Shown piece after piece: positions 1-64,000 of a stretch of DNA of 64,000 nt. The stretch is from Pseudovibrio exalbescens DSM 16456. GTDB taxonomy: Bacteria > Pseudomonadota > Alphaproteobacteria > Rhizobiales > Stappiaceae. The position numbers and the translations under genes were made by a program. The notes beneath the pieces are model-generated. The model was not told where the DNA came from, made no database searches, and was given only the letters and a program-made list of their open reading frames with translations. The stretch covers positions 124,001-188,000 of the forward strand of contig NZ_AUGS01000001.1 in the NCBI RefSeq assembly GCF_000422785.1. Direction: 5' to 3'. Every line of letters starts with the position of its first letter. Within the stretch, counting starts at the first letter, position 1.

Positions 1-2
1 GC

Positions 3-761
3 TTCTGGGTCCGGTTGGTGAAGGTTGCAGGGGCGGCCCTGCTGATTTCTGTTGGAACCCATTATGCGTTCGGCAGCGGCATGGTCCGCTTCGGCATTCT
101 TCACAATATTGCGGTGAGCAGTGTTCTGGTCTTGCCGTTTCTTCGGCTGACTGCAGTCATCAACCTTGCGGCGGCGCTATTGGTGCTGAGTGTTGGCATT
201 TATGGATACAGTCAACCGGTCAACGCGGTCTGGTTCTGGACGGGGTTGGTCGGCAGTCCGTATAACGCAGTGGACTTTGTGCCGGTTTTTCCTTGGTTTG
301 CGGCGGTACTGCTGGGAGCGGCGACGGGACAGGTTTTTCAGCGACGGCAGATGACCAAACCGGCAATCCAGTCGGAACAGTGGGCGCGTCCGGCTGCGTC
401 GCGCCAAGTGGTCCGCAGGGGGCTGGCATGGTGCGGACGGCATTCCCTCCTGTTCTATCTGGTTCATCAGCCGGTTCTTTTCGGCGCATTGTGGACGCTG
501 GTGGCGCTGGGCATGTTGCCGGACCGAGAGGAGTTGGCCTTTCAACGCAGTTGCGTGGCGGCTTGTGAAGCCTCTGCAACCCAAACGCACTGTGAGGCCG
601 TTTGCGCCTGCACAAAAAGCGCTTTGCAGGCTGAGGGGATGTGGCAGCAGGCCGTGACAACGCAGCCTGATCCTGAGATGCGAACGCGGATCCAGCAAAC
701 CTACCGTACCTGTTTTCTCCAAAATCAGAGGAATACAGAAGAATCGATCCCCGGCCAATGA
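3..761 (+). CDS. Heparan-alpha-glucosaminide N-acetyltransferase-like (DUF1624) membrane protein, 3' part
   Basis: The frame is open to the left edge of the window, so only the C-terminal part of the gene is present. The visible protein has several hydrophobic helices and resembles the C-terminal half of DUF1624 membrane acyltransferase-like proteins (segments such as FGILHNIAVSSVL and the late HSLLFYLVHQPVLF helix). These proteins are polytopic inner-membrane proteins related to heparan-alpha-glucosaminide N-acetyltransferase; the bacterial substrate is not known. After the last helix lies a cysteine-rich tail (CVAACEASATQTHCEAVCAC), unusual for this family and perhaps exposed to the periplasm. 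The TTG at 15 is only the first possible start inside the window and is not the true start. Confidence 0.7.
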   Translation, partial: FWVRLVKVAGAALLISVGTHYAFGSGMVRFGILHNIAVSSVLVLPFLRLTAVINLAAALLVLSVGIYGYSQPVNAVWFWTGLVGSPYNAVDFVPVFPWFAAVLLGAATGQVFQRRQMTKPAIQSEQWARPAASRQVVRRGLAWCGRHSLLFYLVHQPVLFGALWTLVALGMLPDREELAFQRSCVAACEASATQTHCEAVCACTKSALQAEGMWQQAVTTQPDPEMRTRIQQTYRTCFLQNQRNTEESIPGQ

Positions 762-1227
762 TCGATAATTGTTGCAAATTTGCACTGGTTGGACAGCTGT
801 TTGGCTTTTCCCGAAGTTTTCCGGCTTAGGTAGCGTTTCTGTTTTTCTCAACACGCAGTCGTGTTTAGTCCGATGTACTGCCCTTTTTGATCGATTTTCA
901 GCTCATAATCGGGCTTCCTAAGCCAGCTTCGGTATATCAGCTACGCAAAACTAGAGATTTCAGTATGTTCCCAAACAACTACTAGGCCTTACGGGGGAGT
1001 TGACCTCTGCGGCAGCCTTGTAAATATTTCCCCTTATAAATTCGCAGATAACCGTTTTTCTTGCCGTGTTTCTGTCCAGCCTGCTTGCAGGGAGGCGGCA
1101 GGCAACAGCCGGAGACGAAGACCTCCGGCGGGGGCGACCATGTCGAATTGTGCCGACATCCAGCCTAAGGGCGTGACAGGAACAACGGTTCGGGCAGATC
1201 AAGTCGCTCTGCATTTGGAGGGGGAAT
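762..1227. other. Intergenic stretch without a recognisable gene
   Basis: No open frame with a credible start and ribosome site was seen here. A weak promoter-like pair on the + strand, TTGACC at 1000-1005 and TAAATA at 1021-1026 with 15 bases between them, could serve the porin gene that starts at 1228. The match is not strong enough to call a promoter. Confidence 0.4.
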
Positions 1228-2466
1228 ATGACAGTTTTGAATCGCGCTCTCGGCGCCGCTCTGGCGGCCGGAACCATTTTGGGCGCATCGGGGTCCGCAT
1301 TTGCAACCGGGTGGGACGTGCAGGGGCTGAACAGCTACGACCTGCTGTTCTCCAACGACAAGTTCGTCATTCAGGGTCAGACAAGCTACGTAGACCGCAA
1401 TGTTGATTTCAAGAACGTCAATGGGACCAATCGTGGCGGGCAACCGACGTCAGGTACTAACTCTGATGATGCGATCCCGAACGTTTGGCTCTATTCAGTC
1501 GCAGTGAAAGCCAATTTGTTCGAAAACATTGACTTCTTTGCTCGAGTTGATAACCCCTACATCATTCGCGAAGAGCCCGGATTTGATTGGGGCGGACGAT
1601 ATGCGATTGGTGAAACCGTTGCTGATGCCAATGGCATAGATGCAATGCTGTCGTACAAGCATGCCATCAACGACAGTAGCAATCTTCGTATCTTCGGCGG
1701 TATTAGGGCCGTTGATGTGACTTATGAGCAGAATTCGGCATTCAATCCCGTAACTACTGCGGTGCCTGCACTTGATCGTGTTGCTAGCATTGATGTTGAA
1801 ACCGATGGTTACGAGTTCGGGTGGCGCGTCGGAGCTGCCTACGAGATCCCTGAAATGGCCCTAAGAGCCAAGATTTCCTATGATTCAGCCATTGATATAG
1901 ATCTGGATGGCAGCTTTTCTACAAGCGGGGCAGTTTTGAATCCGCTAAACGGTAACCCTGTGATACCGGCTCTGGATACAACTGCTAAGGCCTCGGCTAC
2001 ACTTCCTCAAGCGGTTGAAGCAAGTATTGAATCAGGCATTGCGCCAGGGTGGCTTGTTTCGCTCGGCGTCAAGTGGGTTGATTGGAGTGTTCTGAACGAA
2101 CTCGCGGTGGACTTCGGACCGAACGCTATTGGGTCAGCCGGTTCTACTCGAGTGTTGAACTATTCCGATGGCTGGGCTGTTGAAGCGGGCGTTTCGCATA
2201 AGCTGACAGACAAGCTCGGCGTTGGCGGGACCTTGACATGGGACCAAGGCATTGGTGGCCCCTACTCTGACTTCTGGGCGTTCGGTTTGGGTGGCGCCTA
2301 TGATGTTTCCGACAATGTACGTTTGGCGTTGGGTGGTCGTGCTGTTTACAAAACAGCAGGTGATGGTGTCTATCAGATCGACGGATCGACACCTGTCACC
2401 GCTACTTACGACTACGGCTCCTCCTGGAACTTCCAGTTGTCTTCTCGACTGCGGGTTTCGTTCTAA
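1228..2466 (+). CDS. FadL/OMPP1/TodX-family outer-membrane transport protein
   Basis: A 412-residue protein with a signal peptide (hydrophobic residues 6-26, likely cleavage after SAFA) followed by a beta-barrel that ends in Phe, as most outer-membrane proteins do. The mature N-terminus (TGWDVQGLNSYDLLF) and the spacing of aromatic beta-strands match the FadL/OMPP1/TodX family, which admits long-chain fatty acids or other hydrophobic compounds across the outer membrane. A purine-rich Shine-Dalgarno (GGAGGGGG) lies a few bases before the ATG. A strong terminator follows at 2501-2530, so the gene is probably monocistronic. The ligand cannot be read from the sequence. Confidence 0.88.
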   Translation: MTVLNRALGAALAAGTILGASGSAFATGWDVQGLNSYDLLFSNDKFVIQGQTSYVDRNVDFKNVNGTNRGGQPTSGTNSDDAIPNVWLYSVAVKANLFENIDFFARVDNPYIIREEPGFDWGGRYAIGETVADANGIDAMLSYKHAINDSSNLRIFGGIRAVDVTYEQNSAFNPVTTAVPALDRVASIDVETDGYEFGWRVGAAYEIPEMALRAKISYDSAIDIDLDGSFSTSGAVLNPLNGNPVIPALDTTAKASATLPQAVEASIESGIAPGWLVSLGVKWVDWSVLNELAVDFGPNAIGSAGSTRVLNYSDGWAVEAGVSHKLTDKLGVGGTLTWDQGIGGPYSDFWAFGLGGAYDVSDNVRLALGGRAVYKTAGDGVYQIDGSTPVTATYDYGSSWNFQLSSRLRVSF

Positions 2467-2500
2467 GCAGCAGATGCCAGACTTTCATGATCTGATGATC

Positions 2501-2530
2501 GAACCCGCCGAATGTGCATTCGGCGGGTTC
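2501..2530 (+). terminator. Rho-independent terminator after the FadL-type gene
   Basis: An almost perfect 30-base inverted repeat with arms GAACCCGCCGAATG and CATTCGGCGGGTTC and a two-base loop, followed by AATTTTA. It lies 34 bases after the porin stop codon and ends before uvrB. Confidence 0.85.
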
Positions 2531-2595
2531 AATTTTATGGAACGAAGCAAGAACAACTCTTTTCTTTTATGCTAAGACGCGCCATATTGCGCGTC

Positions 2596-5415
2596 ATGGC
2601 TAGCAAGAATCCCTCCAAGTCCTCCGAGAAGTTGCCCGAAGCGCCGGATAATGATGACGCCGGGTTTGGTGAAGCGCCGCAGCCGTCGCTTGATGGCGCT
2701 CCTCTCACAGGTGGTATCTCCGACTGGATCGACCAGATTGGTGCGGATGAAAATCCCGCCACTCTGAAACCCAAAGAGGCGCCTGCTGGGGCAAAACCCA
2801 AGGCCAAAGGGAAAAAAGCTCCCACCAAGGCCGCCGGTTCTTCGTCCAAGACCAAGACCAAGACCAAGACTAAGGCAAAGGCTGAGGGGGGTGCGCGCAG
2901 CGCACGCGGCACGTCCATGGGCGGAACGGCCGATCCTCGAGAACGGGCTAAAGGCGGCCTGAACCCGGTTGCCGGCATGGACATGAGCCTTGAAGACGCC
3001 GAACAGATGCTTCAAGCCCATGTGAAGCAGAACAAGAAAAAGAAGAAGTCCGATCTGCCAGAAGGGCCTACTGGAGCCACAGCAACGGTTCAGGCGCTGG
3101 CCGATCTGATTTCTTCTGGTAACCCGCTTCACAAGAATGGTGAGGCGTGGGTGCCCCACCGTCCGGAACGTCCTCAAAAGTCTGAGGGCGGTGTACCGAT
3201 CACACTGGAATCGGCTTATGAGCCAAAAGGGGACCAGCCGACGGCCATTGCGGATCTTGTCGAGGGGTTGAACAACAACGACCAAACACAGGTTCTGCTT
3301 GGGGTTACCGGTTCAGGCAAAACCTATACCATGGCCCAGATTATTGCCCGGACACAGCGCCCGGCCTTGATTCTTGCGCCCAACAAGACACTCGCAGCCC
3401 AGCTCTACGGGGAGTTCAAGGCGTTCTTCCCGAACAATGCGGTCGAGTATTTTGTTTCATACTACGACTACTATCAGCCTGAAGCCTATGTGCCGCGAAC
3501 CGACACGTTCATCGAGAAGGAAAGCTCGATCAATGAACAGATCGACCGGATGCGCCATTCGGCCACTCGGGCCCTGTTGGAACGGGATGATGTAATCATC
3601 GTCGCGTCGGTTTCCTGTATCTATGGTATCGGCTCCGTGGAAACCTACACGGCGATGACCTTCGCCCTGGAGGTTGGGGAGCGGATCGATCAGCGTCAAC
3701 TGCTGGCGGATCTGGTGGCCCTGCAATACAAGCGCAACGACGCTGCGTTCCAACGCGGAACGTTTCGCGTGCGCGGCGACACCGTGGAAGTCTTTCCCGC
3801 CCACTATGAAGACAGGGCGTGGCGCATTTCCATGTTCGGTGACGAGATCGAGGCGATTACGGAGTTTGATCCGCTCACTGGCCGGAAAAGCGGGGACATG
3901 CAGCAGGTCAAGATCTACGCAAACTCGCACTACGTTACCCCACGGCCAACGTTGAATCAGGCGATCAAGTCCATCAAGAAGGAACTCAAGGAACGATTGG
4001 CGGAGTTGAATGATCACGGGCGTCTTCTGGAAGCCCAGCGGCTCGACCAGCGTTGTACCTTCGATCTCGAGATGATGGAGGCAACCGGCTCGTGTGCGGG
4101 CATCGAGAACTATTCCCGGTATCTGACGGGTCGGGCACCGGGTGAGCCGCCCCCCACCTTGTTCGAGTATTTGCCTGACAATGCCATCGTCTTTGCAGAC
4201 GAAAGCCACGTCACCATTCCGCAGATCGGCGCCATGTATCGCGGCGACTTCCGCCGCAAGGCGACGCTGGCCGAATACGGGTTCCGGCTGCCGTCCTGTA
4301 TGGACAACCGACCTTTGCGTTTCGAGGAATGGGATGCAATGCGCCCGCAAACCATCGCCGTGTCTGCGACACCCGGTTCCTGGGAGATGGAGGAGGCGGG
4401 CGGCGTGTTCGCGGAGCAGGTCATTCGCCCCACCGGCCTGATCGACCCGGTTATCGAAATTCGGCCGGCAAAGACGCAGGTGGACGATCTGCTTGGCGAA
4501 GTCCGCGAGGTTGCTGCCAAGGGCTTCCGCACACTGGTGACCACGCTGACCAAGCGCATGGCGGAAGACCTGACGGAGTATCTGCACGAAAACGGGGTTC
4601 GCGTACGCTACATGCACTCTGATATCGATACCCTGGAGCGCATTGAAATCATTCGCGACTTGCGGCTGGGAGCGTTTGATGTGCTGGTCGGCATCAACCT
4701 GTTGCGTGAGGGGCTCGACATTCCCGAATGTGCCTTGGTGGCCATTCTTGATGCGGACAAGGAAGGGTTCCTGCGCTCTGAAACATCGCTGATCCAGACC
4801 ATCGGTCGTGCGGCGCGCAACGTGGACGGCAAGGTCATTCTCTACGCGGATACCATGACCGGTTCAATGGATCGGGCGATCAAGGAGACAAACCGGCGCC
4901 GTGAAAAGCAGGAAGCGTACAACGCGGAGCATGGCATAACACCTGAAAGCGTGAAGCGGGCCATCGGCGATGTGATGGAAAGCGTCTACGAGCAGGACCA
5001 TGTGACGGTGGATGCCGGCTTTGCCGAGGATAGTGCCACCATCGGCCACAATCTCAAGGCTCACATTGAAGATCTTGAGAAAAAGATGCGCGAAGCAGCG
5101 GCAGATCTGGACTTTGAAACGGCAGCGCGATTGCGGGATGAGATCAAGCGTTTGCAAGAAACGGATCTTATGCTTTCCGATGATCCAATGGCGCGACAAA
5201 GCGCTGTGGTTCAACAATCCGGTGGATATCAGGGTGACAAGAAGTACGGCGCAGCCGCAAACGAACCGCCTTCCACATCGAAAGCGCACAAGCCACGTCT
5301 GGGCGAAATGGGGCCGGGAACAGACCTGTCGAAACCCAAAGGGGCTTCAACCGACAAGAAGCGGGGTCGCAGTTCAGGCGGGCGTCCCGGCACGCGAACC
5401 TATCGAAAGAAGTAG
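2596..5415 (+). CDS. uvrB: Excinuclease ABC subunit UvrB with long basic N-terminal extension
   Basis: UvrB is the damage-verifying helicase subunit of nucleotide excision repair, acting with UvrA and UvrC. The core is complete: Walker A GVTGSGKT near residue 236, the beta-hairpin region [11 protein letters not shown], the DEAD-box-like DESH, motif [11 protein letters not shown], and a C-terminal UVR domain that binds UvrC. In typical UvrB the Walker A lies near residue 40, so this protein has about 195 extra N-terminal residues, rich in Lys, Ala and Ser with a KTKTKTKTK run, and a basic C-terminal tail of about 70 residues. The ATG at 2596 (MASKNPSK) is preferred; the frame stays open upstream to 2512 through the preceding terminator. 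Long extensions of this sort are common in alphaproteobacterial UvrB. Confidence 0.96.
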
Positions 5416-5481
5416 ATCGTCACAAAGACCGAGCTGGCAAATGGGCGGCGTGATCCTGATCGCCGCCTGTTGGCGGTTGGC

Positions 5482-6387
5482 TCAGGTGCCGAGTTCGCGG
5501 CCCTTGCGCCAGCGGCGCGCCACCAATGGGGCCAGCTCCACCAACAAAACACTGAGGAATATCAGGGTGCAGCCGATAAGACCGGGTACCGGTAATCTTT
5601 CGCCCAAAAACAACGCGCCGGCGATCGCCGCGAACAACGCTTCGGATGAGAGCAGAATGGCGGCATCTGCTGGCGTGGACCATTGCTGCGCAATCGCTTG
5701 AAGGGTAAAGGCGACGCCGCCGGAAATCACACCGGCGAAGAGGAGCTCAACCATGGCTTCCTGAAGCGCTGCAATCGAATATGTCTCGAAGATGCCGCCC
5801 GCTAGGGTCCCGATGATGCCGACAAAGAAGAATTGAGTGGCAGCCGTGGCCATGGGGCGTCCGGTGCGCATCACCAGCCGGCCAAGAAGGATCACCTGCA
5901 AAGCCCAGAAAACGGCGCAGATGATCATGAGGAAATCGCCAAGATTAAGGGCTGACAGTTCACCGCCACCGAGCAAGTAAATCCCGGTCAGCGTCATCAC
6001 ACTTGCGGGCCAGACAATGACATGTGGCAATTGCCGGAAAAAGACCATGGCAATCAGAGGCGTAAGAACAACGTATATGGCTGTCAGAAAACCGGCATTG
6101 GTGACAGTCGTGACCGTCAAACCGTATTGTTGCAGCAAGATGCCTGCAGTGAAGCACAGACCCACCACAACGAACTCGGGCCACAGCTTGGGATCTATGA
6201 CGTTTTGCGGCGCACGCTTTTTCTCCAGCCAAACCATGGGCAGGAGTGCAACACCGGCGAGCAGAAACCGCAGGCCGCTGAATTGCAGTGGACCAATCTT
6301 GTCCATGGCTGTCGATTGGGCGATGAAGGTGACGCCCCAAATCAAGCCGGTTAGCAGAAGGAGAGTGTTTGCCGTGATCCGAGTCAT
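5482..6387 (-). CDS. EamA/DMT-superfamily transporter
   Basis: A 301-residue inner-membrane protein with about ten hydrophobic helices arranged as two EamA repeats. The first repeat opens with the characteristic LLTGLIWGVTFIAQ, and later segments (GLRFLLAGVALLP, LSSEALFAAIAGALFLGE) fit the family closely. EamA proteins export metabolites such as amino acids or other small solutes; the substrate is not predictable here. The gene is transcribed convergently with uvrB and no near neighbour explains its function. The ATG at 6387 lacks a strong Shine-Dalgarno but matches the usual family start. Confidence 0.9.
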   Translation of the reverse strand: MTRITANTLLLLTGLIWGVTFIAQSTAMDKIGPLQFSGLRFLLAGVALLPMVWLEKKRAPQNVIDPKLWPEFVVVGLCFTAGILLQQYGLTVTTVTNAGFLTAIYVVLTPLIAMVFFRQLPHVIVWPASVMTLTGIYLLGGGELSALNLGDFLMIICAVFWALQVILLGRLVMRTGRPMATAATQFFFVGIIGTLAGGIFETYSIAALQEAMVELLFAGVISGGVAFTLQAIAQQWSTPADAAILLSSEALFAAIAGALFLGERLPVPGLIGCTLIFLSVLLVELAPLVARRWRKGRELGT

Positions 6388-6489
6388 CAGACGTCAGTAG
6401 CTGACCGCTGACCCGGCGACAAGCTCAATCTAGCCGGTGCCCACCAGAAAGCACAGCGTCAGGTTGTGACTGGTCGTGTGCTGTCGTTG

Positions 6490-6900
6490 TCACAGGTTCA
6501 TCTCGTCCAGCCCGGTTTCCAGATAATCTGCCAGATGAGGGATGCCAAGAAGATACGTGACGGTTGGGCCGGTAGAGCGTTCCTTGGCCTCGTTCAGGGC
6601 TTGATCCCAATCACCCTTGTCGTAATCGCCGCGCCCGATCCAGGTCAGCGCCACAAGCTCCGCAGCTTCATCAACATTCAGGTCAGACAACAGTTCTCTG
6701 ATTTCTTCATCCAGAAGGTCGTCGTTTTCTTCCTCGGCAAGACCTTCGTGCGAATGGACGGCAACCAGATTCTCAGCGTCATAAGCAACCTCACCCTCGT
6801 GCCCGTCCTCATAGGCATCAGACAAAGTATTGGATGCCGCGCGAATCTTCTGAATGAACATGCGGATGGTTTCAGCAGATAGGTTCAGTTCTGTCGGCAT
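6490..6900 (-). CDS. DUF3775 domain protein
   Basis: A 136-residue acidic soluble protein. The body (LNLSAETIRMFIQKIR, then an acidic stretch, then VDEAAELVALTWIGRGDYD and YLLGIPHLADYLETGLD) fits the DUF3775 family of small alphaproteobacterial proteins of unknown function. The frame runs upstream to 7095, but that part is not like the family; the ATG at 6900 (MPTELNLS) is chosen because the family begins there. No signal peptide or membrane segment is seen. Confidence 0.8.
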   Translation of the reverse strand: MPTELNLSAETIRMFIQKIRAASNTLSDAYEDGHEGEVAYDAENLVAVHSHEGLAEEENDDLLDEEIRELLSDLNVDEAAELVALTWIGRGDYDKGDWDQALNEAKERSTGPTVTYLLGIPHLADYLETGLDEMNL

Positions 6901-7093
6901 GAGCGTCACCGTCTTCAGTTGATATTTCAATAGTAACGTCGGATCATCCTGAAGGGCAAGGGGATTAGCAGGCCATCCTCCTCCATCTTGTCGCAGAGTT
7001 ACCTTTGACGCGTTTGGCGTCGGTTGCAGGAGAGGAGGTGCGTGGCCAAAGCCGTGTACAACCGGGATCGGGCCTCTTCGGGAGCCGGCTAAC

Positions 7094-7264
7094 ATGGATT
7101 CGCGGCGGGTGGAGCAACTATTTCAGAATAATCAAGAAATTAATACTATAGAAAACCGCAGGGAATGGCCATTTTTGGGGTTGTTAACCCTCATAGATTT
7201 TGAGTACCCTAAATTTACGGATGAAGAATCCTTAGATGACTTTAGGGTCATGTGGCGGGCCTGA
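7094..7264 (+). CDS. Small 56-residue protein with its own terminator (unrecognised)
   Basis: An ATG at 7094, preceded by GGGAG about nine bases upstream, opens a 56-residue frame that begins MDSRRVEQLFQNNQEIN and ends DDFRVMWRA. It stops five bases before a strong + strand terminator (7269-7305), the best evidence that the region is a real transcription unit. The product is soluble, with a Trp/Phe-rich centre (EWPFLGLLTLIDFEYP) and acidic C-terminal part. Codon use is AT-richer than in the neighbours. I do not recognise the family. It starts inside the upstream, probably untranslated, part of the opposite-strand DUF3775 frame. Confidence 0.6.
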   Translation: MDSRRVEQLFQNNQEINTIENRREWPFLGLLTLIDFEYPKFTDEESLDDFRVMWRA

Positions 7265-7268
7265 GCTT

Positions 7269-7305
7269 GAGGTCGATGGACAACAGTTGTTCATCGACCT
7301 TTTTA
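7269..7305 (+). terminator. Rho-independent terminator after the 56-residue gene
   Basis: The arms AGGTCGATG and CATCGACCT form a perfect nine-pair stem around a loop that can itself pair (ACAACAGTTGT), followed directly by TTTTTA. On the + strand the only gene upstream is the small ORF at 7094-7264. Confidence 0.8.
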
Positions 7306-7318
7306 TTTGAACGGTTGC

Positions 7319-7546
7319 TTATTTCGTAAAGCGGTTTGTCAGCGAGTACAGGAACCAGCTTCCGGTTGAAAAAATGGCGATAAGCACCGTTACCAGCAGC
7401 ATTTCCGGCACTGTAAGCCAGTCGATATCAACGGTTGCCAACGCAAACAGCGGCAAGGCAGAGAACGCAGCTATGCCGGTCAGAACCGGGCGCGCTTTTG
7501 CGAAGGTGGTCTTGTTGGTTTTGCTGTTCTTTTGCGTGTCCTGCAT
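7319..7546 (-). CDS. Small two-helix membrane protein, unrecognised
   Basis: A 75-residue protein that begins MQDTQKNSKTNK and has two hydrophobic helices (about 25-43 and 48-68) with a short loop containing DIDWLTVPE. The ATG at 7546 is chosen because AAGGA lies nine bases upstream and the residues before it in the longer frame look non-coding. The hydrophilic N-terminus is basic and probably cytoplasmic. I cannot assign a family. It lies between the + strand terminator at 7305 and the gtrA-like gene, both on the same side of a short AT-rich gap. Confidence 0.6.
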   Translation of the reverse strand: MQDTQKNSKTNKTTFAKARPVLTGIAAFSALPLFALATVDIDWLTVPEMLLVTVLIAIFSTGSWFLYSLTNRFTK

Positions 7547-7657
7547 GGGATGATTCCTTCGTCCATCGGATGACCTGAAGGTGACGGTGCAATGCGGCAA
7601 AATCTCGCCCAAAACGCGAAAAATCATCGGTGAAACGGGGCAATTTAATGCAGGCGG

Positions 7658-8068
7658 TCAGTCTCTGCTGAATGCGTAGCGTTTTGAGCCTGCAAAGTTG
7701 AAGGCGACGGCACAAGCAGTGGCAATCACGAGAGCGCCAAAGGGCGTAAGGATGGGTAGGAAAAGAAGGATAAGCGAGTAAATGCCGTAGTTTATGCCGG
7801 CGCCTAAAAGGTTGACGGCAACGAAGCGACAATACTCTGGCCAGGGCTTTCCTTGGGAGCGAAAGGTAAAGCTTCGGTTGAGCGCCCAGTTGCTTGTCAT
7901 GGCCGCCCAGATGGAAGCGACACGCCCGATGAAGGGACCTGCCCCCAACCACAGCATGAAGGCCAACACCAGTGAATCCACGACAAGGCCGCTTGCTCCC
8001 ACTGTGCAAAAGCGGAGAAACAGGTTTTCTCGGCAGATTCGCAACGCGGTTTGAGGCAAGAAGGTCAT
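7658..8068 (-). CDS. GtrA-family membrane protein
   Basis: A 136-residue protein with four hydrophobic helices and the GtrA signature (FLRFCTVGASGLVVDSLVLAFML at the first helix, then NWALNRSFTFRS and a final helix ending FNFAGSKRYAF). GtrA proteins help polyprenyl-linked sugars cross the inner membrane for modification of cell-surface polysaccharides. The ATG at 8068 is chosen since the family starts just before the first helix. There is no glycosyltransferase partner beside it, so the specific polysaccharide is unknown. Confidence 0.88.
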   Translation of the reverse strand: MTFLPQTALRICRENLFLRFCTVGASGLVVDSLVLAFMLWLGAGPFIGRVASIWAAMTSNWALNRSFTFRSQGKPWPEYCRFVAVNLLGAGINYGIYSLILLFLPILTPFGALVIATACAVAFNFAGSKRYAFSRD

Positions 8069-8278
8069 GTCAGCGTCTGGCTTTGCTTTGGTTTGCAGGG
8101 CTCGGCACGTTCCGTGCTTAGTTAAGAATATGGTTGCGCGCAAGTTAATTGGTACTAATGCACCTTTTATTGGGCGAGATCGGTGAGTTTTGTTTGTTTT
8201 GGCGCGCAAGCTTCGATTACAGTTTTGTCTGCGATCACACCTGCATTTGTTCGTCACGCGGGTAGTTGGTCCCGCTAG

Positions 8279-9517
<1,239 letters not shown>

Positions 9518-9540
9518 AGAAGCCTGATCGGCAAAACACG

Positions 9541-9572
9541 AAGGCCGGCCTCTACACGGGCCGGCCTTTTTA
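9541..9572 (+). terminator. Rho-independent terminator after aatA
   Basis: AAGGCCGGCC, a short loop, then GGGCCGGCCTTTTTA, 24 bases after the aminotransferase stop codon. Confidence 0.85.
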
Positions 9573-9618
9573 TGTTTGCTCGCCTGATAAACGCAGGACA
9601 AACGGCTGTGATTGCCGC

Positions 9619-10332
9619 TTATTCTGAGATCAGCTCATCCAGAATGTAGTTGCGGTTGACATAGTCATTACGGTTTTCCTGCATCAGGGTTCGATTGCCG
9701 CTCAGGCTCAAGCGGCCGCCAACGAGGAATGTTGTGTCGTCCGTGTCGCGCAGACGAGCATCGCCGAACAGTGCAAAGCCTTGCTCGCCAAAGCTGCCTG
9801 GCCGCAGTTCAAAACCGGCGGCATAAATATCGTCACCGCGGATGTACCGATACCCACCATAAAAGCGCAGGTTCTGCGTCATGTAGTAGGACACATCAAG
9901 AGCGCCGACAATGTCGCCGTCGTCGTCAAAGACTTGGGCGCCGATCATGCCATCAAGACTGATGGGGCCGAAGTGCATTTGGCCTTCAGCGCCAACAAAG
10001 CCTATCTCTCCATCAGGGCGGTTAATGTGGGAGCCGGAGGCCACAAGGCCAAAGTACCCGGCGTCATATTGCCTGAAACCGAGGCGCGCGGTGCCGCCAA
10101 CAAACCCATAGTCCGTTTCGCCGCCCACATTGGCGTCGAATTGCGCAGCGAAGCCGTTATGCAAATAGGCCACATAGTTTGCTGAAAGAAGGCCGAGCAG
10201 GTCACCATCCAAAGCACCGAAACCACCAGCTATACGGGCGTTGGGTGTTTGAGCAAATGCCAGGGAGGGGAGGCTGACAGCCGCAAGGAGGGCGAAAGCG
10301 CTCGCCGTTGTTCTGAGCTTTGTGCGGGGCAT
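9619..10332 (-). CDS. Secreted beta-barrel-like outer-membrane protein
   Basis: A 237-residue protein with a clear signal peptide (residues 1-28, cleavage after LAFA) and a body of alternating glycine and aromatic residues (GGFGALDGDLLGLLSANYVAYL, RFYGGYRYIRGDDIYAAGFEL) as in small outer-membrane beta-barrels. The last residues (DELISE) do not end in Phe or Trp, so classical barrel insertion is less certain. The function is not recognised. It is convergent with aatA. Confidence 0.7.
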   Translation of the reverse strand: MPRTKLRTTASAFALLAAVSLPSLAFAQTPNARIAGGFGALDGDLLGLLSANYVAYLHNGFAAQFDANVGGETDYGFVGGTARLGFRQYDAGYFGLVASGSHINRPDGEIGFVGAEGQMHFGPISLDGMIGAQVFDDDGDIVGALDVSYYMTQNLRFYGGYRYIRGDDIYAAGFELRPGSFGEQGFALFGDARLRDTDDTTFLVGGRLSLSGNRTLMQENRNDYVNRNYILDELISE

Positions 10333-10692
10333 TTCTGATTCTCCAATAAGATGCCGTTGCCCCGAGATTTCGAGTTTTTGTTTAAAACAGTCTTGCAGTT
10401 TGTCCCAGATTGGTACGGGTCATTTAGAGTTAATTCTTATGGTAAACGGAAGGTGTAGAGCGGCAGTATACTTGGAAATTTCGACTTGTTGCCGGTTGGT
10501 TACGAGTCTTTGTTCAAGTGCGTCCGGAACCTGAAAAGCGCCCCAGTACGCTCCCTTATGACGCTGCGTTATTAATAACCTGCAGAAGCCTACCACTGCA
10601 AATTGACGGAGTAACCATCCCAAGTTTGCCACAAAGGCCCTTTCTTCTCCTCGGGTCGGCTGTTCAGTCGAAAGCAAAAAAGGAGATTGATC
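10333..10692. other. Divergent intergenic region without a gene
   Basis: This 360-base stretch separates the starts of two divergently transcribed secreted proteins, so it should contain both promoters. No clear -35/-10 pair or RNA hairpin stood out, and the short frames here lack ribosome sites. Confidence 0.4.
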
Positions 10693-11184
10693 ATGTCTCG
10701 CATTTCCCGATTTCTAGAGGTTGCCGTGGCCTCCGGCTTGTTGATGACTGGCGTGGCGTTTGCCAGCGACGGTGACGGGCCGACCGTTGAAGTAGGTACG
10801 CTGACCTGCAACGTGTCGGAAGGGGGGAGTTTCATCATTGGCTCGTCTCATACACTGACCTGCAACTTCAAGGCAGCGAGTGATGGTCGGATGCAAGCCT
10901 ATACCGGCAAGATCAACAGTTTTGGCATTGATATTGGGCCCGTAGACAAGGGTCAGCTGGTTTGGGGTGTGTTGGCACCGGCAGCGGACATGAAGCCGGG
11001 CGCTCTTGCGGGAAGTTATGCAGGGGTCTCTGCTGGAGCCGCCGCAGGGGCCGGCCTGCAAGCTAATGTCCTCGTTGGCGGTCTCGACAAATCCATTGCC
11101 TTGCAGCCTGTCAGCCTTGAAGCGAACACCGGCATCAACTTGACGGCTGGAGTAACGGGTCTGTCCCTGTCAGCGGCGAACTGA
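10693..11184 (+). CDS. DUF992 secreted protein
   Basis: A 163-residue protein with a signal peptide ending at AFAS (about residue 23) and a mature body matching DUF992: VEVGTLTCNVSEGGSFIIGSSHTLTCNF near the start and a glycine/alanine-rich segment YAGVSAGAAAGAGLQANVLVGG. DUF992 proteins are small periplasmic or outer-membrane-associated proteins common in Hyphomicrobiales; their function is unknown. The ATG at 10693 has AGGAG seven bases upstream. Two cysteines (in TLTCN and TLTCN) could form a disulfide bond. Confidence 0.88.
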   Translation: MSRISRFLEVAVASGLLMTGVAFASDGDGPTVEVGTLTCNVSEGGSFIIGSSHTLTCNFKAASDGRMQAYTGKINSFGIDIGPVDKGQLVWGVLAPAADMKPGALAGSYAGVSAGAAAGAGLQANVLVGGLDKSIALQPVSLEANTGINLTAGVTGLSLSAAN

Positions 11185-11388
11185 CTTAAACTATTCACTT
11201 TGCTGGTTAATTTCTGCGGCGGACTGTCACACACGGTACCGTCGCAGTTTTACGGCTTGATATCTCAGTGCAACTCCTGCGACGATAGTCTTCTGATCCG
11301 GGAGGGGTCAGGGAAAGGCGCGTTGAACTTGCAGCGCCCCGAGCGCTGACAAACGTGTCGATCCTTCATTCGGTACGGAGTAGCGATC

Positions 11389-13458
11389 ATGGGAGAAAAG
11401 AGCGTTGGTGGTGCTGGCGGCAGGGTGAGCAGCCCTCGCTGTGTTGCGATAGTCGGGCCTTTCGCCAGTGGCAAAACCACATTGTTCGAGGCCCTGCTGG
11501 CACGCACGGGGGCAATCGCCAGACAAGGGAGCGTGACTGCGGGAACCACCTTGGGTGATGCGTCTGAAGAGGCGCGCAGTCATGGCATGAGTGTGGAGGC
11601 GAATATCGCCGACTGCACCTACAAGGGAGACAAATACACATTCATTGATTGTCCGGGATCGGTCGAATTTCTGTCAGAAAGCGACGCCGTTCTCAGTGGT
11701 GTGGACCTTGCCATTGTGGTGGCCGAACCGGATGAAAAGAAGATCCCCGCCCTGCAGGTCATTCTGAAAGCGCTTGAAGAAAAGCGTATTCCCCACTTCC
11801 TGTTTTTGAACAAGATCGACAAGGCGACGGGCCGGGTGCGCGATACGCTGGCGGCTCTTCAGCCTGCCTCGTCTGTGCCACTGTTGTTGCGCCAGATTCC
11901 CATATGGAAGGATGGCGTGGCCTCCGGGTACATTGACTTGGCGCTGGAGCGGGCGTTCGTCTATCACGAAGGTGAAGCAAGTACCGTCATTGACCTGCCC
12001 GATGAGGAGAAGGCCCGCGAGCTGGAAGCTCGCTACTCCATGATGGAAATGCTCGCCGACCACGATGATCACTTGATGGAACAGCTTCTGGAGGAAGTTG
12101 AACCGGAGGACGAGGTAGTCTTTGAGGATCTCGGAACGACCATGCGCCACTGCGATGTGGTGCCGGTGTTCATTGGCTGTGCCGAAAAATCGAATGGTAT
12201 CCGGCGTCTTCTCAAGGGGCTGCGGCACGAAGCGCCGACCATCTCGGACACGCGGGCGCGAGTTGGGCTGGAGCCTTCAGACCCTGGCACCCTGCAGGTT
12301 TTGAAAACCTATCACACCCAGCACGGGGGCAAGTTGTCGGTCTGCCGTGTCTTTAGCGGCAAGCTCACAGACAGTTCCGTTCTGCGCAGTGTTGGTGGTG
12401 AGGAACTCAAACCGTCCGGCCTGTTTCGCATGAAAGGCGCGCAGCCCATCAAGAATGATGGTGCAGTTGAGGAAGGCGATCTCATAGCACTTGGCAAGTT
12501 GGAGGAGGTCAAAACCGGCGACACCCTTGGAATCGGACAGGCCCCCGCTGTGCCTCTGGATGCCCCGCAGCCTGCAGAACCGGTATTGTCTTTGGCTGTA
12601 AAGGCGGCAGAACGCAAGGATGAGGTTCGGTTGTCTGCGGCCTTGACCAAGCTTATCGAGGAGGACCCATCTCTGCGTCTGGTTCAGTCACAAGATAGTG
12701 GCCAGACCCTGCTGGAAGGACAGGGCGAGATGCACTTGCGTGTGGCCGTTGAGAAACTCAAGGGCAAATACGGCTTGAACGTGGAAACTGCCGAGCCGGT
12801 CGTGCCGTACCAGGAGACCATTCGGGCCGGAACCGAACTGCGGCGGCGCCACAAGAAGCAGAGTGGCGGTCATGGTCAGTTTGGTGATGTGGCGTTGAAA
12901 ATCATGCCCCAACCGCGCGGTGAGGGACATGCTTTTTCTGATACCATTACCGGTGGTGTGGTGCCAAAACAGTACATCCCTTCGGTCAAGAGCGGAGTGG
13001 AAGAGGCGTTGCAAAAAGGGCCGCTGGGCTTTCCTGTTGTTGATGTGGGTGTTGTTCTCACAGATGGCTCCTATCACTCCGTGGATAGCTCGGATCAGGC
13101 GTTCCGCATGGCGGCCATATTGGCCATGCGAGATGGCTTGAAAGAGTGCAAGCCAGTGTTGTTGGAGCCGATCGACAAGGTCACCGTGGCGTGCCCTTCA
13201 GACGCGACTGCGCGTATTACAGCCATTGTGTCTGGTCGCCGTGGTCAGATCCTGGGGTTTGATGCCCGTCCCGGCTGGGAAGGTTGGGATGAGGTGCAGG
13301 CGTTGATGCCGGAATCCGAAGTGGGCGATCTGATCATCGAACTGCGGTCGGCGACTGCCGGTGTTGCCAGCTTCCGCCGCGCGTTCGACCATATGGAAGA
13401 GCTTTCGGGCAAGGCAGCAGATCAGGTGATTACCAAGTATGGCAGCCAAATGGCCTGA
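11389..13458 (+). CDS. EF-G-like translational GTPase, divergent paralogue
   Basis: A 689-residue protein with the EF-G domain order. The GTPase domain has G1 GPFASGKT (23-30), G3 DCPGS and G4 NKID; G2 is altered, with the stretch around residues 50-70 (GTTLGDASEEARSHGMSVE) standing for the usual T-D-E-RGITI. Domains II to V follow, including domain IV RHKKQSGGHGQFGDV. It is about ten residues shorter than true EF-G, and the altered switch regions suggest a specialised paralogue rather than the main elongation factor. Such EF-G-like proteins occur in alphaproteobacteria beside fusA; the role is not established. It is monocistronic, with a terminator at 13481. Confidence 0.85.
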   Translation: MGEKSVGGAGGRVSSPRCVAIVGPFASGKTTLFEALLARTGAIARQGSVTAGTTLGDASEEARSHGMSVEANIADCTYKGDKYTFIDCPGSVEFLSESDAVLSGVDLAIVVAEPDEKKIPALQVILKALEEKRIPHFLFLNKIDKATGRVRDTLAALQPASSVPLLLRQIPIWKDGVASGYIDLALERAFVYHEGEASTVIDLPDEEKARELEARYSMMEMLADHDDHLMEQLLEEVEPEDEVVFEDLGTTMRHCDVVPVFIGCAEKSNGIRRLLKGLRHEAPTISDTRARVGLEPSDPGTLQVLKTYHTQHGGKLSVCRVFSGKLTDSSVLRSVGGEELKPSGLFRMKGAQPIKNDGAVEEGDLIALGKLEEVKTGDTLGIGQAPAVPLDAPQPAEPVLSLAVKAAERKDEVRLSAALTKLIEEDPSLRLVQSQDSGQTLLEGQGEMHLRVAVEKLKGKYGLNVETAEPVVPYQETIRAGTELRRRHKKQSGGHGQFGDVALKIMPQPRGEGHAFSDTITGGVVPKQYIPSVKSGVEEALQKGPLGFPVVDVGVVLTDGSYHSVDSSDQAFRMAAILAMRDGLKECKPVLLEPIDKVTVACPSDATARITAIVSGRRGQILGFDARPGWEGWDEVQALMPESEVGDLIIELRSATAGVASFRRAFDHMEELSGKAADQVITKYGSQMA

Positions 13459-13480
13459 CAGCTTGTGTCATTCGTTCGGC

Positions 13481-13507
13481 AAGGGGCGGCCTTTGGGTCG
13501 CCCCTTT
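13481..13507 (+). terminator. Terminator after the EF-G-like gene
   Basis: AAGGGGCG, a ten-base loop, then CGCCCCTTT, 22 bases after the stop codon. The T run is short, so termination may be partial. Confidence 0.7.
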
Positions 13508-13611
13508 GCTGTGAGCGACACGTTTTTGCAGTGATCACTCGGGCTTTACTTGAGTGTGAGGAGCACTGCTCCATACTAAACAGAGAATAAGTCAAAGTAC
13601 GGGGCTAAACC

Positions 13612-14580
13612 ATGCATGTGATCCATCGACCGAGCTGGGCGTTGCCAGAGGCTGCGGCCACGCCTGAAGAGGTGTTTTACAACCGGCGCCGCTTTCTGAA
13701 GGGGGCGCTGGCCGTGGGCGTCAGTACCTCTGCGGCTTCGGTTCTGGGGGCTTCTAGGGCTCTGGCTGCTGGTGATCCGACCGCGCAGTATTATCCCGCT
13801 GAACGCAACTCAGCCTTTACCCTCGACCGGGCGATCACGGATGAGGCGGTCAGTTCGACCTACAACAATTTCTATGAATTCGGCTCTCACAAACGCATCG
13901 CCTCTGCAGCGCAGGCTCTAAAAATACGCCCATGGACCCTCACGATTGATGGGATGGTCGAAAAGCCCCAGACACTTGATGCGGATACCCTGATCGGCAA
14001 AATGCCGCTTGAGGAGCGCTTGTATCGGCATCGCTGTGTTGAAGCCTGGGCCATGGCGGTTCCATGGACGGGGTTCCCGTTGTCTGAGTTGATCAAGATG
14101 GCAGCGCCTTTGTCTTCTGCGCGCTACATTCGTTTTGAAACTTTTGAGGATGCGACGGTTGCATCCGGCCAGCGGCAGTTCTGGTATCCATGGCCTTATG
14201 TCGAGGGCGTCACCATGGCAGAAGGGATGAACGAGCTGGCCCTCATGGTCACCGGGATCTACGGCAAGCCGTTGCCAAAGCAGTTCGGTGCACCGATACG
14301 TCTTGTCCTGCCGTGGAAGTATGGCTTCAAGTCCATCAAGTCGATCGTGCGCATCACGTTCACGGATGAGCGGCCTGTCAGCTTCTGGGAGCAGATCGCA
14401 GCCAGCGAGTACGGTTTCTGGGCCAATGTGAATCCCGAGGTGCCGCATCCGCGCTGGTCTCAGGCAACGGAACGCCTATTGGGTACGGAAGAAACCGTGC
14501 CAACACAACTTTACAATGGCTATGCGGAGCAGGTTGCTCACTTGTACTCCTCTCTCAAGGACGAGCCCCTGTACCGGTAG
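13612..14580 (+). CDS. msrP: Protein-methionine-sulfoxide reductase catalytic subunit MsrP (YedY)
   Basis: A periplasmic molybdopterin enzyme that repairs oxidised methionine residues in exported proteins. The N-terminus carries a twin-arginine signal (NRRRFLKG, residues 24-31) with a hydrophobic stretch to LAAG, as expected for a folded cofactor protein sent by Tat. The molybdenum ligand Cys142 is in RHRCVEAWAMAVPWTGF, and the sulfite-oxidase-fold segments PLPKQFGAPIRLVLPWKYGFKSIKSI and TFTDERPVSFWEQ are intact. The 322-residue length is typical. The haem-binding partner MsrQ, usually next door, is not in this window. Confidence 0.94.
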   Translation: MHVIHRPSWALPEAAATPEEVFYNRRRFLKGALAVGVSTSAASVLGASRALAAGDPTAQYYPAERNSAFTLDRAITDEAVSSTYNNFYEFGSHKRIASAAQALKIRPWTLTIDGMVEKPQTLDADTLIGKMPLEERLYRHRCVEAWAMAVPWTGFPLSELIKMAAPLSSARYIRFETFEDATVASGQRQFWYPWPYVEGVTMAEGMNELALMVTGIYGKPLPKQFGAPIRLVLPWKYGFKSIKSIVRITFTDERPVSFWEQIAASEYGFWANVNPEVPHPRWSQATERLLGTEETVPTQLYNGYAEQVAHLYSSLKDEPLYR

Positions 14581-15077
14581 CGCATGGTATTTCCGGTCAA
14601 CAATCGGTTATTGGTGCGTGGCAACGACAGCTGCTTGCCACGCATGGTCAGTTGGTCCGGGGGATAGTAGCTCGGTGATCTCGCCAAGCAAGACGGCGCT
14701 GGCACACAGAGCCAGCACAACCAACCCGCGCTTCATCTCTATCATACGCAAATACTTTCGAGCTGATGCACTGAAGAATCTCAAATCCTCGGTATTTATA
14801 TCATTGTTTAAATAAACGATCATCCCACGAGCTTTCGGGGGAAGTGGTGCGCGCCCGAAAGGTGTCAAGCAGCAATTTTGAGAGGCATTCCGGCATTTCA
14901 GGTGTTGACCTTGCGTCAACGCATAGATGCTCAAAAATGGATCAATTGTGCTCATTTAGTGGGCGCGAAATGTGTCTTTCTCTTTTTATGAATGTTGCAG
15001 TGCAAACACGTAGATGGTCGAAGTGCATCACTCGCAGCCTGAAACTGCATTCGTGAGATTTGATTCATCACCAAAAA

Positions 15078-15091
15078 TGATGAATTCATCA
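15078..15091. promoter_or_regulatory. 14-bp perfect palindrome, possible operator
   Basis: TGATGAATTCATCA is a perfect 14-bp palindrome, with a related half-site TGATTCATCA 17 bases upstream. It lies in non-coding DNA between msrP and the small minus-strand unit. The binding protein is unknown and chance occurrence is possible. Confidence 0.35.
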
Positions 15092-15135
15092 GGCCTATGA
15101 ATTAAGGCATTGATTTATGGCAGTTTTTCGGGGCG

Positions 15136-15163
15136 AAAAAAAACCGGGCCTAAAAAGGCCCGG
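15136..15163 (-). terminator. Strong minus-strand terminator
   Basis: Read on the minus strand: CCGGGCC, loop TTTTTA, GGCCCGG, then eight T residues. It follows the stop codon of a small minus-strand ORF (15177) by about 13 bases, implying a short transcript that ends here. Confidence 0.85.
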
Positions 15164-15176
15164 TAAGTTCGATTGA

Positions 15177-15329
15177 TTAAACACCAAATTTTGGTGCAAT
15201 CACCTTCCAGAGGGGAACAATTGACCAGACAGGCACGTCACTGGGAGGAGAGATGTGACGGCCCCATTGGTCAACAGCCACTGTATATATGCAGTGCATT
15301 CGCTGACACGCAATGGCCATTTTCTGCAT
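15177..15329 (-). CDS. Candidate small protein of about 50 residues before a terminator
   Basis: A minus-strand frame ends at 15177, just before the strong terminator at 15136-15163. From the ATG at 15329 it reads MQKMAIACQRMHCIYTVAVD..., ending VPLWKVIAPKFGV; further in-frame Met codons at 15320 and 15299 are also possible, and none has a good Shine-Dalgarno. The frame stays open upstream to 15365. I do not recognise it. The terminator proves a transcription unit better than the ORF does, so a small RNA is an equal alternative. LsrB/VtlR regulators are known to control small RNAs and small proteins, and an lsrB-like gene ends nearby at 15552. Confidence 0.4.
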   Translation of the reverse strand: MQKMAIACQRMHCIYTVAVDQWGRHISPPSDVPVWSIVPLWKVIAPKFGV

Positions 15330-15551
15330 TGCAGATATGCAAAAAACGTATATCTCGTGATCCAAACTGTCTATGAGGCAGGGCGTCGCACACGGATGAA
15401 TTGAAATCGCAGGATCCTGCGATTTGTTTCCGTGGCGCTGTAAATTCTATTGGTATATCAGAATGGATATGGCTTTGGATAACTACCTCTAGGTGACGGG
15501 AAAAGAGACACCTAGAGGTTCATTTCATGTTGTTGCGAGAGAATCGCAATG

Positions 15552-16463
15552 TTAGTGCGACCAACGCTCGGCGTTGGATACCAGAAAATCACGGAAGGCG
15601 GTGACGCGCGCCGTGTTGCGCAACTCCGACGGATACACGAAGTAGCTGTCAAAGCTCGGCAGTTCGTCTCGGCCCTTGTCGAGTACGGTCACAAATCCCG
15701 TATCCCGTTCCACCATGTAGTCCGGCAGGATAGCCAGACCGACGCCGCGTTTAACGGCCCGCTTGATGCCGGTCAGGTTGTTGACCTGAAACGCTACATC
15801 CCGCTTTTGTCCGGCAGGCAGGCCCGCTGTTTCGAGCCAGTTCATGATGCGCAGATAGGTGGGTGTGTGATCGCCAATCGTGATCAGACGATGGTTCTCT
15901 AGGTCCTCTATGCTCTGCGGTGTGCCAAAGCGTTCCAGGTAGACCGGTGAGGCATATACATGGAAGTGCACGGTGAAGAGCTTGCGCTGAATGAGATCCG
16001 GCTGTGTCGGGGGGCGCAGACGAATGGCCACGTCGGCTTCGCGCATGGACAAATCCAGCTCGTCGTCCTGTGTGATGATCTCCAGTCGAACATCCGGATA
16101 CAGATCCACGAACTCGTGAATGCGGGAGGGCAGCCACGTTGAGCCCAGTCCCACCGTCGTTGCAACGCGCAGAACCCCGGAGGGCTTTTCCTTGCTGTCC
16201 GTAAGGCGGCTTTGTGTCGCCTCCAGTTTCAGCATCACCTCGCGCGCCGTGCGATACAGCAACTCGCCCTGTTCTGTTGGCACCAGCCCGCGAGCGTGCC
16301 GATGGAACAGGGCAACCCCCAGGTCGTTTTCCAGCGCGCTAACCTGTCGGCTTACGGCTGACTGACTCATGTTCAATATCTCACCGGCGTGCGTGAAGCT
16401 GCCCGCTTGCGCTGCCGCGTGAAATATCCGCAGTTTGTCCCAATCCAATGACCGCCCCGGCAT
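15552..16463 (-). CDS. lsrB: LysR-family regulator of the LsrB/VtlR type
   Basis: A 303-residue transcription factor. The winged helix-turn-helix is at residues 7-66 (LDWDKLRIFHAAAQAGSFTHAGEILNMSQSAVSRQVSALE), followed by a substrate-binding-type effector domain (VLRVATTVGLGSTWLPSRIHEFVDLYPDVRLEI). The start LDWDKLRIFHAAA and the location directly downstream of trxB match the LsrB (Sinorhizobium, Agrobacterium) and VtlR (Brucella) regulators, which govern oxidative-stress and surface genes and the small RNA abcR2. No cysteine lies in the effector domain, whereas LsrB senses oxidation through cysteines, so redox sensing may differ here. Probably cotranscribed with trxB, 28 bases upstream. Confidence 0.85.
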   Translation of the reverse strand: MPGRSLDWDKLRIFHAAAQAGSFTHAGEILNMSQSAVSRQVSALENDLGVALFHRHARGLVPTEQGELLYRTAREVMLKLEATQSRLTDSKEKPSGVLRVATTVGLGSTWLPSRIHEFVDLYPDVRLEIITQDDELDLSMREADVAIRLRPPTQPDLIQRKLFTVHFHVYASPVYLERFGTPQSIEDLENHRLITIGDHTPTYLRIMNWLETAGLPAGQKRDVAFQVNNLTGIKRAVKRGVGLAILPDYMVERDTGFVTVLDKGRDELPSFDSYFVYPSELRNTARVTAFRDFLVSNAERWSH

Positions 16464-16491
16464 CCAGTTTGGCTCCCTTTACAATGCTCGA

Positions 16492-18515
<2,024 letters not shown>

Positions 18516-18620
18516 TTTTAGTATAGTCTTTCAAAATGGCGCAAAGATGCTTCACTATTCGTGTATGCCTTGAGCTGATTCAATTTCATGGCGTTTTGCC
18601 ATGTATAAGACAAGAGAAAA

Positions 18621-18626
18621 AAGGAG
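18621..18626 (+). promoter_or_regulatory. Shine-Dalgarno that fixes a TTG start
   Basis: AAGGAG lies six bases before the TTG at 18633 and supports that rare start codon for the Lrp-family gene. Confidence 0.75.
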
Positions 18627-18632
18627 ACGAGC

Positions 18633-19100
18633 TTGAAGGCGCGTCTTGATTCAATCGACTGGCAGATCCTCAAAGAATTACAACAGGATGGCCGGATTAC
18701 CAATGTGGAGTTGGCGCGCCGGGTGGGCATTTCGGCTCCCCCGTGTCTGCGTCGTGTGCGGGCATTGGAAGAAACCGGGCTGATTTCCGGGTATCGTACG
18801 CTTCTGGATGAAAAGCAGCTTGGCTATGAAGTAACGGCTTTTGCCATGGTCGGTTTGCGCAATCAAACCGAGGCAGACCTGATCGCATTCGAAAAGCAGG
18901 TTGAGGACTGGCCTGTTGTGCGTGAAAGTTACATGTTGTCGGGCGAGGTGGACTTCATCCTTAAGTGTGTCACCAAGGACTTGGAAAGCTTTCAGAACTT
19001 CATCATTCGGGATCTGACGTCTGCGCCGAACGTGGACAGCATTCGCACAGCGCTGACAATCCGCAAGACCAAGGATGTGCCGTCTGTGCCCATTGCTTGA
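18633..19100 (+). CDS. Lrp/AsnC-family transcriptional regulator
   Basis: A 155-residue regulator with an N-terminal helix-turn-helix (LDSIDWQILKELQQDGRITNVELARRVGISAPPCLRRVRALEETGLI, residues 5-50) and a C-terminal RAM domain that binds amino acids and forms octamers (VTAFAMVGL..., VRESYMLSGEVDFILKCV). Such proteins sense amino acids and control their metabolism or transport. The start is TTG, with AAGGAG six bases upstream. The target is unknown; the divergent ELM1-family gene is the nearest candidate. A terminator follows at 19119. Confidence 0.93.
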   Translation: MKARLDSIDWQILKELQQDGRITNVELARRVGISAPPCLRRVRALEETGLISGYRTLLDEKQLGYEVTAFAMVGLRNQTEADLIAFEKQVEDWPVVRESYMLSGEVDFILKCVTKDLESFQNFIIRDLTSAPNVDSIRTALTIRKTKDVPSVPIA

Positions 19101-19118
19101 GAGGCTGCGCTGGCTATG

Positions 19119-19146
19119 AAAAAGCGGGCTGAGTGCCCGCTTTTTG
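19119..19146. terminator. Bidirectional terminator between Lrp and chemoreceptor genes
   Basis: AAAAAGCGGGC, loop TGAGT, GCCCGCTTTTT. The A and T tracts on both sides let it serve both convergent genes. Confidence 0.85.
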
Positions 19147-19156
19147 CGTTTCTGGG

Positions 19157-20491
19157 TCAGGCAGCGCGGATGTCCTCGAAGAACCGCGTAATCGCGGCCT
19201 CAATTTCTTCGTTGTTGTGGTAGAGATCCGTTGCGGCTTGTGTGGCTGAAGCGGCGGCCGTATTGGCCTCGCAGGCGTTGGTCAGGATGCGTTCGATCTG
19301 TTCCGCGATGCCAACCGCATACTGGGATGCGGATTGGATGTTCATGGAAATCTCGTTGGTCGCAGCGCCTTGTTGTTCGACAGAGGAGGCAATGGTCGAA
19401 GAGACCTGACTCACTTCCTCGATCTTTTCCGTGATTGCCGAGATTTCTTCTACGCAGCGCTGTGTTTCCGATTGGATGGCGCTGATCTTGCTGGCAATCT
19501 CGTCCGTGGCCTTGCTGGTCTGGCTGGCGAGGTCCTTGACCTCACTGGCAACAACGGCAAAGCCCTTGCCGGCTTCACCGGCTCGCGCAGCTTCAATTGT
19601 TGCATTGAGAGCGAGCAGGTTTGTTTGAGCCGCAATGGCGCTGATCAACTCCGTCACGGCGCCAATTTCATTCGTTGCGCTCTGCAGGCCATGGACTGTT
19701 TGGTTGGCTTTTTCTGCGTCTTCCGAAACAAGGCGTGCGGTTTCGGCGGAGCGGGTTACTTGTGTGCTGATCTCGTTGACACTGGTGGACATTTCCTCCA
19801 CGGCGGTCGCACCATTTTGAACGCTGTTGGCGGTTTCGCTGGCCGAGCTGCGTGCAGCTTCGGCAGAGCTTTCGCTTTGGGCGGCTGTCTGGATCAGTGC
19901 AGCCGTGCATTGTTCCATCTCTTTGCCTTTTTCAGCGGTAAGGCTCAAGACTTCCGCTATGCGGCCCTCGAAGGTGCGGATCGCGTTTTCAAGTTGGCTG
20001 TTGCGCCGCGCGCGTTCTTCCTCATGACAAATCTGATAGATGCTGATGGAAAACGCCATGTCGGCCATGACCGCCTTTTGTACTGCGGCAAGCTTGTGGG
20101 CCAGGGTGCGCGAGGTGAGATAATGACTGCGCATCAATACGGCGTTCAAATCGTTCAACAAACAGGTATAACCGCCGATATACCAATCTGGCGACAGACC
20201 GATCCGTTCATGCGCGCGGCCGATCCGCTCCACCTGTTCGAAGTAGCGTGGGCTGAAGCCATCAGTAAACAGCACTTCCCAATGCTTGGTTTGCGCCGCC
20301 TTGAGGCCGTCAACCTTTTCCTTCACAAAGGGGGCGAGGGCGCCCATGGCTTCCACGTGCTGGTAAAAACCGGTCAGAATGGTCGGGAGGTGCGGCTGGA
20401 TCTCGGGCCAAAGTCCTTTCAGTGTCGCTCGGGTCTCGTTGTCGATCCCGAAAAATGTGAGGCGTTGCTCAACCTCTGGTTTCCCCCACAT
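19157..20491 (-). CDS. Globin-coupled methyl-accepting chemotaxis protein
   Basis: A 444-residue cytoplasmic chemoreceptor without membrane segments. Residues 5-165 form a protoglobin-type haem sensor; the likely proximal haem ligand is His94 in [21 protein letters not shown] long coiled coil from about 170 leads to the signalling hairpin tip [36 protein letters not shown], which contacts CheA and CheW. The architecture is that of HemAT, which senses oxygen to steer aerotaxis. No C-terminal CheR-binding pentapeptide is seen. Single gene, convergent with the Lrp gene. Confidence 0.93.
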
Positions 20492-20720
20492 CGTAAACCT
20501 CCCTTACAGTGCGATCATATATCAGCTGCGTAGCGTGCTATTGTTAATTATTCGTATGCAAAACTACGAAATATTCTCGATTCCAGATAGGGTAAATCTC
20601 TGTAAAGCATGGGAAAATTTCAGGATATGAGTAGGTCGCATGCAATTTCAGAGAGTTAGGTGACGCTTACGATACGTCGTCTACCAACTTGAGAGCATTG
20701 CAACTAACGGGATACATGGC

Positions 20721-20749
20721 AAAAAAATGCCGCCTCGAGAGGCGGCATC
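20721..20749 (-). terminator. Terminator after greA
   Basis: On the minus strand: ATGCCGCCTC, TCGA-centred turn, GAGGCGGCAT, then TTTTTTT. It lies 23 bases after the greA stop codon. Confidence 0.85.
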
Positions 20750-20771
20750 TACCTTCAAATGAAAGGATGAT

Positions 20772-21245
20772 TCAGATGAATTCCACTTTCATGACTTCAT
20801 AGGAGCGTGATCCACCCGGGGCGGACACCTCCACGCTGTCACCAACGCTCTTGCCAATCAGTGCACGAGCAATCGGTGAGGAGATCGAAATACGGTTGCG
20901 CTTCACATCGGCTTCCACATCGCCGACGATCATGTATTTCTTTTCTTCTTCCGTGTCTTCGTCGATCATGGTGACAGTTGCGCCAAATTTGACAGTGTCG
21001 CCACTGAGCTTCGTCAGATCGATGACTTCCGCGCGGCCCAGCTTGTCTTCGAGCTCGCTAATGCGGCCTTCATTCAGGCTCTGCTGCTCTTTCGCAGCAT
21101 GATATTCCGCATTCTCAGACAAATCGCCATGCGCACGTGCTTCGGAAATGGCGGCAATGATGCGCGGACGCTCTACCGATGTGCGATTTTTCAGCTCGTC
21201 ATTGAGCATCGCATATCCATCAGCAGTCATTGGTACCTTATCCAT
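20772..21245 (-). CDS. greA: Transcription elongation factor GreA
   Basis: GreA enters the secondary channel of RNA polymerase and stimulates cleavage of backtracked RNA. The 157-residue protein has the N-terminal coiled coil ([48 protein letters not shown]) with the acidic tip DLSENAEY, and the C-terminal FKBP-like domain ([35 protein letters not shown]). It lies downstream of carB on the same strand with a 102-base gap and is followed by a terminator. Confidence 0.96.
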
Positions 21246-21347
21246 GACTCGTACACCTTTCCAAAATTGCGGTAGGCCCGTGGCCTAGCACAACAAAAAA
21301 TTGACCGGGCAGGGGGTAACCCACCCGGACCATGTGAAACTCTGAGC

Positions 21348-24300
21348 TTACTCGAAATAAGACTGTAGAGGTCTCACTTCAAGATTTCCAGCTAAATACG
21401 CCTCAATGCCCTTGGCTGCGGCAACAGATCCCGCCACCGTCGTGTAATAGGGCACTTTGTTGATCAGCGTCGCTCTACGGAGCGAACGGCTGTCTGCAAC
21501 GGCTTCAGCTCCTTCGGTCGTGTTGAAGACCAGCTGAACCTCGCCATTCTTGATAGCATCTACAATATGAGGACGCCCTTCAAGGACCTTGTTGATCTTT
21601 GAACAGGTAATCCCCTGTTGCTCAAGGAACCGCTGCGTTCCTGAGGTGGCTATGATCTTGAACCCCACCCGTTGCAGGCGTCGTGCGGCCTGTGTGATGC
21701 GATCCTTGTCCGCGTCCTTCACGGAAATGAAGGCCGTTCCGCCGGTTGGAAGACTGTGGCCGCTGGCCAGCTGAGACTTGGCAAAGGCGATGGAGAAGTC
21801 GCGGTCGATACCCATGACTTCGCCGGTTGAGCGCATTTCCGGCCCCAGAATGGTGTCCACGCCAGGGAAACGGGCGAATGGGAACACAGCTTCCTTCACC
21901 GTGATGTGGTGCAGGTGTTTGGGCTTGAGATTGAACGAGGCAAGGCTTTCGCCGGCCATGACCCGAGCGGCGATCTTGGCGATCGGCTCCCCGATGGTCT
22001 TGGCCACGAATGGCACCGTTCTGGATGCCCGTGGGTTCACCTCCAACACGTAAATTTCGTCGTCCTTGATGGCGAACTGAACGTTCATCAGGCCGCCAAC
22101 ATTCAGGGCCAGCGCAAGTTTGCGTGTCTGGTCCTCAATGCGGCGGATCAAGTCCTGACCGATGTTGTAGGCCGGCAGCGAGCAGGCACTGTCGCCGGAA
22201 TGGATCCCGGCTTCCTCAATGTGTTCCATCAGGCCGCAGACAAACACATCCTTGCCGTCACACAGGGCATCTACGTCCACCTCGATGGCGTTGGAAAGGT
22301 AGCCGTCAATCAGAACCGGTGCGTCCCCGGACACTACGACCGCTTCGTTTATGTATTGATGGAACTGGTCGTCATCGCGGATGATCTCCATGCCGCGGCC
22401 ACCCAGCACGTAGGAAGGCCGGATCACAACGGGATAGCCGATCTGTTTGACGATTTGTTCGGCCTCTTCCACAGAGCGCGCGATGCCGTTCTCAGGCTGT
22501 TGCAATCCCAGATCCTGAAGCAAGCGCTGGAACCGGTCCCGGTCCTCGGCCAGGTCAATCATGTCTGGCGAGGTACCCAGGATCGGGATGCCGGCATCCA
22601 TCAGGTCGCGGGCGAGCTTCAGCGGGGTCTGGCCGCCGAACTGAACAATCACGCCGCGCAGTGTGCCTTTGGACTGTTCCAGTTTCAGGATTTCCAGTGT
22701 GTCTTCGCTGGTCAGCGGTTCGAAATAGAGACGATCCGAGGTGTCGTAGTCCGTTGAAACCGTTTCGGGATTGCAGTTGACCATGATTGCTTCAAAGTCC
22801 ACGTCCTTCAGCGCGAAGGCGGCATGGCAGCAGCAATAGTCGAACTCGATCCCCTGACCGATCCGGTTTGGTCCACCGCCCAGGATCACGACCTTCTGCC
22901 GATCGCTTGGTTCAGCTTCCGACATGATGGTGCCGGCGAATGGGGCTTCATAGGTGGAGTACATGTAGGCAGTGGGGGAGGCGAACTCGGCAGCGCAGGT
23001 ATCAATGCGCTTGTAGACCGGGCGAACATCCATCTTTTGCCGTAGATCACGCACTTCACGTTCGTCTGTGTCGGTGAGTTGGGCCAGACGGGCGTCGGAG
23101 AAGCCCATCGCCTTCAAGCGCCGCAGGCCTTCTGCATGGAGGGGCAGTCCGCGATTTTCGATTTCTTTCTCGAGATCGATGATGGACTTGATCTGCTCAA
23201 GGAACCACGGATCAATCTTGCACAGGGCATGGATGTCCTTTTCACTGACGCCCATACGCATGGCTTGAGCAACATAAAGCAGGCGCTCCGGCGTTGGGGT
23301 GCCTAGCGCCTTGCGCACCGCGTTGATGTCATCGCCTTGGCCGGTCCCCTGAATTTCAATGGGATCAAGACCCACCAGACCGGTTTCAAGGCCGCGCAAC
23401 GCTTTTTGTAGACTTTCCGGGAAGGTGCGGCCAATGGCCATGACTTCCCCGACGGATTTCATCGCCGTGGTGAGTTCCGGTTTGGCACCCTTGAACTTTT
23501 CAAAGGCGAACCGAGGGATCTTGGTGACAATGTAGTCGATGGTCGGTTCAAAGGAGGCCGGGGTCGCGCCGCCGGTAATGTCATTGTCCAGTTCGTCCAG
23601 TGTATAGCCCACGGCCAACTTGGCAGCGACCTTGGCAATCGGGAAGCCGGTTGCCTTGGAGGCCAAAGCGGACGACCGCGATACGCGCGGGTTCATCTCA
23701 ATCACAACCAGACGGCCGGTATCCGGGTCAACGGCAAACTGTACGTTGGAGCCACCGGTCTCCACACCGATTTCACGCAGCACCGCCAGTGAGGCGTTCC
23801 GCATGATCTGGTATTCCTTGTCCGTCAGGGTCAGGGCTGGAGCAACAGTAATGGAGTCCCCGGTGTGCACGCCCATGGGGTCGATGTTTTCGATTGAACA
23901 GATGATGATGCAGTTGTCCGCCTTGTCGCGCACAACTTCCATTTCGAATTCTTTCCAGCCGAGCAAGCTCTCGTCGATCAACACCTGTCCGGTCGGGGAG
24001 GCCTCGATGCCCGAGCGCACGATTTGCTCGTACTCTTCCCGGTTGTAAGCGACGCCGCCGCCGGTGCCACCAAGGGTGAAAGCGGGGCGGATAATTGCTG
24101 GCAGACCCACTTCATCCAGGTGCTGCATGGCGATCTGGATTCCGGCCGCGCGGTCATAATCGACGATGTCGCCATTTTCGTTGCGGATTGCCGGTGAGGA
24201 GGCAATCGCGGCACGCGGATTTTCAAGCCCGATGCGATCCATTGCAGCACGGAACTTTTCACGATCTTCAGCCTTGTCGATCACATCTGCCCGCGCGCCG

Positions 24301-24647
24301 ATCATTTCGACGCCATGCTTTTTCAGCACGCCCCGTTCTTCCAGTTTGAGCGCGCAGTTCAAAGCTGTCTGACCGCCCATGGTTGGCAACAGGGCATCCG
24401 GCTTTTCCTTGGCGATGATTTGTTCGACAATTTCCGGCGTGATGGGTTCAATGTAGGTCGCGTCTGCCAGATCCGGATCCGTCATGATGGTCGCGGGATT
24501 GGAGTTGACCAAGATAATTCGGTAGCCTTCTTCTCGCAGCGCCTTGCAAGCCTGAGTGCCGGAGTAATCGAACTCACAGGCCTGACCAATCACAATGGGA
24601 CCAGCCCCAATGATCAGAATGGATTGGATATCGTTGCGTTTTGGCAT
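21348..24647 (-). CDS. carB: Carbamoyl-phosphate synthase large chain
   Basis: CarB makes carbamoyl phosphate from bicarbonate, ammonia (delivered by CarA) and two ATP, for pyrimidine and arginine synthesis. Two homologous halves, each with an ATP-grasp, are present: [29 protein letters not shown] opens the first and [28 protein letters not shown] the second. The C-terminal allosteric domain ([30 protein letters not shown]) is complete. The length of 1099 residues is typical. The ATG at 24647 is preferred over the GTG two codons upstream. carA is 1.9 kb away, with two regulator genes between. Confidence 0.97.
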
Positions 24648-24807
24648 TTTCACTCACAATCGTTCGCGTACCGCCGCGCCTCCTCAACATCTGGTTGAGC
24701 AGGTGGCAGGGTGGATGGCAGTTATGTCGGCTGAAAGTGCCTTATAAGAAATAATCCGAAGATGTAAAACCCTTACAAGCCAAATTCGCCTAAATTCTTG
24801 CAGTAGA

Positions 24808-25086
24808 CTACTTTTTTTCTGAAAGAGCGGGCTCGGCTTCGAAGGCCAGAATGCGTTCACCGTTGTAGTCGGCGACACCTTGCTTCAAGGCAAAGCAGGC
24901 AAGACGCACCGATTTGGGAATCTCGACTGGTCGGCCATCTCGCTTGCCCTTCTCATAGTACTGGATCATACGCTTCTTCAGGCCCAGATACTCCGCGGCT
25001 TCCTTTTGCTTGAGGCCGAGAGATCGTCGCCATGCTTTGAACTGTTCAGGGCGCATGCCTGCGTCCGGTTTATTATGCGTGTCCAT
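24808..25086 (-). CDS. Small XRE-type helix-turn-helix protein
   Basis: A 92-residue protein with a helix-turn-helix (residues 13-46: RPEQFKAWRRSLGLKQKEAAEYLGLKKRMIQYYEKG) of the Cro/C1 type, followed by a short basic segment and a region (PKSVRLACFALKQGVADYNGE) common to small alphaproteobacterial regulators. It probably represses a nearby promoter. It lies 160 bases upstream of carB on the same strand. No terminator is seen between them, so co-transcription is possible. Confidence 0.8.
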   Translation of the reverse strand: MDTHNKPDAGMRPEQFKAWRRSLGLKQKEAAEYLGLKKRMIQYYEKGKRDGRPVEIPKSVRLACFALKQGVADYNGERILAFEAEPALSEKK

Positions 25087-25976
25087 CTAAGGTTTTCGCT
25101 TGGTTGTATGAAAAAGGCGGCGCAAGTTTGCCACAGGAGCGGCGAAATACAAATGCTTAAAACGGTGTGCGCCAGCGAAATTTCCTCAGCCTGAGTATTG
25201 GTCAGTTCAAGTGCCAGTTTGCGCAGCTTATTCGGGCCGGGTCTGGTGGCAGAGTATTCAAGTCGTGACCCCTCATTAGAATATAAAAATTCAATAGTTG
25301 CTCAGTGCATGAAAGTGCATGAGTGGTGGTCAAATTCGTCGCACCCAGTCCCCATCCTGTGAATTGTTGGGATATGAAAAGTTCTCAATGCTCACAGTGG
25401 GGTAAGGTGACGCTGCGATAAATGACTGTATTGTATGGAAATATTTCATTATAGGCTGTGATGATGCCATAAGTATCATGACTATTTCATGGTTTACGCT
25501 AGAAAATGACTTGTTGCAGACCTCTGCTTATTCTACGTTATGAAGCTGTTACAAGGGATGGACTTTGGCGGGTGACCTTAAGGTCATGATCTTGCTTTTC
25601 TATCCATTGAATTGAATGAAATTTTATTGAAGGGCATTTTCTAAGAATATCAGGCGTTGTGTATACATTGGCGTGATCAAGTAAAAAAACTTGACCGCTG
25701 GGTGTATTTTTAAGGTCGATTTGTGTAAATTATCAATAATTTCGCGTTGAGAACACAATGACGGAGCGCGAAAGCGGATTACATTGTCGTTCCTTTTCGA
25801 AGCCTCTGAGGCACCTTAAACAGGCCTCGAGGCTTTACTGAATGGGGCGGCGGCTCTGGGAGCACTTACAAAGTAACGAGCTGAAGAGTGGTACTAAGGG
25901 GGGTAATGATTGGATAGTGCTGGCTGAGGTGGGCAGGTGGTCCGATCCAATCTTTAAAGCTCTTCATTAATGGTGA
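25087..25976. other. 890-base AT-rich intergenic region with RNA hairpins
   Basis: No frame here has both length and a ribosome site. The centre (25260-25760) is AT-rich. Two structures stand out: a short stem TCAAGT/ACTTGA with an A-rich loop near 25677, and a longer hairpin at 25800-25835. The length and base composition suggest a long leader of the MerR gene, a small RNA, or decayed coding DNA. Confidence 0.4.
25800..25835 (+). promoter_or_regulatory. Two-step hairpin upstream of the MerR-family gene
   Basis: The arms AAGCCTC-T-GAGGC and GCCTC-GAGGCTT pair as 12 base pairs interrupted by one bulged T around an A-rich loop. No U run follows, so it is not a simple terminator; it could be a leader structure, 140 bases before the MerR start. 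Confidence 0.4.
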
Positions 25977-26453
25977 ATGAATAAACCACCGGGCAAAATG
26001 GAAATGAATACAATTCCGACCAAGCTTGATGTCGTTCCTGATATTGCAGGTCCAATTCGCGATGATGATGGTGATGGCCAGCTGCTGGCGATCTCCGAAA
26101 TGTCCGAGTTGTTCGGCGTTACATTGCGTACCTTGCGTTTTTACGAAGAAAAGGGATTGCTTAACCCGGTTCGTCGTGGGGCGCGACGGTTCTACCGTGC
26201 TCGTGATGTGGGCCGCATGCGCGTTATTCTGCAGGCCAAGAAGATTGGCCTGACCTTGGCTGAAGTCCGCCGCATCATCAAGTTGGTGGAAAGTGGCACA
26301 GCGCGGGACAAGCAAATCACCGAACTCAAGGAAATCTGCGTGTCTCAGGAGCAATTGCTGCTGGAACAGGAGCAGGCACTTAAAGAGCAGATCGCGGAAG
26401 TTCGCGGTGTTGTTGCAGCTCTGGGTCAGATCCTGGAGAACGAGCCAGCCTGA
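25977..26453 (+). CDS. MerR-family transcriptional regulator
   Basis: A 158-residue regulator with a winged helix-turn-helix (LLAISEMSELFGVTLRTLRFYEEKGLLNPVRRGARRFYRARDVGRMRVILQAKKIGLTLAEVRRII, residues 35-100) and a dimerisation coiled coil rich in Gln and Glu to the end. No cysteine cluster for metal binding follows, so it is not a MerR metal sensor. The start is uncertain: ATG at 25977, 25998 or 26004, all with weak ribosome sites. Comparable MerR proteins in alphaproteobacteria lie near ihfA; here it lies between carB and carA. Confidence 0.88.
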   Translation: MNKPPGKMEMNTIPTKLDVVPDIAGPIRDDDGDGQLLAISEMSELFGVTLRTLRFYEEKGLLNPVRRGARRFYRARDVGRMRVILQAKKIGLTLAEVRRIIKLVESGTARDKQITELKEICVSQEQLLLEQEQALKEQIAEVRGVVAALGQILENEPA

Positions 26454-26478
26454 ACTGGTTGAAATCGCTGTAAATAAT

Positions 26479-26509
26479 AAAGCCGGCCTGCTTCAGGGTG
26501 CCGGCTTTA
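26479..26509 (+). terminator. Terminator after the MerR-family gene
   Basis: AAAGCCGGC, a 13-base loop, then GCCGGCTTTATTGTTTT, 25 bases after the stop. It could also serve the converging carA transcript weakly. Confidence 0.75.
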
Positions 26510-26567
26510 TTGTTTTGGGTGGTTGCTGAAGCCCGCCGACCGTTTGTTGGCTGCGGGCTCAGGTCAA

Positions 26568-27752
26568 TCAGGTTGCCGGAGCATTTCCAGCCATGAACTG
26601 CGTGAACTGCTGGAACAGATATTGGCTGTCCTGCGGTCCGGGCGAAGCCTCCGGGTGGTACTGCACGGAAAAGACTGGGCGGTCTTTGAGCTGGATGCCG
26701 CAGTTGGAACCGTCGAACAGTGATACGTGGGTTTGCTCCACTGTCTCTGGAAGGCTGTCAGGATCCACAGCAAACCCATGATTCATCGAGGTGATTTCCA
26801 CCTTGCCGCTACGCATGTCCTTGACGGGGTGGTTGGCGCCATGGTGGCCCTGATGCATCTTGCGGGTTTTGCCGCCGAGGGCGAGCGCCAGCATCTGGTG
26901 ACCCAAACAAATGCCGAAGACCGGTTTGCCGCTATCCACCAGCGCTTTGATGGTCGGCACCGCGTACTCTCCGGTCGCTGCAGGGTCACCTGGACCATTG
27001 GACAGGAAAACGCCGTCCGGGTTCATGGAGAGAATGTCTTCGGCGCTGGTTTGAGCCGGGACAACTGTCACCTTGCACCCTGCGTCTGCCAGCAGACGCA
27101 GGATATTGCGTTTCACGCCATAGTCGATGGCCACTACGTGATGGACCGGGTCTTCCTGACGGCCATACCCTTCATCCCATTTCCAGGCGGTTTCGTCCCA
27201 ATCATAGCGCTGGGCTGCGGTGACGCTTGCTGCCAGGTCCATGCCTTCAAGACCGGGGAATGCCTTGGCTTCCTGCAGCAGTGCGTCGCGATCAAACTGG
27301 GCGCTGGGCTCGAAGGCGATTACGGCGTTCGGCATACCGGTTTCGCGAATGCGCGCGGTCAGGGCGCGGGTGTCAATGCCGGCAATGGCAATGATGCCCC
27401 GCGCTTTGAGCCAGGCATCCAGGTCCTTGGCGGCGCGATAGTTGGAAGGTTGCGTGATATCTGCCTTCAAAACAGCCCCGCGCACACCGGCATTGGATGC
27501 CATGTTGACGGTCTCGATATCCTCGTCGTTCACCCCTACATTACCTATATGTGGAAAGGTGAAGGTAATAATCTGGCCGGCATAAGAGGGGTCGGTGAGT
27601 ATTTCTTCATAGCCGGTGATGGCGGTGTTGAAGCATACTTCTCCGGTTGCCGATCCCGTCGCGCCAAGCCCAAAACCCTCGATAACGGTGCCGTCGGCGA
27701 GGATCAGAAGGGCAGTCGGCGGAGTTGCGGACCAAGCGTCTACAGGTTTCAT
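26568..27752 (-). CDS. carA: Carbamoyl-phosphate synthase small chain
   Basis: CarA is the class I glutamine amidotransferase that gives ammonia to CarB. The N-terminal CarA domain (PPTALLILADGTVIEGFGLGATG, CFNTAITGYEEILTDPSYAGQIITFTFPHIGN) and the amidotransferase domain (nucleophile Cys in GICLGHQML, catalytic His and Glu in QYHPEASPGPQDS) are intact. The ATG at 27752 (MKPVDAWS) is preferred as the family start; upstream Met codons at 27785 and 27806 are possible. It is divergent from yqeY-dnaG-rpoD, an arrangement common in alphaproteobacteria. Confidence 0.97.
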   Translation of the reverse strand: MKPVDAWSATPPTALLILADGTVIEGFGLGATGSATGEVCFNTAITGYEEILTDPSYAGQIITFTFPHIGNVGVNDEDIETVNMASNAGVRGAVLKADITQPSNYRAAKDLDAWLKARGIIAIAGIDTRALTARIRETGMPNAVIAFEPSAQFDRDALLQEAKAFPGLEGMDLAASVTAAQRYDWDETAWKWDEGYGRQEDPVHHVVAIDYGVKRNILRLLADAGCKVTVVPAQTSAEDILSMNPDGVFLSNGPGDPAATGEYAVPTIKALVDSGKPVFGICLGHQMLALALGGKTRKMHQGHHGANHPVKDMRSGKVEITSMNHGFAVDPDSLPETVEQTHVSLFDGSNCGIQLKDRPVFSVQYHPEASPGPQDSQYLFQQFTQFMAGNAPAT

Positions 27753-27992
27753 GACTTGCTTTCTTGATACAGTTGGTGACATCATGCGGCCATCAACAGC
27801 GAGCACCGGGGGTTGACTTTAGCTCATTGCAGTCGCATCAAGGCTGCGAATTTATGAGAAGGTAATGAACTGGTCAATATCACTTATTGTGAATAAAAGT
27901 CGCTAAACTGCTGAGATTTAGATCAGAAACCAATTTCCAATTCTTTCGAGATTATTCGCCAGTGGACGATTGATAAACAAGGGTTCCATGTA

Positions 27993-28457
27993 ATGCTGCG
28001 TGAAAAACTGGCTGAGGCCCTGAAGCAAGCTACGCAAAACAATGAAAAACGGCGTGCTGCAACGCTTCGGTTGATCTGTGCCGCAATTCAGGACCGCGAA
28101 GCGGCTGCCCGTGAGCAGGGCCGTGATGGTGTCTCGGATGATGAAGTTCTCAACCTGCTGCGCCACATGGTTGATCAGCGGGTGCATGAGTGTGTTCATT
28201 GCGAAGAGAACGGAAATGAAGAGCTGGCTGAACAAGAGCAGCAGGAAGCGGATCTGATCCGTGAGTTTCTGCCGCCGCAATTGTCCGATTATGAAATGCA
28301 GCTCATCTGCAAGACGGTGGTCAATAATCTGGAGGCCAAGGGGCTTCGGGACATGGGGCGGTGCATGTCTCATCTGAAGGAAAAGTATCCGGGACAGATG
28401 GATTTCGCCAAGGCCAGCTGTGTTGTCAAACAGCTACTGCGTCCGGCTGCGCCCTGA
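27993..28457 (+). CDS. yqeY: GatB/YqeY domain protein
   Basis: A 154-residue soluble protein of the YqeY family (MLREKLAEALKQATQNNEKRRAATLRLICAAIQDREAAAR at the start), which shares the tail domain of the GatB amidotransferase that binds tRNA. Its function in bacteria is undefined. It lies upstream of dnaG with a 130-base gap, its usual place in alphaproteobacteria. The C-terminal half is more divergent than usual, with additional cysteines. Confidence 0.92.
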   Translation: MLREKLAEALKQATQNNEKRRAATLRLICAAIQDREAAAREQGRDGVSDDEVLNLLRHMVDQRVHECVHCEENGNEELAEQEQQEADLIREFLPPQLSDYEMQLICKTVVNNLEAKGLRDMGRCMSHLKEKYPGQMDFAKASCVVKQLLRPAAP

Positions 28458-28587
28458 TCCTCGGGTCGGCGCGGCTATCCCGGCTGTTTCCCCATCCAAT
28501 TGATGCTCTGCTTGACGTTGCTCTGTGTCTTTGGCTTAACTCGGTTCATCGGCCGGCCTTCGGCTATTCAGAGGTAATCTAAATCGC

Positions 28588-30573
28588 ATGCGCTTCAGTC
28601 CGCAGCTGCTTGATGATATTCGCAATCGCCTTCCGTTGTCCGAGGTTGTCGGGCGTCGGGTCACCTGGGATCGGCGCAAGTCGCAGCCCGGGAAGGGTGA
28701 TTTTTGGGCGTGTTGTCCGTTCCATCAGGAGAACACGCCGAGCTTCCACGTGGATGACCGCCGCAATCGTTACAAGTGCTTCGGTTGTGGTGAATCTGGT
28801 GATCATTTCAAGTTCCTGACGGAAACCGAGGGACTGAGTTTTCCCGAGGCTGTCGAACAACTGGCCGAAATGGCGGGTGTGCCGTTGCCAGCGCCGGACC
28901 CGCAGGCTGCCAAGCGACAGGAAAAGCGTACCAGCCTGACCGACGTGTGCGAGTTGGCTGCGCAGTATTTCCGCAGTGTCTATCTCAGCCCGCAGGGTGA
29001 GCACGTGCGAGCCTATGCTGCCAAACGCGGATTGTCTCAAGACATCCAGCAGGAGTTTGTCTTCGGATTTGCACCGCCGGGCCGAGATAACCTGAAGCGC
29101 GCGTTGATGGGCCGTGGGGTTGATGAAGCGTTGCTTGTGGAAGCAGGCCTCTTGATCAAGCCGGATGACGGGCGACCATCTTATGATCGGTTCCGCAATC
29201 GCCTGATGATCCCCATTCATGACGATCGGGGCCGGGCTGTTGCGTTCGGTGGCCGAACCATGGATCCGGAAGGCCAGCCAAAGTATCTGAACTCGCCGGA
29301 AACGCCGATCTTCCACAAGGGCACCATGCTTTTCAACGCGCACCGGGCCCGCCAGCACGCGTTTGAGCGCAAGCAAGCAATCGTGGTTGAAGGGTACATG
29401 GATGCCATTGCCGTGTGGCAGGCCGGCTTCCAGGGTGTCGTGGCCAGCTTGGGAACCGCGTTTACAGAAGAGCAATGCGTTCGGTTATGGCGGTTCGCGG
29501 ACGAGCCCATCATCTGTTTTGACGGAGATGTTGCGGGCGTTTCAGCAGCCCATCGGGCGATTGACCGTATTCTGCCGGTTCTCACCAGTGGCAAATCATT
29601 TCAGTTTGCGCTGTTGCCGGACGGCAAGGACCCGGACGATCTGATTGCAGCGGCAGGACCTGCCGGGTTTCAGGCGGAGCTGGACAAGGCGCAGCCGCTC
29701 TCGCAGGTAGTGTGGGAGCGTGAAACCGGTCAGGCCCGCATTGATACGCCCGAACGCAAGGCGGCGTTGGAAAAGACGTTCGACGATCTCATCGGCCTGA
29801 TCAAGGACGAGAGGGTTCGCAAACGCTATCAGCGCGATTTCCGTCTTCGGCTGTCCAACCTGTTCTTCGAAGAAAGCCGGCGTGCGCGCGGCGATAGTTA
29901 CGGCGGGGGGCAATGGCGCTCCGGGTCTTCGTCCGGGGGCTATCAGGCGCGCGGACGCGGCGGCAGCTTCATGCGTGTCGAAGCGCCGGAGTCCGACAAG
30001 TTCGGCACCGAGCGTACCTTGTGTGCCATGTGCCTGACTTTCCCGGATCTGTTCGACCGGTATTACGAGCGCATTGTGCAATTGCGGTTTTCCAATGAAC
30101 TGCATGCCCGTTTCATGGCGGAGTATTGTCGCTTTGCTACCGATCTGCAGGGCGAATCCGTTGCCCAATACTTCAATCATCTGGATGAACGGTTCTACCG
30201 CATCCTGTCAGAGGTGCGCGGGTCCGAGCTAGAGCAGGTGGAAACGCCAGCTGCAGCCGGCGTTCATCGCTGGGGGGAACTGCGTCACCGGTTGCCCATT
30301 TTGAAGCTGGATCCGCCGGAAGACTTCATCGAGCAGATGTTCGTGCACTTCATTGATGTGCTAGAGCTGGGGCGTCTGGAGACCGAACTTCAGGAAGAGC
30401 TGGATGCGGTGTCCGATAATATTGATGAGGCGGCGTGGACTCGCATTCAGGCCATGACGCAGGATCTGAGCCGGCGCCGGGAGGAATGCGCGCGGGATGA
30501 TCAGCATCTGGCGGAGCGCGCCAAACGCATGCGCACGACAAAGGGCTCTGGTGCCGTAGAGGCGCATTATTAG
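28588..30573 (+). CDS. dnaG: DNA primase
   Basis: DnaG makes RNA primers for replication on the lagging strand, recruited by the replicative helicase. The CHC2 zinc finger is at residues 43-67 (CPFH...CFGC), the catalytic core has EFVFGFAPPG, the TOPRIM signature VVEGYMDAIA near 270 and the metal-binding FDGDVAG, and the C-terminal helicase-binding region is complete to residue 661. A Gly/Ser/Arg-rich linker (YGGGQWRSGSSSGGYQARGRGGSF) joins core and C-terminal domain. It precedes rpoD, the classic macromolecular synthesis order. Confidence 0.97.
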   Translation: MRFSPQLLDDIRNRLPLSEVVGRRVTWDRRKSQPGKGDFWACCPFHQENTPSFHVDDRRNRYKCFGCGESGDHFKFLTETEGLSFPEAVEQLAEMAGVPLPAPDPQAAKRQEKRTSLTDVCELAAQYFRSVYLSPQGEHVRAYAAKRGLSQDIQQEFVFGFAPPGRDNLKRALMGRGVDEALLVEAGLLIKPDDGRPSYDRFRNRLMIPIHDDRGRAVAFGGRTMDPEGQPKYLNSPETPIFHKGTMLFNAHRARQHAFERKQAIVVEGYMDAIAVWQAGFQGVVASLGTAFTEEQCVRLWRFADEPIICFDGDVAGVSAAHRAIDRILPVLTSGKSFQFALLPDGKDPDDLIAAAGPAGFQAELDKAQPLSQVVWERETGQARIDTPERKAALEKTFDDLIGLIKDERVRKRYQRDFRLRLSNLFFEESRRARGDSYGGGQWRSGSSSGGYQARGRGGSFMRVEAPESDKFGTERTLCAMCLTFPDLFDRYYERIVQLRFSNELHARFMAEYCRFATDLQGESVAQYFNHLDERFYRILSEVRGSELEQVETPAAAGVHRWGELRHRLPILKLDPPEDFIEQMFVHFIDVLELGRLETELQEELDAVSDNIDEAAWTRIQAMTQDLSRRREECARDDQHLAERAKRMRTTKGSGAVEAHY

Positions 30574-31009
30574 GGGCTGGAACGCTTTCAAGACGTGGAT
30601 GAAGGCAATATTTAGCGAAAATTAGATTGCTTAGTGTCGAATCACTCTTGCGAATCATGCAGTGCAAGCTAAATACACAGAACAGACAGCTAAGAGGAGC
30701 GCCCGAGGACCATAGCAGAGTCACAGCGGCGAATAGAGAATCTGGTTAGATGCTGTTGCAATCCAACGTATGCCGGTGAACAGGCCACGGACACGTGCGT
30801 CTACTTTTCAAAGAAAAGTGGTGCGGACGATGTTTTTTTGTGTCCGTCGCTTCCCGCGCTGGAACTGAGGTGGTCCTCAGGGTAATGCCGAGGATAGAAC
30901 GCGCCTCCAGTGGCAACAGTAATTCGTAGGGCCCCTGAAGTCCCGACAGGGTGCCGAGTTTGAAAACGCGATAATCGCGAGGCTTATGCCCGCGGCTTTG
31001 GAGCAGAGT
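30574..31009. other. Intergenic leader region before rpoD
   Basis: No gene was seen in 436 bases. A hairpin with arms CTTTTC and GAAAAG lies at about 30803-30818, and the region probably holds the rpoD promoter and a long leader; specific promoter elements are not clear. Confidence 0.4.
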
Positions 31010-33106
31010 ATGGCGACGAAGGCGACGCAAGCTGAAGAAACACAGGAACCGGCAGCAGGTGGTGAAGGACAGGATGGTCCTTTGCTGGATCTGTCGGTCG
31101 CCGCCGTCAAGAAGATGATCAAGACCGCCAAGAAGCGCGGTTACGTCACCTATGACGAATTGAATGAAGTGCTTCCGCCTGAACAAGTCAGCTCCGAGCA
31201 GATTGAAGACACAATGTCCCTTCTCTCCGAGATGGGGATCAATGTGATCGAGGCTGAGGAAGCGGAAGAAAGCAAGGAAGAAGAAGTCGAGGGGGGCGAT
31301 CTTGTCGCTGCCTCCGGCACAGCCGTCGCCAAGACCACGACCACGCGTGAACCTGCTGACCGGACGGATGATCCGGTGCGCATGTACTTGCGCGAAATGG
31401 GGTCGGTTGAGCTTCTGTCCCGCGAGGGCGAAATTGCCATCGCCAAGCGTATCGAGGCTGGCCGCGAGGCCATGATCGCCGGCTTGTGCGAAAGTCCGCT
31501 TACCTTCCAGGCCATCATCATCTGGCGCGATGAGCTGAATGAAGGCAACGTTCTGTTGCGTGACATCATTGACCTTGATGCCACCTATGCAGGACCGGAT
31601 GTCAAGGCGGGTCCTTCTGATGAGGATCTGGAAGAACAGGAAGAAGCTGGTGCCGGCGAGGTGCCGGATGCCGTTCGCGATCGCGAAGAAAAAGAGCGCA
31701 AGAAGCGGGCAGCCGAAGGAGAGCAGACGCAGAAGGCCGAAGAGCCTAAGCGCGCGGCTCCAGCGGATGAGACCGGCGAAGCCACTGAAGGCGGCGAAGA
31801 CGGTACGGACGACGAAGATGATGACGACTACGAAGCCAATGTATCGTTGTCGGTCATGGAAGCCGAACTGAAGCCGAAGGTTGTCGAAACGTTCGACCGC
31901 ATCGCGGAAGACTACGCCAAGCTGCGCAAACTTCAGGATCAGCTGGTTGAAAACAAGCTGGCCAACAAGACCCTGTCGCCGTCTCAGGAGCGTCGTTACA
32001 AGAAGCTCAAGGACGACATCATTCAGGAAGTGAAGAGCCTGTCTCTCAATGCAAACCGCATTGAGGCACTGGTTCACCAGCTTTATGACATCAACAAGCG
32101 CTTGATGGGCTATGAAGGTCGTTTGCTGCGTCTGGCAGACAGTCACGGTGTCAACCGAGCTGAGTTCGTCAAATACTATCAGGGCAACGAGTTGGATCCG
32201 AACTGGATCCGCAAGGTTGCAAACCTGTCCACCCGTGGGTGGAAGAAGTTTGTTGCCAATGAAGGCGACATGATCCGCGAACTGCGCCAGGAAATTCAGA
32301 CGCTGGCAACGGAAACGGGCCTCGAAATCACCGAGTTCCGCAAGATCGTCTCCATGGTGCAGAAGGGCGAACGTGAAGCCCGCATCGCGAAAAAGGAAAT
32401 GGTGGAAGCCAACCTGCGTCTGGTTATCTCCATTGCCAAGAAATACACCAACCGTGGTCTGCAGTTTCTCGATCTGATTCAGGAAGGGAACATCGGCCTG
32501 ATGAAGGCGGTAGACAAGTTCGAATACCGCCGCGGTTACAAGTTCTCGACCTATGCCACATGGTGGATTCGTCAGGCGATCACCCGCTCTATTGCGGACC
32601 AGGCGCGGACAATCCGTATTCCGGTGCACATGATCGAGACGATCAACAAGATCGTGCGTACGTCTCGCCAGATGCTTCATGAAATCGGCCGCGAGCCGAC
32701 CCCGGAAGAGCTGGCAGAAAAGCTGCAGATGCCGCTTGAGAAAGTGCGCAAGGTTCTGAAGATCGCCAAGGAGCCGATCTCCCTTGAAACCCCGATCGGG
32801 GATGAGGAAGACAGCCATCTGGGTGACTTCATCGAGGACAAGAACGCGGTTCTTCCGATCGATGCGGCAATTCAGGCCAACCTGCGCGAAACCACAACGC
32901 GCGTTCTGGCCTCACTGACACCGCGTGAAGAACGTGTGCTGCGCATGCGCTTTGGTATCGGCATGAACACCGACCACACTCTGGAAGAGGTGGGGCAGCA
33001 GTTCTCCGTTACCCGTGAGCGTATTCGTCAGATTGAGGCGAAGGCACTGCGCAAGCTCAAGCATCCGTCCCGTTCGCGCAAACTGCGGTCGTTCCTCGAC
33101 AGCTGA
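31010..33106 (+). CDS. rpoD: RNA polymerase primary sigma factor RpoD
   Basis: The housekeeping sigma-70 factor that directs RNA polymerase to most promoters. Region 1.1 ([57 protein letters not shown]), a highly acidic non-conserved insert, region 2 ([49 protein letters not shown]), region 3 and region 4 ([30 protein letters not shown]) are all complete. The ATG at 31010 (MATKATQ) is chosen because GGAG lies six bases before it and alphaproteobacterial RpoD starts MATK; an upstream ATG at 30986 is less likely. The product is 698 residues. Confidence 0.98.
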
Positions 33107-33127
33107 TCGCGTGGGTCAAAAGACAAG

Positions 33128-33162
33128 AAAAAGGCCGGTTCTTCAGGAGCCGGCCTTTTTTG
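33128..33162. terminator. Bidirectional terminator after rpoD
   Basis: AAAAAGGCCGG, loop, CCGGCCTTTTTT. It lies 22 bases after rpoD and directly before the end of the converging MFS gene. Confidence 0.88.
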
Positions 33163-34629
33163 TCAACGGATGAGACTGGTCCGCAGCTTGAACGTGAACA
33201 GGGCGGCGATCCCTGCCAGCAGTGCCATTGTGCCAAACACCACTGGTCCAGCCTGTACGGCGGCTTCAGCAGTCACCAACTCGCTGGTGCCGGGGGCGGA
33301 CAGGCCCGAGATGGCGGCCAGCAGTGCTGAGAGGGCCGCGCCAATGGCAATACCGGCATTGGACAGTGTAGGCAGGATGCCAGAGGCGCGATCTCTGTCC
33401 TGATGGGAGGCGGAGAACATGACCGAGCGGGTAAGGAACTGGTTGCTGAGCCCGGAACCAAGGCCGGACAGGATGCACGATGCCACAAACAGGGGCAGTG
33501 AACCGGCCGCCAATGCAAGCGCCATGCTCGCCAGTGCCAGTGCAATGAAACTGATGCCAACGCAGATCAACAACGCGCGCTGGCGTACGTCCTGAACACT
33601 TGCGACGAACCATGCGGCCACGGTCCATGCGAAGGCCAGTGTGGCCATGGCATAGGCGGCTTCAGTAACGCCCAGTCCCCACAAGCTTTGCAAGATGGCA
33701 TTGCCGTAGACCATGCGCACGGATGAGGCCATGGCGATCAGCAACAGGATCCACATCACCAGCCCGATGATGCCGGAGAGCTGGAAGGCGGTTTTTGGAA
33801 TGAACGGGCTATGGGCTTTCCGGTCCCAGATTCGGACAAGCGCAAGAATGGTCAGCCCGATGACCAGATAGAGCGCCCCGGCGCCGATACTGCGCACTTC
33901 TCCAACAAAACTGATGGTCAAGACAGCAACTGCGATTAGCGCGAGGCGAGGTAACATGTCCATGTCCTTGCGCGAAGTTGCGGTCCGCTCACCATCTTCC
34001 CTGGGCATAACAACAGCTGCCAGCACCAGGAGCACGAAAACCAGTGGTAGATTGATGTAGTAGGCGGCCCGCCAGGACCAGGCCTCCGTCAACAAACCCG
34101 CTGCTACCGGCCCGATCCCTGCAGCAACAGCCCAAACAAGTGCGGTCAGGGAAAAAACGGTGGCCACAAGGCGCTCCGGATAGAGCTGGGGAATGACTGC
34201 ATAAATCACGGCAACAATCATGCCTTCTCCGAAACCTTGAAGGAAACGGCCGACGAGAAGCAGTTCCAGCGTTGCCGCCGCTCCAGCCAGTACGGATCCC
34301 GCGGCCAGAACGAGGCTCGCCATCACAAATAATTGGCGTGCGCCAAGACGGCCCTTGAACGTACCGGTCACTGTACCGGACAAGATGGAGGCGACTTGAA
34401 ACAGACTGAAGATCCAGAAGGCGCGTTCCTGACCGCCCACCTCACGAATAATGCTGGGCAGGATGGCATTTGAGACAATGCCATTGACTGCATGAGACCC
34501 AATGCCAAGACAGAGCAAAACACTGGGTAACAGATAGGGGGAAGAAGCCAGTTCCACGAAGGGGTGAACTGGTGGGGTGGGAGGCTGCAACGGTTGAGAC
34601 TGTTCGCTGCTGGAAACTGGGGTTGTCAT
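33163..34629 (-). CDS. MFS transporter, DHA2-like
   Basis: A 488-residue inner-membrane protein with 12-14 hydrophobic helices. Motif A-like TGTFKGRLGARQLFV after helix 2, VGRFLQGFGEGMIVAVIYAVIPQLYP in helix 4-5 and the motif C-like VAAGIGPVAAGLLTEAWSWRAAYYINLPLVFV fit MFS drug/proton antiporters. The Trp-Arg pair after motif C is typical of DHA2 exporters. The substrate is not known. The ATG at 34629 (MTTPVSSSE) is chosen; the extra upstream residues are Lys/Asn-rich and unlikely to be translated. Confidence 0.88.
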   Translation of the reverse strand: MTTPVSSSEQSQPLQPPTPPVHPFVELASSPYLLPSVLLCLGIGSHAVNGIVSNAILPSIIREVGGQERAFWIFSLFQVASILSGTVTGTFKGRLGARQLFVMASLVLAAGSVLAGAAATLELLLVGRFLQGFGEGMIVAVIYAVIPQLYPERLVATVFSLTALVWAVAAGIGPVAAGLLTEAWSWRAAYYINLPLVFVLLVLAAVVMPREDGERTATSRKDMDMLPRLALIAVAVLTISFVGEVRSIGAGALYLVIGLTILALVRIWDRKAHSPFIPKTAFQLSGIIGLVMWILLLIAMASSVRMVYGNAILQSLWGLGVTEAAYAMATLAFAWTVAAWFVASVQDVRQRALLICVGISFIALALASMALALAAGSLPLFVASCILSGLGSGLSNQFLTRSVMFSASHQDRDRASGILPTLSNAGIAIGAALSALLAAISGLSAPGTSELVTAEAAVQAGPVVFGTMALLAGIAALFTFKLRTSLIR

Positions 34630-35286
34630 GCGAAGCCTATTTGAAAAGGTTTTTATTTTTATATTCCGGCCAGATAAAAAAAGTAAAGTGTTTTTATATT
34701 TAACGCGGTCGACGTGCCTTTGCAGCGCCCCCACATGGCGTGCTTGTCCTTCGTCATGTTCTTGAGATCACACTGTGTTTCGTGCGCAGTCGCGGATAGC
34801 CAAGAAAAGTTATCCTCCCCCTAGAGAGCGTGTATAGGGTTGAGAGGTGCCCGCGAACGAGGGCCGCGTCGGACCGTCCGACGCGAGTCGTGGGCCAGAC
34901 GGGCCAATGGAAGGGGGTAACGCATCTTTCCAGAGGAGCCAGTGGAGCGTAACCCGAGCGAGGCCGCATGGTTCGGGGGGGTAGAGCCGTGTCAGGCGGG
35001 CGTACAGCGGTGGCAGGCAACTGCCTATCGCGTCTGTCAGGACCGGAATCGACGCTTCATGAAAATGTCTGGGCAAGGCGTGTTGCCGATGCCGAAGACT
35101 CATCTTTTACCAATGCGCAGGCATTGCCTGCACGCCTTGCCACTCCCGCCACGGCGGGCCTGTTTGAACGCCGCCGGCAGTGCCGAGTGGTGGTTTTCGT
35201 GCTGACTTTGGGGTTGGTGGGGCTGGATCCGCCGTTGGGTTTGCGTGTGCAGGCGGCCACTAGGTGCCTGCACACATGAAGGTGCC
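34630..35286. other. GC-rich, hairpin-rich intergenic region; candidate structured RNA
   Basis: No convincing protein-coding frame. Several stems lie close together: GCGTCGGA/TCCGACGC near 34868-34886 (inside an ACGA/TCGT outer stem), GGCC/GGCC just after, GGGTAACGC pairing with GCGTAACCC around 34915-34958 with one mismatch, and GGCAG/CTGCC near 35012. Clustered stable stems outside genes suggest a structured RNA on either strand. It did not match RNase P RNA, SRP RNA, tmRNA or the common riboswitches as far as I can tell by eye. Confidence 0.4.
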
Positions 35287-36156
35287 TCAAGCGGCGGCGC
35301 GGCCTTCTTCAACAGCCTCTTCGATGAACCGGGGCAGAGCAAAACTCGCCTTGTGTACCGCGGGGGTATAGTAGCGCGTTTTGATATCGGCTGCTGCAAA
35401 GCGCTTGGTCAAAACGTCAAGCGGTACGCTTTTGAGCCCTGGATTGTCCGTGGCCCAGCCGAACGCCATATGGCCGCCAACATAGGTGGGAATGGCGGCG
35501 ATGTAAGCGGAGGCCTCGGCAAAAATGCGAGAGAATCTGGCGATGCTTGTAACCAGTTCTTGCCGCTGCAGAAATGGCACGCCGTTCTGGGTGACCAACA
35601 AGCCGCCGGGCTTCAGACAGTTGTAAACACTGGCATAGAAGTCGTGCGAAAACAGAACCTCGCCGGGGCCAACAGGGTCGGTGGAGTCCACCAGAACCAC
35701 GTCGAACCGTTGATCGGTCTGCGTAAAGAATTTGGCCCCATCGGCGATCTTCAGGTGGAACCGGTCATCCTCAAAGACTGCAGAATTGAAGGTGGAGAAA
35801 TGTTCCTTGGAAAAATCAACGACGGATTCATCGATCTCAATTTGTGTCAGGGTCTCCACACAGCCGTGTTTGAGCACTTCCTCTGCCATGCCGCAATCGC
35901 CGCCACCCACAATGGCAACATGGCGCGCCGCGCCGTGGGCAAACAGGGGCACATGGGCCATCATCTCGTGATAGATGAATTCATCAGCGGTGGTCACCTG
36001 AGTGATGCCGTCCAGCATCAACACCTTGCCGAACGTGGCGTTGTCGAACAACACGAGATGTTGGTGGTCGCTGCGGTCTTCGTAGAGCACCTGATCGGTT
36101 TCGTAGGTCAGTTCGAAACCGTCATGCAGGACTTCGCTGAATGTGCGCGGGGCCAT
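35287..36156 (-). CDS. speE: Spermidine synthase
   Basis: SpeE moves the aminopropyl group of decarboxylated S-adenosylmethionine to putrescine. The 289-residue protein has the cofactor motif VAIVGGGDCGMAEEVLKH, the acidic IEIDESVVDFSKEHF, the catalytic Asp in VVLVDSTDPVGPGEVLFS, and the C-terminal barrel-adjacent FGWATDNPGLKS. Its ATG overlaps the stop of speD (TGATG), and GAGGTGA just upstream is a strong ribosome site, so the two genes are translationally coupled. Confidence 0.95.
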   Translation of the reverse strand: MAPRTFSEVLHDGFELTYETDQVLYEDRSDHQHLVLFDNATFGKVLMLDGITQVTTADEFIYHEMMAHVPLFAHGAARHVAIVGGGDCGMAEEVLKHGCVETLTQIEIDESVVDFSKEHFSTFNSAVFEDDRFHLKIADGAKFFTQTDQRFDVVLVDSTDPVGPGEVLFSHDFYASVYNCLKPGGLLVTQNGVPFLQRQELVTSIARFSRIFAEASAYIAAIPTYVGGHMAFGWATDNPGLKSVPLDVLTKRFAAADIKTRYYTPAVHKASFALPRFIEEAVEEGRAAA

Positions 36157-36680
36157 CAAGTCACCTCTTTGCCGCGCAGGAGTTCACTGACGCGGGTTTG
36201 TTCGGGTTTGAAGGCATCCTTGAGAATGTCAACGCAGCGCTCCGGGCGTGCGTCGCCACACATGAAGACGTCAAAGGCTGCGTAGCCGCATTCCGGCCAT
36301 GTGTGCACCGAGATATGGCTTTCCGCCAGAACGGCAACACCGCTCACGCCGGTGGGCTCGAAAGGATGAAGATGAATATGCAGCAGGGTGGCTCCGGCCG
36401 CTTCAACGCATTGTTTCAGCGTTTCCTCGATATACGCCTGGTCGTCCAGACGCGAGGCTTCGTAAAGATCAATGATCAAATGTGCGCCGGCGCACTGAAC
36501 GCCATCCCGCTCAATGAAATGATCAAGTCTGTCTTGTGCAGGCACAGTGGCCGCAATTGCGTGTTTCGTCAGTTCTTCCTTTTGGGTGGTGCTTCTTGGC
36601 TCGTCGAAGATGGTGGACTGCCGCACAGTCTCAGGAGCCGCCAAGTCCATCCCCAATTGAAAGAGGGCGTCGTCAGACAT
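36156..36680 (-). CDS. speD: Adenosylmethionine decarboxylase proenzyme
   Basis: SpeD decarboxylates S-adenosylmethionine, the step that supplies SpeE. It is a pyruvoyl enzyme made by self-cleavage: the conserved LAESHISVHTWPE has the cleavage site between Glu120 and Ser121. The conserved Cys is in CGYAAFDVFMCGDA. At 174 residues it is longer than the usual short bacterial form (about 120) because of about 50 extra N-terminal residues. The ATG at 36680 follows GGGGAG. A speD-speE operon implies spermidine is made from putrescine. Confidence 0.93.
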   Translation of the reverse strand: MSDDALFQLGMDLAAPETVRQSTIFDEPRSTTQKEELTKHAIAATVPAQDRLDHFIERDGVQCAGAHLIIDLYEASRLDDQAYIEETLKQCVEAAGATLLHIHLHPFEPTGVSGVAVLAESHISVHTWPECGYAAFDVFMCGDARPERCVDILKDAFKPEQTRVSELLRGKEVT

Positions 36681-36800
36681 CGCGCTCTCCCCAACCAGTA
36701 GATGTACCCCGGACCATTCCGGAAGGCCCTTCATTAACGGGAATCGATCTGAGGCTCAATGGGGAACTACGGGAAAATGGGTAGGTTTGTGCACAAAGTG

Positions 36801-36844
36801 CGCCATCCGACCTGCAAATTTCGGGGGCCGGATGGCGATTTTTT
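36801..36844 (+). terminator. Inverted repeat with T run between speD and the SIMPL gene
   Basis: Perfect nine-base arms CGCCATCCG (36801-36809) and CGGATGGCG (36829-36837), then ATTTTTT on the + strand. No + strand gene precedes it, so it may serve the minus-strand SIMPL gene without a good T run or block antisense transcription. Confidence 0.5.
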
Positions 36845-36864
36845 AGGGGGCAATGGCCAGCAGA

Positions 36865-37599
36865 TCAGTCTGCCAGTTCGAAGGTCAGAACAACATTTGC
36901 GGAAAGCTGCTCTTCACCGGCGGAGATCGGGGTGGCGCTGTCCATGCTCGCCCGGGCTGCGTACATGACTTCCGGACGCGGATAGTTGCCGGAGCCGCTT
37001 TCGTTGATGGACAGAACGTCGCCCAGCTCTTGGCCAGCGGCCTTGGCGTAAAGTTCGGCCTTTCTCAGGGCATCTGCAACGGCTTTGGTGCGGGCCTCGT
37101 CCATCTTGGCCTGCGGGTCGGATACGACGAAGCTGATCTGGCCCACGCTGTTGGCGCCGGCTTCAACCATGGAGGTCAAGAGGCTGCCGAGTTTGGAAAT
37201 GTCGTCTGCCTTGACCTCCACGCCGTTGGTGACCCGGTAGGCGAGAATTTCAGGCGCCTTGCCGGATTGGCGCGCTTCCGGGCTGTTGTCGTAAATCGGG
37301 TTGATTCCGAAACCGGAGGTTTGAATGGCTGTCTTTTCAATGCCGGCAGCTTCGATTTCGTCAATCAGAGCTTGCACCTTGGTGGAGTTCTCCGACAGAG
37401 CGGCCTGCGCGGTTTCGTTCTGTGTTACGACACGAGACACGACGATGGCCTGATCGGGCACCACGTTGACGGTGCCAACACCGGACACGGTGAGCGTGCG
37501 CGTGTCGTCGGTCTGGGCCATGGCAGGAAGCGTTGTGGTGACAACACTCAGGGCCAGAAGAGAGGAGAAGCCGACGCCGGCAAGCTTGGTGAATGACAT
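36865..37599 (-). CDS. SIMPL domain (DUF541) secreted protein
   Basis: A 244-residue protein with a signal peptide (residues 1-28, cleavage after AMAQ) and a SIMPL/DUF541 body: RTLTVSGVGTVNVVPDQAIVVSRVVTQNETAQAALSENSTKVQALIDEIEAAGIEKTAIQT and the later VRDPQAKMDEARTKAVADALRKAELYAKAAGQELGDVLSI-like region. Related proteins (BP26 of Brucella, YggE) are periplasmic or outer-membrane, form ring-like oligomers and reduce oxidative stress by an unknown mechanism. A single gene, with its own leader. Confidence 0.92.
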   Translation of the reverse strand: MSFTKLAGVGFSSLLALSVVTTTLPAMAQTDDTRTLTVSGVGTVNVVPDQAIVVSRVVTQNETAQAALSENSTKVQALIDEIEAAGIEKTAIQTSGFGINPIYDNSPEARQSGKAPEILAYRVTNGVEVKADDISKLGSLLTSMVEAGANSVGQISFVVSDPQAKMDEARTKAVADALRKAELYAKAAGQELGDVLSINESGSGNYPRPEVMYAARASMDSATPISAGEEQLSANVVLTFELAD

Positions 37600-37689
37600 A
37601 GTTCATGACCTCCATAGTCATTGAAAGGTGGGGGTGTAACTGTTCAAGAAAGAACGCGAGGATTGCGGCTTTACTCTGGCAGTCCCTTG

Positions 37690-38766
37690 TCAATTCAAGG
37701 ATTTTGTTTTGTCTTCCAAGAGGATGGGGTCTCCAACCTCGCCATTACCCGAAAACAGGATGGCAATGGGGCGGGTGGCGGGGAACTGAGCACAGACCAT
37801 GATGATGAACACCATGAGCGGCACACACAGCACCATGCCGATGACGCCCCAGATCGCCCCCCAGAAGCTGAGGGACAGGATGATGACCAACGGTGAAATG
37901 TTGAGGCTTGTTCCCATCAGGCGTGGGTCGATTATGCTTCCCAGCACGAACTGAATGGCGCCAAGTCCGATGGCCACAATCAAGAAACTGGTTAAATTGT
38001 CGAAGAACACCAAGGCAAACAGGCTGGCAAAGAAAACTGCAATCATGGAGCCGATGGTGGGAATGTAGTTCAGCATGAAGGTAATGAAGCCGAACAGTTC
38101 GGCATAAGGCAGTCCCACGGCCTTGAGCAAAGCGTATGTGAGGAATCCGGTGGCGAGGCTGATCGCGGTCTTGATGCCTACATAGTGGCGCATGCGTTGG
38201 CCAATTTCCCGACGGATGCCCAGAGCCAGGCGGGCCCGTTCCGGACGGTCGAAGAAGGCCTCGATTTTCCGATCGAACGTGCTTTCTTCAAAAATCATGA
38301 ACAGCACATAGACGATGATCAGTGTGCTGGACCCTGCGATCGTCGTCACGACGGTTGCGGCCTGCGAGATTGCTTGCCCTATGGAGAAGTTGGGGAAAAT
38401 ATCAGCCAAGCCAATGGGATGGTCCAGCTTCAACTGGGTAGAGATTGTAAGGAATACCTCATTGAGACGTTGCTGGTATTCCGGCGCGTCCATCGCCATT
38501 TGTTGCAGGCTTGAGGAAACGATGTCGAACACGAACTTGCCGGCGATGGTCATTCCGACAAGGGACAGCACAATGCCAAGGGGGCGGGGGACAAATCTGC
38601 CGATATAGGGAATGGCGCGCACTGCTTCTGCAAGGGAGGAAATCAAGTACCACAGGACGGAAGCAATGATCAGGGGGACCAGAATTGACCTGCCAATCAC
38701 GAGCAGCCACCCGGTTAGTGTAACAAGAACGAGGGTGAGCGTGAGTTTTAGCAGCGTGCTGTTCAT
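37690..38766 (-). CDS. AI-2E family transporter (PerM/TqsA type)
   Basis: A 358-residue inner-membrane protein with about eight hydrophobic helices: two at the N-terminus, a soluble central part, then the conserved YVLFMIFEESTFDRKIEAFF, YVGIKTAISLATGFLTYALLKAVGLPYAELFGFITFMLNYIPTIGSMIAVFF and the last helices around IIDPRLMGTSLNISPLVIILSLSFWGAIWGVIGMVLCVPL. The family includes the autoinducer-2 exporter TqsA and Na+/H+ antiporters; the substrate here is unknown. Confidence 0.93.
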   Translation of the reverse strand: MNSTLLKLTLTLVLVTLTGWLLVIGRSILVPLIIASVLWYLISSLAEAVRAIPYIGRFVPRPLGIVLSLVGMTIAGKFVFDIVSSSLQQMAMDAPEYQQRLNEVFLTISTQLKLDHPIGLADIFPNFSIGQAISQAATVVTTIAGSSTLIIVYVLFMIFEESTFDRKIEAFFDRPERARLALGIRREIGQRMRHYVGIKTAISLATGFLTYALLKAVGLPYAELFGFITFMLNYIPTIGSMIAVFFASLFALVFFDNLTSFLIVAIGLGAIQFVLGSIIDPRLMGTSLNISPLVIILSLSFWGAIWGVIGMVLCVPLMVFIIMVCAQFPATRPIAILFSGNGEVGDPILLEDKTKSLN

Positions 38767-39001
38767 TTAAGTACCCGTAATGGCGGCCATCTCTGGGGGT
38801 GCAGATTGGTAGACCGACCGATACATACAAGAGTTGGCCCTCGAAAGCATGAACTTCCTTCAAGAACATTGCAAATATGAGGAGGTGCGTACGCTTTGAT
38901 CTGTTTGAAGATTTCAACAGAAACTCACCTCTGTCAAAAACTCCTGTGAAACAAGGGTGTTTACTCACATAGGTGGGTTGGTATAGGAAGTTTGCAGGTA
39001 A

Positions 39002-39078
39002 GGGCCTGTAGCTCAACTGGTTAGAGCCGTCCGCTCATAACGGACTGGTTGGGGGTTCAAGTCCCTCCGGGCCTACCA
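39002..39078 (+). tRNA. tRNA with CAU anticodon (Ile2 or elongator Met)
   Basis: A 77-base cloverleaf including an encoded CCA: acceptor GGGCCTG/CGGGCCT (G1 pairs U72 by wobble), D arm with TAGCTCA...GGTTAGAGC, anticodon stem GTCCG/CGGAC around CTCATAA, and T arm GGGGG TTCAAGT CCCTC. The CAU anticodon could be the lysidine-modified isoleucine tRNA or elongator methionine tRNA; it is not initiator tRNA since the C1-A72 mismatch is absent. Its 3' part from 39060 is also the left attachment core of the mobile element, and the gene remains complete after integration. Confidence 0.9.
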
Positions 39079-40289
39079 CCTTCCCATTGCGGCGTTGAAA
39101 ATGCTGCATAATTTCCTCCAATAGTCCCACCGATGAAGTTGAACGGAAAAAGTGGGACATTTTTCGATCCTTGTTGAGCTATTTCTCGTTGTTCAAACGC
39201 TGCTTTTGCCAGGTGCTTTTGTTCGGCTGCTCTTGTATAGAAGCTCGCCATTTTGGGGTCAGTCCAACCAAATACGGCCATTAGCTGTCGTTCGGAAGCT
39301 CCTGCTTCCGCGAGGTTGGTGGCCGCGGTTTTCCTGATGCCATGACTGGTACAGTTCCGCAGGCCAGCCGCATCGCACCAATCGCGCATTTTGTTTCCAA
39401 AGCCGTTCGCGGTAAACGGTTTGCCTTGTTCTGTAAGGATGAATGTATTTTGGGTTCTGGGAACGCGCGCCAGAATCTCCTTGAGCGCCGGAGGGATGGG
39501 CAGTGTTAACTTGCCAGCGGCCCCCTTCTTGCTATCTCCTTTGGTTGGCACGAAGGTTATGCAATCTTCAGTAATGTTCGACCAACCAAGCTTTACAATG
39601 TCTGATTTTCGGATTCCCAAATTTATAAAGATTTCAAATGCTAAGCGAGCCTTAGTGCCAATCGGATGCTGGCTTCGAAACTGAGCTACCTCTTTTTTTG
39701 TCCAAGCGTGATAGCCAGCCGACTCATTCATGTATTTGATCCCCTTTGCAGGGTTACTTTCAATGGGGAAGCGCTTCTTGATGCTGTCTGCCTCCATCGC
39801 CCAGTAATAAAGCTTCTTCACGTATTTCACGAGCTTGTCAGCAGCTGCGGGTGTCTTCCTTTTTTGAAGCTGATGACCTTCCAAGTGTTCTTTTTCAAGC
39901 CTTTGAAAAGGAAGGCCACCAACAAAATCACAATAGTTGTCGAGGACACTTCTTCGATCTGCTTGGGTGCTTGGGGCGTATTCGTGGAATGTTTTTGATT
40001 TGTAAAATTGCTCGACCAACCAACCCAAGGTGCCTGGCTCCCAAGCCGTGCGATTGTTTGGTTGTTGCTTGAGTTTCCCAGAAACCACTGCATGGTATTC
40101 CTCAGAAAACTCGCGGGTTAGGTTGCCATTTTGATCATAAATCTCAGCCCTGACCCTGTGCTTCTTCGCACCGGGCAGGCGAATGTAAACACGAATGTTC
40201 CCATGTCGGTCAACATCAACAGAAGTGTATTTGAAGGGGAGGGCCCTGCCTCTACCCGATTGTTTTGTCGAAAGGGTTTTCTTTTTCAT
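39057..40289 (-). CDS. int: Tyrosine recombinase (site-specific integrase)
   Basis: A 410-residue phage-type integrase that inserts and excises the element. The catalytic residues are Arg227 (NLGIRKSD), a Lys in the beta-hairpin near 250, His316 and Arg319 (HGIRK), Trp342 in the place of the second His, and the nucleophile Tyr351 (SFYTRA). An N-terminal arm-binding domain and a SAM-like core-binding domain (GTLGWLVEQFYKS...) precede it. The ATG at 40289 has GAGGGA eight bases upstream and overlaps the excisionase-like gene. The last nine sense codons (402-410, WEGGRPGGT) lie inside the attachment core and the stop codon lies just beyond it, in the tRNA. Confidence 0.95.
   Translation of the reverse strand: MKKKTLSTKQSGRGRALPFKYTSVDVDRHGNIRVYIRLPGAKKHRVRAEIYDQNGNLTREFSEEYHAVVSGKLKQQPNNRTAWEPGTLGWLVEQFYKSKTFHEYAPSTQADRRSVLDNYCDFVGGLPFQRLEKEHLEGHQLQKRKTPAAADKLVKYVKKLYYWAMEADSIKKRFPIESNPAKGIKYMNESAGYHAWTKKEVAQFRSQHPIGTKARLAFEIFINLGIRKSDIVKLGWSNITEDCITFVPTKGDSKKGAAGKLTLPIPPALKEILARVPRTQNTFILTEQGKPFTANGFGNKMRDWCDAAGLRNCTSHGIRKTAATNLAEAGASERQLMAVFGWTDPKMASFYTRAAEQKHLAKAAFEQREIAQQGSKNVPLFPFNFIGGTIGGNYAAFSTPQWEGGRPGGT
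39060..39086 (+). repeat. Left attachment core attL (27-bp direct repeat)
   Basis: Begins AGTCCCTCCGGG and ends CACCTTCCCA, identical to 51371-51397. It covers the 3' half of the tRNA T arm, the acceptor 3' strand, CCA and eight bases beyond. Confidence 0.95.
39148..39159. repeat. Inverted repeat AAAAGTGGGACA, left copy (possible integrase arm site)
   Basis: AAAAGTGGGACA here and its reverse complement TGTCCCACTTTT at 51328-51339 lie 61 and 31 bases inside the two cores. Paired sites at the ends of an element are typical for integrase arm-type binding. Confidence 0.5.
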
Positions 40290-40506
40290 TCGATTGTCCC
40301 TCGGCATTGCCCTCTTTCAATGCCTGCCAGCAAGCCGTGATTTCCGCAACATCCCATCTTCGAAGCCCCCTGACTTTAGACCCGTATGGCATCAGCCCGA
40401 GTTTTATCCAGTTGTCGAATGTTGAAGGGGAAATCTCTAGAAGCAGGGCTGCGCTTTCTCGCGTAACGGCGATACGCGACAGTGATTGGTTTTCAATTCT
40501 ATGCAT
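40252..40506 (-). CDS. Excisionase/AlpA-like helix-turn-helix protein
   Basis: An 84-residue protein with a MerR-like winged helix (VTRESAALLLEISPSTFDNWIKLGLMPYGSKVRGLRRWDVAEITACWQAL) as found in AlpA and excisionases, followed by a charged tail. It lies immediately upstream of the integrase and overlaps it by 38 bases, the normal place for a recombination directionality factor. It would favour excision or control int. No strong ribosome site precedes the ATG. Confidence 0.82.
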   Translation of the reverse strand: MHRIENQSLSRIAVTRESAALLLEISPSTFDNWIKLGLMPYGSKVRGLRRWDVAEITACWQALKEGNAEGQSNEKENPFDKTIG

Positions 40507-40566
40507 TTGTAGACATCTTGTGTGTTTAAATGCTCAGAGCCACACAAGCTCAAGCTAATGGAAGAG

Positions 40567-40743
40567 CTAGTGTTTCGCGGTCGAAGCATTCGAACTGTTC
40601 GCCAGCTCATCCATGCGCTGACGAATGCAGCGGATAACCTCACTATTCAACGACGAGCCGTTTTTGTGAGTTTCCAGTTCCAGAAAGTGTTTTGCGTCGT
40701 CCGGAAGGCGGACCAATAGCTTCGGCCAATTTTGCTTGTTCAA
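40567..40743 (-). CDS. Small Arc-type ribbon-helix-helix DNA-binding protein (TTG start)
   Basis: A 58-residue protein: start NKQNWPKLLVRLPDDAK, then HFLELETHKNGSSLNSEVIRCIRQRMDEL, a clear Arc/MetJ ribbon-helix-helix (strand KLLVRLP, helix A, helix B with SSLNSEVIRCI), and a short polar tail. The start is TTG at 40743 with AGGAG eight bases upstream, a strong site. It should bind DNA as a dimer of dimers. It is divergent from the RHH-HTH fusion at 40857, whose first 45 residues are homologous in pattern, so the two may share or compete for the operators between them. Confidence 0.85.
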   Translation of the reverse strand: MNKQNWPKLLVRLPDDAKHFLELETHKNGSSLNSEVIRCIRQRMDELANSSNASTAKH

Positions 40744-40856
40744 CCCAATAACTCCTAAATTGCGGTGTATAGAATCATAGTGCTATTATGAAGCGATAGC
40801 ATGATCGCATTATGGGATTATTGTCTAGATAGCACTCTACTAGTATCAACAGAAGC
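40744..40856. promoter_or_regulatory. Divergent regulatory region with candidate operators
   Basis: Between the two RHH genes lie GCGATAGCATGATCGC (40793-40808, arms GCGAT/ATCGC), ATAGTGCTAT (40777-40786) and a related ATAGCACT near 40834. Repeated ATAGC/GCTAT half-sites in a 113-base divergent promoter fit binding by ribbon-helix-helix proteins. Confidence 0.55.
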
Positions 40857-41717
40857 ATGATTGGATCGACTAAAGCTAAACAAAAAGAACAGTTTGTAGT
40901 GCGTTTGCCGGATGGCATGCGTGATAAGATCGCTTTGGCTGCAAAAGAAAATAACCGCTCGATGAATGCGGAAATAGTTGCGCGGCTCGAAATGACATTT
41001 GTTGCTCCTACTATTAGTAGGCTGAAATGGCTGTTAGAGACCATGGAGAGAGTGCTCGGTAATAGCAAGTTTTCCTTGTCTCGATTGGCCGAAGCCATTG
41101 GTGAAGAAACACCCTATCGACTAGAGAGAGTTTTTTCGGGAGCAGAAGAGCCCACATTTCGACTTTTGGATTCAATTGCTGAGTACTGCGCAGTCAACTC
41201 AGACTGGCTGAAACACGGTGACAGTGTGCCGTTTAAGGTTTGTGTTGAAGGAACGTATGATGAAGATTTCCTTGAGTTTCTGGTCTCCGATAAACCGAAA
41301 ACAATTCATGTGATTAGGGCTGATTCAGAAAAAGGTGAAGTTTGTGTTGTTAAACAATACGACGACCATGTCTGCACGACCATTCGTACCTATATCCACT
41401 TGAGCGATCATGTTGGAGCCACAGGTCAACGGCACCAAGTAGAACTCGCGAATACCAGTAAAAAACTGTACCGATATAGCGGGATATATAGCCGGGGTTG
41501 CATGATGCCAGATGAACAGTTTAGTAAATTGATAGCGGGCACAATTCACCCACTTCTGGCACTGAATGATGCAAGGTACTCAACTTGGTTTGATGATTGG
41601 TGGGACCCTCAAATGATAGCTAAAGTAACTAGAGAAAATGAGCCATGGAAAGGTTATCGAAAATTGGTCGAACGTGTTTTTGAAGAGTCTAAAGCCGCAG
41701 GACATATCAAAGCATAG
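40857..41717 (+). CDS. Arc-type RHH plus helix-turn-helix regulator with unknown C-terminal domain
   Basis: A 286-residue protein with three parts. Residues 9-48 (KEQFVVRLPDGMRDKIALAAKENNRSMNAEIVARLE) are an Arc-like ribbon-helix-helix. Residues 70-122 (SKFSLSRLAEAIGEETPYRLERVFSGAEEPTFRLLDSIAEYCAVNSDWLKHG) look like a Cro/C1 helix-turn-helix. The C-terminal part (125-286), with YDEDFLEFLVSDKPKTIHVIRADSEKGEVCVVKQY, is not recognised and may bind a ligand or partner. It probably regulates the element. The ATG at 40857 has a weak ribosome site (AGAAG). Confidence 0.8.
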   Translation: MIGSTKAKQKEQFVVRLPDGMRDKIALAAKENNRSMNAEIVARLEMTFVAPTISRLKWLLETMERVLGNSKFSLSRLAEAIGEETPYRLERVFSGAEEPTFRLLDSIAEYCAVNSDWLKHGDSVPFKVCVEGTYDEDFLEFLVSDKPKTIHVIRADSEKGEVCVVKQYDDHVCTTIRTYIHLSDHVGATGQRHQVELANTSKKLYRYSGIYSRGCMMPDEQFSKLIAGTIHPLLALNDARYSTWFDDWWDPQMIAKVTRENEPWKGYRKLVERVFEESKAAGHIKA

Positions 41718-41871
41718 CTTGTGGCCTTATAGTAAGAATAGCGCCACGGGTATCTCTCGAAATCACCCCTATGTTTTCGTGCATTAACATCTGCAAACTT
41801 AGACGGCTGATATCGGTTAAATACATTCACCTTCAAAGCAATTGAAAAAGAAAATAATTTAGGCTCTTAAC

Positions 41872-42738
41872 ATGAATAAGCTAGTTAAAAGAGTGACCGT
41901 GCAGTTCTACTCTATCGATGCCGGTGAAGGTTTCTTGGAGAGGTTCGCCACGGACTACACAACAAATAAGGTGAACTCAAATACTGCTAGAATTCTTACT
42001 TTGCGAGCGAAAAAGCATCTAGTAAAAATCTCAGGTGAAATCGTATTGGGCGGCGTCAAAGCGTACTTTGCAACAGTCGTCAAAGAGAGAAATACCTGGC
42101 AAACAAAAGCCACAAGTGATGGTAAAATATCCGGGATCCAGCTTAACCAAGGAATAATTGGCGACCCATATTACTTTTGTGTGGTGCCGGAGAAGAAGAT
42201 TGTGTTGGGCTTTACATCAGGTCCTAGCGGCAGCTTAAAAACTGTTGCCGCTACAATGCTAGACCAGTTTAACAGCGATCGAGTGAACCGCATTAAACTT
42301 GATCTAATACCTAAGAAGAAAGAATTCTCAGCGTTAAAGGAACTTCCAGATGACAGTATTCTTCACTTTAATATTAAACCATTGTACCTAACCGACATAA
42401 CTGATGATGCCCCTAAAATTTTGAAAGACTTGAGTTCTGCACCTTACATTGAAAATAGTATGCAGCTTTCACTTCAGCTCGAAATAGGCAGTTCGGCAGA
42501 GCAAAACCTTTCTAAGGAAACAGCTCTCGAGATCATAAGCTACTTGTCAGAACATGAAAGCTGCTCTTTGTTGAAGGTCAAGGGAATGGACGATCGAGGC
42601 AATAAAATCAGCCTCGACTTCGGTAGTGCGTTTGTGAACCATAAAACGGATATCTGGACCCGCGACAAGTTCATCAAAGAAGAGCAGGCTTGGGAAGTGC
42701 TGTCAGAAGCGCTAGGTAGCTACCTTGAGCATCATTAG
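41872..42738 (+). CDS. Unrecognised 288-residue protein beside the Hachiman genes
   Basis: A soluble protein without signal or membrane segments. It starts MNKLVKRVTVQFYSID, has an early KAYFATVVKERNTW region, PYYFCVVPEKKIVLGFTSGPSGSLKTVAATML in the middle and a final half with helical and beta segments (HFNIKPLYLTDITDDAPKILKDLSSAPYIENSMQLSLQLEI). I do not recognise a family. The layout (a short beta start, then a segment about its own expression or sensing, then mixed fold) recalls accessory proteins found in defence islands, which is inference only. The gene is AT-rich, and its end overlaps the end of hamB by 4 bases. Confidence 0.75.
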   Translation: MNKLVKRVTVQFYSIDAGEGFLERFATDYTTNKVNSNTARILTLRAKKHLVKISGEIVLGGVKAYFATVVKERNTWQTKATSDGKISGIQLNQGIIGDPYYFCVVPEKKIVLGFTSGPSGSLKTVAATMLDQFNSDRVNRIKLDLIPKKKEFSALKELPDDSILHFNIKPLYLTDITDDAPKILKDLSSAPYIENSMQLSLQLEIGSSAEQNLSKETALEIISYLSEHESCSLLKVKGMDDRGNKISLDFGSAFVNHKTDIWTRDKFIKEEQAWEVLSEALGSYLEHH

Positions 42739-45248
42739 AAATCTTCATTCAGTAAGCGGCGCACTTCTTTTTCAGTTATTGGATGAAGATCCTCCAATGC
42801 CCCGTCCTTTAGGAACCTCGCCAAGTCCGAGGAGCTAACTAGTTCCCAGGTGCTTGGTAGCAGGACGTCGATTTCTTTGGCAGCGTCCCTAGACAAGCCC
42901 AAGTTTATCAGATTAATCATTCGCTCATCGCAAGCACCAATCTCAATTAATGTGTGGAGGCGGAAATTCAGTTCATCTATGCCTCTTGCCGCCAATACGT
43001 TATCTGACAAAATCTGATAACACTTGAGTGCATTCGCTAGGCGGAATGTTATGTCGTTATTGATCGTTTTTATTACGTTCCTTACGCATCCGTTGACTAC
43101 ATCCTCTGCTTTTTTGTTTTTGTCCTCAATTTCCCATTCAATCCTTTTAGCAATTATCTCTTTAAGGCTGTTTCCTTGAAGCCATTTTTGCGCAAGCCAG
43201 CATATACGTTCCAACGAGCGCCCATCGGTTGGTACATAAACACCGCATTCCCGCAGCTTCTCAGATATTCTCAATAGGGTGCGGTATAGATCCGCAGATT
43301 TTGGATGTGGTAGCTTCCATTCCTCCGGGGCTTCTAAGTTTTCAAGGAAGCTGAAAAGTCTATTTTGCTGGATGTATCCAATTGTTGGATTGGCTTCTAG
43401 AGTGAAGCTAGTAACCTTAAGGGCTTTGAATGCCGCCTTAGCACTTTTTGAGAGATTGCGCTTTTCAGTATCACTTAAGTTTAGCTCCTTAGCGCTGAGG
43501 GTTGTGCTCAAACCGTCGCGCTCGTATTCCTTTATCAGCTTGTTAGCTATCGTATATATTCTGTATTGATCATTCTCATCGCTAGGTCGGCGACCGTTTA
43601 ACGCTTCTAAAACTAGCTCAAGTTCTTCATTAAGGGTCTTGAAATAGGTTGGTATCTGTTGCTTTTCTTCTTCATTTTTATCGAAGTAATCAGTAAAATT
43701 CCATTCATCTGGCTTGACAAGGAATATGTTTCCGGAAAAGTGCCGCATCATTCTTCCTGCGCGACCTGTAATGTTTCTAACTTTTACATCCTCGATACGC
43801 TCGGGTGGGGCGTACTGTACTAGTTGTGCAGGATTGTTAAGAAAAAGGTTTTTTGCCGGTAAGTTTACGCCCTCTGCAAGCGTGCCAGTACAAACTATAA
43901 AGTCGATCTTCCCTTCCTTAGCAAAACCCTCAATCATGGTGCGAAGATTGGGAGGCAGCGGTCCATAGTGAAATGCGACCCCATGCCTTAGGTTTTCTGC
44001 CAATGAGAACTTATCATGAACAAAGTGTTCGATATATCCTGCGGCTTCCTCAAGTTCATCAGATGTTGCGAAATCTGCGCCTTTCGCTGTCTTTACTAAC
44101 TCTGCGATTTCATTTGCCATCTTCTCGCAGTCTGATGTCCGATTTCGATACACAATGTTGCTATCACCTTGTCCTAATCTGAAAACAATGTCTGCAAATC
44201 TGGTCCCGGAGAAGCCTTTAGGAATCCTTTTTGCGGATCGTCTATATTGGCGAGAAATCAGCAAATCCCGCCCTTTCGGGACGACGTTCATCAAGATTTT
44301 TGCAACTGGCGAGTGAGTGGTTATCTTCTGTTTAAATTCAGTCTCGGAGAATATGGAGGAAAAGGAAGTGAGATAGGCCTGCGACGGCATGCTTATTATT
44401 ATTTGAGGGAAACTGTCCTCCAGAAGCCTTTGAATTGTAAGGTGAAGAAGGACACCTCTGCTCTTGTCGGAAATGTTATGCGCTTCATCAATGAATAGAT
44501 AATTGAAAGTTATGTCACCCTGTAGAAGCAACTCATGTAATCGCTCCTGAGTCATCACGAAAAAGGTTTTGTCCGAAAACTCCACTCCTCTTGGGACAGT
44601 GCAGACTTCTATTGTATCGGTTCCTACTAACTCGTAGATTTGCGCAGCAACTTCAGAAATCAAGGCGCGTGTTGGAACAATGATCGCGACAAAAGCTCCT
44701 TCGCTTTTCTTAACTTCCTCAACTAGATAGTTCAGAATAATAAAGGTCTTACCTGCAGAGGTCGGGGCAGATGTGATTAAATCGCAACCGGATGATAGAT
44801 CTGTCCATAATGAACGCTGATAGTCCGTTAGCGGAAATGAAAGTTGCTCTACTGTGTTTAATTTTTGCCGAAACTCCATTTGCGCTTCTGTATAAAAGCT
44901 CAATCTAAATTGGAGGTCCGGATATCGTTGCCTGATAAGGTCGATATTCGGGAAGTCACCAGAGTTTACAAAAATGTTATTGGCAATCAAAGCGGTTTGA
45001 GGAAATTTTTGCCCGAACAAATCTAGTAGCATCGATAGTAGGATCGCGCCTTCTTCGACATGAGAGGGCAGTTCGGATTTGTAAAAAACTTGAATGGCGC
45101 TCAGTAGCTGCTTTAGTTCTCGTTGGCTTACCTCGCACTCTTGTCCTGAGAGGTTATCGACATAGGCATCAAACAGCTTCTGGCTTGCTTGCTCGTAGCC
45201 TTCACTAATTTCAATTTGGTGGGCCAGTCGCTGGTAGAAATCACTCAT
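42735..45248 (-). CDS. hamB: Hachiman helicase HamB (SF2, Ski2-like)
   Basis: An 837-residue superfamily 2 DNA helicase. Motif I is TSAPTSAGKT (159-168), motif Ia VPTRAL, motif II DEAH (254-257), motif III SMPS, motif V TGTLAEGVNLPAK (454-466) and motif VI ITGRAGRM (493-500), followed by a long helical C-terminal region typical of Ski2-like helicases. In Hachiman, HamB forms a complex with the nuclease HamA, moves on DNA and releases the nuclease when phage infection is sensed. Its start overlaps the hamA stop by four bases (ATGA), so the two are translationally coupled. Confidence 0.88.
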   Translation of the reverse strand: MSDFYQRLAHQIEISEGYEQASQKLFDAYVDNLSGQECEVSQRELKQLLSAIQVFYKSELPSHVEEGAILLSMLLDLFGQKFPQTALIANNIFVNSGDFPNIDLIRQRYPDLQFRLSFYTEAQMEFRQKLNTVEQLSFPLTDYQRSLWTDLSSGCDLITSAPTSAGKTFIILNYLVEEVKKSEGAFVAIIVPTRALISEVAAQIYELVGTDTIEVCTVPRGVEFSDKTFFVMTQERLHELLLQGDITFNYLFIDEAHNISDKSRGVLLHLTIQRLLEDSFPQIIISMPSQAYLTSFSSIFSETEFKQKITTHSPVAKILMNVVPKGRDLLISRQYRRSAKRIPKGFSGTRFADIVFRLGQGDSNIVYRNRTSDCEKMANEIAELVKTAKGADFATSDELEEAAGYIEHFVHDKFSLAENLRHGVAFHYGPLPPNLRTMIEGFAKEGKIDFIVCTGTLAEGVNLPAKNLFLNNPAQLVQYAPPERIEDVKVRNITGRAGRMMRHFSGNIFLVKPDEWNFTDYFDKNEEEKQQIPTYFKTLNEELELVLEALNGRRPSDENDQYRIYTIANKLIKEYERDGLSTTLSAKELNLSDTEKRNLSKSAKAAFKALKVTSFTLEANPTIGYIQQNRLFSFLENLEAPEEWKLPHPKSADLYRTLLRISEKLRECGVYVPTDGRSLERICWLAQKWLQGNSLKEIIAKRIEWEIEDKNKKAEDVVNGCVRNVIKTINNDITFRLANALKCYQILSDNVLAARGIDELNFRLHTLIEIGACDERMINLINLGLSRDAAKEIDVLLPSTWELVSSSDLARFLKDGALEDLHPITEKEVRRLLNEDF

Positions 45249-46144
45249 CCTTCAATTCCCATATAACCAATAAACTCATTCGTAAGCTCTTTAACGCAGG
45301 TAAACGGAAGCATTATTAGGGTTGTATTGGTTATGCTTATGTTATTACTTTCGATCTGTTTGAAGTAATGATTTATATAAGTTTTTGAGATCCTAATGTA
45401 CTCTCTAATGAATTCTTTTTTGGAATATTTTGAAGAAAATAAATTGCTCTCTGTAAAGCCAATAAAGCAAGGTGAGTGTATAAGTTCTTGCACATTATTG
45501 TCTAGGAATGGGTTTAGTATTCGCAAAATATCATCTTTCGATGCATCATCTATATTTTCAAAATCGATATGGCTATCTAGCAAGTCAAACTCTTCTTCGT
45601 AGGCTGATTGAGCCGTGCCTATAGAGGTTGCAGCCTTTGTAGCCGCTGTTTTGAAACTCTTGTGTAGCTTGGATTCTCCCAAATACAGACGCAATTTTCC
45701 GTCGAGAAACTGACCATGCACTGCGTCAGCTCCAAAAACTGGCATTCTGCGGTCCATTTTCATTGAGACTTTGCTTAGCAATTTGGGTGCTTTAAGGTAT
45801 ACATCTAAGATCGTAAAGAGGATAAGCTCTCCCAATTCTCCCTGAGCGGTATGCTTGCTCAGCTTTCGAACAGCTTTGTTGAAGAGCGCCTTCGCAGCTC
45901 CAGGTCTATCCACGCCCAACTTTCTTTCAATTTCTGAGCACGAAAAGACGAAATTCGATAGTAACCCGTTCTTGACCGCCTCAAAAAAGGCAAGACGGTT
46001 TTGTGTTCCGCTCTCGAATGGCAAATAGATCAGGAGCGTGCTGACTTCACGGCCATCGGCCAAATTTAATTTTACATCAACTTGTTTCAGTACGTTTTTG
46101 ATATCTTCCGCATTCTTAAGTTGCGGATGAAGCTGGTGATTCAT
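45245..46144 (-). CDS. hamA: Hachiman nuclease HamA (DUF1837)
   Basis: A 299-residue protein of the DUF1837/HamA family. The core is AQGELGELILFTILDVYLKAPKL (Glu103, Glu106), then VFGADAVHG (Asp140, His143) and LRLYLGESKLHKS (Glu157, Lys159). This is a PD-(D/E)xK-like nuclease arrangement: acidic residue, acidic residue and lysine. HamA is the DNA-cleaving effector of Hachiman. It lies directly upstream of hamB. Codon use is AT-rich, as in hamB, which indicates the pair was acquired together. The ATG at 46144 lacks a strong ribosome site. Confidence 0.88.
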   Translation of the reverse strand: MNHQLHPQLKNAEDIKNVLKQVDVKLNLADGREVSTLLIYLPFESGTQNRLAFFEAVKNGLLSNFVFSCSEIERKLGVDRPGAAKALFNKAVRKLSKHTAQGELGELILFTILDVYLKAPKLLSKVSMKMDRRMPVFGADAVHGQFLDGKLRLYLGESKLHKSFKTAATKAATSIGTAQSAYEEEFDLLDSHIDFENIDDASKDDILRILNPFLDNNVQELIHSPCFIGFTESNLFSSKYSKKEFIREYIRISKTYINHYFKQIESNNISITNTTLIMLPFTCVKELTNEFIGYMGIEG

Positions 46145-46445
46145 CTTCTAATTATTTCCGAACCGTTGGCTTATTCTCAATTCGCTACAAACTAATAACG
46201 CGAATTTTAGAATGCAATATCAATTTAAGCGTGTTTTTTGGGAGTAGTTGGGTAATATGGGAGATTGGTAACGTAGAGTGAACTTCAGCAAATTTAATTT
46301 CAAGCGCTATGCGGGTGCAAGAGCTATGCTTCTCTAGAGGAGTATACTCCTCTGCCATTTCCAGTCCCGTGGGTATAGCTCTAAAATATTGAACTAATGG
46401 GCTTCAATAGCACGACAACTAGGACAGTTTTGATTTATAAATAGT
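46145..46445. other. AT-rich non-coding region upstream of hamA
   Basis: No gene is seen. It contains the nested palindromes at 46320-46382 and is the only place for a hamA promoter, since the gene upstream is broken by an insertion sequence. Confidence 0.5.
46320..46382. promoter_or_regulatory. Nested palindrome upstream of hamA
   Basis: AGAGGAGTATACTCCTCT at 46336-46353 is a perfect 18-bp palindrome. Outside it AGAGCTAT (46320-46327) and ATAGCTCT (46375-46382) form a second pair. It lies about 180-240 bases upstream of hamA. Either an operator or a structured RNA; the large symmetric block is unlikely to be chance. Confidence 0.5.
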
Positions 46446-46722
46446 TTATTGTGGGGAGTAGTCTGGGGGTAATGTCGCGAGCTTTGATGATTTCTTTAGG
46501 AAGGGTAACTTTTCATCTACTACTATGTTGAAACGTGTTTTGGCATGATCGTCTAATGCACTGCCTCCGCTTAGCCGATCGATCCTTTCGAACAAGGCCA
46601 TTAGCCCACTAGCAGTTGTGGTGGGTACAACATGATATGCTCCTACACAATCACCTCTTCTAATCGCGGTTAAGTGGCCTGCCAGGATCGTCTGACAGCG
46701 TTGCGCTGATTTGAATGTGAGT
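46446..46722 (-). pseudogene. 3' remnant of an interrupted gene
   Basis: On the minus strand an open frame without a start runs from the insertion-sequence end to a TAA at 46446-46448. The encoded C-terminus includes AGHLTAIRRGDCVGAYHVV and ends LATLPPDYSPQ. It looks like the tail of a real protein cut off by the insertion sequence. I do not recognise the family. Its 5' part is missing from this window, unless the small gene at 47497-47670 is its former neighbour. Confidence 0.6.
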
Positions 46723-47507
46723 GACCTTGCCCTAAGGTTTTATCCCGTTTTGGGTTCGCTCCAGCGGTCTTGGATTGCGGTATTTGGTGCGGTAGGGGTG
46801 GGGTGCGGTGCGGAGCCATTCCGGCTGCGTGGTACCGCAACACGTCGCGTGTTGATAGTCTGAGCGAACTCGGCGGGTGTCAGCCAGCCGAGGCCGGAAT
46901 GTGGTCGATGATCGTTGTAGGCACTGCGCCAGTTTGAAAGCGCTGATCGGGCATGTGGCAGCGACACGAAGAGCGTTTCATTCAGAAACTCGTCTCGCAG
47001 CCGCCCATTGAAGTTTTCGATGAAGGCGCTCTGGATCGGTTTACCTGGCGCGATGTAGTGACACTCGATTTTAACCCGGTCCGTCCATTGCAAGATCGCG
47101 TTGCTGGTGAATTCGCTCCCGTTTTCACTGACGATCATCTTAGGCTTGCCACGCTTCTCGATGATCCGATCCAGCTCACGAGCAACCCGAAGGCCCGAGA
47201 GCGATGTATCGGCGACAAGGCCCAAGCATTCCCTGGTGCAATCATCGACGATCGTTAGCACCCGGAACCTACGGCCATCGGTTAGTTGAACCGACACGAA
47301 GTCCAGCGACCAGCGATCATTGGCCGTCATCGGGACCCGCATTGGCGCACATGTGCCGATCGCTCGTTTCCGACTGCCGTGCCTACGTGACGTCAGCGTC
47401 TCCTCCCGATACAGCCGAAAGAGCTTCTTGTGGTTCACACGGTGCCCTTCGCGTTTGAGCAGCACGTGGAGGCGTCGATAACAAAAGCGACGGCGCTCAT
47501 GCGCCAC
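46723..47507 (-). mobile_element. Truncated IS3-family element (orfB remnant)
   Basis: The frame 46740-47507 encodes an IS3-family transposase B part: [47 protein letters not shown], and the DDE region [15 protein letters not shown]...[16 protein letters not shown]. In IS3 transposases the first DDE residue is the Asp of WSLDF, the second the Asp usually in SDNG; here it is SENG, Glu for Asp. orfA and the start of orfB are missing. The right-hand (3') end near 46723 has TGACCTTGCCCTAAGG, probably one terminal repeat. The element is therefore inactive. Confidence 0.85.
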
Positions 47508-47670
47508 CGCCTTTACTTTCCGGGGGCTCGGCCTGCGGTTTCTGATCTTGTACTTCCTGTAGGGCGATGATTGTTTTTCCAGAATACTGAGCCACTGAAA
47601 GAAACTGGGTCGATACAGAAGGCTCTAAAATGAATTGAGACGCATTCTGGTTCAGATGCGTCTCCGACAT
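47497..47670 (-). CDS. Small protein at the IS junction, unrecognised
   Basis: A 57-residue frame ([19 protein letters not shown]... ending ESKGGGA) that starts 6 bases after the 95-residue gene and ends where the IS3 remnant begins, so its C-terminus may be altered by the insertion. No family is recognised; the polar Gln/Ser-rich sequence is soluble. The ribosome site is weak. It is the last gene of the mob operon. Confidence 0.45.
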
Positions 47671-47675
47671 AGAAC

Positions 47676-47963
47676 TCAGAGTTCTAGGACGAGTTTGTTG
47701 CCCGTCGCTTGGTTCCTCATCGGTACCTCTATCCCATCCAGCTTGTACTCTCGCCGTTGGTATGTGTTCACCGAGAATCTTACGCCATCCGATGTCTCGA
47801 AAAGACAACGCAGGGCTGTGTTCCTGCCCCAGACGGCGGCAATGAAGGTGGCCTCAACGGCTCCTTTTGGAGCGTTGTCATAAGGGTAGTCGGTGACCTT
47901 GATGCCTGCTTCTCGGGCTTGAGCCGGGCTATAGCTGGTTTTAGGTAGTGTTGTAGTGGTCAT
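47676..47963 (-). CDS. Small hypothetical protein of the mobilisation operon
   Basis: A 95-residue soluble protein (MTTTTLPKTSYSPAQAREAGIKVTDYPYDNAP..., with GAVEATFIAAVWGRNTALRCLFETSDGVRFSVNTYQR). AAGGA lies eight bases before the ATG. It follows the relaxase stop by 12 bases in the same direction, so it belongs to the mob operon. No family was recognised; its compact beta-rich look could suit an accessory or regulatory protein. Confidence 0.65.
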   Translation of the reverse strand: MTTTTLPKTSYSPAQAREAGIKVTDYPYDNAPKGAVEATFIAAVWGRNTALRCLFETSDGVRFSVNTYQRREYKLDGIEVPMRNQATGNKLVLEL

Positions 47964-47974
47964 CTGTGGGTTCC

Positions 47975-49552
47975 TTATCTTTCCATTCCGGTGGTTGGTG
48001 TGCGCGGCTTCATTGCAAGCCGCCGTTTATCTTGCTCTGGATCTGGGCGATTGAGTTCATGACGTTGTTGAGGGTGTCCGAGTGCTCGTTGTAGCTGGCT
48101 GGATCTGTCAGCAAGCCGAGCAATCCCGCGTTGAACTGAGCTTGCAAGTTGATTGAGGCGCTTAGACAGGTTTCCAGCCGTTCCAGTCGTTCGTTCAGCA
48201 AACCTGTCGAGCGTTTCTCCAAGTCGCTGAGCGCCTCGTTGGAACGCACTGAGGCGTCGGTCAATTGTTGCACGCAGTCCAACAATTCTCGCTCCAGGGG
48301 GCTTAAGTGTTCCATGGATTACTCCTTCATGTCTTTGCACGTGATGGTGGTTTGATTGGGGGTGCAGCGGGCCAGGGTGCCGTTTGTCAGGTTGAGCAGC
48401 AGGTATCCGTTCTGGCTGTCGTCCAGCGCGCTTTGAAGGCTCTTGGCTGTTCGCCATTCCTGATAGCTGGTTGCCCAGAACCAGGTTGCGCCCAGCACCA
48501 ACAGCAGTGAAAATAATACGGCCAGAGCCAACAGGAGCGGGGACCATTTGCGCGCCTGATGATAAAGGCCGAGCTGCTTTCTCAAGTGGTTCAGCTCTGC
48601 TTCGATCTCGGTCTTGATTGCGCGATGCTGAGCGGCCAAATCGCGCGCGATTGTAGTCTGCGCGTTTTTGAGTATGGCTTTGATATCGGTCTCGAAGCTC
48701 GTCGAGGCTGATGCCATCAAGTCGGCGTGGTGCTGTTCGGCGGCTTGCATGTTGGCTTTCAAGCGTTCGCTGAGCAGTGGCTTCTCGGGTCCATCCTTCA
48801 TGGAAGAGGCTTCCTTTCAAACGCCATCGGGTGTCGGTCTCTGGATCTTTCACCGTGAGGTAGGTCTTGCCTGCACGGGGGATTTCAAAACCTGCGGATT
48901 GCAAGGTTTCAATCATCTCTGGGCGGGTCGTGATGCGGCCCGCGACCACAAGCTCGCTGATCCAGTCCTGGATCTCTTCGCGGCTTTGCGCTCGTTGCTT
49001 GCGTTCGGTTGCGACCTTGGTTTCACGGGCGCGCGACGGATCTTCGGGGTCAGCCCAGCCATGCTCTTTGTTGAGCATGTCACGAAGGGCATCCATGGCT
49101 TTTAGGTAGCCAGGAGGAGCAATGTTCAGGCTGTTCCCGGTGGTAAGCTCCAGGCGCGGTGTGCAGAAGTGAAGCTCGACGCGGTTCTCATGGGTATGGC
49201 GCACCCACAAGACATCGTATTGATCCCGCTCCAATCCGGCAAAGGCCAGGGTTTCAAACCGGTCCATTACTGTGCGCTGCTGTGCTTCGCTGGGCGCGTC
49301 GCTCTTGTCGAAGCTTAAAACCCCTGCGCGATAGCTCCATTTGTTGCGGCTGCTGTCGATGAGCAGTTTTGTCCGCTCGGGATCTCCTGCAAGAACCTCC
49401 GGCAAAGGATCTCGCTCCTTCAATACCGGCTTGCCAGCCTCATCACGAACCAGGTTTCTGTTCTCGTCATAGGCCAGCACCTTGTTGGCCACCAGGTAGT
49501 CAACCGGGGCGGAGCCGCCGCCTTGGCCGTTCTTGAAGAACTTAATCAGCAT
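47975..49552 (-). CDS. MOB-HEN (ColE1 MbeA-type) relaxase
   Basis: A 525-residue relaxase that nicks oriT and starts conjugative transfer. The N-terminal MLIKFFKNGQGGGSAPVDYLV and the signature RHTHENRVELHFCTPRLEL (His119, then His-Glu-Asn at 121-123) mark the HEN subfamily of MOBP relaxases, as in ColE1 MbeA. The catalytic Tyr should lie early; Tyr19 in VDYLV is a candidate. The long C-terminal half (about 275-525) is low-complexity, Arg/Gln-rich and also encodes mobB- and mobD-like genes in another frame. The ATG at 49552 has GAGGAG seven bases upstream and overlaps mobC by 11 bases. Confidence 0.9.
   Translation of the reverse strand: MLIKFFKNGQGGGSAPVDYLVANKVLAYDENRNLVRDEAGKPVLKERDPLPEVLAGDPERTKLLIDSSRNKWSYRAGVLSFDKSDAPSEAQQRTVMDRFETLAFAGLERDQYDVLWVRHTHENRVELHFCTPRLELTTGNSLNIAPPGYLKAMDALRDMLNKEHGWADPEDPSRARETKVATERKQRAQSREEIQDWISELVVAGRITTRPEMIETLQSAGFEIPRAGKTYLTVKDPETDTRWRLKGSLFHEGWTREATAQRTLESQHASRRTAPRRLDGISLDELRDRYQSHTQKRADYNRARFGRSASRNQDRDRSRAEPLEKAARPLSSGAQMVPAPVGSGRIIFTAVGAGRNLVLGNQLSGMANSQEPSKRAGRQPERIPAAQPDKRHPGPLHPQSNHHHVQRHEGVIHGTLKPPGARIVGLRATIDRRLSAFQRGAQRLGETLDRFAERTTGTAGNLSKRLNQLASSVQRGIARLADRSSQLQRALGHPQQRHELNRPDPEQDKRRLAMKPRTPTTGMER
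48010..48315 (-). CDS. MbeD/MobD-like protein nested in the relaxase gene
   Basis: A 101-residue helical protein (MEHLSPLERELLDCVQQLTDASVRSNEALSDLEKRSTGLLNERLERLETCL) read in another frame within the 3' part of the relaxase gene. AAGGAG lies six bases before the ATG, and the ATG follows the mobB-like stop by one base pair spacing of three. ColE1 plasmids have the same nested MbeD, a helical protein linked to entry exclusion and mobilisation. The strong ribosome site makes the overlap real. Confidence 0.8.
   Translation of the reverse strand: MEHLSPLERELLDCVQQLTDASVRSNEALSDLEKRSTGLLNERLERLETCLSASINLQAQFNAGLLGLLTDPASYNEHSDTLNNVMNSIAQIQSKINGGLQ
48319..48801 (-). CDS. MbeB/MobB-like membrane-anchored protein nested in the relaxase gene
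   Basis: A 160-residue protein in the same second frame as the mobD-like gene. It has an N-terminal part with helices (KPLLSERLKANMQAAEQHHADLMASASTSFETDIKAILKNAQTTIARDLAAQHRAI), one membrane helix (WSPLLLALAVLFSLLLVLGATWFWA) and a short outer domain with two cysteines. AGGAAG lies eight bases before the ATG. The order relaxase, MbeB, MbeD with overlap copies ColE1. MbeB stabilises the relaxosome and may link it to the membrane. Confidence 0.8.
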   Translation of the reverse strand: MKDGPEKPLLSERLKANMQAAEQHHADLMASASTSFETDIKAILKNAQTTIARDLAAQHRAIKTEIEAELNHLRKQLGLYHQARKWSPLLLALAVLFSLLLVLGATWFWATSYQEWRTAKSLQSALDDSQNGYLLLNLTNGTLARCTPNQTTITCKDMKE

Positions 49553-49997
49553 CGCCAGGCTCCTCGCTCTGGTGCAGTGCCAGCAAGGCGCCAAGCTGCC
49601 GGTCGATGGCGGTCAGTTCCGTGATGATCTGCAGGCCGTTGAGCTGACGCGCTTCGCCCGCCGAGGTGGCCGTGTTTACAGCGCGGGCAATCTGGTTGAG
49701 GTTGGTGCCGATGCGGCTCAGCTCAGCAACCAGGCGCGGGTCCACCTTGGGTGCAGCACGACGCCGGGTCGGCTTGACGAGGCCCAGCGTTGCTCTGAGC
49801 AAGGCGGAGATGGTAACGCCCGCCGCCTCAGCTTGCGCTTTCAGCTTGTCTTTTTCCTGTGCCGTACAGCGCAAAACGACCGTCTCTGCGAGCTGGCGTT
49901 TGGGCGCTTTGGCGGGGTTCGAAGGGGAGGCTTGCCACCCCTCGCAAGGCTCCGTGTCGTATGACATGGGTCGCCTTGCTCTCAACTGATCGCCCAT
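49542..49997 (-). CDS. mobC: Mobilisation protein MobC/MbeC
   Basis: A relaxosome accessory protein, about 151 residues, with an N-terminal ribbon-helix-helix-like part (RQLAETVVLRCTAQEKDKLKAQAEAAGVTISALLRATLGL) and the MobC signature VDPRLVAELSRIGTNLNQIARAVN. It binds oriT and helps the relaxase. The ATG at 49997 has GGAG seven bases before it and overlaps the repC-like stop by 16 bases; a second ATG at 49967 with AAGG is also possible. Confidence 0.88.
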   Translation of the reverse strand: MGDQLRARRPMSYDTEPCEGWQASPSNPAKAPKRQLAETVVLRCTAQEKDKLKAQAEAAGVTISALLRATLGLVKPTRRRAAPKVDPRLVAELSRIGTNLNQIARAVNTATSAGEARQLNGLQIITELTAIDRQLGALLALHQSEEPGDAD

Positions 49998-51097
49998 GAT
50001 CCAACTCCATCGCCTTTGAGGTTTTTGAAGACAACGCGGGAGAGAAACTGCGGCTCGAAGGTCGCCCTTTGGATAAGTTTCCTGAAGCATGCCGCCGCAT
50101 GGCGAACGTGCGCTTTGTGACCTTTAGGGCACTGGGTGTTCTTGTAGATGATCGAAACCAAGATGGCGGCTGTAACGCGGTTCAGGCGATGACAGGCCTG
50201 CGACCAAAGCTCGTCGCTGATGCGCAAGTCTCGCCTGAGCAAGTTCGCGGCCTCAATGAAGTTCGCCTGACTGTCCCCGCCAAGGAAACGCATGTTCTCC
50301 CGCATATCCTTGTGAGCGTTCTCAATGCATTGCTGAAAAGAAAACTGCACAGCGTTTTGCCTACAGTTCTGAATAAGTGTTTTTTGATGAGTGTTATATC
50401 GTGCGGACGTTTTGTCCGTCCGGGACGGCGCTTTTGTCTGTCCCGCTTCAAAGGCGTCAACAGACTTGCCCACACCCTGCTTTTTGAAAGACGACAGGAG
50501 GGAAGAGAAAGCTTCTATGATCTTTTTGAGCTGCTCAACGGCGCGAACACGCGAGAGGCGGCCAAACGGCAAGACCTCCAGGGCGCGCTCAATTGCCTCG
50601 GAAACGCGCAGGGCTCGGATCTCGCTAAAGAGGTGCTTTGCTTCCGCGCGCGCCCTGTCAAGCTCTGCAGATGCAGCCTCTCGCTGCCGGGCGATACGCA
50701 GAAGGTTGGGAACTCTGTGATCAATCAGTGGCTGCAGATTGACCCCGGCAGCCCAGATGATGCGCTGCTCACCTGCTTGTTCTCTTTGGCCAGCACGCCG
50801 ACTTTTGGGTGCGTTTGTCTTTAACAGCCAACCTGCCTTCGCGAGGCGGTTTTCTGCACGTGTGACAGCCCGCTCATCAAGAAAGAGCTCCTGGGCAATG
50901 ACTGGCAGCCGTTGCCAAACCGCGCAGATGCGACCTGCACGGAAGTCCTCGTCGCGAACCTTTAGAATGTAATGCTTGATGACCTTGATATCGGTTCCGC
51001 TCAAACCTGCAGCGCTTCCTTGGGCGTCGATCAGCCCCAAAAGGTCAGAGCGCGTGAACTCTTGGGGAAGGCCCCCATGGGTGAGCGTTACGCACAT
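49982..51097 (-). CDS. repC: RepC-like replication initiator
   Basis: A 371-residue protein similar in layout to RepC of alphaproteobacterial repABC plasmids. The N-terminal part has a winged helix (LSGTDIKVIKHYILKVRDEDFRAGRICAVWQRLPVIAQELFLDERAVTRAENRLAKAGWLLKTNA) and the AAGVNLQPLI...RIARQREAASAELDRARAEAKHLFSEI region; the C-terminal part SDELWSQACHRLNRVTAAILVSIIYKNTQCPKGHKAHVRHAAACFRKLIQ matches the RepC end. No repA or repB is present. In repABC plasmids the origin is in the repC gene; the AT-rich part near 50340-50420 could play that role. The ATG at 51097 has GGAGG seven bases upstream. It heads the mob operon. Confidence 0.8.
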   Translation of the reverse strand: MCVTLTHGGLPQEFTRSDLLGLIDAQGSAAGLSGTDIKVIKHYILKVRDEDFRAGRICAVWQRLPVIAQELFLDERAVTRAENRLAKAGWLLKTNAPKSRRAGQREQAGEQRIIWAAGVNLQPLIDHRVPNLLRIARQREAASAELDRARAEAKHLFSEIRALRVSEAIERALEVLPFGRLSRVRAVEQLKKIIEAFSSLLSSFKKQGVGKSVDAFEAGQTKAPSRTDKTSARYNTHQKTLIQNCRQNAVQFSFQQCIENAHKDMRENMRFLGGDSQANFIEAANLLRRDLRISDELWSQACHRLNRVTAAILVSIIYKNTQCPKGHKAHVRHAAACFRKLIQRATFEPQFLSRVVFKNLKGDGVGSWAIS

Positions 51098-51187
51098 ACC
51101 GCACCTCCATCAAGAAGGAGCGGCGCGCTGGTTGAAGTTAACCGCGCGATAGGATAGTTTCGAGATGCAATTGCATTCTTAAATGGT

Positions 51188-51218
51188 CCGTCGAGCGGGG
51201 TGGCAGCCCCCTCGGCGG
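51188..51218. other. GC-rich hairpin, candidate oriT
   Basis: CCGTCGAGCGGGG, loop TGGCAG, CCCCCTCGGCGG. The arrangement resembles the inverted repeat near the nic site of ColE1-like oriT (CGGGG...GCAGCCC). ATTTTTG follows, so a + strand terminator is the alternative. Confidence 0.35.
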
Positions 51219-51327
51219 ATTTTTGCTTTTCAAGAACCCGATTATGTATGTCCCCAATGGGCTGGAGAGATTGATAAAGTGGGGCAGTTGCATTTGTAAG
51301 CCATTGTAATCTATTGGGAAGTGTTTT

Positions 51328-51339
51328 TGTCCCACTTTT
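51328..51339. repeat. Inverted repeat, right copy (possible integrase arm site)
   Basis: TGTCCCACTTTT, reverse complement of 39148-39159, 31 bases inside the right attachment core. Confidence 0.5.
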
Positions 51340-51370
51340 CGCTAAGTGGTTGATTTTCCTCGCTTTCGCT

Positions 51371-51397
51371 AGTCCCTCCGGGCCTACCACCTTCCCA
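51371..51397 (+). repeat. Right attachment core attR (27-bp direct repeat)
   Basis: Exact copy of 39060-39086 without the rest of the tRNA, which marks the far end of the element. Confidence 0.95.
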
Positions 51398-51492
51398 CAA
51401 AGATCATGCTGACATGCGCCAGCTGCGGCGACGCCAGTCCTGATGCCCTGTCGATTTGACAGGCCGTGTTGCCGCGTGTCTCTGATGCTTCC

Positions 51493-53163
51493 CTAGTTCA
51501 GCCGAGTTGGTGGTCGGCCGGTCTTGATGATGGGCTTGTGAAGACCCGTTTGCGCTTGTTGCAAGCGATTGGGTGACAAGGGGGAGGCCGCCGCAAGAAT
51601 CGGAGCCGTTGCCACAGGGCGTAAACGCGACAATGCTGTGGTAGCGCGTTGCACGAGCTTGTGTTCCGCCGGTGTTTTGGGCGGCAGCGCCAGCACGGAT
51701 TGGTAAGCCGCGGTTGCTTCCTGTTTGTGCCGCATTGCCAGCAATGTATCCGCCAGTTGAGAGCGTGCTGCCATGTTCGCTGGTTCGAGCAAGAGTGCGT
51801 GACGCACGGCGACTTCGGCCTCGATGAGGTCTTTCTGACCATACTGGCATTGCCCCAACCGTAGCCATGCCAGCGCATTTTGCGGCTGGTTCTGGGTCAA
51901 CCGACTAAAGGTTTGCACCGCGCCCTTGTAGTCTCGCTCGGCCATCTGGTGCTGGCCGTAATAGTAGAGCGCCTGCGGATGGTCGGGATCGGTTGCCAAT
52001 ACCTGGTTCAAGCCAGCCAGAGCCTGCTGGCGCCTGTTGGAGCGATAATCTCTCACCGTGGTTTTCAAGACACCGGGAAGTGAGCGTTTGTCCAGTTTGC
52101 CGGAGCGATTGCGCCCGGATTTGGTTTCGATCAATTGGCAGTGGATCCGGCGATCCTGTGCGCCCAAAGAGTATTTGTAGGGCTCGTTACCCCTCAGGAA
52201 GTCATAGGTCTTGAAGCCGTTGTTGATCGCCCAGTTGATTGAAAAGCCATGGAGCAACAACCCCGGAGGTGGAGTTGTCCAGCTCTCGTCCCGGCCAGCC
52301 AGTGCAAACAGCAGTGCCTCGCGTACCGGATCCATTAAACTCGCCAATGCTCCCAAAGGGCAGTCTTCATGCCATAGGACGGGCAAGAACAAGGTTCGAG
52401 CGGCACTGGCAGCCTTCAGCATGTGGCGGGACGTTGTGGCCAGTGTGTCAATCTTGTCGCCTTTTCGGGCCGCCCATTTGGTGTGCCAGAAGCCCATCAG
52501 AATATCGATATCCCGATCGACGGTTTCGGGCGTGGCGATGGTGAACTTGTAGCTGGGGTCCGCTTTCACCTTACGCGCAAACCGGCGCAGTTTTTGACGG
52601 GTATTGCTGCTCAAACAGGTGTCCAGATAAGCATCAAATGTTTCTGGTAGCTCAAGAACCGGACACACGAGGTTGTTGACGTTATCGCGTTTGTTGGTGC
52701 GTGAAGGATTGGAGGTACGTACTGCACCCTGTTGCAGTGGTCCCGTGAGAAGGGCCAGGCGCTCTTCGGAGCAATAAAGGTTTTCAAGCAGGATTTGCGC
52801 CCAGTCCATTTTTGCAAGATGGCGTCCCAGCGCGGGCAGGGCAGCGGAATCATACTCTGGATCACACAGGAACCCGGTGTAATCAGCCGCGAAATTCCCC
52901 GCCATGATGATGTCGTTATAATAAAAATTTCCAGTTTGGCTGTAGCGAGTTCGAATGCGTAATGGAAAGAGGGCGACATAGGGGGCCGAGCTGGAAGGGC
53001 GGGCGGCCAGTATCACCAGATTGGCCGTGTTCCTGTTGTACAGGCGGGAGAGCCATTGCCACGACAGAAAGTACTGTGCGCTGGGGTCTTTCTTGTAGAG
53101 CTCGTTCCAGTTGGACCGGAGTGCTTTGAACGCCTCCCGTCCCTCGATCAGATGAGTCTGCAT
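51493..53163 (-). CDS. GNAT/FemAB-like acetyltransferase fused to TPR repeats
   Basis: A 556-residue soluble protein. Residues 1-360 form an acetyltransferase_6 (BioF2/FemAB-like) domain: WLSRLYNRNTANLVILAA, NTRQKLRRFARKVKADPSYKF, a middle GNAT half and the closing AINNGFKTYDFLRGNEPYKYSLGA. Residues about 375-500 have at least three TPR helices (QALAGLNQVLATDPDHPQALYYYGQHQ...). These proteins act in cell-surface or exopolysaccharide pathways in other species. It lies just beyond the right attachment core, so it is a chromosomal neighbour of the element, 95 bases from attR. Confidence 0.85.
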   Translation of the reverse strand: MQTHLIEGREAFKALRSNWNELYKKDPSAQYFLSWQWLSRLYNRNTANLVILAARPSSSAPYVALFPLRIRTRYSQTGNFYYNDIIMAGNFAADYTGFLCDPEYDSAALPALGRHLAKMDWAQILLENLYCSEERLALLTGPLQQGAVRTSNPSRTNKRDNVNNLVCPVLELPETFDAYLDTCLSSNTRQKLRRFARKVKADPSYKFTIATPETVDRDIDILMGFWHTKWAARKGDKIDTLATTSRHMLKAASAARTLFLPVLWHEDCPLGALASLMDPVREALLFALAGRDESWTTPPPGLLLHGFSINWAINNGFKTYDFLRGNEPYKYSLGAQDRRIHCQLIETKSGRNRSGKLDKRSLPGVLKTTVRDYRSNRRQQALAGLNQVLATDPDHPQALYYYGQHQMAERDYKGAVQTFSRLTQNQPQNALAWLRLGQCQYGQKDLIEAEVAVRHALLLEPANMAARSQLADTLLAMRHKQEATAAYQSVLALPPKTPAEHKLVQRATTALSRLRPVATAPILAAASPLSPNRLQQAQTGLHKPIIKTGRPPTRLN

Positions 53164-53299
53164 GCCGTTGCCGCCATTGTTATTGTTGTTATCCGTGCAA
53201 GCCGGTCATTCAATATTTACTCAATATATTCTCGATAAATTACTCAACGTCAACAGTTCAGTGTTTGTGGGAGATGAAAGCAGGCGGGGCAAACGATGA

Positions 53300-53323
53300 G
53301 ACCCCGCAGGTTTCTGCGGGGTC
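53300..53323 (-). terminator. Hairpin after the pirin gene
   Basis: Perfect ten-base arms GACCCCGCAG and CTGCGGGGTC around GTTT, 19 bases after the pirin stop codon. There is no T run, so it may be a weak terminator or a 3' stabilising stem. Confidence 0.6.
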
Positions 53324-53341
53324 ATGTCATGTCGTTTCGCT

Positions 53342-54070
53342 TTAGTTTGGCAGAAACTCGAAAAGGATGATTTCCGCGGTCTTACCCTTTGCAAGTTCGA
53401 GAAGACCATGACCACGGACCTGGGCGGCATCGCCCTCGCTGAAGGTTTCGCCGTTAATGGTCAATGTGCCCGACACGACGTGAATATAGGCGGGCTGGTC
53501 TCTGGTCAGTTCGTACTCAAGTGTTTGGTCGCCATCTATTTGTGCAGCATAGACATTTGTGTGCGAGTTGATCTGCAATGAGTTCGCCCGTCCATCCGGC
53601 GACAGGAAAAGCTTGAGGCGACCATTTCGGTCGTCAGGGTCAAATTGCAGGGTGTCGTAGCGCGGCCTGGTGTTTTGCTCCGCGGGAACAAGCCAGATCT
53701 GGAGGAATTTCACAGGATCCTTGTCCGACGCATTGAACTCGGAATGCTGCACCCCGGCACCCGCGCTCATGTACTGAACACCACCGGCGGAAACCACACT
53801 GCCATTTCCCATGGAATCTCGATGCTCCAGTGCACCTGATTGTACATAGGAGAAGATCTCAAAGTTCTGGTGAGGATGGGTCGGGAAACCACCGCCCGGT
53901 GCAACAAGATCATCATTGATGACCCGCAGTGTTTCAAACTGGATGTTCTCCGGGTCGAAATAGCTGCCGAAACTGAAACTGTGGGCGGATTTGAGCCAGC
54001 CCATGTCTACCTGACCCCGGCTTGAAGCCGGCTTTTTGGTGATGGAGATACCGTGATGGGTATTGGTCAT
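53342..54070 (-). CDS. Pirin family protein
   Basis: A 242-residue two-cupin protein. The N-terminal cupin has the metal-binding HPHQNFEIFSYV and the later VQHSEFN region; the C-terminal cupin ends with VRGHGLLELAKGK. Pirins of this type (YhhW-like) bind iron and can act as quercetin 2,3-dioxygenase; physiological substrates are mostly unknown. The start MTNTHHGISI at 54070 fits the family. Followed by a hairpin at 53300-53323. Confidence 0.93.
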   Translation of the reverse strand: MTNTHHGISITKKPASSRGQVDMGWLKSAHSFSFGSYFDPENIQFETLRVINDDLVAPGGGFPTHPHQNFEIFSYVQSGALEHRDSMGNGSVVSAGGVQYMSAGAGVQHSEFNASDKDPVKFLQIWLVPAEQNTRPRYDTLQFDPDDRNGRLKLFLSPDGRANSLQINSHTNVYAAQIDGDQTLEYELTRDQPAYIHVVSGTLTINGETFSEGDAAQVRGHGLLELAKGKTAEIILFEFLPN

Positions 54071-54364
54071 TGCAGATGCCTCCTCTGATGGCGTCCAATT
54101 GTGCTGTTGTGTTCAGATTTATGGGTGTGAGGCCTGCAAACAAGCGCACGGGGCATGACCATACTGTTCATTTAGAGTGAACACTGCTCTCCGGCGACGA
54201 AAGGAATGCGCAGGCAATGGCGGAGCGGTGAAAATTTCTGGAGGTGCACGTGATTGTTGGTAACCCTGTGAAACCTTTGGATAGGCGGCTTTGCATTAAG
54301 ACAGTGGCGTCGACCGGTCTTTAGGCTGCGTCCATCGAGTAGCGAGTCGGACAAAGCACCCTGT

Positions 54365-55606
54365 ATGGCCCTAAGAGTATTACACACGGCAGACTGGCAT
54401 ATTGGCCAAACGCTGAACGGTTGGTCGCGCGCCTTTGAGCATGAGCAGTTCTTCAAACAACTGGCTGAACTGGCTCGCGAGCACGAGGTAGATGCTCTGG
54501 TCATGGCAGGGGACGTGTTTGACAACCAGAACCCCTCTGCCGATTCAACTCGCCAATTCTACGAGGCGATAGCGGCTCTTCAGGATCAGACCCCTCACTT
54601 CACTTCAGTCATTACCGCAGGCAATCATGACCCGGCAGGCCGACTGGAAGCCCCAGGTGTCTTGATGGATCGTGTGGGCGCGCACGTGGTGGGTACAGTG
54701 CATAGAACTGGTGAAGGGCTGGACCTTGATCAGCATCTGGTCCCGTTGCGCACGGCGGATGGAACCATTCATGCCCACGTGCTTGCCATTCCGTTTCCAA
54801 GGGCCGCCGACCTGCCCCGCGTCAGTGAAGAAGGTGAGCCGGAAGGCTCGGTTATTGTACGGGCGGTGCGTGCGCTTTATCAGGATGCAGTGTCTCAGGC
54901 GCGTGCCCGCATTGGTGATGACCCACTGATCGTCACAGGTCACCTGCATGTGTGGGGCGCGGAGGAATCAGAAGGGGCGGAGCGTCGGATTCTGGTGGGC
55001 GGAGAACACGCCATACCGCATAGCGTGTTCGACGAGAATGTTGCTTATGTGGCTTTGGGGCACTTGCATAAACCGCAAAGGGTCGGCCGCGACACCATTC
55101 GTTATTCCGGGTCACCATTTCCCATGTCGGTGACTGAGCAACCCTATCACCACTCGGTGACCTTACTTGAGGTTGAAAACGGCGGATTGACGTATCGCCA
55201 GATTCCATTGGAGCGACCGGTTGCCTTCCATCGCCTTGGACGGGGTGAGGAGGGGCTGTCACTCGACGCCTTGCCCGCCGTTTTGGATGAATTGGCTCTG
55301 GATGACACTGTGCCGCTTGATCAGCGGCCTTTCGTCCATGTGGATCTGAAGCCTCAGGTGTCGGGCTCGGGTCTGCGCGTGGAAGTTGACAGACTGCTTG
55401 AGAATTATCCGGTGCGCGGCGCCGGAATTTCCATAGTTTCCCCGGTGACGGAGGGACCTGAGATCACGGAGGCCGCGGCCCTGGTTCGCCTCAGTGATCT
55501 GGAACCGGAAGACCTTTTCAAAACAGCCTTCGCCAGTGTTCATGGCGAAGAGCCGGAAGCTGCCCATCTGGAATTGTTTCACCGCGCGGCAGCGGAGATT
55601 GAGTAA
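54365..55606 (+). CDS. sbcD: Exonuclease SbcCD subunit D
   Basis: SbcD is the Mre11-type nuclease that with SbcC cleaves DNA hairpins and removes protein-blocked ends. Metallophosphoesterase motifs are intact: HTADWHIG, VMAGDVFDNQNPS, TAGNHDPAGR, and the GHLHVWGAE / GHLHKPQRV histidines; 413 residues. The stop codon is followed at once by the sbcC start (TAAATG), and the two form an operon. Confidence 0.96.
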   Translation: MALRVLHTADWHIGQTLNGWSRAFEHEQFFKQLAELAREHEVDALVMAGDVFDNQNPSADSTRQFYEAIAALQDQTPHFTSVITAGNHDPAGRLEAPGVLMDRVGAHVVGTVHRTGEGLDLDQHLVPLRTADGTIHAHVLAIPFPRAADLPRVSEEGEPEGSVIVRAVRALYQDAVSQARARIGDDPLIVTGHLHVWGAEESEGAERRILVGGEHAIPHSVFDENVAYVALGHLHKPQRVGRDTIRYSGSPFPMSVTEQPYHHSVTLLEVENGGLTYRQIPLERPVAFHRLGRGEEGLSLDALPAVLDELALDDTVPLDQRPFVHVDLKPQVSGSGLRVEVDRLLENYPVRGAGISIVSPVTEGPEITEAAALVRLSDLEPEDLFKTAFASVHGEEPEAAHLELFHRAAAEIE

Positions 55607-58600
55607 ATGCGTATCCTATCCATTCGCGGTGAAGGGCTGGCCAGTCTGGCCCCGCCGTTTGAGATCAATCTGGAAGATGAGCCGTTGCACAGCGCTGGGC
55701 TCTTCGCCATTACAGGGGAGACCGGCGCGGGCAAATCCACCATTCTGGATGCGCTATGCCTTGCCTTGTTTGGCAAGTGCCCTCGTTTGACCTCAGAGGG
55801 CAGTGATGAGAGCGTTCCTGATGTTTCTGGAGATTCTTTTCGCGAAAAGGACCCCAAATCTGTCCTGACCCGAGGAGCCACCAGTGGTTTCGCAGAGGTG
55901 GACTTTGTGGGCACGGATGGAGAGACCTACAGGTCACGCTGGATGGTTCGGCGGGCGCGGGGCAAGGCGTCGGGTCGCCTGCAGAATGTGGACCGTAGCT
56001 TCATTCGTCTTCGGGATGAAAAGACGATGGAAAGCGGCATCCGTCAGGTGGATGCGGCGGTCGAGGCGCATCTCGGCCTAACTTATGATCAGTTCCGTCG
56101 TACGGTGTTGTTGGCTCAGGGCGACTTTGATGCGTTCTTGCGGGCCAGCGACCGCGAACGGGCTGCTCTGCTTGAAAAAATCACCGGCACAACGGTCTAT
56201 CGTCAGATTTCGCAGAATGTCCATCGTGCTCACTCGGAAGCATTGGAAGCCGTGAAGACGCTGGAGATTGAAACAGGAAGCATCGGCCTTCTGGACGAGG
56301 CCAAGCGTACTGAGATCGAGCAGGACAAGGAAAAGCAGGAGGCCGCCTACGCGGCTCTGCAGGCGGATCTTGCTAAAACCGAAGCGTTGCTGACCCACAT
56401 GAAGCAAGTGGACACGGCGCGGGACCAACTGAGGCAGGCTCAAGACCTGTTCACCTCACGCAAACAAGCCCATGAGGCGGCGGCGCCACGTCGGGCCTTG
56501 CGAGATCAACTCAAACGTATCGGACAGGTGGAACCTGCAGCAGAGGCTGTGGAAACGGCGCGCGCCACGCAGGAAAAAGTGGCGAAGGATCTGGAAGGGG
56601 CGCTTGCGGCGCTTTCCGACAAGACGCAGGCCCTTGAAGCTTCCAAGACACAAGAAGCGAGCGCTCAGGATGTGTTCTCCAAGCTTGAACAGGAGCTGGA
56701 AGCGCTGACCCCGCAATGGTCGCAGGCCTATCAACTGGATGAGGCGGTGCGTCAGGCCGAGAGTGCGGAACAGCAGGCCGGTGCTCAGCTTTCGGAAGGG
56801 CGCGCCCAACTGGACAAAGCTGAGAGCGAGCTTGCGGGCAAACGGGCCGAGCACGCAGAAAAAGACGCCCTGAAGAGCAAGTTGCGAGCGCAGCTTGAGC
56901 GCCTTCAACCAGTCCGGTCGGCTTTGGGGAATCCGGATGTATTGCAGGAGGACATCGATAGTTTCATGTCCCTGCAGCAAGCAGCCGTGGCTGGGAACGC
57001 GGACATCCAACAAGCGGAGCGCAAGAGGCAGGACCTTGAGGTCATCGAAAAGGAACTGTCTGAAAAACTGTCTCGCCTCGGAGCGGAGTTGGAACAAGCA
57101 GAGCAATCGGTCCAAACCCTCAAGGCACAAGATGTGGGTTTCGATCTTGAGACCAATCAGCGTCAACGTGAGGCCTTCGGCACTGTTCAGCAGGCAACCC
57201 ATCGTCTGCGTGAGGTCCAACGGGAAGAGGCTGTTCTTGGTGATCAGGCGGCGGCCGATCAGAAGACGCTGGATGAAATGGAGCAACAACTCGTCACACT
57301 TTTGGTGTCGCAGGAAAGCGAAAAAGCTCGCTTGAGCGAGCGTCAGCAGCGTGCTGACGAGGCCCGGAAGGCGTCGGTGCTCGCCGTCTCCGCGCAGGAC
57401 CAGCATGCTCAGCGCTTGCGTGCCGAACTCGTCGCAGAAGAGCCTTGCCCCGTTTGTGGCAGCGAAGACCATCCGTTTGCGAAGGAGGATGACAGCGATC
57501 TGACCAACCTGTTCAAAGAGCTGTTGGTTCAGCGAGACGCGGCGGAGCGCAGTGTTGCCGAAAGTCAAAGCACACTCGATGAGCTGCGAAAAACACAGGA
57601 TCGAACCAACGCCTCGCTCGAAGCGCGCAAGGCGGCTTTGAAAGACCTCTTGCTCAGGCGGCAAAAAGCCCAAACCAATCTGGATGCGGAGTGGGAAACG
57701 CTGGAAAGGTCTGCCCATGCCGCGTTCAAAGCGCGCGGGGTTCAACCTCCGTTGGCGGATCGCGTAGAGGCGACGGATCTGGACAGGCTGGCCCGTGAAG
57801 TGGAACAGTGCCTGGGGGAGCTTAAAGCGTCTTCTGATGCATATCATGCGCGCCGGCGCACATTGGAAGACGCAGAAAAGCACCTGAACACTCTCCGTCA
57901 GCAGCGTGAAACGCTCCGGGATGAAATGAGCCGGCGAGGTCAGGAACTCGCCTCCATTCGCATGCATCTGACGGAAAAACTAACGGAACGCAGTGCACGC
58001 GAGACGCAAAAGGCGCGTCTTGTGGAGCGATTGAAAGATGCGCTTGAGGCAATCAATGTGACGATTGAGGCGCTTGAGCAGGATCCGGCTCAAGTTCGCC
58101 GCTTGGTCGCTGATACGTGCGCCCGTCATGACCGGTTGATGGCGGATGTTGAGCGTGCTGAGAAAGAGCTTGCAACGCTCGCAGATGCGTTGGGCAGACT
58201 TGAAGAACGCCGGGATGGCGTGATGAAAACCGTAGAGCATTTGGAGCGGACATGGCGGCAGTGTGCAGATGCTGTGCAGCAGCGTCGAAATGACCGGAAG
58301 GGCCTTCTTGGAGGCCAACCAACCGCCAGCCATCAGGAGGCCTTCCAACAACGTTACCGAAAGGCGCGCACGGACCTTCAGGAAATACAAAATCGCCGAC
58401 AGACTGGCGAGCGTGAAGTGGCAGCCCTGAATGCTTCCGTCTCAGGCTTTCGAGAGGCCGGCACTCAGGCGAAAGAGGCGCTCTTAAAAGCGGACCAGCA
58501 CTTCGAGGAGCAGCTTGCACGGGCAGAGTTGGAGAGGGCGGCCTTTGAAAGGTTGCGCGATCAAGCAAAGGCAGATCTGGCTCCGTTGGAGACTGAGCTT

Positions 58601-59374
58601 GCAACGCTGGAAGAAGAGCTTCGGGCCGCGGGCGAGGCTGTAGAGCTGCGGGAAAAAGACCTTGCCACTCTGGAACCCGACACGATTGCGGGCCATGAAC
58701 GCGCAGTCGTGGAGCACAAAGCCGGTGAAACGCGTGAAGCTTTGCAGAAGATGGCCGAGACCATTGGTATGCTGCGCCAGCAGCTGGCCAGCGACGATAC
58801 TGCACGGGAAAAAGCGGCGCAAATGGTCAAGCAAATTGAGGCAAAGCGGCACTTTGCTGATCAGTGGGGAGCTGTATCCAAGGCTATCGGTTCTGCGGAT
58901 GGTGACAAGTTCCAACGGATCGCACAGGGAGTGACGCTTGAGTTATTGGTTGAACTGGCCAACAAGCAACTGAACGCGCTGAAACCAAGGTATCGGTTGA
59001 AACGAGCAGACAAGGGGCTCGGGCTCTTGGTGTTGGATCTCGACATGGCGCAGGTGCCGCGCTCGACTCGTTCCCTGAGTGGTGGGGAGCGTTTTCTTGT
59101 CTCCTTGAGCCTGGCGCTGGCTTTGTCCTCGCTGGAAGGTCGCCAATCGTTCGTCGACACGCTGTTCATTGATGAAGGCTTTGGATCACTGGATGGTGAA
59201 ACGTTGGATGTCGCCATTGATGCGTTGGAGTTGCTGCAGGGACAGGGCCGTAAAGTCGGTGTGATCAGCCACGTCGAAGCCATGAAAGACCGCATTCCGG
59301 TGCAGGTTCAGGTTCAGCGGCAAGGTGGTGGGCGAAGCCGTGTGCGCGTTGTTGCGCCGGATGGATGGGTTTAG
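55607..59374 (+). CDS. sbcC: Exonuclease SbcCD subunit C
   Basis: The Rad50-type SMC ATPase of SbcCD. The Walker A GETGAGKST is at 37-45, the two long coiled coils with repeated Glu/Gln/Ala heptads run from about 180 to 1100, the zinc hook CPVCGSEDHPF is near residue 614 and the ABC signature LSGGERFLVSLSLALALS is near 1160, followed by Walker B DTLFIDEGFGSLD. Length 1255 residues. It closes the operon and overlaps by 4 bases the end of the converging GGDEF-EAL gene. Confidence 0.96.
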   Translation: MRILSIRGEGLASLAPPFEINLEDEPLHSAGLFAITGETGAGKSTILDALCLALFGKCPRLTSEGSDESVPDVSGDSFREKDPKSVLTRGATSGFAEVDFVGTDGETYRSRWMVRRARGKASGRLQNVDRSFIRLRDEKTMESGIRQVDAAVEAHLGLTYDQFRRTVLLAQGDFDAFLRASDRERAALLEKITGTTVYRQISQNVHRAHSEALEAVKTLEIETGSIGLLDEAKRTEIEQDKEKQEAAYAALQADLAKTEALLTHMKQVDTARDQLRQAQDLFTSRKQAHEAAAPRRALRDQLKRIGQVEPAAEAVETARATQEKVAKDLEGALAALSDKTQALEASKTQEASAQDVFSKLEQELEALTPQWSQAYQLDEAVRQAESAEQQAGAQLSEGRAQLDKAESELAGKRAEHAEKDALKSKLRAQLERLQPVRSALGNPDVLQEDIDSFMSLQQAAVAGNADIQQAERKRQDLEVIEKELSEKLSRLGAELEQAEQSVQTLKAQDVGFDLETNQRQREAFGTVQQATHRLREVQREEAVLGDQAAADQKTLDEMEQQLVTLLVSQESEKARLSERQQRADEARKASVLAVSAQDQHAQRLRAELVAEEPCPVCGSEDHPFAKEDDSDLTNLFKELLVQRDAAERSVAESQSTLDELRKTQDRTNASLEARKAALKDLLLRRQKAQTNLDAEWETLERSAHAAFKARGVQPPLADRVEATDLDRLAREVEQCLGELKASSDAYHARRRTLEDAEKHLNTLRQQRETLRDEMSRRGQELASIRMHLTEKLTERSARETQKARLVERLKDALEAINVTIEALEQDPAQVRRLVADTCARHDRLMADVERAEKELATLADALGRLEERRDGVMKTVEHLERTWRQCADAVQQRRNDRKGLLGGQPTASHQEAFQQRYRKARTDLQEIQNRRQTGEREVAALNASVSGFREAGTQAKEALLKADQHFEEQLARAELERAAFERLRDQAKADLAPLETELATLEEELRAAGEAVELREKDLATLEPDTIAGHERAVVEHKAGETREALQKMAETIGMLRQQLASDDTAREKAAQMVKQIEAKRHFADQWGAVSKAIGSADGDKFQRIAQGVTLELLVELANKQLNALKPRYRLKRADKGLGLLVLDLDMAQVPRSTRSLSGGERFLVSLSLALALSSLEGRQSFVDTLFIDEGFGSLDGETLDVAIDALELLQGQGRKVGVISHVEAMKDRIPVQVQVQRQGGGRSRVRVVAPDGWV

Positions 59375-61863
59375 GCTGACGAAGTGACCTTCAGTTTGCG
59401 TGGCTCTGCTCGAGCTTGATGGGGAGCATCGAATGCTTCCAGACGGCGAGCCACCGCATGCAGGGCCTCTATGTTGGCGTTCACTTTTCGTTGCGCTTCG
59501 GTATGGAGCGTGTCCAGCATATCGTCCGGGGTTAGCTCTTGTGGGCGTCCGATAAGGTAGCCCTGTACTTCATCGCACCCTTCGTTGCGTAGCAGGTCAA
59601 ACTCAGCCTCAGTTTCAACGCCCTCTGCAATAACTTCCATGCCGAGGGCCTGACCCATTTCGATGACCGAGCGGATGATCAGGGCGAGGCCAGAATCTGA
59701 TGTGGCGCCGCTGACAAAACTACGATCGATCTTGAGGCGATCGAACGGGAAGCGTCGCAGGTAGCTGAGGGATGAATAGCCGGTGCCGAAGTCATCCAGA
59801 GCGATGCCGACACCACGGCGTTTCAACTCCTTGAGCGTGCTCAATGCGCGGTGATCGTCATAGACCAGGACACTTTCCGTGACTTCAAGTTCCAAGCGGT
59901 GGGGTTCAAGGCCGCTATTGGCCAGCGACATCTCGACATGCTGAAGCAGATACTCGTCGCAGAACTGTATTGGGCTCAGGTTGACGCTGACACGGCACTT
60001 TTCCGGCCACTTGGCTGCTTGACGGCAGGCTTCGTCCAGCACCCAGCGACCAATGGGGATGATAAGCCCGCTTTCTTCTGCAACAGGTACGAAGTCGCTC
60101 GGGCTGATCGACCCCTTATCTGCATGGGTCCAGCGAAGCAGGGCCTCATAACCGACGATACTGCGGTCATCGACGCGGGCTTGCGGCTGGAAATGCAAGA
60201 CGAGGTCATTTTGTTGAATCGCCTTGCGCAGATCCACTTCAATGGAGCGGCGCATGCGGACCCCGGCTTCCATTTCCGGCTCGAAAAAGCGGAAGGTGTT
60301 GCGGCCAGCTTCCTTGGCCTTGTAAAGCGCCATGTCCGCATTGGCGAGCAACAGATCCGGGTCTTCGCCATCATCCGGGCACAGGGCAACGCCGATGCTG
60401 GCGCTGGTGCGAATGGTAATGTCGCTTGTTACGGCTATCGGCTTTGAAAGAATTTCCAGAATGCGGTTGGCCAGCAGCCCGACTTCGGCCTTCGTTTTCA
60501 GATTGACTTGCACGATGGCGAATTCATCCCCGCCCAAACGGGCGCAGGTATCGTTGTGGCCCACACAACTGCGCAGTCTTTTGGAGACGCCCTGAATGAA
60601 CTTGTCACCAATCGGATGTCCATAAAGGTCGTTGATTTCCTTGAACCGGTCTAGGTCGATCATCATGACTGCGATGAGATCTGCCCGGGTTGCCCGGGTT
60701 TCAACTGCTTGATGGAAGCGGTCCCGGAAGAGGGTTCGGTTCGGCAAGTCAGTCAGCATGTCATGCTGGGCCAAATGCAGGATTTCTGCCTCTGCCTTGC
60801 GTTGCTGGCGAATATCGCGGATGGCGGAGAGCCGGAAGACGATTCCGTTGAGCTCCAGCGGGCGCGCACGAATCTCGACGGGGATGCGCTCTCCTGTGGA
60901 GCTGAGTACCACGGATTGATAGGGAGCCTGATGCGTGTTCTTGAGCGCGCGTTGGGTGAGCTTGATGTAGTCTGGTGGAACGAAATCAAGAATAGGCCTG
61001 CCGGTAATGGCATGTTCATCGCGGCCAATCAACTCGACAAAAGCCTTGTTGGCTTCGAGGATGCGCCCGTTTTTCGAGATTACCAGCCCTTCGAAAGTGC
61101 CATCGGCAAAAACCTTGAGCTTCTGAAAGTCCGCACTGTGGGTGTCATGGGGGCCCGTAATTGCCTTGCGGTCCTCCTCGCTCTGCAACCTGTTGAGGAG
61201 CTCGTTGAATTGAAGGGTCAGACGAGCGTAGTCATCACCGTGTGGGATCTCCAGCGGACGGGCTTCGCGCACCTTACCGGCAAGCACATCTTCCATTGCC
61301 TGCTCAAGTACAACGCGTTCGTAGTAGGATTCTTCCAGTGATGCCATATCGCTGGAACTGATGACTTTCTTGACCAGGCCTTTTCGATCAAGAATGGAGA
61401 ACAATGTGAAACCGCAGCCTACAACCCAACCGGCATTTACAAGAACACCAAGGGTTTGCGCCAGCAACTGGCTCTCGCGCGAAGTGGTCTCAAGTGCATC
61501 GACCGGAACGAGGATTGCCGTACTGATGCAGCCAAGGGCGGCAACCGAGGCGTATGCAAGAAGGCTGGCGCCCAACGGATTGGTGTTCCATGAGTTTCGG
61601 AAGTGGCCCCGGGCGCTGAAATAGATAAACGTGCCCAGAACACCGGAGATTGTCGCTGTGCCGACATCTAGGAGTTCTGGTGCGGCGGAACTGAATAATA
61701 GTCCCGCTATCATGCCGGCGATCGTTCCCGCAAGCAGTGGCAGGTCTTTCTGAAAACGAGCCAGAAATCCCCCGGTTAGCGCGCCAAATACGCCGGCGGT
61801 TATGGTGTTGTGAAACACCATTGGAACCAGACCGGAAAACAGCGGGAGCGACCCGACATTCAA
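59371..61863 (-). CDS. PAS-GGDEF-EAL protein with C-terminal half of an Amt-like domain
   Basis: From a possible TTG at 61863 the frame gives 830 residues: about 150 hydrophobic residues (MVFHNTITAGVFGALTGGFL, then membrane helices) that continue an ammonium-transporter fold, a HAMP-like region, a PAS domain (FEGLVISKNGRILEANKAFVELIGRDE), a GGDEF domain with intact LGGDEFAIV, and an EAL domain (GYEALLRWTH, DDFGTGYSSLSYL). The codon before is in frame with the preceding ORF, separated only by TAG at 61870-61872. The full-length form would be Amt-PAS-GGDEF-EAL, about 1097 residues. Without readthrough this part may be made from the TTG or not at all. Confidence 0.8.
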   Translation of the reverse strand: MNVGSLPLFSGLVPMVFHNTITAGVFGALTGGFLARFQKDLPLLAGTIAGMIAGLLFSSAAPELLDVGTATISGVLGTFIYFSARGHFRNSWNTNPLGASLLAYASVAALGCISTAILVPVDALETTSRESQLLAQTLGVLVNAGWVVGCGFTLFSILDRKGLVKKVISSSDMASLEESYYERVVLEQAMEDVLAGKVREARPLEIPHGDDYARLTLQFNELLNRLQSEEDRKAITGPHDTHSADFQKLKVFADGTFEGLVISKNGRILEANKAFVELIGRDEHAITGRPILDFVPPDYIKLTQRALKNTHQAPYQSVVLSSTGERIPVEIRARPLELNGIVFRLSAIRDIRQQRKAEAEILHLAQHDMLTDLPNRTLFRDRFHQAVETRATRADLIAVMMIDLDRFKEINDLYGHPIGDKFIQGVSKRLRSCVGHNDTCARLGGDEFAIVQVNLKTKAEVGLLANRILEILSKPIAVTSDITIRTSASIGVALCPDDGEDPDLLLANADMALYKAKEAGRNTFRFFEPEMEAGVRMRRSIEVDLRKAIQQNDLVLHFQPQARVDDRSIVGYEALLRWTHADKGSISPSDFVPVAEESGLIIPIGRWVLDEACRQAAKWPEKCRVSVNLSPIQFCDEYLLQHVEMSLANSGLEPHRLELEVTESVLVYDDHRALSTLKELKRRGVGIALDDFGTGYSSLSYLRRFPFDRLKIDRSFVSGATSDSGLALIIRSVIEMGQALGMEVIAEGVETEAEFDLLRNEGCDEVQGYLIGRPQELTPDDMLDTLHTEAQRKVNANIEALHAVARRLEAFDAPHQARAEPRKLKVTSSA

Positions 61864-61869
61864 GCCGGC

Positions 61870-62664
61870 CTAACCAATGATCATCAACAGTGTACCAGCG
61901 ATGATATAAATCGCATTGGCATCCCAGTCGCGCCGCGTATCAAAGACGAGTTTAGCCTGAGAGCGAAAGTGCGGGGTGGAAACCAGAGCTGAGGCCGAAA
62001 ACAGAAAAGAGGTGAGGTGAATCACCGTAATTCCCGAGTGATCGATGAACCCTAGTCCTTCGATCGGGTTCATGAAGGAGTCGTTTTGTGGAGCACCCCA
62101 CACCCAATGTGTATACACCGGGTAGACCAGCGAACCCACTACGGCTGCCGTGATCATATGGCCCTTGAACGTGAGAATACGTGCCAAGGGAATGAAGACG
62201 AGCAGGATCACGATGGCGCACATCGCCACGTGATATCCCGCGATCGACAGGGAATAATGGTTCAGCTCCAAAAGGAACAGGAGTGAGGGGTCATAGCCAA
62301 ACCACCCACCGACGCTCTCGCCGAAAGCAATCATCAATCCAACGGCACTGAAACAGGCAACGCCAACTGCAAGTGATGTGAAGGCTCGAGTTATGATGGC
62401 ATTCGTATCTCGTGATCCGTAGATCGCTGTGAAGATCAAGAGAAGGCCGAGGGGAAGAAGAAAGGAAATGGAGGCAGTGACCATAGGCCACAAGTGCTCC
62501 AGCGTGGTGATGGAGGCATTCACTTCGGTCGTTGAGGAGATGCCGATCATCGATGATGCCGGTTGCGTGTCGGCAAGCAATCTCACAGGGTGAGCGATGC
62601 TTTCCCCTGATCTTGTCAAACTGCCTGCGATAAACGGCAGACCAGCTTGCAATACTGCTCGCAT
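61870..62664 (-). CDS. N-terminal half of an Amt-like signalling protein, ended by an in-frame TAG
   Basis: A 264-residue membrane protein with about six helices matching the first half of ammonium transporters: LLPLGLLLIFTAIYGSRDTN, then GHMITAAVVGSLVYPVYTHWVWGAPQ and FIDHSGITVIHLTSFLFSASALVS (the first conserved His of the Amt pore in VIHL). It stops at TAG after LLMIIG, where Amt proteins read LLMIIGWxGxN. The next frame in the same reading phase resumes with AGLNVGSLPLF. It is thus the first part of one long Amt-GGDEF-EAL protein interrupted by a single stop codon, or a real split. Confidence 0.75.
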   Translation of the reverse strand: MRAVLQAGLPFIAGSLTRSGESIAHPVRLLADTQPASSMIGISSTTEVNASITTLEHLWPMVTASISFLLPLGLLLIFTAIYGSRDTNAIITRAFTSLAVGVACFSAVGLMIAFGESVGGWFGYDPSLLFLLELNHYSLSIAGYHVAMCAIVILLVFIPLARILTFKGHMITAAVVGSLVYPVYTHWVWGAPQNDSFMNPIEGLGFIDHSGITVIHLTSFLFSASALVSTPHFRSQAKLVFDTRRDWDANAIYIIAGTLLMIIG

Positions 62665-63018
62665 TCACGCCCCCTGATGTATAGGCCCCTCTGCCCGCGT
62701 CTCTCAACGTTCCTTGAAGAGTACGGTGTTTAAAGCAAAGTTCCTTTAAAAATCTTTACTTACGGGTCTATGACATATTTTTGTCAAAGGCGATGCTTGA
62801 ATGATACACAAATGCAAAAGACAAACAAAATCCTGCCCTTGATTAACGAAATAATAATTGGGGTTTATTTGTTACCTTAGGGTCGCGTTTACGTTATAGG
62901 GAACTTGGTGTTGGTTTTTCATCCGTGGTTAAACGCTCGGAAAGCACTCTAAATCATCATCCTTGTGCGTCATAAGCCGGGATACGACCGGCGAAATGTC
63001 AGGCCAAGGATAACAATA
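62665..63018. other. AT-rich intergenic region, divergent promoters
   Basis: 354 bases between divergent genes. The stretch 62750-62880 is AT-rich and probably holds both promoters. No gene or strong hairpin is seen. Confidence 0.4.
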
Positions 63019-63894
63019 ATGAAATGGGCCGCATTCCTCGCTGCGGGTGCAATTGCCGTCATGCAGCCGACAGGTGTTGAGCATTCGCTGATCCTGCCTT
63101 CATGGCAGGCTCCAGAAACCCGTCATCGTGTCATCGAGTTTGTAGAGCGGACTGCTCGCCCCGAAACAGCGGACTATCAATCCGTGGACAGGCGTCTTGT
63201 GGTTATCGAGGCGGACGGCTTGTTGTGGCCAGAGCCTAAAGAACGTAACGCGGCCTTGGCTCGCACAGCGGAACTGGCTAGCTATCGCGACCGGGTGATC
63301 GAGAGATATCTGAGTGAAATACATTTCTCTGCAGTGGATGGCACTGACGGTACTACGGCAACTGCTATGGGTGAGTTGATCGACTTGATGCAGCGCCGTG
63401 ACTATCGCGTTCTTGTTCTGACACGGGAGCACCCAGAGGTTGCCCGTTTTTTGCTTGAGGAAAAGTACAATCTGCCTCGCTCTTCATTGATTGGTCCCAG
63501 ATTGGACTTGAGCTTTGATCAGAGTGCGCCGCGTGTGCGTCTTACGTCATTGAGACCCATGAAGGGTATGCTCGGCGCAAACGGCAGCACTGATTACTAT
63601 CTGAACGAGATCTACACGCGTGAAGGACAGCGGCCGCTGGTTGCCATTGGCCGTACAGAAACCATTCGGGGATTTCAGCGCTGGATGGCGGATGCGCTGC
63701 GTCCGGCGTTGACTGTTGAACTGGTGCCAAGCAAAACGGCAAACGACGGCCCTGAGGATGAGCTTCTGGATGAATGTGAGGGCTTGCGACAAGAATGGGC
63801 TCGTGATGGCTTCGGTCTTGGTGGGTCCTGCCGTGTGTCTGCTTTGTTGTTTGACGCTGGGGGAGTTGGCGCGGCAAACCGCAAACGGCGCTGA
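63019..63894 (+). CDS. Secreted HAD-like protein with altered motif I
   Basis: A 291-residue protein. The N-terminus (MKWAAFLAAGAIAVMQPTGVEHS) is a likely signal peptide or anchor. The body has HAD-like elements: a beta strand with VVIEADGLLWPEP (motif I position, where HAD enzymes have DxDG and this has EADG), a Ser/Thr region VLVLTREHPEVARFLLEEKYN (motif II-like), a lysine in RPMKGMLG (possible motif III) and LVAIGRTETIRGFQRWM in the place of motif IV. The first catalytic Asp is replaced by Glu, so it may not be a phosphatase. The ATG at 63019 has AAGGA nine bases upstream. Confidence 0.6.
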   Translation: MKWAAFLAAGAIAVMQPTGVEHSLILPSWQAPETRHRVIEFVERTARPETADYQSVDRRLVVIEADGLLWPEPKERNAALARTAELASYRDRVIERYLSEIHFSAVDGTDGTTATAMGELIDLMQRRDYRVLVLTREHPEVARFLLEEKYNLPRSSLIGPRLDLSFDQSAPRVRLTSLRPMKGMLGANGSTDYYLNEIYTREGQRPLVAIGRTETIRGFQRWMADALRPALTVELVPSKTANDGPEDELLDECEGLRQEWARDGFGLGGSCRVSALLFDAGGVGAANRKRR

Positions 63895-64000
63895 TTGGAT
63901 GCCAAGCCATTCAAAATTTTATCAAATTCGGGCCAATCATTGATTTGTCTTGAGATATGTCAATGTGTCCGTAATGTGATCGCGCTATATATCACACCAG

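Follow-up and report, generated by a model that had tools for sequence, protein, structure and literature searches.

A complete two-gene Hachiman system (HamAB) is very probably the cargo of a mobilizable element integrated at a tRNA-Met gene of Pseudovibrio exalbescens DSM 16456. The element lies in a stretch of 64,000 nucleotides, the window, whose first letter is position 1 of all coordinates given here. The Hachiman genes themselves are ordinary, and the pair alone adds little. As far as sequence comparison goes, related elements in the same bacterial family match or resemble the present one in their ends and mobilisation genes and differ in defence cargo, initiators and integration sites. 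Since the related elements in sister species carry other defence systems, the carrier matters more than the defence genes.

The pair consists of hamA (45245..46144, minus strand), which encodes an effector nuclease of 299 amino acids, and hamB (42735..45248, minus strand), which encodes a sensor helicase of 837 amino acids. The original prediction, which had proposed a search with HamA and HamB profiles, named the pair Hachiman and noted that the two genes overlap; the overlap is confirmed and measures 4 nt. In PADLOC, HamA matches PDLC00152 over residues 1-298 of 299 (E = 2.2e-138, 459 bits) and HamB matches PDLC00181 over residues 1-835 of 837 (E = 0, 1265 bits). Moreover, HamA matches Pfam PF08878 (4.6e-37, 128 bits), and HamB contains the Pfam domains DEAD and Helicase_C. 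These near end-to-end PADLOC matches, together with Pfam, bear out the prediction, and we regard the pair as almost certainly Hachiman. HamA has an intact D-GExK motif, composed of Asp140 and GESK at residues 156-159, which places Glu157 and Lys159 as predicted; D-GEXK is the canonical name of the HamA motif in the available text of PMC12799240. The helicase motifs of HamB are intact as well (GKT at 166, DEAH at 254 and GRAGR at 495).

A scan of genome contigs found no close relatives of HamA. Among 87 genomes of the family, HamA is present in five, including its own, and HamB has no match outside its own genome at E 1e-60; at the same threshold HamB is found in two of 385 genomes of the class, again including its own. 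Plasmids contain no DNA-level match to hamAB. In the PDB, HamA of the window has no relative at E 0.001, and the chain labelled HamB (1174 amino acids) aligns with HamB of the window over residues 365-507 only. A better alignment, over residues 39-793, is obtained with chain 9wh1_B, which bears the label 'DNA polymerase theta (Helicase domain only)' and is probably a HamB-like protein under another name.

The insertion at the tRNA-Met gene (anticodon CAT; 39002..39078, plus strand; ARAGORN and Rfam RF00005) measures 12.3 kb. It is delimited by two identical copies of a 27-bp repeat, attL (39060..39086) and attR (51371..51397), which copy the 3' end of the tRNA and are spaced 12,311 bp apart. 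This is the sole exact direct repeat of at least 20 nt in the 64-kb window, besides which one short inverted match was seen near 15404. An Rfam scan detected the tRNA only, plus one sub-threshold match on the same tRNA. Read from the integrase end, the genes between the repeats encode the integrase, a small helix-turn-helix (HTH) protein, a possible ribbon-helix-helix protein, ArcL and ORF288 (both on the plus strand), HamB, HamA, an IS3-type remnant, a 95-amino-acid ORF, the relaxase with two inner frames, MobC and RepC. Thus, the repeats and the Pfam matches bear out the predicted 12.3-kb tRNA-integrated element with an integrase, a relaxase and a RepC-like initiator. The tyrosine integrase (39057..40307, minus strand; PF00589, 1e-20) has C-terminal codons that overrun the end of the tRNA. 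It is followed by the small HTH protein (40252..40506, minus strand), which matches PF12728 (HTH_17) at E = 0.0073 and 17 bits, below the cut-off of 27 bits, and is a probable excisionase; AlpA-like is our own label for it. The neighbouring reading frame (40567..40758, minus strand; TTG start uncertain) was judged by eye to encode a possible ribbon-helix-helix protein.

A search for a clean empty site found none. In the closest genome (G027) about 11 kb of unrelated genes separate tRNA-Met from the next shared gene, following the likeness to the window, and the tRNA-Met site is therefore a variable spot. The likeness itself extends 47 nt beyond the repeat, into the left end of the element (L068:2543-13663, G027:C20). 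When seven ORFs of the interval were compared with PADLOC, one phospholipase-effector match (35.6 bits) was the only one obtained.

The mobilisation genes form a module on the minus strand. The MbeA-like relaxase, mobA (47975..49594; PF03432), matches NF047848 at 4.9e-44 and 151 bits, under the 500-bit cut-off. Two accessory mobilisation frames lie inside mobA, at 48010..48315 (45-56% identical frames in relatives) and 48319..48801 (27-58%); because relatives keep both at 27-58% identity, they look like real genes. A MobC/NikA-like relaxosome protein is encoded at 49542..49967 (PF21983, 7e-15; PF05713, 1.6e-8). The module had been predicted to be of ColE1 type. The MbeA-like relaxase with overlapping frames agrees with this, but neither inner-frame protein matches the MbeB or MbeD families of Pfam, and we therefore call the module ColE1-like, not proven ColE1-type. 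The 13 genes scanned between the repeats, which comprise all but the small ORF at 40567-40758, include no match to a coupling or pore protein, and a helper element would therefore be required for transfer. We looked for an oriT and did not identify one.

The RepC-like initiator (49982..51097, minus strand) has both the RepC_N (PF03428, 3.9e-11) and the RP-C_C (PF11800, 1.8e-8) domain above the Pfam cut-offs. It scores 52 bits against the NCBI model of RepABC RepC, whose cut-off is 150 bits. Neither repA nor repB lies upstream of repC, where only 273 bp precede the right repeat, and none of the scanned element genes matches ParA or ParB in Pfam. The AT content of repC peaks at 60% between nucleotides 701 and 800; in p42d, according to the accessible part of PMC3155836, the origin is contained in a central, AT-rich portion of repC that spans positions 450 to 850. 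The same part of that paper states that all known repABC replicons have an antisense RNA between repB and repC. The repC leader of the window contains, in antisense orientation, a hairpin with a T run (51185..51221, plus strand; fold z = -4.0), which is a candidate end of a counter-transcribed RNA. Its motif is present in four of the five RepC-like loci: the window, L033, L035 and, more loosely, the repC fragment of L005; it is absent in L034. With a loose version of the pattern, one match each was obtained in L006, L008, L020 and L025; the remainder of the hairpin is missing there, and we took these matches as chance. A search for a promoter of an antisense RNA found none, Rfam contains no match to an RNA in the leader, and the terminator scan did not call this hairpin and instead called another one, at chance level. 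Antisense control of RepC is plausible, and we consider it rather probable that RepC works after excision.

We then used RepC and the relaxase as queries for related elements. A RepC search of the 87 family genomes gave matches in 25 at E 0.001, and full-length relatives in four, including its own. The other three, all beside tRNA-Arg, are those of P. axinellae DSM 24994 (G014, 64% identity), P. japonicus KCTC 12861 (G020, 62%) and P. flavus RKSG542 (G018, 49%); G025 has a fragment of 46 residues with 63% identity. The remaining weak matches (best E 2.4e-9) are probably ordinary RepC proteins of RepABC systems. At E 1e-25 a RepC profile recovered only the window's own protein from an even sample of 397 genomes of the order, in which the three known relatives were absent. 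The P. flavus element, bounded at tRNA-Arg by a 47-bp repeat, encodes an integrase, a protein resembling coupling proteins, and Gabija GajA/GajB; the latter lie at L035:7435-11377 (G018:C39), adjoined by a 683-amino-acid HATPase protein. The P. axinellae element is bounded by repeats as well and encodes an integrase, a coupling protein and a TrwC relaxase. Its cargo includes an ImmA/IrrE-type protein matching PD-Lambda-2_B, an Mrr-type endonuclease, a thymidylate-synthase-like protein and an amino acid:DNA transferase/thymine pyrophosphorylase. A full PD-Lambda-2 system was considered and rejected, as only the B part matched and the neighbours fit no other part. The cluster, which includes an HTH gene (L033:6698-11936, G014:C86), is a possible restriction system that relies on thymine modification; a literature search on thymine hypermodification found nothing on point. 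The P. japonicus locus has the same mobilisation genes after RepC, with an interrupted relaxase frame, and no direct repeat was found there.

The relaxase was detected at E 1e-20 in 12 of the 87 family genomes, including its own. Beyond the window and P. japonicus there are 13 matching places, from which eight loci were retrieved (seven of 20 kb and one of 11.6 kb), and seven of them were extended to about 40 kb. Five of the seven extended loci have a tRNA with direct repeats. Four are tRNA-Arg elements with repeats of 47-52 nt, found in G049 (23.0 kb), G062 (13.3 kb), G029 (15.1 kb) and G037 (16.3 kb), and the fifth is a tRNA-Met element of about 23.6 kb with a 16-nt repeat in G054. A second locus of G049 has no tRNA, and the one in G026 has tRNA-Arg without a repeat. 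By sequence and gene order, the G054 element is the closest counterpart of that in the window. It uses the same tRNA-Met, its integrase and small HTH protein are each 52% identical and the neighbouring AI-2E transporter is 54% identical; the order is tRNA-Met, integrase, small HTH protein, cargo, mobilisation genes, putative initiator and repeat. In seven of the eight relaxase loci a protein of 251-280 amino acids without detectable RepC likeness stands directly before mobC. It adjoins tRNA-Arg wherever this tRNA is present, an HTH was judged by eye, and we infer from its position that it is an initiator.

The integrase of G037 shares 77% identity with its counterpart in the P. flavus element. 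Comparison with the other integrases, and in the case of G049 also with XerD, identifies those of G049, G029 and G062 as tyrosine recombinases. The clearest sign of exchange, as far as such comparisons go, is the contrast between G049 and G029, whose integrases are 99% identical and whose cargo is different. Ten proteins of the G054, G049 and G029 cargo, picked by size and look, were scanned with PADLOC. G054 carries IetA and IetS. G049 carries PLD_Helicase, DUF1156_MTase, DUF499 and an Orf5/type IV restriction-type protein, and its fifth protein has weak helicase matches only. In G029 one of three proteins matches a helicase model at E 1.8e-300 and the other two have no match. A defence-model match is thus found in all six of the PADLOC-scanned elements, partly scanned ones included, out of eight with both ends defined; the weakest is that of P. 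axinellae. The two elements outside the cargo scan are G062 and G037, the latter with cargo that looks metabolic by eye. This choice of proteins makes the share of elements with defence cargo a biased estimate, and a defence enrichment is not established. The search of other alphaproteobacterial genomes suggested along with the original prediction has thus yielded related elements with other defence cargo (Gabija, IetAS and others).

Is the element of the window a single mobile unit? Its G+C content is 0.40-0.49 in the integrase, small regulators, ArcL, ORF288 and hamBA and 0.56-0.58 in the IS remnant, mobilisation genes and repC; the flanks have 0.56-0.57, and the 273 bp between repC and the right repeat 0.49. 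The pair is AT-rich against its surroundings, as had been predicted, but not alone in this, since the AT-rich stretch extends from the integrase through hamA. With these two ranges the element has the appearance of two joined halves, and the shift, from about 0.43 to 0.58, was placed at 46740, at the IS3-type transposase remnant (46740..47507, minus strand; rve domains, with truncation and IS3 label judged by eye). Next to it lies the 95-amino-acid ORF (47676..47963, minus strand), a reading frame with no match in the PHROG and NCBI profile scans. The shift speaks for a reading in which the AT-rich half, from integrase to hamA, is an island that became joined, at the IS remnant, to an older mob/rep half beside it, the two never moving as one. 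We consider this very unlikely, as the 27-bp repeats bracket both halves and G054 shows the same gene order between tRNA-Met and repeat. The IS remnant inside the element might also mark it as dead, with HamAB fixed in the chromosome and mobile genes that no longer work, and the P. japonicus relative, with its interrupted relaxase frame and undetected repeat, points the same way. In the window, however, the reading frames of integrase, relaxase, mobC, repC, hamA and hamB are all open and the 27-bp repeats are identical, and a dead remnant is unlikely. The reading we prefer is that the element is mobile now or was so recently, which we consider likely.

A further alternative concerns the two genes between the integrase end and hamB, which could be working parts of the Hachiman locus, as regulator or third component. 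ORF288 (41872..42738, plus strand) is convergent with hamB and the stop codons of the two overlap; moreover, a Hachiman locus of Bartonella has a third gene, HamC. On the other hand, ORF288 has no PADLOC match and no relative was detected in the other 86 family genomes, 384 class genomes, plasmids, phages or viral contigs. It has no assigned family: the nearly full-length match to DUF6731 (E = 0.0087) is below the cut-off, DUF6731 itself was found in none of 240 class genomes and in no paper, and a single-sequence structure prediction reached a mean pLDDT of 35.9. ArcL (40857..41717, plus strand), a name coined here, combines an Arc ribbon-helix-helix domain (PF03869, 1.8e-14) with a C-terminal part of about 230 amino acids and was assigned as a regulator; two PHROG families labelled partition ATPase match it over the Arc domain only. 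Copies about 45% identical lie near the integrase end of the four tRNA-Arg elements of G049, G062, G029 and G037, that is, in elements with other cargo, which argues against a dedicated role in Hachiman; none is present in the G054 element. Hence it is doubtful that ArcL and ORF288 belong to the Hachiman system, and we keep to the two-gene system as the cargo. The ArcL family with its conserved long C-terminal part is also found at L037:663-1490 and L091:19016-19840, and in P. japonicus ArcL lies upstream of two large proteins, one of which matches PDC-S05.

According to the available portion of PMC12278908, HamB senses DNA ends and HamA degrades phage and host DNA, which ends the infection together with the cell. 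By homology with published Hachiman work, HamB of the window would survey DNA, the entry of a single-stranded end upon phage infection or DNA damage would elicit ATP hydrolysis and HamA activity, and HamA would destroy phage and host DNA, so that the infection is aborted. The gene content suggests that the tyrosine recombinase and the small HTH protein would excise a circle, which RepC would maintain in its free form, perhaps restrained by an antisense RNA. MobC and the MbeA-like relaxase would then nick the circle, and the secretion system of another element would transfer it.

We infer from the related elements that their parts are exchanged like modules. More tentatively, an integrative mobilizable replicon lineage may act as a general anti-phage carrier in this marine alphaproteobacterial family. 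Its initiator/mobilisation end and its integrase end, the latter often accompanied by ArcL, would be fixed, and the defence modules between them (Hachiman, Gabija, IetAS, methyltransferase-helicase sets and the thymine-hypermodification/endonuclease-like cluster) would be swapped. Initiators, either RepC or an HTH protein unrelated to it, would be swapped at the other end. ArcL may link defence expression with mobility, and the element would have to avoid triggering a DNA-integrity sensor such as HamAB by its own nicking and single-stranded transfer. A set of elements whose ends match and whose defence cargo differs helps to study the exchange of defence modules and to locate new ones, which may lie in the slot between mobA and the integrase end. 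Such elements also raise the question of how an element that moves via nicked, single-stranded DNA coexists with a nuclease triggered by such DNA.

Hachiman has been found on other carriers. The 8.7-kb plasmid NZ_CP104898 of Bartonella sp. HY406 encodes mobQ, hamA, hamB and HamC and is typed 'non-mobilizable' by MOB-suite despite its annotated MobQ. As in the window, a relaxase gene adjoins hamA-hamB on a small alphaproteobacterial element; unlike the window, it is a free plasmid with a MobQ relaxase and HamC, and its HamA is 23% identical to that of the window. A second Hachiman-like pair of the genus, consisting of HamA and a HamB-like gene, is present in P. japonicus, inside a 51-nt direct repeat at tRNA-Phe that encloses only about 4.6 kb (L095:6523-11157, G020:C6). 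In an E. coli integrative and conjugative element (ICE) a dedicated position can hold Hachiman (PMC10121019, as excerpted), and the consulted part of PMC12479173 lists Hachiman among the defence systems of Streptococcus suis and also studies such mobile elements. A paper on Pseudovibrio genomes, PMC5959193, deals with genomic islands and with defence by restriction or CRISPR; when its main text was searched for the terms, no mention of Hachiman, relaxase or tRNA was found. The original prediction had called the arrangement undescribed. This stands for the combination of Hachiman, RepC and the ColE1-like module, of which a literature search, mostly short of full text, found no report, and the same search found no description of the element group; it does not stand for Hachiman beside a relaxase, known from Bartonella, or in an ICE, known from E. 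coli.

Compared with the solved HamAB (PDB 8VX9 set; PMC12278908, as far as accessible), the pair has the same order of a DUF1837 nuclease gene and, after it, a gene for a Ski2-like helicase, with the D-GExK and helicase motifs, and differs in the length of HamB, 837 amino acids versus 1174 in the solved chain. With repABC replicons, as described in the text seen of PMC3155836, the element shares the N- and C-terminal domains of RepC, an AT-rich stretch in repC and a possible antisense RNA before it, but it has no repA or repB there and the score of its RepC falls well short of the RepABC cut-off. A review of 2017 treats integrative mobilizable elements with initiators of the RepA/RepC type, and according to the sections available of that review (PMC5704250) no canonical element with its own relaxase had then been described in Proteobacteria. 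With the reviewed elements that have plasmid-type initiators, the one in the window shares an integrase, a relaxase, an initiator and the lack of its own mating pore; it differs from them by a RepC-like initiator with a conserved leader hairpin and by a ColE1-like module in an alphaproteobacterium. Thus, as the Bartonella plasmid and the E. coli ICE illustrate, Hachiman carriage on mobile elements is known; the new part here is the carrier.
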